Origin: a virus
Direction: 5' to 3' (one strand)
DNA: 46,813 bases
IMG/VR virus record: IMGVR_UViG_3300042564_002349
Coordinates: 1 to 46,813 of that record
Shown in pieces: positions 1 through 46,813 of the stretch (the stretch's first letter is position 1; every line of letters starts with the position of its first letter). The position numbers were made by a program, and so were the translations under genes. The notes under the pieces were generated by a model. The model was not told the origin of the DNA and searched no databases. It was given only the letters and a program-made list of their open reading frames with translations.

Positions 1-1319
1 ACCGTAACATTAACATAGGCATATACATCACCAACAGCATTCATTGCATTACCATTACCATCAGTTAATAATGCTGTAATAACGGTATAGAAATATGGTA
101 CAGTATTAGATAAACATTCAGTGGTACCTTGTGAAGAATATTCTGTTATTTGAATACATGCTGACCCCGGTGCCCCGGCCGCACTAGGTGTTAATGTCGG
201 TGTTGCTGTTAATGTTGGTGTTGGAGTTGGTGTTTGTGTTGGTGTGGTACAATAATTCCATTCACTTAATTCTCCCGAACTACTTATACGAACAACATAG
301 TTGAATGTACTTCCACTACCATATATTAATATTGAGTAGTACTTGTCACCACCATTTACAACATTACCACCACCACTTATATTTGAATCATATAATGTGT
401 ATATTGTTCCTGGTACAATTGACGCCTCATTAACATAGAAAGATGTTGATCCACCTTGTGTTAAACCTGTATACCCCAATGACGATGCTTGGTATGGGTA
501 TAATCCACATGTATCTGCTAATTGTTGTATATAACCCACTGAACCATCATGTGCCCACGCCGCTGTTAAATATGCCGTTCTTAATGTTGCTGATGGTGGT
601 GGTGCCGGACAACCTGTTTCACCCTCAACAGCATATACGGTATATTTCGTACCGCCACCTGTTGGGTCAGTAGTTGCCATTTGAGAACCCATAACAACAT
701 AATAGTAACTCGCACTACCTTCAACTCTGTCACCACTACTAAATGTTCCAGAAACTAATGAATATGACCAAACATCATAATCGCCATCCAAATATCCAGT
801 AAATCCTTGATACTCACAAGGTCTTAGTTTATAGTAAACATATGTTGCACTTGGTGTGCTTGTTTGAGTATTTGTCGGTGTTTGAGTTGGTGTACTTGTT
901 TGAGTTGGGTCTATAACCGATGATGTTGTATTTGTCGGTGTAGCTGTTAGCGTTAATGTTGGCGTGGCCGTTGGGGTCGCACCTTCGGTTGTTGTGTTTG
1001 TAGGTGTTTGAGTAGGTGTACTTGTTGGTGTATTTGTAGCTGTCGCTGTTAAAGTTGGTGTTGGTGTAGCTGTTGGTGTTGGGTCTACTAATGAAACCAA
1101 AAATATTTGGTCGTCACAACCATTGCAATTAATCTTTACATAAACTTGTGTTAAAGTGTCGCTTAAACCTGTTAAAGCACAACTGCTAGCGGTTATCCCA
1201 TTACATATTGTAGTTCCAGTCACATTATCAGCAGTTAACCCAGTATAAACATATTGAGGAAAATTTGATTGTGAATGATCCGAATCTATTGTAAAATTTA
1301 TTGTTACTCCTTTAGCCAT
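1..1319 (-). CDS. Thr-Pro-linker adhesin-like virion protein (C-terminus cut by window edge)
   Basis: The frame is open from an ATG at 1319 to the left edge without a stop, so at least 439 codons are present and the true end lies outside. The protein starts [16 protein letters not shown] and has a first beta-rich domain of about 80 residues with several Cys ([11 protein letters not shown]). A Thr-Pro linker follows ([18 protein letters not shown] type, about nt 862-1083), then a second Gly/Ser/Tyr-rich domain, a second Thr-Pro linker (about nt 184-244) and a third domain running off the window. Globular beta domains separated by Thr-Pro spacers suggest a tail-fibre or adhesin role, which is inference. 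It is the last gene seen in a run of similar genes and lies 10 bases after the 1330-1620 gene. The start is preceded by an A-rich tract and no Shine-Dalgarno. No family was recognised. Confidence 0.75.
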
Positions 1320-1329
1320 TTATTTATCT

Positions 1330-1620
1330 TTAACATGGAATTAATTCCACTAATCTTATTTGATATCCCCCCTGTTTTTTAGGCGTTGCATTTGGTACTG
1401 GTGTTATATGGTCATCGCAATGTTCAACAAAAACACAAACATATTTTGATGCGCCAGAATATATTATTTGAAATGTTTTTCCATTTAATGGTATGGCAAC
1501 ATCAGAAAAAAGCGGTGTTGTTGGTATTGTTTCCCAAGTAGTTCCGGTATAAATGTTATAAACACTACACGGTGTTGTGCTTCCGCTTATATTCGATATT
1601 GTTATATTATATGTTGCCAT
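1330..1620 (-). CDS. small single-domain virion/adhesin-like protein
   Basis: A 96-residue protein beginning MATYNITISNISGS. It looks like one beta-sandwich-sized domain and resembles the N-terminal domains of the neighbouring genes 1633-2775, 2858-3373, 3405-4499 and 4546-6468: a first strand of the xITI type, a Gly/Ser turn, then a later hydrophobic strand ending near a Cys (VFVEHC). It has no Thr-Pro linker, so it could be a stand-alone copy of the shared domain or the remnant of a longer relative. It ends in Cys. It sits between two Thr-Pro-linked genes with spacers of 10 and 12 bases, so it is almost certainly co-transcribed with them. Function unknown; virion association is inferred from context. 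Confidence 0.7.
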   Translation of the reverse strand: MATYNITISNISGSTTPCSVYNIYTGTTWETIPTTPLFSDVAIPLNGKTFQIIYSGASKYVCVFVEHCDDHITPVPNATPKKQGGYQIRLVELIPC

Positions 1621-1625
1621 TATTA

Positions 1626-1632
1626 ATAAATA
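1626..1632 (-). promoter_or_regulatory. TATTTAT box upstream of 1330-1620
   Basis: The coding strand reads AATATTTATT five bases before the ATG at 1620. It matches 7 of 8 positions of the recurring TATTTATA box found before other structural genes here. The role (promoter or initiation signal) is inferred from recurrence only. Confidence 0.25.
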
Positions 1633-2775
1633 TTATATACATTCTGGATTACCACTACATCCTCCTAATGGCCCGAATCTATAAACACCATTTGGAACTG
1701 TCGTACCAGTTCCCGAACTAGGGGTTGTCATCGCAAGCCACGTTGGTTCCTCCGAACTACATATTGAATATGTGAAATAATCAACACCCTCAATTGTTGC
1801 TATCCCTTGATACAAAGTTTCGAGGCGATTGTCAGTTGAAAGTGATCCAGGATATCTGTATCTTATACCATATTCTGTTGTGCTAACAGGCGCAGCTTGT
1901 GCAACACGATATGTGTAACATTGACCAAGTGATGCTGTCAGTGTCGGTGTCGGAGTTGGTGTTGGTGATCCTAAACAAGTAAATGTAACCGACCATCCAT
2001 CAGAAGGATAAGCCGGATCGGCAAGTGGATTCGCCGGACCAACGTCAACACGTAATTCATAAGACATTCCACTTTGATATGTAAATGTGAACGAACCGGT
2101 ACCATCTGGATCTGTTAAACTTCCCGCAGTTCCCCATGGTCCAAAATATGTGTTATCCGCACCTACCCATCCGCTATCCTCAATTAACATCCCATTTCCG
2201 TAAATATTAAATCTATTTGGTCTATCATACGCAACGTACCCAACACTTATTATTGATTCATCAGTAGCTTCAGATAAATCTAATGCTTGTGTTTGAATCG
2301 TAAAACCTGTTGGAATATAAGTTCCTGTCAATGTATCACCACAACCTGGCAATGGTTCAGCCAAACTAGCCGTAGGTGTTTGCGTTAATGTTAAAGTAGG
2401 TGTCGCTGTTGGTGTTAACCCAATACTAGCAGTTAATGTTTGTGTAGGTGTTTGTGTTAATGTTAAAGTAGGTGTTGCTGTTGGTGTTAATGGTGGTGGA
2501 ACACATGAAGCACTTAAATCAAAATCAATTGTATCATATAATGGGTATGCTTTACTATCGTGAATATATATATTTTCAATAATATATCTATTTGTAACCA
2601 AATCTGTCAGTTTAATATAATATTGCGTGTCGAATTCAAATGGGGCACCACTAATTGTTGCTGTGGATGTCGTACCTGTAAGAGCTGTTGTAAATGAACC
2701 GTATGGCGAGGTTGAATACGCCACGCTATACGATGTTGACCCACTAATATTAATTAATCTTATTGAAACACCCAT
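1633..2775 (-). CDS. multidomain Thr-Pro-linker adhesin-like virion protein
   Basis: A 380-residue modular protein. Residues 1-92 form a beta-rich N-terminal domain (MGVSIRLINISGS) similar to those of nearby genes. Residues about 93-142 are a Thr-Pro/Thr-Leu linker. Residues about 145-270 form a second domain bounded by Cys, with RFNIYGNGMLIEDSGWVG and an FGPWG turn, reminiscent of jelly-roll carbohydrate-binding modules, although no family could be assigned. A short second Thr-Pro linker at about 271-282 precedes a Tyr/Gly-rich C-terminal domain ending in a Cys cluster (GGCSGNPECI). The layout suits a surface-binding tail appendage (inference). It is the first gene after the terminator at 2811-2836 and has a perfect TATTTATA box five bases before its ATG. 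Confidence 0.8.
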   Translation of the reverse strand: MGVSIRLINISGSTSYSVAYSTSPYGSFTTALTGTTSTATISGAPFEFDTQYYIKLTDLVTNRYIIENIYIHDSKAYPLYDTIDFDLSASCVPPPLTPTATPTLTLTQTPTQTLTASIGLTPTATPTLTLTQTPTASLAEPLPGCGDTLTGTYIPTGFTIQTQALDLSEATDESIISVGYVAYDRPNRFNIYGNGMLIEDSGWVGADNTYFGPWGTAGSLTDPDGTGSFTFTYQSGMSYELRVDVGPANPLADPAYPSDGWSVTFTCLGSPTPTPTPTLTASLGQCYTYRVAQAAPVSTTEYGIRYRYPGSLSTDNRLETLYQGIATIEGVDYFTYSICSSEEPTWLAMTTPSSGTGTTVPNGVYRFGPLGGCSGNPECI

Positions 2776-2780
2776 AATAG

Positions 2781-2788
2781 TATAAATA
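2781..2788 (-). promoter_or_regulatory. TATTTATA box upstream of 1633-2775
   Basis: An exact TATTTATA on the coding strand, five bases before the ATG at 2775 and directly after the terminator at 2811-2836. A gene start that follows a terminator needs a new promoter, which makes this one of the better-placed copies. The very short spacing to the ATG also allows a translation signal. Confidence 0.4.
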
Positions 2789-2810
2789 CCTTTACATATA
2801 ATTTAAATAA

Positions 2811-2836
2811 AAAACCCCTTAAAATAAAGGGGTTTT
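2811..2836 (-). terminator. intrinsic terminator after gene 2858-3373
   Basis: A perfect 10-base inverted repeat (AAAACCCCTT at 2811-2820 against AAGGGGTTTT at 2827-2836) with a 6-base loop. On the minus-strand transcript the stem runs straight into a U-rich tail (GGGGUUUUUUAU). It lies 22 bases beyond the stop of 2858-3373 and closes the long baseplate/adhesin unit. The plus-strand reading has a weaker U tail. Confidence 0.85.
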
Positions 2837-2857
2837 AATCAGTTATAAGTCAAAAGA

Positions 2858-3373
2858 TTATGGGGTACTACCGCTACAATCACTTATTGTTGAAATCATG
2901 CCTCCTGCCGCAACATTAAATAATCCAAATGTTAAACCATCGTTGTAATAGTAACCCGAAGTTAATGGTGTACCAGTTTGGTCTTCATATAGATAATCTC
3001 CTGACATTAATGAACTTAAAAGACCGTCGTAGAATACTGTTACAGGTAATGCGGTTCCTACGTTACAAGCATTTACACCTGATGTACCATAATAGAATAC
3101 GCTATTTGATGTGTGTTCGCCGCCACCGCCACCACCACCACCAGTTACCGAACTAATGTCCACTGTATCTAATGTGCTACAAGTTCCAGAACTTTCTACT
3201 CTAATAGATTCGTCTAAAGAAGTTATATTTTGAATCAAATATCCACTTAATATTGTTGCTCTAGTAACATTTAAAAATGTTTGTGTTGCGGTATTACCAC
3301 TATCTCTAACGGTAACCGTAAAAGGTCCCACAGATAATGATGGTGTTGTTGAAAAACTAATTGTTATGTCCAT
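2858..3373 (-). CDS. adhesin-like virion protein with octaglycine hinge
   Basis: A 171-residue protein of two parts. Residues 1-77 are the N-terminal domain shared with its neighbours (MDITISFSTTPSLSVGPFTV, later ESSGTC), closest in pattern to 3405-4499 and 4546-6468. A run of eight glycines (nt 3119-3142) then acts as a hinge, followed by a Tyr/Gly/Ser-rich C-terminal domain of about 85 residues (YYGTSGVNACNVG, SGYYYNDG). In the paralogues the same position holds Thr-Pro linkers, so glycine appears to replace that spacer here. Virion or receptor-contact role is inferred. The start is preceded by four tandem TATAAAA units instead of the TATTTATA box, and a terminator follows the stop. Confidence 0.75.
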   Translation of the reverse strand: MDITISFSTTPSLSVGPFTVTVRDSGNTATQTFLNVTRATILSGYLIQNITSLDESIRVESSGTCSTLDTVDISSVTGGGGGGGGEHTSNSVFYYGTSGVNACNVGTALPVTVFYDGLLSSLMSGDYLYEDQTGTPLTSGYYYNDGLTFGLFNVAAGGMISTISDCSGSTP

Positions 3374-3374
3374 G

Positions 3375-3409
3375 TTTTATATTTTATATTTTATATTTTA
3401 TATTTTATG
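3375..3409 (-). repeat. tandem 7-base TATAAAA repeat in the leader of 2858-3373
   Basis: The plus strand carries TTTTATA four times in a row (3375-3402), followed by TTTTATG. On the coding strand this is four TATAAAA units ending right at the ATG, and it overlaps the last codon and stop of 3405-4499. It may serve as a promoter-like or initiation element and is prone to slippage; function unproven. Confidence 0.7.
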
Positions 3410-4499
3410 TTAAATTAATACACACTGCGTATTCTATTAATTTACAAGTTGGCGTTTCTGGATCAGATGTATCTAAAACATATCCACTTGCGCAACTATA
3501 ATTAGTACAGAAACCTTGTCCGTATTTTGAACCAGCGCCTACGTTTTCAATAAATTGAACGGAGCCCGCCGAAGCAGCTGTTGTTACACCAGATATCGCC
3601 CTAGCTGGTAAATAATCACCAGTTGAGAATATTATATTTAAACTACTTGCTGAAGTTGCACCAGTTAATTGTGCCAATGTGTTGTCATATATTTCCGCTG
3701 CGTAATCTCCAACAGAACCAGCATTATAGTTTGATAATTCAACAATATTTGGCCCAGCGTTTAACACATATGGATAAACGTGCCAATATTTAAAGTTGTT
3801 TGACGCAGTTGTAGATCCGCCAACTGTCGTTCCACCTGCTGGTTGGTCTACTATTGTTGTTCCATTAACTTTAATCATAATCTCATTATCACCAGCAATG
3901 CCTATATAATAAACCTTGGTTGTTGCAACATTTATTGTTGTACAAAAACTAAGTGTGCCAACATAATTTGGGTTTCCACTAACCCAAACTCCGTTATAAT
4001 TCATTCTATTAGCCCAGAATAATTCACTAACTGTCATACTAGCGTTAGTTCCAAAATAGCTACCGTTATATGCGTAATTACCACTAGTTGAACTACCATT
4101 TAAATTGAAATCACTAACATTGTATATCAAAACACCAAAATCGCCATAAGCACCGTTAGCGGCGCCAGTTCCTGGTTGTTTTGTGTCTACTGACGTTGCA
4201 CTTGTTATTGTTACTTTATAACAACCTAAACCATCATTTGTCACCGTATATCCCTCATCACACAAGCAAACAGGTCCACTATCAAATGTATATGGTCCAA
4301 CACTATTATTACAAGTACCCGAACTAGTTAAAGTAATACCAGTATATATCCCCATATCAATATCATATACTTGACCGGTTGATAGGTCGTTATACGATTG
4401 AGTAGAAAATAATAAAGCGTTCCCAGGTGTGCCAATTATATCAAAAGGCCCACTATTTGTGGAAGATCCAGCCGCTAATGTTATTGTTACGTATGCCAT
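3405..4499 (-). CDS. adhesin-like virion protein with lectin-like central domain
   Basis: A 364-residue protein. Residues 1-80 are the shared N-terminal domain (MAYVTITLAAGSS, SGPFDI, then LTSSGTC). A short Cys-rich segment follows (CLCDEGYTVTNDGLGC). The centre, about residues 95-290, is a single beta-rich domain with TTKVYYIGIAGDNEIMIKVNG, which resembles PA14-like or other ligand-binding beta-sandwiches where a short amphipathic strand precedes a D-N-x-x-x-x-x-V-N-G turn; that assignment is tentative. The last 50 residues hold another CSGY-type cysteine segment (GFCTNYSCASGYVLDTSD) resembling the first, so the central domain is flanked by two similar EGF-like cysteine motifs. It lies 46 bases after 4546-6468 and has an exact TATTTATA box upstream. 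Confidence 0.75.
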   Translation of the reverse strand: MAYVTITLAAGSSTNSGPFDIIGTPGNALLFSTQSYNDLSTGQVYDIDMGIYTGITLTSSGTCNNSVGPYTFDSGPVCLCDEGYTVTNDGLGCYKVTITSATSVDTKQPGTGAANGAYGDFGVLIYNVSDFNLNGSSTSGNYAYNGSYFGTNASMTVSELFWANRMNYNGVWVSGNPNYVGTLSFCTTINVATTKVYYIGIAGDNEIMIKVNGTTIVDQPAGGTTVGGSTTASNNFKYWHVYPYVLNAGPNIVELSNYNAGSVGDYAAEIYDNTLAQLTGATSASSLNIIFSTGDYLPARAISGVTTAASAGSVQFIENVGAGSKYGQGFCTNYSCASGYVLDTSDPETPTCKLIEYAVCINLT

Positions 4500-4509
4500 A
4501 TTTGTCTAC

Positions 4510-4517
4510 TATAAATA
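4510..4517 (-). promoter_or_regulatory. TATTTATA box upstream of 3405-4499
   Basis: An exact TATTTATA on the coding strand, ten bases before the ATG at 4499, in the 46-base spacer after 4546-6468. Candidate promoter or initiation element by recurrence. Confidence 0.35.
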
Positions 4518-4545
4518 TACTATTATTTCAAATTATTCTAAAGGT

Positions 4546-6468
4546 TTAGCATCCAAAACAACTATTTAATGCAACTAATCCAATTATGTAGTTTTGTGAA
4601 CCGTTTGATGCTGGGTTTACGTCCATAATCCAAGCATCGGTTATGATTTCATAATTTTGTAAAGCTGGTCCATTTACAGTACTAGCACAAAAATAACCAT
4701 TAAGTATTGTTATAGTATGCGCGGTATCAGTACCTAAATCACCAATTATTCTCACATCAACGGTAACATTTGTGTTCACCGAAACATCGGAATTTACTTG
4801 TACCGTTGTACTATTATTACCACCAGCCATTACACAAGCACTAATTACAACATCTGTTGCGTTTGGATTACACTCAATACATCCAACTGGTGGTGTTGAG
4901 TAATATTCACAACCGTATCCACAGTTGTAATAACCTAGATAAGCTGTTGTTGTTGGTGTAGGTGTTGGCGTTGACGTTAAGGTTAACGTTGGCGTATTAG
5001 TAGGTGTTGATGTTAACGTAGGTGTGTTTGTCGCTGTTAATGTAGGTGTACTTGTTGATGTTTGTGTAGGCGTGTTTGTTGCGGTTAATGTAGGTGTGTT
5101 TGTTGATGTTTGTGTTGGTGTGTTAGTAGGCGTTGATGTTAACGTAGGTGTATTAGTTGCAGTTAATGTAGGTGTACTTGTTGCAGTTAATGTTGGTGTA
5201 TTAGTTGCGGTTAATGTAGGTGTACTTGTTGCAGTTAATGTTGGTGTCGGAGTTGGTGTAGGTGTGTTAACAACATATTGAATTGCGAAATTACAGTCAA
5301 TAGTTGGTGTATTAGTAGGTGTACTAGTTAAAGTTTGTGTTGGTGTGTTAGTAGGTGTTGATGTTAATGTAGGCGTGTTTGTCAACGTTAACGTAGGTGT
5401 ATTAGTTGATGTTAATGTTGGTGTATTAGTTGCAGTTAATGTAGGTGTACTAGTTAAAGTTTGAGTAGGTGTATTAGTATTAGTAGGTGTTAATGTTGGT
5501 GTAGCTGTTAAAGTTTGTGTCGGAGTTGGTGTAGGTGTGTTAACAACATATTGAATTGCGAAATTACAGTCAATAGTTGGTGTATTAGTAGGTGTACTAG
5601 TTAAAGTTAATGTTGGTGTGTTTGTTGGTGTTTCCGTAGGTGTTAACGTAGGTGTTAGCGTAGGTGTTAATGTTGGTGTATTAGTTGCGGTTAATGTAGG
5701 TGTGTTTGTAGGTGTGTTTGTTGGTGTTTCCGTAGGTGTACTTGTCAACGTTAATGTAGGTGTATTCGTAGGTGTTAACGTTGGTGTCGGAGTTGGTGTT
5801 GGTGTTGCAGTATTAACAACGTATTGAATTGCAAAATTACAATCAATAGTTGGGGTATTAGTAGGTGTGCTTGTCAACGTTAATGTAGGCGTATTCGTAG
5901 GTGTTTCAGTCGGGGTTAACGTAGGTGTTTCAGTAGGTGTTGATGTTGGCGTCTCTGTAGGTGTGCTTGTCAACGTTAATGTAGGCGTATTCGTAGGTGT
6001 TAATGTAGGTGTAGGTGTAGGTGTTGGTGTTGCAGTATTAACAACGTATTGAATGCTAAAGTCACAATCAATTGTTGCTGTAGGTGTTAACGTAGGTGTG
6101 TTTGTCGGTGTTTCTGTTAATGTAGGTGTAGGTGTCGCTGTCGGTGTTTCTGTTAATGTTGGTGTAGGTGTTGCTGTTGGGGTCTCTGTAGGTGTATTAG
6201 TTGGTGTTTGTGTTGGGATTGGTGTAGGTAAAATATAAGTAATGTCCGAATTACAACTATCGTTATATAAAATTATTGTTGTAATAGAATCTGGCATCGA
6301 CACTAAAACTCCTGGACTAGTCGTTAAATCACTATATGATAAATTCGTAGCAGGATTACTATTTGAAAATAAAGTTGCAATATTAGAAACATTTACACTA
6401 TCATAATATACCGTATACGGTCCTTGTGAAGTGCCTCCTGTTATTAATATGTGATATTTTTTTGCCAT
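4546..6468 (-). CDS. Thr-Pro stalk protein with four cysteine modules
   Basis: A 640-residue protein. Residues 1-80 are the N-terminal domain shared by the local paralogues ([20 protein letters not shown]). Residues about 80-507 are a Thr-Pro stalk ([15 protein letters not shown] type) interrupted by four copies of a short module of the pattern DC(D/N)F(S/A)IQYVVNT. Residues about 508-640 form a Cys-rich C-terminal domain ([14 protein letters not shown], ending in NSCFGC). The same modules occur in the adjacent 6482-13198 protein, and at DNA level two copies here are identical over 92 bases, so recombination between repeats is likely. The stalk plus terminal domain suggests a fibre projecting from the tail tip (inference). 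The gene lies 13 bases after 6482-13198, with no terminator between them. Confidence 0.85.
5244..5335 (-). repeat. 92-base exact direct repeat, copy 1
   Basis: Identical to 5517-5608. It spans one cysteine module and the flanking Thr-Pro units. Copies start 273 bases apart, exactly 91 codons, so recombination between them would keep the frame and remove one stalk module. Confidence 0.85.
5517..5608 (-). repeat. 92-base exact direct repeat, copy 2
   Basis: Identical to 5244-5335; see that entry. The retained identity contrasts with the drift between other modules and suggests a recent duplication. Confidence 0.85.
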
Positions 6469-6481
6469 TTTTTATTCTATA

Positions 6482-9400
6482 TTAAGGACATATGTTTTGT
6501 ATTGCTGTTATTATGTTTGCCCCACTAAATCCACTATATGTTGCACCATTTGTACCAGTTGCCAAGTCATATAATACGTTATTAGGTGCCGTTGTCATTA
6601 ATAACACTTTAATATTTTGATTATACAATGGTGTTATTAAACTATTAACATATGTAACATCGGTAGCACTGTAAGCGTCATCGTCACCACCTGGTTGAGC
6701 GTCTGTAATTAAAATTATTAATTTAGATACATTACTTCTAAATGTGCCGGCAAAATATTCATACCCCGATTTATCACTTGTTGCAACTAAATCAACACCC
6801 ATATCACTAGGTTCGGGAGAACCTCCCCCAGAACCAATACTAAATGTTCCATTGTTTATTTTATTTAATTGAGTAGTAAATGACGAAATATTATTTGTAC
6901 TCATTTTTTCCATTGCAGTAATTACTTGTTTTCTATTTGCTACGGAATTTATATTAATATATTTTTGACCACTAGGTAATGATGAATAACCTGAATCATT
7001 ATTGTAGTTTGGATTACTGCTCGCACCATATTCATCAAAAATAACCAATCCTAATCTGTAATTATTATTAGATTCTGTTTGAATTGTACTTGCAATTGAT
7101 GCAATTGATGATTTAACTCCATTAATAGCGCTACCCATACTTCCTGTATAATCAACTAAGAATACCACATCCATACCTGAAGAACACGGTGCACCTTCAC
7201 CTGGTGTTTCATCAATCATTTCAGTGAATGATGCCTCAAATGTACAATCTAATGTAGGCGTTGGGGTAGACGTTAATGTTAATGTAGGTGTATTAGTTGG
7301 TGTTGCAGTTAATGTTGGTGTTAACGTTTGAGTTGATGTAGGCGTAGGTGTTGGGTCGTTAACAATATATTGAATCGCGAAATCACAATCAATTGTTGGC
7401 GTAGGCGTTAGTGTCGGAGTGTTAGTTGGTGTTTCAGTAGGTGTCTCTGTTGGCGTTAACGTAGGAGTACTAGTTGGTGTTTCAGTCGGTGTCTCTGTTG
7501 GAGTTAACGTTGGTGTATTAGTTGGTGTAGATGTTGGAGTCGGTGTTGGGGTATTAACAATTACATTAAAATCAAAAGTACAATCAACAGTTACTGTAGG
7601 TGTATTAGTTGGGGTTAATGTAGGTGTTTCAGTAGGTGTTGATGTTGGCGTCTCTGTAGGTGTATTAGTCGGTGTTTCTGTTAATGTTGGTGTAGGTGTA
7701 GGTGTTGGGTCATTAACAATATATTGTATACTAAAGTCACAATCAACAGTCGGTGTAGGTGTTAACGTTGGCGTATTAGTAGGTGTCTCTGTTGGTGTCT
7801 CTGTTGGTGTCTCTGTTGGTGTGTTAGTTGGCGTTTCAGTCGGTGTCTCTGTTGGAGTTAACGTTGGTGTATTAGTTGGGGTGCTAGTTGGTGTAGGTGT
7901 TGGTGTGTTAACAATTACATCGAAATCAAAAGCACAATCTACAGTAGCCGTTGGGGTTAACGTAGGTGTATTTGTTGGAGTTTCAGTTAAAGTTGGTGTA
8001 GGTGTAGGCGTTGGTGTATTAACAACGTATTGAATTGCGAAATCACAATCAACAGTCGGTGTTGGTGTTAATGTAGGTGTCTCTGTCGGTGTTAATGTAG
8101 GCGTCTCTGTCGGTGTTAATGTAGGCGTCTCTGTCGGTGTTAATGTAGGTGTCTCTGTTGGTGTTAAAGTCGGAGTATTGGTCGGAGTGCTAGTTGGTGT
8201 TTCAGTTGGTGTTAACGTTGGAGTATTAGTTGGGGTGCTAGTCGGTGTAGGTGTTGGTGTGTTAACAATTACATCAAAATCAAAATTACAATCAACGGTT
8301 GCCGTTGGAGTATTAGTTGGGGTTTGTGTAGGTGTTGTTGTTAAGGTTTGTGTAGGTGTTGGTGTTGGAGTATTTACAACATATTGAATACTAAAGTCAC
8401 ACTCAATTGTTGCCGTAGGTGTTAACGTAGGTGTTTGAGTTGGTGTCTCTGTAGGTGTACTAGTCAACGTTAATGTTGGGGTATTCGTAGGCGTTTCTGT
8501 TAACGTCGGAGTTTGAGTTAAAGTTTGAGTTGGTGTAGGCGTTGGTGTATTAACAACGTATTGAATTGCGAAATCACAATCAACAGTCGCTGTTGGTGTT
8601 AATGTTGGGGTATTGGTTGGTGTAGACGTTAACGTTAACGTAGGCGTATTAGTTGGTGTTAATGTTTGTGTTGATGTAGGTGTTGGTGTTGGAGTATTTA
8701 CAACATATTGAATACTAAAATCACACTCAATTGTTGCCGTAGGTGTTTGTGTAGCGGTTAAGGTTAACGTTGGTGTATTTGTTGGTGTTAAAGTTGGTGT
8801 TAAAGTAGGTGTAGACGTTGGTGTAGACGTTAACGTTAACGTAGGCGTATTAGTTGGTGTACTAGTTACAGTTTGTGTTGGTGTATTTGTAACACCTAGT
8901 GTAGGTGTATTAGTTGGTGTACTAGTTGGTGTGCTAGTTAAAGTTTGAGTAGGCGTACTTGTTGGTGTACTTGTTGGCGTCTTTGTTGGTGTTACCGTAG
9001 GTGTTAATGTAGGTGTAGGTGTAGGTGTTCTTGTTTGTGCAACATACACTTCACCACATTCAACAACTGGTGTGTTATCACAATCCTCAATACCCATTTC
9101 TCTAGGGAAATAGTTTGTGTTAGAACCATTTACATATAATTGTTCTAAATCAAAGTTTAATGAAACAAATTTATTTTGTGTGAATGATAATAAGATTTGT
9201 TTGTTATTGTCACCATTAAAAAGAACCACATCACCTGTACCGTTCCAGTTCAAGTGATAGAATATACTTCTTGAGCAATAATCTAATTCAACAGTTTCAA
9301 CTTCAATTGGGAAACCAAGCTGATCTAATAACATATCCCCAGCGTATCCGTCATAATATGATGCATTAACATCACAACAAGGTTCTTCTGGTGGTGTTTC

Positions 9401-12400
9401 TTTTAATAATAAATCTTCTGGAAACGCACTTGTGAAATTACCATCACGCAAAATTCTTAATTCTGTTGTTGGTAAAACTTCAAATTGGTTGTTAATTAAA
9501 TGCTTCTTAACTGAACCCAAACAATCTTTATTTGTTATTTGAATTAGTTTATATGTAAAACTAAATGAGTATCCATTTGTTGCTGCGTTTCTAAAATCTG
9601 TTGTGGCAAATGGGCATGGATTAAAATCTGCGGATAATATATAATCACCAATGTTTACGTTTTCAATTGTTGTTTCAATTAAAGCACCAGAAGTAATCGC
9701 AGCATCAACAATCGCTTTAGTTGATACGTTTACAGTGCTACCAGTTGCTTTTAAAACAATTGACCCGTGCTTAATACCATAATTAAATGTTTCACGATAT
9801 TGAACTTTAGGTTGTATTGTATAACCAGTGTAGTTGTCACAAAAAGTAACACCTGACATTGTTGATAAAACTAAAGCGTCTTTTGTACCAATTAACTCAA
9901 AGAATTGTGTATGTGATCTACCATATCCTAGTGGATATGGATCGTGCTCTACTTTAAGTTGTAGACCTTCAATTTTTATTTTTTGTTCGCAGTTTGCTGC
10001 GTCTGTAAATAATAATTCAATTGGATTACCATCAATATCCCCATCTTCGTAAACGTCTGGTATGATAAACATACATGGCTCACCAATAATTTGTTGAATT
10101 TCTAAACCACTAATATTCTCGTTGAAATTCTCGGCATTTTCTCCGCAATCATAAAATATGTTAACCGGCCAAGAAGTTACATCGTCTTGATTTCTAGTGG
10201 CTCCGCTAATTGTAATGTAAACATCACTTTTAAGTCGACAATCTTCGGTACCTTCTTCATATATGTCGCAAGGTGTTGAAACATAAACTTGCATGCATGG
10301 TGGCTCTTCATATAAAAATTCTGAAGAGAAGAAGAAATCAATTTGTTTTGTACAAACACCATCAGCGTTTTTTTGTGAAAAGAATTTAACTTTTTCAATA
10401 CCGTCAGTGTCAACAAAAAACTCATGAGATAATATTGGTAAATCAACATTACATGTTGCTCCTGATGTAATTGCACTATATGGTATATAATCAGTTATAC
10501 ATCCTGCACTATCTCTTGTGTGTGTTGTATTAATCTGGTCAATTAAATCTGATAAAGCATTTTTCCAAGAAACTTTTATGGTCGAAATATCTAAACCAAT
10601 CCATTCTTTAAAGTCACAAATAAGTGGAGCATAAGATGTTCCAGACACAAATGAAGTGCAACCAGTTTTTGGTGTGAATTGATCAAATAGTGTGGTACCG
10701 GTTAAATTAACTTTAGTGTCTCCAGTATATTCTACCCCGTCAACGTCAACAATTAAATGGTATGTTACCCCCGTAAGTTTTAATAAACCTCTTAAATTTG
10801 ATTCAGTACCGATTAAAGTTTCTAAATCCTCTTCAATAGCTGTTTCAAATTCAGGATATAAATTATCAACAAACTCTGTTGGTGTACATGGTTTAACGTA
10901 TTGATATTTTGGTCTACCGAAAACATTATTCTCTGTTAAGTTACCACCTAGCCATAAAGTTGTTGCTGGAATAATTTGATTTAAGATGTTAGGCCAATAA
11001 GGACCCATCTTGTCAACAAATTCGTAAACACTAACAAAATCGTATGATGTAAAACCAGAATGTGAAATGTATTCACGATAGATTTCTTCTAATGCGATGT
11101 AATTCTTTTTGTATTTTATTACATGAGAATTTCTAATATGATTTTTTAATACGTTATCAAGATACTCAGCAAAACTAATCTCGGTTTGAACATCTAGTGT
11201 GCCAAAAGATAATGTTAAGTTTTGTGATTTTCTCCAAATATCATAATCAATTGCTTTTGAAGATGATACGAAAACGTTTATATTTTTTCTATTTAATATT
11301 AAATTAGTTGAATCTAAATCGTCAACTATTTGTCCTTTAACATTATCAATACTACTTCTTAATTCATAACCGTAATCTAATCCTGGTAATGTTCTATAAT
11401 AATTGTAGAAGTCCTCACCATATGTGAATTCTCTAGATTTGGTTTTTAATGTTTTAGTTCTACCCGTTGTAATTGAATTAGCTTCATCTAAAACATCATA
11501 TGATCTGTGGTCTAATGTTTCCTCATACCAACCAGAACCCATTTGAAAGAACACGTTCTCATCATTTGTTGTTGGTGATATTGGTAACCCAGTATTTTCA
11601 TCAACAGGGAAATCGGTTCTAGAACTAAATGATGTTGATGCCGTTTCTTCAACAATGTCATATGTGTAACCAGTAGTGTTAAAGGTTAACGTTTTATTGA
11701 CTTTGTTGCCTTGCATAACATCAAAGATATCTTGCTCAATTGTTGAACTAGGTAAACTTGATTCAACGTTATAAACGAACTCATCAATTTTTACCATTTG
11801 TGGTGGTGCACCTATAAACCTTAAAAAGAAATCTAAACTACTTCTAGTACCTTTAGATTTATAGATATGTGCTAGGTTAACAACAATTCTTCTATAAAAT
11901 TCAAGTTCTGCTTCAACTAAGTTTTTACCTATTGAAACCCCGTCGTATGTTTGAATTGAAGCGTTATATATTTGATCTTGTAATGTTTTCTCATCAAACA
12001 TATTAATTGTATTAAAACCTAACGTGTTTGCTAAGTTTTTTAAGAATACATCTGGTATGTTATTGATGGTATCATAACTAACATTACGCATGTATGCAAT
12101 GTTGTCAATATATTTTTTAACCTTATCAAAATTTTGACCATATAATTGGAAAATTTTATTGGTTTTTTGGTCATCTGTATCAAATTCAAATAATTGTGGT
12201 GATGATAGAAATCTAATTATTAAATCAGATTTGTACTCATCTACCTCAATCGCAATTGAGTTAACAGTGTCAATATAGTTTTGGTATTCTAAACCAACAA
12301 TTCTAATATTCCAACCGTCTTTAGATACTGGCCAATTAACTTCAACTGGAATAATTTCGGTTTTTGTTCCGCCGGAAGTATCTCTAGGTATTTGAAACGT

Positions 12401-13198
12401 TGTCTTATATATTGGTAGTGTTTCTCTATTTAAAATTGTTTGTTCTAAATCGTCTAACCCTATATAAAACTCTTCGACAACGCCATTATTTGGGCGAATT
12501 AAATATGAACTTGTATATGTTGAACCAGTAAATGGCTTACCAATAACTTCGAACCCAACAACATTATTAACATCTGGCTCCGTATATTTTGTTACAGTAT
12601 AAGTTGTGTTGTTAACATCAACGGCATATTTTTTATATGCTGAATATAAATTTCTTATACTATTTGTTGTTTCTCCAGTAACAACAACTGTCGGTTCAAC
12701 TAAAACAACATCTAATGGATTATACATTAATGATGTTTGTAATGTAAACGTAGTTCTATTTGTGATTATATTGTAAACAATATTTTCAGCGGTGTTTTTG
12801 TTAACACCAACAGGTGATGTACTATCTGCTAAAAGTGCTGCTGGGAAATTATTAATAATCCTAGCTGTTGAAACTCTAAATCTTTCTCTTAATGAACCAT
12901 ATAATGATTTTCCGGCATCTGCTTTAGAATCATTAAATTTGATTGGTCTTTTTTCACCTGTTGACTGTGTAACAGTTGTTGGTGATTCTGTTTCAATTTT
13001 TAAATCTTCTAATGTTAAAAAATCTGAAAACGGCGCAGTTTTAAACGATTTTGAATCTTTTTCTGGTATGATTTTATCTAAAGCAAAATTGGTATTGGTC
13101 AATTGACTAGTTCCATCGGTAATTTGACTACCGATAATACTGTCGGAAAATGTTTGATTTCCGCTCGTTGCTTGACTTGGTACCTTATATTTTGCCAT
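6482..13198 (-). CDS. giant baseplate/tail protein with Thr-Pro stalk and C-terminal vWA domain
   Basis: A 2238-residue protein in three parts. Residues 1 to about 800 look like a baseplate/tail protein: the segment around residues 440-465 ([20 protein letters not shown]) matches the KGT-x-x-A/S-L pattern of P2 gpI-type tail proteins. Residues about 800-1390 are beta-rich with scattered Cys. Residues about 1390-1983 are a Thr-Pro stalk carrying nine modules, six of type CDFxIQY(V/I)VN and three of type CxFDF(D/N)VIVN. Residues about 2005-2237 are a von Willebrand factor A domain: MIDAS residues D2016, T2018 and S2020 (VDYTGSMGS), then [11 protein letters not shown] and LITDAQPGG with D2166. 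Cys2005 and Cys2237 flank the domain and could form a disulfide. vWA domains usually bind protein ligands through a metal ion, so a host-surface contact is a reasonable inference. Its ATG overlaps the preceding stop (TAATG). Confidence 0.85.
7250..9030 (-). repeat. degenerate Thr-Pro-coding repeat tract with nine modules
   Basis: About 1.8 kb of imperfect 12/24-base units encoding T-x-T-P, with nine interrupting cysteine modules. In protein order these are IQY, IQY, IQY, VIV, IQY, VIV, IQY, VIV, IQY, then a final variant (CTFEASF) that leads into the vWA domain. Boundaries are approximate. The same tract family occurs in the next gene. Confidence 0.85.
8069..8164 (-). repeat. four near-identical 24-base tandem units
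   Basis: Units 8069-8092, 8093-8116, 8117-8140 and 8141-8164. The middle two are identical and the outer two differ by one or two bases. Each encodes eight residues of the TPTLTPTE type. This is the most homogeneous part of the stalk and thus the youngest expansion. Confidence 0.85.
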
Positions 13199-14103
13199 TA
13201 TTCTGTAATATCATCAAAGTTTAAAGATTCATCAATAGTTGTTCTCTCTTCACGAACTTCATATAATGTTTCATTAAATTCGTCTTTAACTTCGTAAAGA
13301 TTAAATTGTTTGTATATATTATTTTCTTTATTGTATATGCTGTATATACCACTATTAATTGCTTTAGTTTGATTACCATAAAGAGCAAGTGCTAATGTCG
13401 ATGCATCATGTTCAACCATTTCAACCTCAATTGTTGTTGGGTTAAAGTATGTATTTGTAATGATTATTTCTTGGTTTGGCTGACCAATAAAAGGTATTGT
13501 ATTCGGTCTGTTTGCTGGAGACGATGATGGTGTCACCGTCAAAAACATTAAATTACTAGCAGAATCAGTATATCTATAACGAATCGCTTTTTGTGACGAG
13601 TTTGTTAAATTAGATGTGATTGGCTCACAATAAAATGAAGAAGTCACTATTCGGTAAAAATTAGGAACTTTTTTGTGATTAGCATCTAGATATTCAATTC
13701 TGTGACCAATTAGACCTTGAGGTGTGAACTTGTTTCTATCCTCTGTTTCAATATTACCTAAATCTACAATAATACCTCTAACTGATGGTAATGACGCTAA
13801 AACCCCACAATCAGCTATTAATGTTCTAATTTGTTTAGGTCTAATATGTAATGTATATATTCCAATATCTGTGAAATCTGACGATTCTAATTTTAGATTG
13901 TACATACCACCTAAAACTTCAACACCATTTGAAGCACCCGTACTATCATTATGATATACTGGAGTTAAAATATCTGTTGCAGATAATTTTTTCAAGATTG
14001 GGGTGGAATCTGTCGACCTTGTCGCCGCATAATGGTAGATGATTTCAACATCTTCTGGTGATGCGTCTGCTGGTCTAACTATTCCGTATGATCCTACTGC
14101 CAT
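13198..14103 (-). CDS. virion structural protein, unknown
   Basis: A 301-residue protein starting [20 protein letters not shown]. It is mixed alpha/beta and beta-rich with no signal peptide, membrane segment or recognised motif. Its C-terminus is acidic and helical ([17 protein letters not shown]). Its stop overlaps the ATG of the 2238-residue tail protein by one base (TAATG), which suggests translational coupling and equal dosage. With baseplate genes upstream and the fibre/adhesin genes downstream, a baseplate-to-fibre connector is plausible, but nothing in the sequence proves it. A near-match to the TATTTATA box precedes it. Confidence 0.75.
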
Positions 14104-14114
14104 GTGTTTTAATA

Positions 14115-14121
14115 ATAAATA
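14115..14121 (-). promoter_or_regulatory. TATTTAT box upstream of 13198-14103
   Basis: The coding strand reads ATATTTATT 11 bases before the ATG at 14103, matching 7 of 8 positions of the recurring box. Candidate only. Confidence 0.25.
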
Positions 14122-14127
14122 TAATTT

Positions 14128-15042
14128 TTATTGTTTTCTTACTGTAAAAAATCCATTTCCATACACTTCTAACTCACCTAAACTGTCAACTTCACCTAAT
14201 CTTAAGTTATATTCACAAACACCCTGCTTTCCTCTTTCAACAAAAATGTCAGAATATATCACAGGATCATCAATAAACCCTAAAAAATGTTCATTTCTGG
14301 TTAACATTGCGTTTATTGTTGATTCTATTTGAAATGACGCCGTGTTCCCAGAAATATATGTAGAACCATCAGATAAATCTTTATATTGTAATCCATCTAA
14401 TGTGTATCCTGTATATGCGTATGTTTCACCTTCAACTGTTGTTGTTCCGGTTGTAATTCCACTGTATGAATTTCCTGAACCATATAATTTTAATTCGTCT
14501 ACTCTACTAGTTCCAACACCTAAGAAAGTGGTGGTACCCGTATGTCCGGTAGCATAATCATAATCGTTCAAATAATCTTGTGTAACTCCAGTAATGCTTG
14601 TATATGGTACATCAAACGTTAGTGTTCCTAATGCATTTGTGCCGGTATACCCGCTAACCAAAGGTACCTGTATTGTTTTTTCAACCTCTTGAACACCCCA
14701 GGGGCTATCCATTGTTATTGTTATTGTTTTTTCACCGCTACTAGTATATGTGTGTGATGTATTTGATAGTAATGTAAATCCGGTTAACAATGCACCGTCA
14801 CCCCAATCAACTGTAAATTCGGCTTCAACAAGTTTTTTTAACCTATTTGTGCTTCCGGTATTATAAACTGTAATTGCATTACCATTTCCAGAATAAGTAA
14901 AATTGCATAGCTGTTCAATTTGTTCTAATTCGCCATCAAATTCCACCATTACCCCCATCTCGTCCAAATCTGCCTCTAAAAATATTGGCACATTGAATGT
15001 TTTTCCGGTATTTTGTAATATTTGAAATTGATTTTTATTCAT
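14128..15042 (-). CDS. virion structural protein with PKD-like domain
   Basis: A 304-residue protein. Around residues 70-120 it shows a PKD-like signature: FTVDWGDG, then a HTYTSSGEKTITIT strand pair, which matches the WGDG...HxY...G...V/I-T-V/I pattern of PKD (Ig-like) domains. The remainder is Gly/Ser/Thr/Tyr-rich beta structure with a C-terminal domain ending in FFTVRKQ. PKD and other Ig-like domains are common decorations of phage tail and baseplate proteins and can bind carbohydrate or add rigidity. The gene abuts 15043-15801 directly and is part of the same unit. Confidence 0.75.
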   Translation of the reverse strand: MNKNQFQILQNTGKTFNVPIFLEADLDEMGVMVEFDGELEQIEQLCNFTYSGNGNAITVYNTGSTNRLKKLVEAEFTVDWGDGALLTGFTLLSNTSHTYTSSGEKTITITMDSPWGVQEVEKTIQVPLVSGYTGTNALGTLTFDVPYTSITGVTQDYLNDYDYATGHTGTTTFLGVGTSRVDELKLYGSGNSYSGITTGTTTVEGETYAYTGYTLDGLQYKDLSDGSTYISGNTASFQIESTINAMLTRNEHFLGFIDDPVIYSDIFVERGKQGVCEYNLRLGEVDSLGELEVYGNGFFTVRKQ

Positions 15043-15801
15043 TTATTCTGGTATTTCATAAAAATTTATTGGTGTTGTTCTTAAACCCTTTCTAGATCCA
15101 GTTGAACCATCATACTCATAAATAACATATGAATGATTTGTCATATCTGTTTGCACTTCATAATACAAGTCATCATCTTGATTTAATTCTGATCCAATAA
15201 TATTTTTATTGGAAAAACTTAAAATTGAACCATCCTCAGCATTAAAAAATCTAGCTGAAATGTAAAAAGTGTCACCAGAATAAACGGAATTATCTTGGAA
15301 CCAAAAGAAGTACATGTTTTCACTATTCCTGTAATTGTTACCAGTAAAAACTGGAACATGGATATAGTCACCTAAAGAGGTATAGAATACTTTTTGACCT
15401 AATGGTAATGATAATGTTTTGGCAAATATTAATTTTTGTGTTTCCTTTTTTGGTGTGCTATAAAATTCTATTCTGAAGAAACTCTTAACAGTATGTGCTA
15501 ATAACATAGCATTCTCTTCTGGAGATATACCAACTAGATTATAATCTAAACCATTTGAATACCCATTATTAGCGTCTAAAAAATAAAAGTAAAACCAAAT
15601 ATCGCTTTGATTGATTCCTGAATTTAAATATGGTTCATGTATGTATCTGGTCGTTTCGTAGTTATCAACTTGATTGATAATTTTTTTCATCGTTTCTTTT
15701 TCATAACTAGCAAAGTTTTCTTCCCAACCAGCATTAGTTTTGAAATCAACGGATTGTGGAATGTTTAAATAAAAATCATCAGTTGTTTTTAAAATTTTCA
15801 T
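15043..15801 (-). CDS. virion structural protein, unknown
   Basis: A 252-residue protein, MKILKTTDDFYLNIPQS, rich in aromatic residues (runs such as IWFYFYFLD and YFFWFQD) and without recognisable motifs, signal peptide or coiled coil. The ATG at 15801 overlaps the stop of 15801-17546, and its own stop abuts the next ATG at 15042, so the three genes are translationally linked. Baseplate or fibre-attachment role is inferred from position alone. Confidence 0.7.
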   Translation of the reverse strand: MKILKTTDDFYLNIPQSVDFKTNAGWEENFASYEKETMKKIINQVDNYETTRYIHEPYLNSGINQSDIWFYFYFLDANNGYSNGLDYNLVGISPEENAMLLAHTVKSFFRIEFYSTPKKETQKLIFAKTLSLPLGQKVFYTSLGDYIHVPVFTGNNYRNSENMYFFWFQDNSVYSGDTFYISARFFNAEDGSILSFSNKNIIGSELNQDDDLYYEVQTDMTNHSYVIYEYDGSTGSRKGLRTTPINFYEIPE

Positions 15802-17546
15802 TAACAGATAGTTTTCTTTTTACCAAACGCTCTAATGCCATTTGTTTTATTTAAATATTCCTTCTCATTTCTCATATAGAAATTAATATCTTGCATAACA
15901 TAATGTTGACCATTAACAAATGGAAAATTTGTTCCGTTACCTTCGTCATCGATATATCCGTGGTCATAAACGTCTCTCCATTTCCAAATACCTTCTTTTG
16001 GAAAATATTGTACGTTATCTGGTAAATCATATATATTATCCGTATTTGAAGTTTCAATATATGGCGAAAGTTGTCTTAATTTAATTCTATAATGTGGTTG
16101 ATAATATAACCCCATTTTATTTTGTGCGCTATTACCCACATAATAAACAGAATCATCTTGATTAAAGTCGAATATTGAAACTGGGTTAGTGATTTTATGT
16201 AAAGATTCACTAATAATTCTTTCTTTTAAATTAACTGGGTCATATTCCACAAAAGCACCAATTAATACAGTGCCTTTTGGTAATGTTGTTCCACTACTAA
16301 ATGTATAAGTGTCTGATCCTTGAGTTCTTGTAAATGTTTGACCAGACATTCCGGTTTCATTAGATGTTGATCCGCTGAAGTGTTCATCAACCCATGAATT
16401 ATGTAAGTGAAACTTATATCCCACTTTTGGTGGGTATTCAAAATATCCAGAGCCATTTTTAAAAACAACAGACAAGTAAACTTCGCTTGGTGTAAAATCT
16501 AAATTGTTAGTAATACCAGTTAAAATAAATGGTTCCCTAAAATCAAATATCACTGACTCCATTCTATTTTTCTCAACTAACACATCGTTTTCTTGCGCGC
16601 TATTTTCAAATAATAATTTTTTTTCATCCTCAAATATTGGCGTTTCAAATCCTGCCTTATCCATTATATAAGCTGAATTATCTGTAAGTGTTTTATGTTT
16701 ATGTACATAATACGAACAAGTTGTTCCTGTTACGTCGTTATCACTTAAACATCTTTTAATCATAATCACACCACTAATGGTAGTTCCACTTAATTCTGTT
16801 TTATCAACATTAATAACATACTTTTCAGATTCATAAACCTCGTCACCAATACTTTTAATTGAATGTGCTGTACCATTAATAACCACAAATTCTTTTTGTT
16901 CAATTCCGTGAGGAACTGGTGTTGTTAACTTATAATAACTTCCTTTATCGGTTACTCTTGCCGGTATTCCGTGTTTAGCTTTATTTCCACTTGGTGTTTT
17001 TACCCCGCCGGTTAATGTATACGCAATAGGGTATTCGGGGTCAGAACCATAAACATAACTAAGATATAAATTCCAGTTATGGTATGGTGCGTCCATAGTT
17101 GATATTGACGCATGGTTATTGTTTCCTGTAACGCTAACGCCATAACCACTATACGTGCCCATAGTTCCAGCATTTACATCTGGCTCTGTTATGACTTCAC
17201 GCAATAAATCACGTCTTAAAAAAGCAAATTCATCATATGGTAAGTAACCTTCATTTTGTGCACCAGTTGCTCCGTCACCATTTAGATATAACGACTTTTG
17301 TAATTTTGCATATCCTGTTGTTCCAGAATATAGATTTCTAAAAATCATTTTTAATTTACCATATATTTTATACTTAGGACTTTCGTTTCTCTCCTCACCA
17401 AATAATTCTTGAACATCCAATAATATTGTTTTGTCACCTTCTCTTAACAATTCTTCAGATGTATTCAAACCAATTTTAGTCACCAAATCTTTTTCTGGCG
17501 CTTTAGCGTATTCCTTTTCTGGTAATATAATTTGTCTCTTTTCCAT
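15801..17546 (-). CDS. large virion structural protein, unknown
   Basis: A 581-residue protein beginning MEKRQIILPEKEYAKAPEKD. The N-terminal 120 residues look helical and charged, and the rest is beta-rich with Gly/Tyr/Asn segments. The sequence ends in a basic tail, FGKKKTIC. It overlaps both neighbours by a single base (TAATG junctions), which indicates a tightly packed structural operon. No family was recognised. Lying between a 1291-residue protein and smaller beta proteins downstream of the gp6-like gene, it is probably a baseplate periphery component. Confidence 0.75.
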   Translation of the reverse strand: MEKRQIILPEKEYAKAPEKDLVTKIGLNTSEELLREGDKTILLDVQELFGEERNESPKYKIYGKLKMIFRNLYSGTTGYAKLQKSLYLNGDGATGAQNEGYLPYDEFAFLRRDLLREVITEPDVNAGTMGTYSGYGVSVTGNNNHASISTMDAPYHNWNLYLSYVYGSDPEYPIAYTLTGGVKTPSGNKAKHGIPARVTDKGSYYKLTTPVPHGIEQKEFVVINGTAHSIKSIGDEVYESEKYVINVDKTELSGTTISGVIMIKRCLSDNDVTGTTCSYYVHKHKTLTDNSAYIMDKAGFETPIFEDEKKLLFENSAQENDVLVEKNRMESVIFDFREPFILTGITNNLDFTPSEVYLSVVFKNGSGYFEYPPKVGYKFHLHNSWVDEHFSGSTSNETGMSGQTFTRTQGSDTYTFSSGTTLPKGTVLIGAFVEYDPVNLKERIISESLHKITNPVSIFDFNQDDSVYYVGNSAQNKMGLYYQPHYRIKLRQLSPYIETSNTDNIYDLPDNVQYFPKEGIWKWRDVYDHGYIDDEGNGTNFPFVNGQHYVMQDINFYMRNEKEYLNKTNGIRAFGKKKTIC

Positions 17547-20500
17547 TATTCTGCTGATGGGAATGCTCCTTTCGGACCAAATCTTTCAATAAACTTATCC
17601 AAGCCGGTTTTGCCTGGTCTTAAACCGAAATAAAATAAAAATGGTGTTGATAAAATCTGTTTTGAACTACTATAATAATCTTGTGTTTTTCTAATTATAA
17701 AATCCATAGAAGCATCCCAAGTAACTTGATTCCAAGTTCCAGCGGTACCATATCTAGTGTATAGTGTTCCTGCTGTTGGTTCTATTTGAGTACCACTAGT
17801 ATAATATAGATAAGTAAATCCTGGATACTCACCATCATATGATGCGTGACCATCAGATGACGATACCACATCAAATTCAACTGTTGTTGTTACATCAATA
17901 CCACCAATAGTTAAACCAGAGAATGTATATGTCATTGGTAATAACAGATATTTGTCAGAAGAATCATCCGCCGCCGATGTTAAATTATAGCCATAAGTCA
18001 TTCCTTGTAAAGGTTGTACTTGAACATTTCCATAATCCCATCGTTGATTATCTAACGTTGTTTCATTATGTGGTCCAAATCCGGTTCCGCCTTTTTCCCA
18101 TAAATAAAATGGTACTGGTTGAGCCGATTCTGTCAATCTACCCTGCACAAGTGTTAAACCATCATTTGCAATATGTGTTGGTTCATTTAAACAAGCTCTT
18201 TGTCTTTCGCCATCTTCAGCAAATTCAAAAGTTACTGGTAATGGTCCATACACATTTGTTCCGTTTTTAAACACACTAGGGTATACATCTGGATCTAATA
18301 CTTGATATGAATACCCAAGATATTTTGGGCTTTGTAAATCAAATGGTTCAATACCAACTTCATTATTAATGGATATTAATTGCATAATATCACCATCCAA
18401 CACCTTATTAATACCGTTTACTTTAAATCCTTCATTATCAAAAAAATTATTAATATCATGTTCATTGTTACTAACATCCATTCTATAGTTAATTGCCAAC
18501 CCTAACAGTTCACCAAAATTTTTATATGATGTTGGACCAATCTGTCTACTAACAGAACAGTTTGGGTCTAAATTTGGGTCAGTGCAAATTTCTTTAATGA
18601 ATTCATCTCTAGGACCTAAATCAACAAATGTTGTTGGGCGATTAATTCTTTTTTTGGTAAAAAATAAACTAGCGCCTGCCCCCCAAGCAGTTGTACTAGG
18701 ATTATACGGGCATGATCTGTAATAAAATATATTTTGATCTGGCGCCCATTTTATAATATCTTTACAATAATCAGCATCTGTTGATGTTTTATTCTTAGCT
18801 TTAAATGCAAAGAAATATAACGAACCAGATAACCAGTTATCAACAAATGAATAATTTACGATACCACCACAAAAAAGTTTACCAACACGTTTTCTTCTTC
18901 GATATTCTCTCAGTATCTCCCAAACCCTTTTTGTTGATTGGGATCCAGGGACAATGGTGAAAACACCATTTTCAAATTCAGACATACCACTACGGGTAAA
19001 TTTTTCATAGGAATCACCACCAAAAGATGTAACTAATGGAACACCTGAACTAGGATAAAAAATAATATCGTCTGTACCTGAAAGTGTTGAAGTATAAGCA
19101 TCTGTTGTTGCACCATATCCGGTATTGGTAATGTTTGTTGCAACAACTGATGTTGTACCAGCATTATAACTTGCTGGTGATATTACACCCGATTGACTGT
19201 AATTAGTGTAACCGGTTGTTGGATAATACCAGCTAACAATACTTTCATCATATGGTGTATCATATAATTCACAACCAGATTCTAATTGAACTAATGTTGA
19301 TGTGTCTGTACCTTCTTTTTCTGTTGCGCTTCTAATTGTTAATGTGTATGATATTGGTTCACCTAATGATGCTTCTATATCTTCAAATGTTATATTGCTA
19401 TAACTAATAGTATTACCGCTAATATCTAAAACAGGTGTTCCCGAAAATTGATTGGTTAAATTTTGGTTTCCATAAGTCACACTAGATAATAGATAATTTG
19501 ACTGATTATTTATAAAATAAAGAATACCTGTACCGCCAGAAATTAATGCGGCGCCTAAGGCATCTAAATCTTCGCCAGAACAATTACCTGTTGACGATGG
19601 TGCAAATGTTAATGATGTCACATTTAACGTTCTACTATTTTCTAAATAATCTCCAGTTATTGTTACACTACCAACTGAACAATAATCACTACTAGTTCCA
19701 GTACCGCTTACAACAGAGCCATAAGTGTCATCACCGTTACATTCCTCACATTCTGGATAGTTTATTAGATATAAACGTCTTTGACCATTTTCTTGTGCTC
19801 TAAATGCTGCCTTTTTAATACTTTTGGCTAATTGTCTAATAGGTCTAAAATCTGCACCATCCCCAATTGTAAATAATAAACGCACTAAAGAATTTGTAAA
19901 CGTCAATGTTAATAGATTTATTAAATGTTCTAAAAATAATAGAACCTCAGCAATTAATAATGTGAAAGTTACATTTTTAGTACCAAAGTTAACTGGGAAT
20001 GTATTTGCTGAACTTGTACAATCTTCTTCTTCACTTGGAACAATTTCTTTAATTGCTAAGAAATTATCAGTTGAGAATGGTACGTTTCTAAAATATGAAC
20101 TTTGAAAAGATGAAACAGTATAAACTTTATTATATGAAAATCTATAGAAATAATCTTGTGGGTAATTAAACCCGTCGACATTGTTTAATATGTCGCCCAT
20201 AGCAGATGCGGGGTAATCCGAATATTCGGTTGACCACGCATACGATTTCATTTGGTCGTTACTATACTCTTTAATGTTTGGTAAAAGATAACTTGCGGTT
20301 GTTCTAACCCTACCCAATGTTTCGTTCTTAACAGACATTCGCATTCTATAAATGGCTGACGTTGGAATACCTTTGTTTGGGTCATTTGTAAACTCGTTTT
20401 CACCAAATTCATTTGTATAGACATAGTCCATATTCATTTCAATTGGCATTACGAATGAACCACTTTCGTCAATATCTTCTTTTGTTTCAATAAGTTCTAA

Positions 20501-21421
20501 TATTGGTCGATTACTTGAATCTCTCTGTGTTGTAAATCTAATTGATTCGATAGTGGAATTAACTGTTACCAAATCACACTTTCTACCCATTTGTCTTCTT
20601 GGTTGGCAATTCTTATTAATTGCATTACTATCCTTGTCAGTAAATAAACCACCAATAACAAATGCTTTTGGTTGTATTTTAACCCCTTGACTAGACAAAT
20701 CAAAGTCGCTTCTAGTAATTCCTAAAGTGCATAGTTCGACATTTCCCCAGAAAGGGTGAACTTCAACGGTTCTATCAAAAGAAACGACTTGTGGTAGTGA
20801 ATCTAAATCTACGCTTGGTTTAAACTGATATGTTGACTTAAATTGGTCAACCCCATAACCATTCCTTAAAAAATCATCTGGGCGTAATGAGAAGCAACCA
20901 ATGTCAGATAAATCAACATCCACGTGTATTGTTTGTTCACCTAGGGGTACCCCCCAAATCATAAAATCACCTGAAGTATTTGTTTTAACAGTATATTTGT
21001 AATATTTCTCATATACCTCTAGAACTTCTTCTCTTGTTAAAATATCTGTCTGGTCTGGAAATGTTCCTGTTGGTTCATGACCGCCGTGTTGTTTTCTTGC
21101 TGGAAGTAGATTATAGCGATATCCGTTCTCATTTTTATCTTGTGCTGATTTAAATGGGTATAAAGCTGATACCACTGGGTCATCTTCGTCTTCTTGTGCT
21201 AATGGAACAAATATGGATACTCTAGCATTAGGAACGCCAAATCCGTTGTTTACTGATATTCTACCACAAACAACGCCATAGTCGGCGCACAATGATGCGT
21301 AAGTGTCTTGTTGAGTAAATTTTAATGAAAGTATCTCTAATAAATCGAATTTCTGTTGTAATTCAACAGTAACCAATTTATCCTTCCCAACATTTGTTAA
21401 AATTCTATGTTTTTGAACCAT
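17546..21421 (-). CDS. giant baseplate-region protein with regulatory-like Ig domain and hydrophobic segment
   Basis: A 1291-residue protein. Residues about 50-175 show a transthyretin/carboxypeptidase-regulatory-like pattern: a GRISVNNGFGVPNARVSIFV strand pair, then TNTSGDFMIWGVPLGEQTI, with an inserted loop between. Residues about 482-520 form a strikingly hydrophobic stretch (FTLLIAEVLLFLEHLINLLT continuing into NSLVRLLFTIG), followed by a basic helix (RQLAKSIKKAAFRAQ) and a CEEC motif. The middle and C-terminal parts are Ser/Thr/Gly-rich beta structure. It follows the gp6-like gene by 57 bases and ends in a one-base overlap with 15801-17546. The position suggests a baseplate arm or tail-tip protein. 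The hydrophobic segment could be buried or membrane-active. Function not identified. Confidence 0.8.
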   Translation of the reverse strand: MVQKHRILTNVGKDKLVTVELQQKFDLLEILSLKFTQQDTYASLCADYGVVCGRISVNNGFGVPNARVSIFVPLAQEDEDDPVVSALYPFKSAQDKNENGYRYNLLPARKQHGGHEPTGTFPDQTDILTREEVLEVYEKYYKYTVKTNTSGDFMIWGVPLGEQTIHVDVDLSDIGCFSLRPDDFLRNGYGVDQFKSTYQFKPSVDLDSLPQVVSFDRTVEVHPFWGNVELCTLGITRSDFDLSSQGVKIQPKAFVIGGLFTDKDSNAINKNCQPRRQMGRKCDLVTVNSTIESIRFTTQRDSSNRPILELIETKEDIDESGSFVMPIEMNMDYVYTNEFGENEFTNDPNKGIPTSAIYRMRMSVKNETLGRVRTTASYLLPNIKEYSNDQMKSYAWSTEYSDYPASAMGDILNNVDGFNYPQDYFYRFSYNKVYTVSSFQSSYFRNVPFSTDNFLAIKEIVPSEEEDCTSSANTFPVNFGTKNVTFTLLIAEVLLFLEHLINLLTLTFTNSLVRLLFTIGDGADFRPIRQLAKSIKKAAFRAQENGQRRLYLINYPECEECNGDDTYGSVVSGTGTSSDYCSVGSVTITGDYLENSRTLNVTSLTFAPSSTGNCSGEDLDALGAALISGGTGILYFINNQSNYLLSSVTYGNQNLTNQFSGTPVLDISGNTISYSNITFEDIEASLGEPISYTLTIRSATEKEGTDTSTLVQLESGCELYDTPYDESIVSWYYPTTGYTNYSQSGVISPASYNAGTTSVVATNITNTGYGATTDAYTSTLSGTDDIIFYPSSGVPLVTSFGGDSYEKFTRSGMSEFENGVFTIVPGSQSTKRVWEILREYRRRKRVGKLFCGGIVNYSFVDNWLSGSLYFFAFKAKNKTSTDADYCKDIIKWAPDQNIFYYRSCPYNPSTTAWGAGASLFFTKKRINRPTTFVDLGPRDEFIKEICTDPNLDPNCSVSRQIGPTSYKNFGELLGLAINYRMDVSNNEHDINNFFDNEGFKVNGINKVLDGDIMQLISINNEVGIEPFDLQSPKYLGYSYQVLDPDVYPSVFKNGTNVYGPLPVTFEFAEDGERQRACLNEPTHIANDGLTLVQGRLTESAQPVPFYLWEKGGTGFGPHNETTLDNQRWDYGNVQVQPLQGMTYGYNLTSAADDSSDKYLLLPMTYTFSGLTIGGIDVTTTVEFDVVSSSDGHASYDGEYPGFTYLYYTSGTQIEPTAGTLYTRYGTAGTWNQVTWDASMDFIIRKTQDYYSSSKQILSTPFLFYFGLRPGKTGLDKFIERFGPKGAFPSAE

Positions 21422-21426
21422 ACTAA

Positions 21427-21434
21427 TATAAATA
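21427..21434 (-). promoter_or_regulatory. TATTTATA box upstream of 17546-21421
   Basis: An exact TATTTATA on the coding strand, five bases before the ATG at 21421, inside the 57-base spacer after the gp6-like gene. Candidate promoter or initiation signal. Confidence 0.35.
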
Positions 21435-21478
21435 GAAACCTACTGATTTTCTAATGTAGAATATAAGTAAAAAAACTA

Positions 21479-23308
21479 TTAGTATGTAGTGGAACCTAAG
21501 GTTTTAACTCTTATTTTAATATCTTTATTTGGAAATCTGATTTGAAATATCTGATTTGCTTTCATATATATGGTTGAATCAGATTGTACAATTTCTTTTG
21601 TTATAGGATTTGACTCTTGAGCAACCTGTGCTGTTGAATATTCTCCACCAATTTTATTAAAAACTCTAATACTGACCACGTTGACAATACCAGAAATATC
21701 ATTGATTTCTTTTTGCAAATCACCCACAAATAATGGGTCTCCCATCTTACGTTTGTCGATTGAGAAATAAGCTGTTATTTTAGTAATCGCTTCTCTTAAT
21801 AAATCTGCTTGGTTTTGGTTTTTATCAACCACCAAATCGATTTCTAAACCCATATCAATAACCTCACCACTAACAATATCCAAATAGTCGTTAATCATTC
21901 TATATTCCGACAAGTAATTTAAAATATTGTTTTTTAGGGTGTTAGAAACTGTATCACTTAAGTTACCATTCTCATCATATGATAATAACTTAATTCTCAC
22001 TCTGTTGTTTTCTTCCATTACATTAACTTTGGCCGGAGCCCCGAATGTTGATGGCATATTTTCAATCAATGATTTATAGTCATTAAGCGTAACTGCTCTG
22101 TTTTGTGCTGCGAAATTATATGCAACCATATTTCTTAATTCCTCAACAGTTGGTTGATCCGCCCCACCCACAGCCGGTGTTACGTTTGTAACTTGTAATG
22201 ATTGAGATACTTGGTTATTTATAGAACTTAAAGGACCCGTCATCACAAAATCAACATTTTCTACCGTTGTTAAAACACCAACCCCTAGATTACTTTCCTT
22301 ACCACCACCAATCCTATATTTTACAAATAAGGTTGTGTTTGCTTTAGGAATTGTACCCATTGACATATTATTTAGATATGTTCCTAGGTTAACCTTTAAA
22401 TTACTTGTAATATAGTTGTCCAAATTATCTAATGGATCAACATTACCTGAACCAAATGTTAATGAGAAATAACCTTCTGGTGTATATTCTGTAATAAATT
22501 TATTTGAAACCTTAACATTTGTACCTGCAACAAAATTCTTTTTGTCAGAAGTGCTTGTAGGGTCTTTAATGAATACTTTATCTTGTATTAGTGTTTTAAC
22601 CTCATACCATTTATTTGTTGAACTAATAAATTCAGAAGCATTTGGATTAGCACCGAAAGACGTTCCTTCTTTATGTATAATTGAAGTAACTCCTAGAACA
22701 TTTTTTTCAGGTAAATAGAGTTTTAAGAATGGTTTTTGGTCTCTTTGCGTGATTGCTCTTCTAAAAATTTTAGTAACACCATTAACAACAGCTTCTCTTT
22801 TTGTAATCGTATATGAAATCAATTTATTATTGGCATCAGAATTTGGTATTTTTAATCTGTTTGGTTCTCCTCTGTCATTAAATGGGTTAGAAAAATCAAT
22901 ATCAGAAATTGTTTCAAATATTTGACCACCCCCAGACACTTGAGCGCCAGCTCTTAAGATACCTTCGTATCTTTCATCATCCTTATCACCTCTAACTGGT
23001 ACATTAATACTAAAATCACATAATGAAACGGCCGGTCTTTGACCTGGAACCCTAATTCCGTATGTTTTTGCTATATGAAATAATGATTGTTTTTGTTGAG
23101 CAAAGTCCAGCATAGTTTCTTGCCAAACCCTATCTATATGGTAATGTAAGTTATCCGCAACAGCGGCATTTAAATCCAATGACACCGAAAATATTGATGC
23201 GTCATTTGTATTTTTAATTAATTCGGGATAGTAATCTTTTGTTAAATTAACTAACTCTTCTCTAATTCCCGCGAAATCTCTATTCGTGTACGATATTTTT
23301 TTACTCAT
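21479..23308 (-). CDS. 6: baseplate wedge protein, T4 gp6-like / baseplate J family
   Basis: A 609-residue protein. The N-terminus (YTNRDFAGIREELVNLTKDY, then PELIKNTNDAS) and the following helical region (AAVADNLHYHIDRVWQETML) are the pattern seen at the start of gp6-like wedge proteins. A later segment (VEELRNMVAYNFAAQNRAVT, then DYKSLIENMP) matches the middle of the baseplate J/gp6 family. In T4, gp6 forms the inner iris of the baseplate wedge together with gp25 and gp53. The gene follows the gp25-like gene by one base, the same gp25-gp6 partnership seen in contractile-tail systems. Length is close to T4 gp6 (about 660). Confidence 0.85.
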   Translation of the reverse strand: MSKKISYTNRDFAGIREELVNLTKDYYPELIKNTNDASIFSVSLDLNAAVADNLHYHIDRVWQETMLDFAQQKQSLFHIAKTYGIRVPGQRPAVSLCDFSINVPVRGDKDDERYEGILRAGAQVSGGGQIFETISDIDFSNPFNDRGEPNRLKIPNSDANNKLISYTITKREAVVNGVTKIFRRAITQRDQKPFLKLYLPEKNVLGVTSIIHKEGTSFGANPNASEFISSTNKWYEVKTLIQDKVFIKDPTSTSDKKNFVAGTNVKVSNKFITEYTPEGYFSLTFGSGNVDPLDNLDNYITSNLKVNLGTYLNNMSMGTIPKANTTLFVKYRIGGGKESNLGVGVLTTVENVDFVMTGPLSSINNQVSQSLQVTNVTPAVGGADQPTVEELRNMVAYNFAAQNRAVTLNDYKSLIENMPSTFGAPAKVNVMEENNRVRIKLLSYDENGNLSDTVSNTLKNNILNYLSEYRMINDYLDIVSGEVIDMGLEIDLVVDKNQNQADLLREAITKITAYFSIDKRKMGDPLFVGDLQKEINDISGIVNVVSIRVFNKIGGEYSTAQVAQESNPITKEIVQSDSTIYMKANQIFQIRFPNKDIKIRVKTLGSTTY

Positions 23309-23309
23309 C

Positions 23310-23762
23310 TTATATGTTAATAATTATAAAATCACTTGAACCAAATGCCCCATTATTTACTGTATAATCAATTCTTACTTTTGCTGTATAAGGTTTGTTT
23401 GATGAATCAGATGTTCTAAATAATCGACTATCTTCATCTTCACTAACACTAACCTGTTCATCTGGATCATTTTCAGCGTTAACAACCTTTATTGAATTTA
23501 TATCTAAATTTGGAATGTATTTTTTTACCGATTCTCTTATTTCGTCTTCAATATGGTTAAAGGTGATAACATCATTTTGGTCAAAAATATATTCATAAAT
23601 TCTAGTACCAAAATCAGGTAAAAAATATCTAGTACCCCTCTTTGTTAATATAAGGTGTATTAGATTCGCTCTAATCTCTTGCTCGGGGGTTTTTGTCATT
23701 CTAACAAAGTCACCGACCATACTATCCCTAAATGGGAAATCTATACCATAGGATGTTGCCAT
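23310..23762 (-). CDS. 25: baseplate wedge protein, T4 gp25-like
   Basis: A 150-residue protein if started at the ATG at 23762. It shows the gp25 pattern: YGIDFPFRDS near the start, then TPEQEIRANLIHLILTKRGT, FLPDFGTRIYEYIFD, and a final strand pair (KVRIDYTVNNGAF). gp25-like proteins are the conserved wedge core of contractile tails. The frame stays open upstream to an ATG at 23858, but that extension would translate straight through the nrdA terminator hairpin and give an untypical basic/hydrophobic leader, so the internal start is preferred. The chosen ATG also has the recurring TATTTAT box four bases upstream. It is the first gene of the baseplate unit and is followed one base later by the gp6-like gene. 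Confidence 0.85.
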   Translation of the reverse strand: MATSYGIDFPFRDSMVGDFVRMTKTPEQEIRANLIHLILTKRGTRYFLPDFGTRIYEYIFDQNDVITFNHIEDEIRESVKKYIPNLDINSIKVVNAENDPDEQVSVSEDEDSRLFRTSDSSNKPYTAKVRIDYTVNNGAFGSSDFIIINI

Positions 23763-23766
23763 ACCA

Positions 23767-23773
23767 ATAAATA
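23767..23773 (-). promoter_or_regulatory. TATTTAT box upstream of the gp25-like gene
   Basis: The coding strand reads TATATTTATTGGT before the ATG at 23762. It lies after the nrdA terminator, where the baseplate unit needs a promoter of its own. A second ATTTATT sits right behind the terminator. Candidate only. Confidence 0.35.
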
Positions 23774-23799
23774 TAAAGAATACCGAAATGGTAATAAAT

Positions 23800-23835
23800 A
23801 AAAAATCGCGACACTTTATTAAAAAATGTCGCGAT
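23800..23835 (-). terminator. intrinsic terminator after nrdA
   Basis: A perfect 9-base stem, ATCGCGACA (23805-23813) against TGTCGCGAT (23827-23835), with a 13-base loop. On the minus-strand transcript it is followed at once by six U residues. It lies 31 bases past the nrdA stop and separates the replication/nucleotide unit from the baseplate unit. Confidence 0.9.
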
Positions 23836-23866
23836 AATTGTGACTTTTTAGGTGCCACCCATTATA

Positions 23867-26278
23867 TTATGAACCACAACCAACACATTCAAATGGTGAA
23901 TCGTCTGGTTTTGCTGTCAAGGTTGCATCGTTTTGTTCAAAATGTATTGAATTCGTCGTTTGTGCTTGCACTGGTTCTGGTTTTGGTGTTGTGGCTGAAA
24001 TATCCACCCCTAAACTTTTTATAGCATCTACCGCTGAACGAGTTCTTAAATAATACATTCCGGTTTTTAAACCCATTTTCCAACCATAAATGTGTGCCGC
24101 CAATAATTTTGGTTTTGTCACATTGTCCATAAATAAATTCATAGATTGTGATTGGTCAATATAAACAGCGCGATTTGCTGCCATTTGGATAATTCTTTTT
24201 TGTGACATTTCCCAAACGGTTTTATATATCTCTTTTAATTCTGTAGGAATTTCTGGGATATTTTGAACAGAACCATTTTCCATAATTAATTTATTTTTGA
24301 TGGTATCGTTCCACATACCAATCTTTAATAAATCTTTTACTAAATGTTTGTTAATTACAACAAATTCTCCACTTAAAGTTCTTCTCAAGTAAAGATTTGT
24401 TGTGAATGGTTCAAACGCTTCATTGTTACCCAAAATTTGTGCTGTAGATGCCGTTGGCATAGGTGCAACTAATAACGAGTTTCTAACACCAAATTTGATG
24501 ATTTCTTTTCTTAGTGATTTCCAGTCCCATCTACCTGAAGTGTCCTTATCAGTTTTACCCCACATTTGATATTGTAAAATACCTTGAGATAAAGGTGATC
24601 CTTCAAATGTTTCATAAGCACCTTCTTTTTGTGCTATCTCCATTGAAGATGTTAGTGCAGCAAAATAAATTGTTTCAAAAATTTCCACTTGGATTTTATC
24701 CGCCAATTCACTTTCAAATGCAATACCTAACAAACAGAAAATATCTGCTAAACCTTGAATACCTAAACCTACTGGTCTGTGTCTAAAGTTAGAGCGTTTA
24801 GTTTCTTCTGTCGGGTAATAATTTAAATCAATCACATTGTTTAAGTTCCTAACAATTTGCTTAGTAGTTTCATATAATAATTCATGATTGAACTCACCAT
24901 TAATAATATATTTTGGTAAAGCGATTGACGCTAAATTACAAACCGCTTGTTCATCGGCAGATGAATATTCGATAATTTCAGTACATAAGTTAGATGACTT
25001 GATTGTACCTAAATTCTTTTGGTTTGATTTATAATTTGCAGGGTCTTTGTACAACATGTAAGGTGTACCTGTTTCCATTTGCGCTTCTAAAATCTTATCC
25101 ATCAATTTTCTTGCCTTTACAACTTTACGCGCTCTACCTTCTTGTTCGTATTGTTCATATAATTTTGTAAAGTTCTTTTCTTCTGGTGTATCATATGTAT
25201 CAGATAAACCTGGAGCTTCGTCTGGTGTGAATAGTGACCAATCACCATCTTCCTCAACTCGCTTCATGAATAAATCTGGAGTCCACATTGCTAAAAATAA
25301 ATCTCTAGCACGCATCTCTTCTTTACCAGTATTTTTTCTTAATTCAATAAATTCAAAAACGTCTGAATGCCAAGGTTCTAAATAAATTGCAAATGAACCT
25401 TTACGTTTACCACCTTGATTAATCCAACGAGCAATTTCATTGTATGTCTTCATCATAGGGATTAAGCCATCAGATTCACCGCCTGTACCCTTTATATACG
25501 CACCCTTTGCTCTAACATTGTGAACGTGTAATCCAATACCACCGGCCCATTTAGATATGTGTGCAACGTCTTTAATTGTTGAAAACAACCCCTCGATACT
25601 GTCATCTTTATTCGCTAATAAGAAACATGATGACATTTGTGCCTTTGGTGTTCCGGCATTAAACAATGTTGGTGTTGCGTGTGTATATAAATGAGTAGAC
25701 AAATCATCATAGATCCTTAAGCCCATTTCTAAATCACCATTACAAATACCCATAGCAACTCGCATATAAAGATACTGTGGTCTTTCAACTATTTTTTCGC
25801 CAATCTTTAATAGGTATGATCTTTCTAAAGTTTTAATCCCAAAAAAATCAAAATCTAAATCCCTTTCGATATCAATCGCTGAGTCAATTACTTCTTTGTT
25901 TTCCAAAACAAAATCATATAGATTTTTTGAAATCAATGATGATTCTTTTCCAGTTTTAGGTTCATTGAAAGAATATAATTGTTTAATACATTGTGAAAAT
26001 TTATTTGGTGTTGATTTATGTAAATTTGAAACAGCAATTCTACCAGCTAATTTTGCGTAATCTGGATGAGTTGTTGTCATTGATGCGGCGGTTTCAGCCG
26101 CTAGTTTATCTAACTCTAATGTACTAATTCCATCATATATCCCTTGCGTTACTTTAAGAGTGATGTATGTTGGGTCAATATATTCCAAATTTAAGTCATG
26201 ACAAAGGGCACTAATTCTTTTAGTAATTTTGTCATATCTCATTTCTTCTAATTCACCGTTTCTTTTTTTTACCTTCAT
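23867..26278 (-). CDS. nrdA: ribonucleoside-diphosphate reductase, large subunit (class Ia)
   Basis: An 803-residue R1 subunit, which reduces ribonucleoside diphosphates to deoxy forms for phage DNA synthesis. Residues 1-90 form an ATP-cone (KKRNGELEEMRYDKITKRIS), so dATP feedback control is expected. Active-site residues are in place: Cys218 (MSSCFLLA) and Cys447 (AVCNLAS) as the redox pair, and Asn430/Cys432/Glu434 (SSNLCTEI) as the radical site. The C-terminal radical-transfer tyrosines (GMYYLRTR) and a CxxC pair (Cys798, Cys801) for thioredoxin/glutaredoxin reduction are also present. Length and motif wording match the eukaryote-like branch of class I R1. No intein is seen. It lies 11 bases after nrdB and ends a unit closed by a strong terminator. 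Confidence 0.97.
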   Translation of the reverse strand: MKVKKRNGELEEMRYDKITKRISALCHDLNLEYIDPTYITLKVTQGIYDGISTLELDKLAAETAASMTTTHPDYAKLAGRIAVSNLHKSTPNKFSQCIKQLYSFNEPKTGKESSLISKNLYDFVLENKEVIDSAIDIERDLDFDFFGIKTLERSYLLKIGEKIVERPQYLYMRVAMGICNGDLEMGLRIYDDLSTHLYTHATPTLFNAGTPKAQMSSCFLLANKDDSIEGLFSTIKDVAHISKWAGGIGLHVHNVRAKGAYIKGTGGESDGLIPMMKTYNEIARWINQGGKRKGSFAIYLEPWHSDVFEFIELRKNTGKEEMRARDLFLAMWTPDLFMKRVEEDGDWSLFTPDEAPGLSDTYDTPEEKNFTKLYEQYEQEGRARKVVKARKLMDKILEAQMETGTPYMLYKDPANYKSNQKNLGTIKSSNLCTEIIEYSSADEQAVCNLASIALPKYIINGEFNHELLYETTKQIVRNLNNVIDLNYYPTEETKRSNFRHRPVGLGIQGLADIFCLLGIAFESELADKIQVEIFETIYFAALTSSMEIAQKEGAYETFEGSPLSQGILQYQMWGKTDKDTSGRWDWKSLRKEIIKFGVRNSLLVAPMPTASTAQILGNNEAFEPFTTNLYLRRTLSGEFVVINKHLVKDLLKIGMWNDTIKNKLIMENGSVQNIPEIPTELKEIYKTVWEMSQKRIIQMAANRAVYIDQSQSMNLFMDNVTKPKLLAAHIYGWKMGLKTGMYYLRTRSAVDAIKSLGVDISATTPKPEPVQAQTTNSIHFEQNDATLTAKPDDSPFECVGCGS

Positions 26279-26289
26279 TTTTTATTATT

Positions 26290-27264
26290 TTAAAAATCCA
26301 TGTCAGAAAATGCGCTGTCAAGTTCTTCTTCAGCTTTATTATGTACTCCTGCTTTTTGGTACTCAGCAACTCTTTTTTCAAAGAAATTGGTTTTACCTTG
26401 AATAGCGATATTCTCCATGAAGTCAAATGGATTCGCTACGTTGTATACTTTAGAACAACCTAAAGCAACTAATAACCTGTCTGTGACAAATTCAAGATAC
26501 TGAGACATTAAATCTGAGTTCATACCGATTAATCTAACAGGTAACGCCTCTAATATAAATTCCTTCTCAATTTCTAATGCGCTAACAATGATTTCTTTAA
26601 GTTTCTTTTCAGGTATTTTTTTCTCAATATGACTGTTGTATAAATGACAAGCAAAATCACAATGCATACCTTCGTCTCTAGAAATTAATTCATTGGAGAA
26701 TGTTAATCCAGGCATTAGACCTCTCTTTTTTAACCAAAAGATAGAACAAAATGAACCCGAAAAAAAGATACCTTCAACAGCCGCAAACGCAACTAATCTT
26801 TCAACAAAAGATTCAGAATTAATCCATTTAATAGCCCAATCAGCTTTCTTTTTAATTGCTGGGATTGTATCTACTGCACGGAAAAGATGCATTTGTTCTT
26901 CTCTATCTTTAATGTATGTGTCAATCAATAATGAATATGTTTCACTATGGATATTTTCCATCATTATTTGAAATCCGTAGAAAAATTTTGCTTCAGTATA
27001 TTGAACCTCATTTACGAAGTTCATTGCTAAATTCTCATTAACAATACCATCCGATGCCGCAAAAAATGCCAACACATTCTTAATAAAATGTTGTTCATCA
27101 TTATTAAGTTTATGCTCCCAGTCAGTAATATCTTGACCTAAATCAATCTCTTCTGCTGTCCAAATACACGCTTCTTGTTGTTTGTACAATTTCCAAATAT
27201 CCTCATGTTCTATTGGGAACAAAACAAATCGGTTTGGGTTTTCAACCAAAATTTTCTCTACCAT
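26290..27264 (-). CDS. nrdB: ribonucleoside-diphosphate reductase, small subunit (class Ia)
   Basis: A 324-residue R2 subunit that generates the tyrosyl radical used by NrdA. Diiron ligands can be read as Asp72 (AASDGI), Glu103 and His106 (MENIHSE), Glu164 (AAVEGIFF), Glu198 and His201 (RDEGMH). The radical tyrosine is Tyr110, at the classical four-residue spacing from His106. The C-terminus (SAFSDMDF) has the acidic/aromatic tail that docks R2 on R1. The motifs match the eukaryote-like branch, as for NrdA, so the pair probably moved together. The order nrdB then nrdA in transcription, with 11 bases between, indicates one mRNA. Confidence 0.96.
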
Positions 27265-27278
27265 AATTTATTGTTTTT

Positions 27279-28664
27279 TTAGTTAGTTACGCGAGTTTTT
27301 GTTTTCTCGTCTAATAGTTTTCTAATTCTTTGCTTGTTTTTTTCTTCTTTGTCTTGTTCAAAACCAAGCATAGTGCTTTGTGAATCAGTATCAATCGTTA
27401 AATACTCATTGTTAAAGTGGCAGTTATCAAATATAACACCATCTCTACCAACTCTAGATTTTAACAATGTAAGAGTTGCCAAATTTAATTCTTTTTGTTG
27501 TAATGTTTTACCAATAGATAAAACTACGTGACCAATTTGTGCTTTCTTAATAGAACCACCCATTTGGTCCGTTGTAACTACTTCGCTTTTAATTGATTCT
27601 CTATTACCTTGTGTTGCAGTCCAGATTGCAATATCAAACTCAGAAGTCATCGATTCCAATTGTCTCATAATAGCACCTTCACCTTTCCATTCTTCACCAA
27701 ATGCACTTCTTTCTGGTGAAATACAATCAACATAGTCCAGTGTTAATAAATCTATTTTAAAACCATCGGCAATCATCTTTCTTAATTTAGATTTAATTTC
27801 ACTAACGGTTACAGAATCACTAGGTAATTTTAATAACCTAATTTGACCTTTAGACCTTTCTTTGGCTTCATTAACTCTTTTTTCAACCTCTTCAGGAACT
27901 TCTGTTTGGTCGTCTGGCGCAATCCCAGACCAAATTGTAAAATGCTTTCTTTTAATATTATTGACGTTATCCTCAAAAAATATTTGAACAACATTAAAAT
28001 CATTATTAAACGCTGCGTTCGCAAACTTGGTTAGTAACGTTGTTTTACCAGTACCTGTTGGTGCTAATACCACACCTAACTCACCTCTACCTAGACCACC
28101 CTTTAATAAGTTATCAACGCCCACAACACCTGTTGGTATAGCGGTTCTACAATCTTTTTGTAATGCCGACATGACATCGTCAAAAATATCTGTCATATCA
28201 TGATCAATCACACCAACCTGTAGTGCTTTTTGAATAATATTTTCAATTCTTTTGTATGCTTCAAATTCACCGTCATTAGTTATCGCCTCAACTTCTTTTA
28301 ATGCTTTCTTTAACACTTGTTGTTTACAGAAATTAAGGGCACTGCCTTGAATGTGCAATGCATCGTTAATTTCTATAGTTTGAATATCACTTAATGTGTC
28401 AATAATAACTTTAGAAGACGATGAACCTTCTTTTGTTTCAATTAAAATTTTATTTTTAATAGTTTCATAAGCTGGTATTGAATTTAAGGTTATATACAAC
28501 TCTTTAATATGTTCCATAATCACTCTAAAATACACACCATCAAAGTAGTTGCTTTCGATAACTTCAACAATTGAATCACCGAATTTTTTATCTTCAATAA
28601 TTGTTTTTAATAATGATTGTTGGAATCTAGGACCCAAATAACCAAAATTCATTTCTTTCGACAT
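27279..28664 (-). CDS. 41: replicative DNA helicase, DnaB/T4 gp41-like
   Basis: A 461-residue RecA-fold helicase. Walker A is APTGTGKTT at about residues 201-209, and Walker B is LLTLDYVD. A later Gln-containing motif (ATQGNRES) and an arginine-rich motif near KSRVGRDG match the DnaB family C-terminal domain. The N-terminal 170 residues are helical, as in gp41/DnaB primase-interaction domains. It would unwind the fork ahead of the phage polymerase. It is embedded between an unknown gene and nrdB, with 14 bases to nrdB. No separate primase or loader gene is recognised in this window. Confidence 0.9.
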   Translation of the reverse strand: MSKEMNFGYLGPRFQQSLLKTIIEDKKFGDSIVEVIESNYFDGVYFRVIMEHIKELYITLNSIPAYETIKNKILIETKEGSSSSKVIIDTLSDIQTIEINDALHIQGSALNFCKQQVLKKALKEVEAITNDGEFEAYKRIENIIQKALQVGVIDHDMTDIFDDVMSALQKDCRTAIPTGVVGVDNLLKGGLGRGELGVVLAPTGTGKTTLLTKFANAAFNNDFNVVQIFFEDNVNNIKRKHFTIWSGIAPDDQTEVPEEVEKRVNEAKERSKGQIRLLKLPSDSVTVSEIKSKLRKMIADGFKIDLLTLDYVDCISPERSAFGEEWKGEGAIMRQLESMTSEFDIAIWTATQGNRESIKSEVVTTDQMGGSIKKAQIGHVVLSIGKTLQQKELNLATLTLLKSRVGRDGVIFDNCHFNNEYLTIDTDSQSTMLGFEQDKEEKNKQRIRKLLDEKTKTRVTN

Positions 28665-28700
28665 AATCTTTTTTTTTAAATTAAATTAAATAACTATATC

Positions 28701-29144
28701 TTACAGTTCATACTGTAGATATACCGTTTCTAGGTCTTCTCTTGACATTATGTCAGTTAAATCAGATAAAATTCTTCTCAAATTTGGTCTAATGTCAACC
28801 GAGTATCTCACTTTTGGATGGAACACACTCGCAAGGAAAATCCTTTCAATAAATACATCGTTACCTTGTTTCACTTGTAACAAAAAGTATTGTTCTTCGG
28901 TTTCTTTTGGGTCTTCCACGTATGTCGAATTCAGGATATAATTTTGATTTTCAACCAAATAATTGGAACTTTTTATTTTTAAATCCTCACTAATTTCTAC
29001 ACAAATATCTTGTATATAATAGTGCAGGTCCATAGACCGTCTACTAACTGGGTTATAGTCGTGGACATTAAAAAATCTTTGGCAGATGATGTTATTGTCC
29101 AACGTCAAAAGGAATTCAAATTTGTTTTGTTCTTGGATGTTCAT
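28701..29144 (-). CDS. unknown protein in the replication cluster
   Basis: A 147-residue protein, MNIQEQNKFEFLLTLDNNII, predicted mixed alpha/beta with a charged C-terminal half (RPNLRRILSDLTDIMSREDL). It has no catalytic motif, Cys cluster or membrane segment. It starts three bases after the FEN-type nuclease stop and precedes the helicase, so it is probably replication- or repair-related. T4 has its helicase loader (gp59) and other accessory factors in a comparable neighbourhood, but I see no sequence reason to equate them. Confidence 0.75.
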   Translation of the reverse strand: MNIQEQNKFEFLLTLDNNIICQRFFNVHDYNPVSRRSMDLHYYIQDICVEISEDLKIKSSNYLVENQNYILNSTYVEDPKETEEQYFLLQVKQGNDVFIERIFLASVFHPKVRYSVDIRPNLRRILSDLTDIMSREDLETVYLQYEL

Positions 29145-29147
29145 GTT

Positions 29148-30161
29148 TTAAATTTTAAATTTTATTATTTTTTTATTTTTTTCTTTTCTGGTTAACCTCA
29201 GAAAGGGGTTTAGAAATTTTATCCAGGCGTCTTCTTGTTTGGGTAATACGGTGAACATCCCGTCATCCATCATCATTTTCATAGTATTTTTATATGATCG
29301 CCCTTCGGAATCCAATGTTTCATTTATTAAGTCAAGTATTTGCGTTTTCGCATCATCAGTTAATATTGGTTCCGTTAAATCAACTATTTTTTCATTTGTT
29401 TCGAAAAATTCTTCACCTAGTACCCCTAATTTGCTAACACCAGTAAGTAAATTCTGTAAGGTTTTGTTGTGTTTATCCACTTGCCATATTTCTTCTGCTT
29501 TAGTTCTAACCTCGTTAAGTGTTAAAATTTTTGTTTGCATTTCAGGAAATAACCCAATCATCCTTTTCAGTCCTAAGTTTCTAATACCAAATATGTTATC
29601 AGATGGGTCTCCGCACAGCATTTTTACAATTTTAACATTTTCAATTAAGATTGTTTCATGGTCGTATTCAATATTATCCCCTGGTTTATATATTTTGCCA
29701 TGTGCTGGATTATATAAATCAGTATCAACTGAAACTAATTGTGCTAAATCCCTATCTGATGAATAGATGATTTTTTTCTCTTTGGGTGAATTTTGTGAAT
29801 AATAGGCAATACAATCATCTGATTCGCAATTTTGATATTCGCCTTGGCGTACGTATAACTCTTCTAGATATTGTTTAATTCGAACTCTTTGATAACTGTA
29901 TGAACTTTGTGCTTCATCCGTCCATCTGTTACTTCTTCTTGTGTCTTTGTATAAGTGGTAAATTTTTTTCCGAGTGGCGGCACTGTCGGCACCATCCCAA
30001 AAAACGCATATCTTGTCTAGGTGGTATGTCTCAAATGATTTTCTAAGAGTATTGAGAAAATGATAAATTCCTCCAATATGTTTTCCCTTATAGAAGTAAT
30101 TTTTGACACCAAAAAAACCAATCGTAAGTAAATTGTCACCATCAACAAGCAGTACAGACAT
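29148..30161 (-). CDS. rnh: 5'-3' exonuclease/flap nuclease, T4 RNase H-like
   Basis: A 337-residue PIN/FEN-type nuclease. Metal-binding acidic residues are visible in order: Asp7 (LLVDGDN), Asp56 (VFWDGADS), Glu113/Asp115/Asp116 (CESDDCIAY), Asp136/Asp138 (SSDRDLAQL) and Asp185/Asp188 (CGDPSDNIFG). The last group opens the helix-3-turn-helix DNA-binding region (GIRNLGLKRM). Such enzymes remove RNA primers and flaps from lagging-strand fragments. Length is near T4 RNase H (305 residues). It lies between uvsX and the unknown 28701-29144 gene on the same transcript. Confidence 0.9.
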   Translation of the reverse strand: MSVLLVDGDNLLTIGFFGVKNYFYKGKHIGGIYHFLNTLRKSFETYHLDKICVFWDGADSAATRKKIYHLYKDTRRSNRWTDEAQSSYSYQRVRIKQYLEELYVRQGEYQNCESDDCIAYYSQNSPKEKKIIYSSDRDLAQLVSVDTDLYNPAHGKIYKPGDNIEYDHETILIENVKIVKMLCGDPSDNIFGIRNLGLKRMIGLFPEMQTKILTLNEVRTKAEEIWQVDKHNKTLQNLLTGVSKLGVLGEEFFETNEKIVDLTEPILTDDAKTQILDLINETLDSEGRSYKNTMKMMMDDGMFTVLPKQEDAWIKFLNPFLRLTRKEKNKKIIKFKI

Positions 30162-30189
30162 TTAAAATTTAAATTATAATGTTAAAAAA

Positions 30190-31200
30190 CTATTCCTCTT
30201 CTGTGACAACTTTTAGTTTAGAAATTTCGTCAATACTAACTTCTAATCTTTCACTAATATAGTTACCATAATCTTTTTTGTATTCTTCAATACTTTTCTT
30301 CTCTTCTGGTTCTGACTTACCCGGCATAAAACCATGTGCTGTAACAATAATCTTACCATCCTCATATCCTAAACCATTTACGTGGTTTTTCATAATTGAG
30401 ATTTTAGTTCTTACAGCCATTTTAACTTTTCTACCATCTTTAGTGATAGCAATCTTAGTTGTGCCGGCATTTTTTTCATTACCAAAACGGAAAACTAATG
30501 TTGAGTTTAACCAGATGGCTTCGCCACCTTTAGCTTTAATTTTAGGTTGACCAAATGGATTATCTGGTAACTCTACCCAAGGTTGGTTTACTATAATTAG
30601 TGTGTTTGTAAATTTCTTATCACTTCTTCTTGAACCTGAAATTCTTTGATTAATTCCTTGACCAATTTTATCTGATAATACTCTGGCGTTATGTTGTGCA
30701 CCACCTTTACCATCAAAAGTCATCTTACATGGAACTGACCCTACCGAATCCCAAAGGAAACATAAATCGTAATCCAATTCACCTTTATCTTGTGCATCTA
30801 ATAATTCACCAATATAATCAGTAATTTGTTCAATGTATTCAAAGTGATTGTTAAATAAGAAAAATCCATCAAATGTCTTATCTCCAGTTTCCTTGTCAAT
30901 GCTTTCTTCAACTTCAAAACCCATAAGTTTTGCGTGTGGAAAATCCCATTTTTGTTCTGTAATGATAAACACTGGTAATATACCTTTCTTTTGTGCATCT
31001 ACCGCCGTTTTTACCAATGCTGTTGTCTTACCAGTATCAGAATGACCTAGAAGCATGTTTAAATGCCCCATAGCTGGTCCAGGTATACCTACTGCGTCTG
31101 AGAACGCATCACCAAGATCAAAGAATCTATCTGGCTTAAATGACGCCTCTTTTGAGAATTTTTTCTTTATTGCTGAAAAATCGTTTTTCTTAATTGCCAT
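30190..31200 (-). CDS. uvsX: UvsX/RecA-like recombinase
   Basis: A 336-residue RecA-fold ATPase. Walker A is GHSDTGKTT at residues 52-60, and Walker B is DLCFLWDSVGS. The L2-adjacent strand (TLIIVNQPWVEL) and a C-terminal basic/acidic region follow. Phage UvsX forms filaments on ssDNA and drives recombination-dependent replication with the gp32-like protein encoded just upstream. The Walker A serine-aspartate (GHSDTGKT) differs from the bacterial RecA GPESSGKT and fits phage forms. Only 18 bases separate its ATG from the hairpin behind the SSB gene, so its transcription must start upstream or depend on read-through. Confidence 0.9.
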   Translation of the reverse strand: MAIKKNDFSAIKKKFSKEASFKPDRFFDLGDAFSDAVGIPGPAMGHLNMLLGHSDTGKTTALVKTAVDAQKKGILPVFIITEQKWDFPHAKLMGFEVEESIDKETGDKTFDGFFLFNNHFEYIEQITDYIGELLDAQDKGELDYDLCFLWDSVGSVPCKMTFDGKGGAQHNARVLSDKIGQGINQRISGSRRSDKKFTNTLIIVNQPWVELPDNPFGQPKIKAKGGEAIWLNSTLVFRFGNEKNAGTTKIAITKDGRKVKMAVRTKISIMKNHVNGLGYEDGKIIVTAHGFMPGKSEPEEKKSIEEYKKDYGNYISERLEVSIDEISKLKVVTEEE

Positions 31201-31218
31201 AATATTTTTTTTTAAAAA

Positions 31219-31263
31219 GAGGGACCCTTGTCTCCCTTAGATTAAAATTTGACAAGGGCCCTC
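31219..31263 (-). terminator. hairpin terminator/attenuator between SSB and uvsX
   Basis: Arms 31219-31232 and 31251-31263 pair over 13 bases with a single bulged base and an 18-base loop. On the minus transcript the stem is followed by CUCUUUUUAAAA. It lies 10 bases after the SSB stop and 18 bases before the uvsX start. With no room for a promoter after it, partial read-through is likely, giving more SSB than UvsX. Confidence 0.75.
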
Positions 31264-31273
31264 AACATCTTAA

Positions 31274-32113
31274 TTAGAACGGTAAATCTTCGTCTACCTC
31301 ATCAGTGTCTTGTGGATCAACTAATTTCTGTGTCTCAGTCGCTCCCAAGTCAACTTGTCCGTCGTCACCATAAACCCATTTCTTCTCTTCAGTGTTCCAT
31401 TTTGGGGTATAACCCTTAGCAACACCTTCTAGATATTCTTCTGGCTTTTTAGAGTACGCGTCTGCCCATGTTAAATCATCCATTAACCATTCTGTTGCTT
31501 GTCCTTCGTTTGTACTGATTGGACTAGCATCATCTGGGAAAATTGATGAAATGGTTGTGTATTCTCCGCCACTTGGCTTCTTAGTTAATGTTAATGAAAT
31601 AACTAAGTCACGACCATTTTTAGGGTCTGTAATATCGCCCTTATTGCGCATGATTGGCACAATTTTATCTAGAGGACCATCACCTTTTGAGTTGTGCTTA
31701 AATCTCCAGAATTTAACACCGTCTTGCTCATTATCTCTGTCGATAACTTTAACGATATAAAAACGTTTAGGATTGTAATTTTTAGCCAATTCTCTATCGG
31801 CTTCATTACCTGTGCTACGAAGTGCTTCGTTTACCTCGGTTAAAGGTGAACGCTTACCTTCATTTTTTCCTGGGTCATATAATTTAACCCACTTACCATC
31901 CACTTGGATTTCGTGGAACCATACCTCTTTAAATGGTGATGTACCATCCTTCATTGGGATGATTCTGATTCTTTTTTCTCCAGAAGACACACCTTTTGTT
32001 AAGATGGGTGCGAAATACTTTTTCAATCTCTCTTCTGAACTAACTCTTTGGGCTGCTCCCGCTGGTTGTTTGTTTTTCTCATACTGGTTGAGAATTGCAT
32101 CTAATGCTGACAT
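31274..32113 (-). CDS. 32: single-stranded DNA-binding protein, T4 gp32-like
   Basis: A 279-residue protein. The N-terminal tip is basic/helical (DAILNQYEKNKQ), the kind of region gp32 uses for cooperativity. The core holds an OB-fold-like segment (KRIRIIPMKDGTSPFKEVWF, then FYIVKVIDRDNEQDG and WRFKHNSKG). The C-terminal tail is acidic and ends DEVDEDLPF, the classic SSB docking tail for partner proteins. Unlike T4 gp32, no Cys/His zinc cluster is evident. The gene has its own short unit: a terminator 48 bases upstream and a hairpin right behind. The unstructured A/U-rich 48-base leader would suit autogenous binding by its own product, as known for T4 gene 32, but this is inference. Confidence 0.85.
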   Translation of the reverse strand: MSALDAILNQYEKNKQPAGAAQRVSSEERLKKYFAPILTKGVSSGEKRIRIIPMKDGTSPFKEVWFHEIQVDGKWVKLYDPGKNEGKRSPLTEVNEALRSTGNEADRELAKNYNPKRFYIVKVIDRDNEQDGVKFWRFKHNSKGDGPLDKIVPIMRNKGDITDPKNGRDLVISLTLTKKPSGGEYTTISSIFPDDASPISTNEGQATEWLMDDLTWADAYSKKPEEYLEGVAKGYTPKWNTEEKKWVYGDDGQVDLGATETQKLVDPQDTDEVDEDLPF

Positions 32114-32153
32114 AATGTTACGTTTTAAATGAATAAATTTTGTTATGAGCTAA

Positions 32154-32161
32154 TATAAATA
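32154..32161 (-). promoter_or_regulatory. TATTTATA box in the SSB leader
   Basis: An exact TATTTATA on the coding strand, 40 bases before the SSB ATG and immediately after the U tail of terminator 32161-32189. This copy has a spacing that suits a promoter with a real 5' leader. Confidence 0.4.
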
Positions 32162-32189
32162 AAAAAACCCGAATTAAAAAATCCAGGTT
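32161..32189 (-). terminator. intrinsic terminator after 32239-32481
   Basis: On the minus transcript AACCUGGAUU pairs with AAUUCGGGUU across a UUUU loop (10 pairs, two of them G-U) and is followed by a U run. It ends the right-hand structural unit 50 bases after the stop at 32239, in the 125-base gap before the SSB gene. A small extra hairpin overlaps the stop codon itself (about 32233-32249). Confidence 0.75.
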
Positions 32190-32238
32190 AATTATTTTAA
32201 TAAAAATCGTTTTTTTAGCTAAATAGCGTGTTAGAACC

Positions 32239-32481
32239 TTAGGTAGGTTCCCCCCAATTAATTAAGTAGTTCGCAAAAGTACCCATAGAATCCGTTCTTT
32301 TAGTGACATTATACCCATAAGTGTTTTTTAACACATTTGCCATATTATCATCCATACTTCTTTCGTCAATAAAAGCATTGTACTGTCCTTGAGACGTTGC
32401 GCCGGTTATCACATTATTCACATATGATAATGAACTTCTTGTCGAATCTGTGTTTGTTGTTGCTAATGAACCTGATATCAT
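32239..32481 (-). CDS. small conserved-looking protein, unknown
   Basis: An 80-residue protein, MISGSLATTNTDSTRSSLSY, polar, with no Cys, membrane segment or motif. The length and Ser/Thr/Asn-rich content resemble small virion or scaffold proteins. It is the last gene of the right-hand structural unit, 12 bases after the ferritin-like gene, and a terminator follows. No function can be assigned. Confidence 0.65.
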   Translation of the reverse strand: MISGSLATTNTDSTRSSLSYVNNVITGATSQGQYNAFIDERSMDDNMANVLKNTYGYNVTKRTDSMGTFANYLINWGEPT

Positions 32482-32493
32482 TTTCTATATATT

Positions 32494-32868
32494 TTATTCT
32501 AATGTTAATAAGTAAGCTAATTTGTTTATTGTTGCCAACATTTCGTCTCTAATATTTAACAAATCACTATCTTTAGTTGGTTCTAATTCATTACTTAATG
32601 AAATTAAAAAACCTTTAATATTTTGTAAAAATTCAACAATTTTAACATCCGTTAAATTGTCAATTCTAATATTCTTGTCTTGCTCTTCCAAAACAAATCT
32701 ACCTTGTTTACCCATAGCCGTTTCAACATACGTGTCGATAAAACCTTCTAATGTTGAGTATGTTTTACCAAATGCGATATGTCTTGCATATCCTTTAGTT
32801 TGCCAATGTAATATTCTTAATTGGACCTGTATTTCTAAAAATTTTTGAACACTAGTATTGAGTATCAT
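32494..32868 (-). CDS. small ferritin/Dps-like phage protein
   Basis: A 124-residue all-helical protein. An HWQTKGYARH motif at residues 21-30 and a second helix with EGFIDTYVETAMGKQGR recall the HW...H and D...E pattern of Dps/ferritin-like four-helix bundles and of a short ferritin-like family (I recall DUF5856) found in large phages. It is shorter than true Dps (about 165), so a complete ferroxidase site cannot be claimed. The first 17 bases overlap the 3' end of 32852-33478, so translation is coupled. Possible roles include iron binding or a purely structural bundle. Confidence 0.7.
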   Translation of the reverse strand: MILNTSVQKFLEIQVQLRILHWQTKGYARHIAFGKTYSTLEGFIDTYVETAMGKQGRFVLEEQDKNIRIDNLTDVKIVEFLQNIKGFLISLSNELEPTKDSDLLNIRDEMLATINKLAYLLTLE

Positions 32869-33478
32869 CTTGTAATGGGTTGAATGTTTTTGCTATTTCA
32901 TCCTTAGAGTAATTTTCAATGTCATTTTTAGTTAAAACGTATTCGTTTTTACCTGATGCTTGCATTTCAGCTTGCTTCATTGAGAAAAAATCATTAGGTT
33001 TTTGGTTAAAAGGATATGAGTCCAATGAACGCATTTCCAATTTCTCTTGTGGAGTTGTTGGTTTCATTGATTCAATTTTAGAACCTAATTCGTCTATTTT
33101 TAATAAAACCTGATCCATCTGCGCTAATTTTGTTTCCAAATCAGCTAACTTACTGAACGCGTCATCCATTTTTTGTAAAACGGCGGTATTTTCACCTTTT
33201 GACGATTCTAAGTCATTTTTTATATTTTTTGTCATGTTAACCAATTCGGTAACATCGACTTCTTCAGTATCACCGCCTGCTGCTGGAGCATCTAACGCCG
33301 GATTTTCTGGAAGTGCCCCTAAATCCGCTGCTGGAGCGTCTTCTGGTGCTGGAGTTAGTGACGCCGCAGGATCGGCTGGTGGTGGAGGCGCTGGTAATTC
33401 CTGTTCATTCAAATTTGAAGCATTTCTATTAATACTTTTAAATCTGTTTAATTCTTCAAGGAGTTTTTTTTCTAGCAT
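32852..33478 (-). CDS. coiled-coil protein with Pro/Ala-rich linker
   Basis: A 208-residue protein. A short charged helix (MLEKKLLEELNRFKSINRNA) precedes a flexible Pro/Ala/Asp linker at about residues 28-70 (PAPPPPADPAASLTPAPEDA). Residues about 75-140 have heptad-like hydrophobic spacing, suggesting a coiled coil (NIKNDLESSKGEN, KLADLETKLAQMDQVLLKID). The tail (KNDIENYSKDEIAKTFNP) is polar. Linker plus coiled coil suggests an assembly chaperone, scaffold or internal tail component. The gene overlaps the ferritin-like gene by 17 bases and starts four bases after 33483-33683. Function unknown. Confidence 0.75.
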   Translation of the reverse strand: MLEKKLLEELNRFKSINRNASNLNEQELPAPPPPADPAASLTPAPEDAPAADLGALPENPALDAPAAGGDTEEVDVTELVNMTKNIKNDLESSKGENTAVLQKMDDAFSKLADLETKLAQMDQVLLKIDELGSKIESMKPTTPQEKLEMRSLDSYPFNQKPNDFFSMKQAEMQASGKNEYVLTKNDIENYSKDEIAKTFNPLQDDTQY

Positions 33479-33482
33479 GATT

Positions 33483-33683
33483 TTAATCTTGTAATAATTG
33501 TCTACCGTCTTCGGTAATATATTTTTTATTTATTCTTTCAACAATACCGTCTTTTGACTTAATTGTATAACACTCCCCGGTTTGTAAGTCACAAACCTCT
33601 TGTTCTTTTCCATCCTCAGATTGGGTTTTAACCATTTTTGGATTTAAGAACTGATCTATTGAACTGTTTCTATTATTTTCCAT
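33483..33683 (-). CDS. small protein, unknown
   Basis: A 66-residue protein, MENNRNSSIDQFLNPKMVKT, with two Cys nine residues apart around a turn (VCDLQTGECYTI) followed by a compact basic/acidic region (KKYITEDGRQLLQD). It is too small for a family call. The paired Cys could form a small beta-hairpin fold. It starts the small-gene cluster after the 1913-residue hub-like gene, has an exact TATTTATA box upstream, and is four bases ahead of the coiled-coil gene. Confidence 0.65.
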   Translation of the reverse strand: MENNRNSSIDQFLNPKMVKTQSEDGKEQEVCDLQTGECYTIKSKDGIVERINKKYITEDGRQLLQD

Positions 33684-33693
33684 AACTTTATTT

Positions 33694-33701
33694 TATAAAT
33701 A
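33694..33701 (-). promoter_or_regulatory. TATTTATA box upstream of 33483-33683
   Basis: An exact TATTTATA on the coding strand, ten bases before the ATG at 33683, in the 39-base spacer after the hub-like gene. Candidate promoter or initiation signal. Confidence 0.35.
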
Positions 33702-33722
33702 TCTAAAAAATCTTAATTTTCA

Positions 33723-36700
33723 CTATTCGGGCTTAAAATAAATAACGTAACCGTCTTGCACTTTTAACTTCCTCATTAATTGGGGTGACATTGCTATACC
33801 ATAAGTTGTATCTGGTAAACCATTATGTACCGCGCCAGAAAACAGACCAGTTGTAAAGTTTATTGAAGGTAGAACTTTTAATGGATTTGGAACACCTGTA
33901 TCAGTGGTATTCTTAGCCAAAAATGGGTTATAGAATATCATATTGATATTTGATATCTCAGATGCTGACTTGTTTGAAAAATCGAATCTAGTTGAGAAGT
34001 AATAATCAATATTTTCATTAATGTCGCCAAATGTTAAAATATTGTTGTTTTGAGCTTTTGTTGTAACGGTCATTTCTGTGTTGTTAGGTAATGTGTAGTT
34101 CGGCCCACCCATTTGAACCACTCTAGCACGTAGCCACTTGTCTTTAACACCGTTAATTGTGTGTTCAACATATTGGATATATTTTTCACCGTTCTGACCG
34201 TTGTATGGGATACCTGAAAGGAATCCGGATTCACTTAACACAACTTCCCCATTAACATTAAGTGGTCCTAAGTCGTATTCAACAGTTTTACCGTTTATCG
34301 TTGCACTCTTGGTTGTGGTTGTAACAGCATTTGCTTCTTGTTTTTTCTTAAACGCGGCCTTTAATATTTTGTCAAATAATGGTCTATATGCCGCAACAAA
34401 ACTATCCTTTATGTTTGGTAAATTATCGTTGGGTATTCTAGCGCCTTTAAAAGTTGTGTCAATTTGATTCGCTTTAATACTGTGAGAAACTTCGGTGATA
34501 AAATATGTACCTTCAAACATAGGTATATTATTTAAATAAAAATACATTGTTGGTTGTATCATAGCGTTACCCATAGAAGAAACCTCACATGTGTATGAAT
34601 ATGTTCTATACAAATCAAATAAATTAACATCTACTTGATATGTGTTAGAACCAGATTGTGACCTACCTAAATTTTCATACGCCAAGAATGTTTCTGATGT
34701 TGGTGTTTTAGAATCTTGACTTAACGAAACGTTTTTAAACATACTTTGTGCTTGATCCCCAAAATTAACCTCAAAACCCACAACCCTATTTGACTTACTA
34801 AAATCTGTATCCATAAACAGTTGTTGTGAAACTAATAATGGATTTTTATTAACATTACGAATATCGGCACCGTCATTCTTAAATTTGTTTTTTGGACTAA
34901 CCTCACCCATTGATAAGTGTTTTGATGATGGTCCGATATATTGTAAAATCATTTTAGGAGATGATTCTTGATAGTCAACTTCTAAAAATGTTCCAAATAA
35001 ATTTCTAGCAAGATTTTTGGATGGGGTAATTCTTTTCTTGTCAGAAAAGTTTGTACCATAAAAATTAACGTAGGCCGGTAGTGGTCTAAAGTCAATATTG
35101 TTACCTTGAATTAAAATTGAAATCATACCCAATAAACTTTTATTTGCATTTCTTGGGTCTGCCAATGGTTTTAATCTATCCAAACTCATATATAGTTCAT
35201 TACCAATATCCTTATTTGCTCTATCTAAGAATAAAAATTCTTCCAAAAGATTTCTTTGTCCTAATGAATTACCAGAAACCCATTTATCGTTAAACGATTT
35301 AAAGAAATTGTAGGTTTCTAATTTAGTTGTCTTGTCGGTATTAAAACCTCTATAAACCGTTACTGGAGTCGTTGTGTCGATTGGTAATTTTCCAACCTTC
35401 AACATCAATCCATTAAAATATGTATCAAATCTTTTTTCTTGTGGGATTACTATATTCTCATTTAGATATGCTCTAAAGGTTGTTACAGTAGGGTTATATG
35501 ATGGGTTATCCGCTAAGTTCTTAGCTAAATACCCAGCATATATTCTAGCTAGTAATCTATGTGAATAGATGTTTTCCTCATTTAATTCAACATTGGTTGT
35601 GGCGAAATAATCTAAATAATGCCCGTCAATATCTTCACCAACATATAATTTAATTAAATTTAAATTATCTGAAGTAACCTGTGAAACATCAAAATCATTA
35701 TCTGAATATGTTTTGACTAACCCAGCAGCACCGTATAATGTGTAATTATCAATTTGTTTTGCATTCCCAATTGTTAACTTAACTAGGTTTTCATTCTTTA
35801 AAATGTCGTCAGTTATATTTTTTAATACAACTATTTGTTCTTTTATTATCGAATTAAAATCAGTTGCTGTTACATTTGCTTTTTTTAATGTAACAATTTC
35901 CCTTAATAATTCTTGAAAATTACTGTGCTTGTAACTAGTTGTTGTTGTTTTACCGTCTGTGTTTAATTTTAATGTTGAGAACTCTAAAAACATGGCTTCA
36001 AAGTCATCTAACATTTTTGGGCTAAATGTTGCCATCAAATCAATTACCTTTCTTTTATTTCCTTTTAACGAATATTCATTAGTTGTAATTGTTTTAAATT
36101 TCTCACCATATGTTGGCATTGTCAACCCACTATAATTTGGATAATCTTCGTTTTCTGGGTCCCAAATTAATTTAAATGAATCTTGTTCAATTTGTTTGTA
36201 ATCAGTTTCTAAATCCTTAAGTTGATTTCCACCAAAAGAAGGTAACACAGTATAGTTTGCATTACTTGATGAAAGTATTGAATTGTCCACCATAAATGAT
36301 AATGTGATACCATTACTTTGATATGGTAATGATGTTAATTTTCTAACAGCTCCAGAACTATAAGCAGATGCAAAGTTTGTTTTCATTTCGGAACTATTCA
36401 AAACTAAATCCCCTGCTTTCTCATTTCCAGTGGTAGTGCCTGGTGAAAAATAAACATATCCGTTAACCACTTGATGAAAGATGTCTTGATATAATGGGTA
36501 AAAACCAACAGTTTCTACTGGGAAAGAACTTGTTGTTCCAGTTGTATAAATTGTTGATCCACTAACATATGTTGTATCACCACCATAATTAAACGTGGTA
36601 CCTGACGTGTTATCAAAAAATTTACTAGATGTAATTGAATTTGTAACACCAGAAATTATATCAACACCTTCAGTTAAATATTTTTTATATCTATGGTAGA

Positions 36701-39464
36701 TTGACCCCCATTTTAAAATTAAATGGTATGGTATAAAATGCGATGCGCCAACCTCTCTAAAAAGGTTAGACATTAATATTTTACTATTACCATTATACTC
36801 TATAATATCATCTAAATCTTTAAATGGTAATGAGTTTAATAAAAGATATGCTGAACCAGAGTATCTTCCTACGTTACCACCTTTAAAAAAGTCAGAATAT
36901 ATTTGGTTGTGGAAATATGGTGTATTTAATATGTTTCTAGTAGTTCCACTTAATTCAATTTTATTTATAAATAAATTATCTTTATACGTGTCATTAATCC
37001 ACATTTTAGGTTCAATAGGTGAACTAATAAATGAATCATTTGAATTTATTGACAATATATCATTAAACTTAAAGTCGTCACCATTTAGTGCTCTACCTAA
37101 GTAATTCTTATATGTTGTTGAACCAAACGGATATTCTTCAAATCGATATTCTTGAACCTCGTATTTTTTTATACTATTTTTTAAAGCGTCATATGAACCA
37201 TCTGTATAATCAACTTTTCTAATTTTATCATATTCTTCAATTTTAAAATCTCTTTCAATTATCTCTTTTAAATAATCAACAGTTGCTATCTTGTCTTTGT
37301 AATAAGGGTGTCTTTCAAATGGAGAATAACTTGTTAAATATTTTTCATACCCAGCGGTTCCGGATAAAAGATATTCTTTATATATCGGACCTCTTAACAT
37401 TGCTTTTAAATCAGGATCGTTATTTAACGCTCCCTCAATTGTTTCATACTCCTTATCTCTTAATTCTACAATAGCGTCTGTTGAAAATGACTCATATGAT
37501 GTTGAATAAAAACCTCTTTCATATACTTCATACAATAAATTACTAATTGTTTTATCATTATATCCCTTCATATTTGATATGTTAAATAATGTTGAGATAT
37601 TATTAACAACTCTATCATCATTATCTTTAGGGAATATGTAATTTAACTTACTAACATCAATTTCATTATTTGTTAATGGATCAACTCTTTTAGTTGCAAC
37701 AGATTCGTATGTCTCAATAAATTCAACTTCCGGCCAAATAATTGGGTCATTTGCTTTAATGCCATTTGCGATTTGTGCGTCGCCTGGATACATTAAAGTT
37801 GACGTGTTTTCGTTAATTTGTTTCTTAACTTGTGGCCAAGGATATAATCCCTCATTTTTGTTATCTACAATACTTCTTGCTGTTAGTATTGATTGTCTTT
37901 CTTTTGAACTTTGAATTGCTTTAACGTGAACATCTTTCATTAAACGAATGTAAGTGTCTGCATTAGCACATATCACGGCAAATATATTTCTGATTGTTGG
38001 TTTAAACCCGATACCTAAATCTGAATCGTTTTCAATGATTTCATTCATTTTGGTTTCCAACTTGTTTTCTAATTCATTTCTTTGTGCAACAAATTCGTTT
38101 TTAATATCATTGATGTCGTTAACCAAAATATCAAACGCAACACTAACTTTACCGCCCTTTGTACTATAATACCTTTTATTTAAAACCCTATCAAATGTTA
38201 TTGTTTTTAATGATATACCGGTATCTTTAATTAGGTTTTTATCTAAAGTGACACCAAACGCTTGATTATTGTACGCTCTTTCTTTGTATTCATTTATTTT
38301 CTTGTTAAGTGCATTTTTAGTTGTACCCGTTATACTACTTAAACTAATACTACCCGCCTTGGTATCTTCTTCACTTGCAACTTTTGTCAATGGATAATAT
38401 GCAACACCGTCATTTTCCGGATTATCTGGTTGTCCTAAATTTAAATAAGACCTACCCCAGGCATCAATACCTTTTTGAAAAGCTGTAATAATATTTTCAT
38501 ACTCTTTAACAGAACCTAAAACTTTAAAGTCAACAACATTTTTAAAAATTTGTGTTTCCAATAATCTTTCCGCAGATTCTGCGGTCATAACTAAATCTCT
38601 TAATGTTTTAATTGGAAAGTTTTCTGGAATTAGTTTTTTATTCTTATAGTCGGAGTATACCGATTTTAAGATAGAATAACCCTTTGTTGATTGAGATATT
38701 TTTTTCTCAATTAAACCTGTTTTTGTGTTTTCGCGATATGGTTCAGAGTTTTCGACCATATACATATATGGCGCAGCTAAAATATTTTGTAATAATATGT
38801 CGTTTAAATAAGCAAAAGTTGAACCAACAAATTTTGTAGTAATTTCAAAATTTCCGGATGTACCATTGAACTTACTTTTAAAATCAACCATGTGCAATCT
38901 ATAACGAATTGCTTTACCGTAATACCCTTTTACCGTTAAATAAAATATTGGCCAAGGTAAATGAAAAAATGCTTGGTATGGTGAATTTTTAGGTGATTCA
39001 AATAATGTTTTACCTCTAGCATCAATTAAATTAATACTAACTTCTGGTATTGCGTTTGCACCTTTAGTAACAATATTAATACTTTCAAAACCGAAACTTT
39101 GACCAGAGCCGTCAGATATTTTTTCTTGAACATCTACGTTTGATGATAAAGCATCATTAGCTGCTGGGGTGAAAACGTCTGTCCAACTAGTATCGTAGTT
39201 TTGACCATTTTGATTACGTAAAAAATTTAATTCCCCGCCAGCAATTGAAATCATTGTGTTTTCATCACCGTTAGAAAATAAAGTTGTTCTAGGAACTAAA
39301 TCGGCTTCTAGATTAACATACATGACCAAGTTTTCATGGTCAACCAATCTACTATGTATTTCACCATCATTATCAACAATACTAGATGGGTCGATATAAA
39401 CAAGGTTTTGTTGGTCGACTTTGACAAGTATGTTTTCATTGATGCTGATTCTATTATTCGCCAT
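33723..39464 (-). CDS. giant baseplate hub-like protein
   Basis: A 1913-residue structural protein. The N-terminal 230 residues (for example FGFESINIVTKGANAIPEVS and PWPIFYLTVKGYYGKAIRYR) look like a tail-hub domain with strand-rich beta-barrel character. A region near the C-terminus (YTCEVSSMGNAMIQPTMYFY, then FEGTYFITEVSHSIKANQ) matches the pattern of gp27/GPD-type hub domains, where a strand pair is followed by Y-x-V-T-x-V-x-H-x-I. The long middle is charged and helical-to-mixed. T4 gp27 is only about 390 residues, so this would be a hub with a very large insertion or fusion. It overlaps the gp53-like gene by 11 bases. The hub call is moderately supported; details are inference. Confidence 0.7.
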   Translation of the reverse strand: MANNRISINENILVKVDQQNLVYIDPSSIVDNDGEIHSRLVDHENLVMYVNLEADLVPRTTLFSNGDENTMISIAGGELNFLRNQNGQNYDTSWTDVFTPAANDALSSNVDVQEKISDGSGQSFGFESINIVTKGANAIPEVSINLIDARGKTLFESPKNSPYQAFFHLPWPIFYLTVKGYYGKAIRYRLHMVDFKSKFNGTSGNFEITTKFVGSTFAYLNDILLQNILAAPYMYMVENSEPYRENTKTGLIEKKISQSTKGYSILKSVYSDYKNKKLIPENFPIKTLRDLVMTAESAERLLETQIFKNVVDFKVLGSVKEYENIITAFQKGIDAWGRSYLNLGQPDNPENDGVAYYPLTKVASEEDTKAGSISLSSITGTTKNALNKKINEYKERAYNNQAFGVTLDKNLIKDTGISLKTITFDRVLNKRYYSTKGGKVSVAFDILVNDINDIKNEFVAQRNELENKLETKMNEIIENDSDLGIGFKPTIRNIFAVICANADTYIRLMKDVHVKAIQSSKERQSILTARSIVDNKNEGLYPWPQVKKQINENTSTLMYPGDAQIANGIKANDPIIWPEVEFIETYESVATKRVDPLTNNEIDVSKLNYIFPKDNDDRVVNNISTLFNISNMKGYNDKTISNLLYEVYERGFYSTSYESFSTDAIVELRDKEYETIEGALNNDPDLKAMLRGPIYKEYLLSGTAGYEKYLTSYSPFERHPYYKDKIATVDYLKEIIERDFKIEEYDKIRKVDYTDGSYDALKNSIKKYEVQEYRFEEYPFGSTTYKNYLGRALNGDDFKFNDILSINSNDSFISSPIEPKMWINDTYKDNLFINKIELSGTTRNILNTPYFHNQIYSDFFKGGNVGRYSGSAYLLLNSLPFKDLDDIIEYNGNSKILMSNLFREVGASHFIPYHLILKWGSIYHRYKKYLTEGVDIISGVTNSITSSKFFDNTSGTTFNYGGDTTYVSGSTIYTTGTTSSFPVETVGFYPLYQDIFHQVVNGYVYFSPGTTTGNEKAGDLVLNSSEMKTNFASAYSSGAVRKLTSLPYQSNGITLSFMVDNSILSSSNANYTVLPSFGGNQLKDLETDYKQIEQDSFKLIWDPENEDYPNYSGLTMPTYGEKFKTITTNEYSLKGNKRKVIDLMATFSPKMLDDFEAMFLEFSTLKLNTDGKTTTTSYKHSNFQELLREIVTLKKANVTATDFNSIIKEQIVVLKNITDDILKNENLVKLTIGNAKQIDNYTLYGAAGLVKTYSDNDFDVSQVTSDNLNLIKLYVGEDIDGHYLDYFATTNVELNEENIYSHRLLARIYAGYLAKNLADNPSYNPTVTTFRAYLNENIVIPQEKRFDTYFNGLMLKVGKLPIDTTTPVTVYRGFNTDKTTKLETYNFFKSFNDKWVSGNSLGQRNLLEEFLFLDRANKDIGNELYMSLDRLKPLADPRNANKSLLGMISILIQGNNIDFRPLPAYVNFYGTNFSDKKRITPSKNLARNLFGTFLEVDYQESSPKMILQYIGPSSKHLSMGEVSPKNKFKNDGADIRNVNKNPLLVSQQLFMDTDFSKSNRVVGFEVNFGDQAQSMFKNVSLSQDSKTPTSETFLAYENLGRSQSGSNTYQVDVNLFDLYRTYSYTCEVSSMGNAMIQPTMYFYLNNIPMFEGTYFITEVSHSIKANQIDTTFKGARIPNDNLPNIKDSFVAAYRPLFDKILKAAFKKKQEANAVTTTTKSATINGKTVEYDLGPLNVNGEVVLSESGFLSGIPYNGQNGEKYIQYVEHTINGVKDKWLRARVVQMGGPNYTLPNNTEMTVTTKAQNNNILTFGDINENIDYYFSTRFDFSNKSASEISNINMIFYNPFLAKNTTDTGVPNPLKVLPSINFTTGLFSGAVHNGLPDTTYGIAMSPQLMRKLKVQDGYVIYFKPE

Positions 39465-39774
39465 AATATAGTTTATACAATTCTACCCCTCTTTTATAAT
39501 CTTGTAAAGTGTTAACTAGCGGAAAAGGTATTCTTATTGTAGTATTATCCGGAATTTCAAACTCCATAGAACCAGAACTAGGGTTTGCCATCATGATTAT
39601 CCAACCAAATAAGGGTGAATTGTAAAATTCTTGTGAAAGTTTATCTAATCTATCTTTATTTTTTCTGTATTGGATATATTTGTCACTAGATTTAACAGGT
39701 ATTTCAATACCTGGAACAATTTTGTGTTCTTCATCTTCTACAAAATATTGATACCTGTCAAAATATTGGTTCAT
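39454..39774 (-). CDS. 53: baseplate protein, T4 gp53/LysM-like
   Basis: A 106-residue protein with the pattern of gp53 and LysM-like tail proteins: YIQYRKNKDRLDKLSQEFY, then FGWIIMMANPSSG and a closing TTIRIPFPL. In T4, gp53 clamps neighbouring wedges in the baseplate. The N-terminal 30 residues precede the LysM-like fold. Its ATG overlaps the preceding stop (ATGA), and its end overlaps the start of the hub-like gene by 11 bases, a tightly coupled trio. Length is shorter than T4 gp53 (196 residues), so it is probably the core domain only. Confidence 0.75.
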   Translation of the reverse strand: MNQYFDRYQYFVEDEEHKIVPGIEIPVKSSDKYIQYRKNKDRLDKLSQEFYNSPLFGWIIMMANPSSGSMEFEIPDNTTIRIPFPLVNTLQDYKRGVELYKLYYGE

Positions 39775-42700
39775 CTTAAATAATTTAATTTAACTCCGCT
39801 ACTATTATCTTTTGAGTTTAGCACTTTTTTTAATTTTTCATTTTCTGGTCCCGTTAATGTTACATCAGTAATAGTATATAATAATGGATTTGTATCTTTA
39901 ACATTTGGATGTTTAAATTTAATTTTCTTTTCTTTAGTTGTGAGTATTAATTTTTTCATTTTTTTACTCATTTTAGAAATTATATTAGGGGTAAAGAAAA
40001 GAGTATCTGGTGAATCCTTATAAAGTGTTTCTAATTTTGTTATATCCGCTTCAGTTATAAAATACCCAATAAGGTCTTTAAAAACATCATCAGGTAATGT
40101 TGTATTATGTACTGAAATAAAATCAATAGTTGTGGTTAAATCATTCGTAAATGATTCAGGGTGTTCTTTTTGTATGAAAGTAATAACCTTTTTATATCTA
40201 TCGTAAAAATCGGCAGGTATAAAATTAGCTGCTTGTTTTCCTGTTATAGTTTCTTTATCTGTTTTACCGTCCTTGCCATTTGTACTTAAAATAAAATTTA
40301 ATTTATCAAAAATTTGGACAACTTTATTTCTTGCTGATTCTATCTCAGTTAATTTAACACCCTCAAGATCAGATATTTTTGTTTTAATTAAATCTAAAAT
40401 AAACTGCTTTAAAATTAAATCTGATTGAGTAATTTTATAATCCTGTAAGAATGAATCAAATTCAAAAAAGGTACTTATGCTAGAAATACTATTAACTTTT
40501 TTAGTTAATCCCTGATTAAAATTATTAACCAATATTGAATAATCTGTTTTACTATCATATACCCCCAATAATTCAATTTCAGTTGTTGTTGAAACAGAAT
40601 CATTTACATCCATTTTATATTTTTTTCTATAATTTGGTGAAATGAATAATGGCATTAACAATGGTCCATTAATAACCAATAACTCATTATATTTCGTTTT
40701 TAAACTATCAAAGTATAATTTTGTAGATTCAAATATACTATTCTCGCCTTGTTCTAAAACGTATGGTAAGTAAGATAATTTATCAGTTCCTTCTAGTAAA
40801 CCAATATATGTGCCATCAATTGGTTTGTTTGGTGATTCACTAACTGTTGGTTTTGTAGGTGTTTTAGGTGCTGATTCTAAAATTTTTGTTAATTCAGCTA
40901 TATTGAATTTCGTTCTGTCTTCAGTTGCTGTTGAGCGATGATCATAAACTTCAGTGTTTCCATAAAAGTTAAAACTCAATGCATTTTGTAACTTAGCAAC
41001 TGGTTCTTTTAATCCTTGACCGCCGATAAAACTAATTTGCATCGTAACGTTGGCAATCATGGGTTGAATACCGATACCCTCTGGATTCATATCTAAAGGC
41101 GCATCATCGTAGTTTATTTGTATATTACCAATAATAACTTTTGAATGATAAAAGTCACCAATTCTCAATACACAAATTGGTGGTGGACCAAAAGTTGTAT
41201 TTCTAGCATCTAGATTCATGATGTCACTAATATCCTTAATTGGGATGGTGTCTCCAGGTCTTAAACATTGTTGTAAAAATGTTAATCTAGAATTTAATCC
41301 CTCAGGTGTCATCGAATGGAACGCTGGGTGAAAATATTTTAATTTGTCCTTTAAGGCACTATATGCTAACGGTGATGATTCCTCTAATTGTTGAAAATAA
41401 AAACATTCTGATAATATTTTCATTATTATTAATTTCAACGCATCCAATGGTGGTTTTCTATTAACAGTATCGGTTTCAACATCAATCTCGATTTTTGGTG
41501 GGTAAACACGCTCACTACCAAAATCTTGTAGTGGTTCACTGTCATATGGGTCAAACCCCTCACTTTCTACTGTTTCATCAACTGAAGTATAATTTAAATT
41601 TACTTTTGTGTGACGACATAAGAATGTAATTGGCGCTGCGATTTTTAATCCTGAGGTGTTTAGTAATTCAATACCATGACAATCAAGACCACCGCAATCA
41701 CTATTTTTAGTGTTTTCACCTAACATAACGAATTTAATAATTACATTACCTTGTATATCATCACTGTATCCTAAATCTTTAAAAGAAATAGTTATTTCTT
41801 CTGTTCTTTGTGCTGGATTACTTTTTAATTCTGCTGGAGTTGCTTTCCACGTAAAACTAGGCACAGTACCACTTTTAGATATAGATTTTAAAACGTATTT
41901 TGCAACGCTATCAGATCTTCTAAACGCTAATTTAATATTATATTTTTCATCAGCAACAAATGATGTTGATGATTGCATTTCAAGTTTTACTTCTTTAATT
42001 TTTTTAGCTTCAATATCTTTTTTAATTGCGGCTGTTGCATCTTTAAGTTTATTATAATTTGTGTCTAATTTAGTGAAACCCTCATTTAGTTCGGTAACTG
42101 TTTTACCTGTAACACTAGGATCTGGGTTTTCATTATTGTATAATGTGTTTCTATCTTTTTTATTGCTTGCCGAATTACTTGCAAATATACTTGCTAAACC
42201 TGTTGCTAATTTAGATTGATATGTTGACTTTAATGCCACATAAGAAGTATATTGTGCCTCATAATCTGAATCAGCATATAAACCATCTTGAGGATGTGGT
42301 TGGTCGTTTCTAAAATATAAGTCACCATCAAACGATACTGGTTGTCCTGATGCACCGCCAGTGTCAAATGGTTCTGATTGATAAGGTAACAACCCATCGC
42401 TGTTATTAGGGTTTGTGGACACAATCTCACCAGCAGTTCTTTTAAATTTTAGTTTAAGATAATCGTCGCTAGTTTTACCATCACGATAATAACTTAACCA
42501 AATTTGTATAATCTCAATTTCTTCGGATTCCAAATTACCATAACGTCTAATTAAATCATAGAAATCTAATTGCTCACAACCGGCAAAAAATGAATTGATG
42601 TAGTTTGTCGATTCTTCATCAGACATACCCTCAAAACGTTTTTTAACTAATAAGTTTAAAACACTTGGGTGATCGACAACAACCTTAAACGATACAGTAC

Positions 42701-44555
42701 CACTTCTTTCCGCATTTTGATATGTGTATATGGGTTCTGGTCTACCTATGAATTTAGTTGTTTCCCAGTTTGCAGTATTTGTCTCTTGAAATTTTAAATC
42801 ATATGGTGGGAACCACATAACTCTACCACCATTAGGCCCTCTTTCACAATATGGTAAATCATTGTACGTAAATCCCGGCTTGTTTGATGTTTTCCATGCT
42901 AAATTCTCTATTGAGAACATATATTTTTTTGCCTGACCATTAATAATGTTTGTTGAACCATTAAATGCGTCTTTACCTCTTTGTCCGTTTGACATTGGGG
43001 CAATATTTAAATTCCAAGGAGTTGTCATTACACTTTCCTTAAAATTTCTAATTAAACCAGTACGTTTCATTGTGTCAGAATAATTCATATATGAACGGTC
43101 TTTTGTCCATACACGACAATATTCAATACCACTTTCTTCGCCAGAAAATTTATCAATATATTTTATAGCAGAACCTCTAGATAACATTGTCTCACCTTCA
43201 CGAAAAACTCTACTTGTTTGGTCAATGGCATTTGCCACGTGTCCTTTTGCTTCACCACCATTCTCTGGTAATGTATTAAGTAATCTTTGTGTTTCACCTA
43301 GTATTGAATCCTCTCTAAATTCATAAGCCGTAGATAAACTTTCAGCATGTCTTGATGCCTCACTTTGCCATTCAGCATTATGAACACCTTTTATTTTTTC
43401 ATTTGATTGTCTACTAACCCAAGTAAGTTTACCACCTATTTGTCCACCATCCGATATATTCTTATCTTTATGAAATAACTTAGTTGCCGTTTCATCAAAC
43501 ATTAATGAAAGATAATAACCACTTCTTACTGGTCTATCATTAAAGTCCGAAATAGCATACATCACATCTTCACCTCTATCATCACCAATATATGCATTAC
43601 CCCTAGGTGCTTCAACACCTAAAACGTTTTTTATTCCCTGTGCAATTTGATTTGGGAAATTAAATAATTTACTAGATTGTTGTGATCTAGCAGTAGTTGT
43701 GTAATCTGGTTTATATTTTGAAAATGTTAGGTTATTGTACAATGTTTGTAATTGTCCGTTACCCATATATTCAATTAATAAATCCGAAGGTTTTCTAGAG
43801 CGCTTTGGTCTTCTTTCTATTCCAATTAAAGAACCTAACACACCTGTAACATCTTGAAATGCTCTACCTAATCCTGTTCTTGCTTCTGGTCTATATTTTA
43901 CCGGATTTGCTGGGTTACTTAAATAATCACCAGGGATTTCACTCCAAGGGAATTCTACACCCGCAACTGTTTGTGCAAAATCAATTACCTTACCGGCCAA
44001 AGATTTAGCAACAGTAATTTTATAATTTTTTTCAACTAACGGTTCTCTACCTGAAATTAAACCGATTGCTGTATTTGTGTTACCCGCTAGTGCGTCTAAT
44101 ATTCTAACTTTACTTAATGTATTAGCTAATAAGTTTTGTCTAATTCTCGCCTGTATTGGTCCCTCTGTTGCTGTTTTAATATTTGATGCCGCGAACTTAA
44201 ATAATTCGGATTCATCATCATATTTGTCCGTTGTTAATATACTAATTAACGAATGGTCTTGGTCACGTTGAAAGTAGGGATATAAACCAAGATTTGCTCT
44301 TCTTGGTAAAACATCGATATTTTCCTTTACAACGTAAATTTCTGGTTTAAATGTGTTGCTATTTGATGCGTCTAATAAAAGTTTAGGTCTTTGATCTGAA
44401 ACTTCCCCTGGATCAACGTTTGCGAAATTTGAAGTATTTTGAATAGAGTAATTACCAGACGTGAATGTTTGCGGTCCATTAGGTTGTACTAATGTCTTTG
44501 CTAACATCGCATCTCTTAATTTTTTGGTTGAATCAAAATCTAAGTAACTTGGCAT
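39771..44555 (-). CDS. giant tail/baseplate structural protein with OmpA-like segment
   Basis: A 1594-residue protein beginning MPSYLDFDSTKKLRDAMLAK. The N-terminal 650 residues contain conserved-looking stretches typical of structural proteins (CRVWTKDRSYMNYSDT, GPNGGRVMWFPPYDL). Residues about 858-895 (KYNIKLAFRRSDSVAKYVL) resemble the YNxxLSxRRAxxVxxYL helix of OmpA-type peptidoglycan-binding domains; the GHTD element upstream is replaced by MQSSTS. After about residue 1080, a region with PPICVLRIGDFYHSKVIIGN and an ISFIGG strand resembles tail-hub or tube-adaptor proteins. It follows the tape measure gene by 40 bases and overlaps the gp53-like gene by four bases (ATGA). Specific function unknown. 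Confidence 0.75.
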   Translation of the reverse strand: MPSYLDFDSTKKLRDAMLAKTLVQPNGPQTFTSGNYSIQNTSNFANVDPGEVSDQRPKLLLDASNSNTFKPEIYVVKENIDVLPRRANLGLYPYFQRDQDHSLISILTTDKYDDESELFKFAASNIKTATEGPIQARIRQNLLANTLSKVRILDALAGNTNTAIGLISGREPLVEKNYKITVAKSLAGKVIDFAQTVAGVEFPWSEIPGDYLSNPANPVKYRPEARTGLGRAFQDVTGVLGSLIGIERRPKRSRKPSDLLIEYMGNGQLQTLYNNLTFSKYKPDYTTTARSQQSSKLFNFPNQIAQGIKNVLGVEAPRGNAYIGDDRGEDVMYAISDFNDRPVRSGYYLSLMFDETATKLFHKDKNISDGGQIGGKLTWVSRQSNEKIKGVHNAEWQSEASRHAESLSTAYEFREDSILGETQRLLNTLPENGGEAKGHVANAIDQTSRVFREGETMLSRGSAIKYIDKFSGEESGIEYCRVWTKDRSYMNYSDTMKRTGLIRNFKESVMTTPWNLNIAPMSNGQRGKDAFNGSTNIINGQAKKYMFSIENLAWKTSNKPGFTYNDLPYCERGPNGGRVMWFPPYDLKFQETNTANWETTKFIGRPEPIYTYQNAERSGTVSFKVVVDHPSVLNLLVKKRFEGMSDEESTNYINSFFAGCEQLDFYDLIRRYGNLESEEIEIIQIWLSYYRDGKTSDDYLKLKFKRTAGEIVSTNPNNSDGLLPYQSEPFDTGGASGQPVSFDGDLYFRNDQPHPQDGLYADSDYEAQYTSYVALKSTYQSKLATGLASIFASNSASNKKDRNTLYNNENPDPSVTGKTVTELNEGFTKLDTNYNKLKDATAAIKKDIEAKKIKEVKLEMQSSTSFVADEKYNIKLAFRRSDSVAKYVLKSISKSGTVPSFTWKATPAELKSNPAQRTEEITISFKDLGYSDDIQGNVIIKFVMLGENTKNSDCGGLDCHGIELLNTSGLKIAAPITFLCRHTKVNLNYTSVDETVESEGFDPYDSEPLQDFGSERVYPPKIEIDVETDTVNRKPPLDALKLIIMKILSECFYFQQLEESSPLAYSALKDKLKYFHPAFHSMTPEGLNSRLTFLQQCLRPGDTIPIKDISDIMNLDARNTTFGPPPICVLRIGDFYHSKVIIGNIQINYDDAPLDMNPEGIGIQPMIANVTMQISFIGGQGLKEPVAKLQNALSFNFYGNTEVYDHRSTATEDRTKFNIAELTKILESAPKTPTKPTVSESPNKPIDGTYIGLLEGTDKLSYLPYVLEQGENSIFESTKLYFDSLKTKYNELLVINGPLLMPLFISPNYRKKYKMDVNDSVSTTTEIELLGVYDSKTDYSILVNNFNQGLTKKVNSISSISTFFEFDSFLQDYKITQSDLILKQFILDLIKTKISDLEGVKLTEIESARNKVVQIFDKLNFILSTNGKDGKTDKETITGKQAANFIPADFYDRYKKVITFIQKEHPESFTNDLTTTIDFISVHNTTLPDDVFKDLIGYFITEADITKLETLYKDSPDTLFFTPNIISKMSKKMKKLILTTKEKKIKFKHPNVKDTNPLLYTITDVTLTGPENEKLKKVLNSKDNSSGVKLNYLR

Positions 44556-44568
44556 CTATTCTTTATTC

Positions 44569-44576
44569 TATAAATA
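44569..44576 (-). promoter_or_regulatory. TATTTATA box upstream of 39771-44555
   Basis: An exact TATTTATA on the coding strand, 13 bases before the ATG at 44555, in the 40-base spacer after the tape measure gene. Candidate promoter or initiation signal. Confidence 0.35.
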
Positions 44577-44595
44577 GATATTATTATAAAACCAA

Positions 44596-46575
44596 TTAAG
44601 CATTTGCTAAATATGACCTAATTGGTTCATTTATTGCTGCAACCACCTGATCCTTCATTGATGGGTCTTTTTGCATTGTTGTGGCTAGTAAATTAGCATA
44701 GTTATCGGCTCCCGAAATTTTTAGATTAACATTAAATGTTGTTTCATTTCCGGAAATAGGTCTACTTTTAGCTTTATCTATTTCATCTTGTATTGCTTTC
44801 TGTTGTTTTTCATAAGATTTTCCCTTAAAACTATCACCACCTGGTATTATACCCATAATTTTGTTTAAGGTTTCTGTGGCGCCTTCAACTAATGCAGGAC
44901 CGTTACTCGGGTCCATTAATGCGGTTTTAGCTTTATCTAATAAATCATAAACCTGAGTTTCACGAATACCTCTTCTTAAATTGTTTTGTAATAACAAATA
45001 AATGCTATTAATATCACTCATCATTTGTGTTTGAACGGTAAATTGGCTTCTAGACAAATCCTCCAAACTAGCGCCAGCAATTTGTTCTTGATATCTTTGT
45101 AGTGCGGCAACTTGGTCACCAGTCATATTTGATAATTCAACAAACGCCTGACCACCAAAGAATTGTTGCATTTCTTTTGGTATTTCAAACCCAATTGTTC
45201 CACCTGAACCAATTTGAGCCATATTTTTTATAAACTCTTTTTGATCACCATCCTTGAATTGAGGAAACATATCTATTTGACTCATTACCTCAAATTGGTT
45301 TGCTGCTTTTATAGCTAAACTCGACATTTCCCCCAGTGTCATCCCTAGCGCATCTGCTCTAGCTTTTGCAACTCTTAAGTTGATACCTGTAACAGCAAAA
45401 CGACCTTGAGCTTCATCAAACACAGCTAAACTTCTTGCTGAATCAATGATTGAACTTTGTATGCCTTCCATATTATTGGTAACATCGTACATTGCTCTAA
45501 TAGGGTCAGCTAGGTCACCAGCAGCACCACCAATCATTTGTAGTTTAGCCGCCATATCAATAGCCCCTTCTGGTTCAAAAACTTTGTCAGCAACTACAAA
45601 AACTTTATCCATGTTTAGTTTTAGTGATTGTGCTTGTTGAACCATTTGAGTTAAACCTGCAACACCATTTTTAAATCCGTATTCATTTAGTTTACCTAAA
45701 TTAGCCATTAATGTTTTTGTGGTTTCCCTAGCTGTTAAACCTTGTGCTAAAGATGCTTTACCAGCGTTTAATATAATTTTAGTTGCGTCTTGTAACCCAT
45801 AACCAATATTTCTAAAATTCTCAGCATTTTCAAATATAGATTTTGCGCTATCCGTTAATGTACTACTAATCTTAAGTGCATTTGCAACTGTTTCTGCTGT
45901 ATATAGTTTTGTTTGTCCGGAATTTTTACTTAATGCTGCTGAAGCGTCTCGCGCATCTTGAATTGAAACACCAAATTTAACCGCTTCTTCTGCCGCCGTT
46001 AACATTTCCTCTTTCATAACACCAGCTAAATCGCCCATAATTCCACCTGCTTGTGAAATTGATGTTAACATTTTAGCTTCGTTATCATATGCATCAGCAA
46101 TTAATGCTCCAGCATTTGATGCCAGTGAACTAATTACTCCTTTAACAAGATCCACGGGTTTTAACACATTTGTGGCAACTGTTTTAAGTAGTGCAGAAAT
46201 TTCTGAGGATTGCAAATCTCTCTGAACATTCAATTGGTCTTTAAATATACTTTCAGCGCCACTAACAATAATATTACCTAATCCACCTATTGCAGTACCA
46301 GCCAAACTCGATATTCTACCAACAACACTGCCAACAGCACCAGATGTTGCTGCTAGAACACCAGCACCACCGGCAGCAGCGCCAGTTGCAGCGGAAGATG
46401 CTGTAAGCGTTCTGATTTTGTTTTGAAGAGTCGATATACCATCGTTAATGTCTTGCTTTAGTGCATTGTTTGAACTATAGTTAGTTGTATTGGATTGCAT
46501 AAAAGAAAGCAAATCCGTATTACCACGTCTACCATTACTACTAAATAATTCGTCAATTGCGCTGTTAAATCCCAT
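44596..46575 (-). CDS. tail tape measure protein
   Basis: A 659-residue, largely helical protein rich in Ala, Gly, Ser, Gln and Met. Residues about 55-110 are a Gly/Ala hydrophobic stretch (AATGAAAGGAGVLAATSGAV). Long helical repeats follow (KEEMLTAAEEAVKFGVSIQD, MAAKLQMIGGAAGDLADPIR), with an Asn/Ser-rich C-terminus (TTFNVNLKISGADNYANL) that resembles the end segment of many tape measures. Tape measures set tail length; 659 residues is in the range of T4 gp29 (590), suggesting a tail near 100 nm by the usual 1.5 angstrom per residue rule. The gene follows two tail-assembly-like ORFs, as expected. Confidence 0.85.
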   Translation of the reverse strand: MGFNSAIDELFSSNGRRGNTDLLSFMQSNTTNYSSNNALKQDINDGISTLQNKIRTLTASSAATGAAAGGAGVLAATSGAVGSVVGRISSLAGTAIGGLGNIIVSGAESIFKDQLNVQRDLQSSEISALLKTVATNVLKPVDLVKGVISSLASNAGALIADAYDNEAKMLTSISQAGGIMGDLAGVMKEEMLTAAEEAVKFGVSIQDARDASAALSKNSGQTKLYTAETVANALKISSTLTDSAKSIFENAENFRNIGYGLQDATKIILNAGKASLAQGLTARETTKTLMANLGKLNEYGFKNGVAGLTQMVQQAQSLKLNMDKVFVVADKVFEPEGAIDMAAKLQMIGGAAGDLADPIRAMYDVTNNMEGIQSSIIDSARSLAVFDEAQGRFAVTGINLRVAKARADALGMTLGEMSSLAIKAANQFEVMSQIDMFPQFKDGDQKEFIKNMAQIGSGGTIGFEIPKEMQQFFGGQAFVELSNMTGDQVAALQRYQEQIAGASLEDLSRSQFTVQTQMMSDINSIYLLLQNNLRRGIRETQVYDLLDKAKTALMDPSNGPALVEGATETLNKIMGIIPGGDSFKGKSYEKQQKAIQDEIDKAKSRPISGNETTFNVNLKISGADNYANLLATTMQKDPSMKDQVVAAINEPIRSYLANA

Positions 46576-46579
46576 AACC

Positions 46580-46587
46580 TATAAATA
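46580..46587 (-). promoter_or_regulatory. TATTTATA box upstream of the tape measure gene
   Basis: An exact TATTTATA on the coding strand, four bases before the ATG at 46575 in the 17-base spacer. At this spacing a normal promoter would give a leaderless message, so a translation-related role is also possible. Confidence 0.3.
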
Positions 46588-46592
46588 TTAGA

Positions 46593-46709
46593 TTAACCAT
46601 TTTGCAAGTCAAATAAATAACTAACGAAATTTCTTCTTTCGTGTACTGGAATCATTAATACATCTTGATACGTAAAACCGTTTTTCAACAAGAATAATAT
46701 TTCATCCAT
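46593..46709 (-). CDS. small tail assembly protein (gp26/gp51- or chaperone-like)
   Basis: A 38-residue product if started at the ATG at 46709 (MDEILFLLKNGFTYQDVLMI, then PVHERRNFVSYLFDLQNG). The pattern of a helix, a G-F-x-Y-x-D-V/L turn, a M/I-P-V-x-E-R-R box and a last helix is seen in short proteins encoded just before phage tape measures, such as tail assembly chaperones and T4-type gp26/gp51 hub assembly proteins. The frame is open upstream to a stop at 46797-46799, overlapping the end of 46720-46813 in a different frame. It could therefore also be made as a frameshift extension of that protein. Too short to appear in routine gene calls. Confidence 0.6.
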   Translation of the reverse strand: MDEILFLLKNGFTYQDVLMIPVHERRNFVSYLFDLQNG

Positions 46710-46719
46710 TTGATATTTC

Positions 46720-46813
46720 TTATAATCCGTAGAAAGGACGAAAAAACTCCACCCCAAAGTCAATAACAACTGTGACTTTTTCTCCTGACGGGGCGGCTAT
46801 ATCAATAAACAAA
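46720..46813 (-). CDS. C-terminal end of a baseplate/tail assembly protein (start outside window)
   Basis: An open frame enters from the right edge and ends at a TAA at 46720-46722. It encodes 30 residues: LFIDIAAPSGEKVTVVIDFG then VEFFRPFYGL. The IDFxxxFFRP-type ending resembles the C-termini of short baseplate hub or tail assembly proteins encoded upstream of tape measures in T4-like phages. The stop lies ten bases before the ATG of the 46593-46709 gene, which is in the +1 frame relative to this one, and a T6 run (GAG TTT TTT CGT) sits 24 bases before the stop. Confidence 0.55.
   Translation of the reverse strand, partial: LFIDIAAPSGEKVTVVIDFGVEFFRPFYGL

Follow-up and report, generated by a model that had tools for sequence, protein, structure and literature searches.

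The DNA analysed here, called the window in the following, is a virus record of 46,813 bases with its genes on the minus strand. It encodes a gp25-like and a gp6/Baseplate_J-like wedge protein, NrdA and NrdB, a DnaB-type helicase, a 5'-3' exonuclease, a UvsX-like recombinase, and a gp32-like protein, and by this set of wedge, NrdA/NrdB, replication, and recombination genes the record is identified as a fragment of a T4-like myovirus. The gene of interest, gene A, encodes one long protein in which a core, a Thr-Pro stalk, and a von Willebrand A (vWA) domain follow each other (Table 1). The length of the protein and the residue numbers which an earlier note on this DNA had given for the gpI-like motif region, the stalk, the vWA domain, and the MIDAS positions were found to be correct upon translation and alignment. 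Following gene A, gene B (4546-6468) and the stretches 1633-2775 and 3-1319 hold further short-head genes with Thr-Pro stretches and differing tips, and this region looks as if it were an array of stalked proteins. A 252-aa protein encoded at 15043-15801 resembles by eye a group of heads (head cluster 5) to which, in other phages, Thr-Pro stalks are attached, with nine tip clusters among eleven open reading frames.

Table 1. Features in and around gene A (positions in the window; numbers of amino acids refer to the gene A protein)
Feature	Position	Strand	Basis
Gene A, 2238-aa core-stalk-vWA protein, ATG start	6482..13198	-	open reading frame and translation
Probable baseplate-wedge core, residues 1-1384	9047..13198	-	alignment of relatives, HMM matches
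KGT motif region, residues 449-463	11810..11854	-	K449, G450, T451 invariant in 64/64 rows
Thr-Pro stalk, residues 1385-1989, tandem-repeat DNA	7232..9046	-	
vWA domain, residues 2005-2237, Cys at both bounds	6488..7186	-	Pfam, fold comparison, 32-row alignment
MIDAS D2016-x-T2018-x-S2020	7139..7153	-	32/32 rows; in search pattern, so partly circular
MIDAS D2166	6701..6703	-	32/32 rows; outside search patterns
E2129 of P-E-P, possible further ligand (putative role)	6812..6814	-	31/32 rows
Block replaced in L005, L013, and L014: gene A tip, gap, gene B head	6220..7260		approximate borders (in repeats)
Gene B: short head, Thr-Pro stalk, Cys-rich tip	4546..6468	-	
gp6/Baseplate_J-like wedge protein	21479..23308	-	
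gp25-like wedge protein	23310..23858	-	

The core belongs to a wide family covering approximately its first 800 residues. A first search for core relatives yielded 51 loci from 69 stretches, and in a wider one at least 537 of 598 stretches were confirmed, the best 80 of which were kept. An alignment of 64 rows combined the window with 63 relatives that remained after dereplication at 90% and included one from the same species; the invariant KGT motif ended one of the two patterns (KSKGT) used in a search for core relatives. Run against the open reading frames of four stretches, the profile of this alignment matched a 1404-aa frame of LR756508 (E 3.2e-7) and ORF 161 of Flavobacterium phage immuto (E 1.8e-5). 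Both lie shortly after gp6, separated from it by about 1.5 kb in LR756508 and by two genes in immuto; in the window five genes lie between the gp6/J gene and the core gene. The KGT motif is present in P2 gpI, and T4 gp7 has KGI. Comparison by hhalign with single-sequence templates gave no significant match, neither to T4 gp7 (E 0.34, aligned at the KG motif of gp7) nor to P2 gpI (E 0.44, not aligned at the motif). Likewise, no match of the core to annotated phages was found by tblastn, a PDB sequence search with the core profile gave 0 hits, and when 12 core rows were scanned against PHROGs and Pfam the matches were scattered and weak (best E 0.076 and 0.12). The structure model of the core is too poor for use (pLDDT 37). 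Judged from the KGT motif and the occurrence of relatives shortly after gp6, the core probably belongs to the wedge proteins of the gp7/gpI type, an assignment which we infer because the direct matches to T4 gp7 and P2 gpI were not significant. The label P2 gpI-like used in the earlier note draws on a short motif and on gene position, the direct comparison to gpI and gp7 being not significant. We know of no counterpart of the gene A stalk and tip in T4 gp7 or P2 gpI.

The stalk comprises 605 amino acids, 61% of which are threonine or proline, with 117 TP dipeptides. The succession of core, stalk, and vWA was found on four contigs, i.e., the window, L038 (identical to L002), L003, and L059. L038 is a second contig of the same species, 99.6% identical over 17.6 kb and with the same join; L003 and L059 are diverged contigs, again with the same join, and on all three the reading frame is open through core, stalk, and tip. 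That a separate vWA gene had been connected to the core by an assembly error, a concern raised by the repetitive stalk DNA and by the contigs of five close relatives which break inside the stalk (L006, L007, L008, L009, and L011), is largely refuted and highly improbable in view of the same join in open frames on L038 and on the diverged L003 and L059. The core-stalk-vWA architecture is real and conserved, in support of the earlier proposal that a probable baseplate core is joined through a Thr-Pro stalk to a vWA domain.

The excised terminal domain matched the Pfam family VWA (PF00092) with 26.8 bits (E 6.8e-6) as compared to a cut-off of 23.8, and within the full-length gene A protein the match scored 16.9 bits, which is under this cut-off. 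The domain was aligned with a selected part of the relatives found by profile scans, and a VWA match at E<=0.01 was obtained in 29 of the 32 rows, the row of the window counted. Cysteine 2005, aspartate 2016, threonine 2018, serine 2020, asparagine 2103, and aspartate 2166 are invariant in this alignment; since the loop-1 motif was contained in a search pattern its invariance is partly built in, which is not the case for aspartate 2166 and the cysteines. Cysteine 2237 is kept in all 20 rows reaching that column, the other 12 rows being cut where their match ends, before the column. An AlphaFold2 model calculated from a three-row alignment has low confidence (pLDDT 64). In fold comparison it gave Z scores of 13.1-14.6 over 155-183 residues among the 50 matches listed, which included the vWA domains of integrin beta (beta-I), CMG2/ANTXR2, TRAP, and BatB, with best named values of 14.6 for integrin beta and 14.2 for the CMG2 vWA domain. 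Sequence searches were negative, with 0 hits for the vWA profile in the PDB, no tblastn match of the domain to annotated phages, and matches of only E 0.7 or worse to annotated phages for the vWA domain of L004. The domain is a genuine vWA domain with intact MIDAS positions, so that neither the absence of a Rossmann-like fold nor a scrambled MIDAS, both named in the earlier note as possible outcomes, was found. The likeness to the vWA/integrin I domains of integrin beta, ANTXR2, and TRAP consists of the fold, as seen in a low-confidence model, and of the MIDAS positions, whereas gene A encodes a phage protein and has a P-E-P at the place of a possible fourth ligand. This P-E-P with glutamate 2129 may be comparable to the PEG motif of integrin beta chains. 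The A1 and A3 domains of von Willebrand factor have a cysteine at both domain ends, as does the vWA domain of gene A, in which both edge cysteines noticed earlier could clamp the domain.

Scans with a three-row vWA profile confirmed 50 viral loci from 81 stretches and seven genome loci from 102 stretches, and all seven genome loci are from Bacteroidota. Six of them (L104-L109) show, by eye, a signal-peptide-like start and a lipobox-like cysteine; the remaining one, L103, consists of a larger open frame located on a contig of 4.6 kb. In the three loci checked an OmpA-family gene precedes the vWA gene, the lipoprotein-like vWA gene following directly after it (L104:3978-6768, L107:3877-6732, and L108:4023-6702). 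The lipoprotein-like vWA proteins of Bacteroidota (Niabella, Sinomicrobium, Sphingobacteriaceae, and Ferruginibacter) belong to the same domain family with 41-42% identity to the query, but are short (frames of 280-347 amino acids from stop to stop) and have no stalk. The GC content of the window is 33%, and none of its 27 genes has GGAG, GAGG, or AGGA within 20 bases upstream; absence of such upstream motifs is usual in Bacteroidota. The nearest matches of gp6 are LR756508 and the Flavobacterium immuto phages (201 bits for the Flavobacterium phage), with a phage of the cyanobacterium Microcystis nearly equal (197 bits). Because of the homologous vWA domains in lipoprotein-like proteins of Bacteroidota the host is perhaps a member of this phylum, a likely assignment which is weakened by the almost equally good match to gp6 of the Microcystis phage.

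Three further contigs of the window's species, L005, L013, and L014, have 99.59% of the core DNA in common with the window. The window and L005 are 99.71% identical over 1380 head residues, and their tips give no BLAST hit to each other; L013 and L014 resemble L005 in having the unrelated tip on a near-identical core. From about 6220 to 7260 no 16-mers are common to the window and L005, with common 16-mers present on both sides, and the same two regions are also missing in L013 and L014. Both ends of the swapped block lie in stalk repeats, one in gene A and the other in gene B; between the two forms, the heads of gene B show 49% identity over 81 residues. L038 has the tip (749 bases) and the gene-B head (229 bases) of the window, both at 100%. 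Compared to the window, the upstream genes are 99.88% identical in L038 and 99.2% in L005, and the core has 52 mismatches in L038 and 17 in L005. The closer core of L005 had been considered as a sign of tip transfer; this argument was dropped, as a single 500-base bin holds 47 of the differences between window and L038. These genomes are mosaics, and the core mismatches do not allow the tip to be described as discordant with the remainder. For the tip of L005 no Pfam family was matched, and in a pattern scan it was confined to L005, L013, and L014. At a head identity of 98% or more, 16 of 22 contig pairs have the same tip and six do not. All six consist of the window or L038 paired with L005, L013, or L014 and therefore represent one event, fast swapping having been seen once and in no species other than this one. 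At 85-95% head identity (13 pairs) there was no tip match in ten, a partial match in three, and the same tip in none.

The 126 core open reading frames, with some contigs counted twice, included 90 with a 3' end, and 59 of these 90 have a stalk of 50 residues or more; other core frames stop after roughly 800-825 or 1400 amino acids without stalk or tip. Core, stalk, and tip together were found in 50 frames, which upon dereplication at 95% of the head left 34 proteins with 25 tip clusters. A true vWA domain, as recounted with the profile, is present on three of these 34 (the species of window and L038, L003, and L059). A fourth member of the vWA tip cluster, L120, has no vWA domain, and tip cluster 1 was rejected as a pure vWA cluster, as it mixes true vWA domains with Thr-Pro remnants (L120, L121, L004|10706, and L004|13717). 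Two or more tips occur in ten of 21 head clusters and two or more heads in 11 of 53 tip clusters; like the 25 tip clusters among 34 proteins, these are sample counts from single-linkage clusters and not rates, the loci having been fetched for holding the core or the vWA domain. One tip with the motif DDSGSM (210-219 amino acids, 72-80% identity) is found on three heads, namely, the core (L114), a gene-B-type head (L115), and a third one (L120/L121). It was considered as a second vWA domain but not confirmed; the L114 tip has no Pfam match, and three DDSGSM tips compared to the vWA alignment by hhalign gave E 0.18, with 0.14-0.42 for six control tips. The vWA domain itself also occurs on another structural-type head (L004 and L075) and in other architectures. 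By this comparison of sequences the vWA tip is one of many interchangeable modules on the core.

We propose, with a probability of roughly 0.6, that gene A encodes a baseplate protein with a metal-dependent host-adhesion tip which is part of a modular adhesin repertoire. The protein would be located in the baseplate of the T4-like phage, the C-terminus of its core being extended into the long Thr-Pro stalk, which would hold the vWA domain off the baseplate, and the vWA domain may grip a ligand on the host surface through a metal ion. The swap of the tip among close relatives suggests an exchangeable grip for host attachment. Recombination in the repeat DNA of neighbouring stalk genes would be the likely route of exchange, supported by the borders lying within repeats in one species. 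Stalks A and B have 83 20-mers in common as compared to 10-54 in ten synonymous shuffles, and their longest exact match of 44 bases slightly exceeds the 22-41 bases seen in ten codon shuffles; the similarity of the stalk DNA is therefore modestly above what the two proteins demand. A module border in the linker is, however, expected from selection alone, which counts against such a reading of the repeats. A farther-reaching version, in which repeat DNA common to neighbouring baseplate and fibre genes serves as recombination arms moving cassettes of a tip and the next head between phages and genes, tips like the vWA domain derive from surface lipoproteins of the hosts, and receptors are switched without retroelement or invertase, is possible but less probable.

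The vWA domain might instead bind a target other than a host receptor, such as mucus, polysaccharide, particles, or other cells, and keep the phage near its hosts. Long stalks and several tips per genome would suit weak capture, as would the PKD-like, weakly fn3-like, and collagen-repeat parts carried by relatives; the baseplate core, if it truly is one, points to the host-facing end, and we consider this alternative unlikely. It is quite unlikely that the domain has a structural or assembly function such as fibre-fibre contact or capping of the tip, without host binding. Many non-adhesive complexes use vWA domains, the fold matches include Rpn10 and TFIIH subunits (Z 13.1-14.1), and in L061 and L075 the vWA domain lies inside longer phage proteins rather than at the end, but replacement by an unrelated tip on a 99.71% identical head would be unusual for an assembly part.

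If the proposed host-adhesion tip is correct, an integrin-like adhesion fold stands at the end of a probable baseplate stalk in a wide T4-like metagenomic lineage. Modular receptor-binding proteins of phages are known; unusual here are the fold of the tip, the stalk, and the base. Adhesins of T4-type tail fibres (gp37/gp38) are exchanged by recombination, and like gene A they combine a constant base with a tip that varies between nearly identical phages; in contrast, gene A carries its tip behind a Thr-Pro stalk on what is probably a baseplate protein, and not on the long tail fibre. With the core constant in the natural swap within one species, any attachment difference between both forms could be attributed to the tip, and should tips prove to determine the host, metagenomic phage contigs could reveal receptor preference.

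In the literature searched, with preprints and most subscription papers outside its scope, there was no description of a baseplate protein carrying a vWA domain on a Thr-Pro stalk. Tentaclins are likewise putative phage adhesins with variable recognition domains, but have N-terminal C-type lectin and Ig domains and are varied by a retroelement, and the abstract names no vWA domain (PMC10743442). Other papers mention a cobaltochelatase subunit with a vWA domain (PMC8651126), a putative vWA protein in one table together with a VWA protein count of 1 in a table of retrieved proteins (PMC10892097), two vWA annotations in a genome table (PMC8504454), and PF00092 counted among the toxin domains of extracellular injection systems (PMC8213781).

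Two further arrangements of the domain were seen in phage proteins. L061:8777-15523 encodes a protein of 2248 amino acids with collagen-type repeats and a domain of the vWA family at residues 409-641, followed by about 1600 residues. In a family with frames of 734-763 amino acids (L066-L073, L077, and L084-L092) the vWA domain lies near the C-terminus, and the one member scanned, L066, gave a weak fn3 match (E 0.009).
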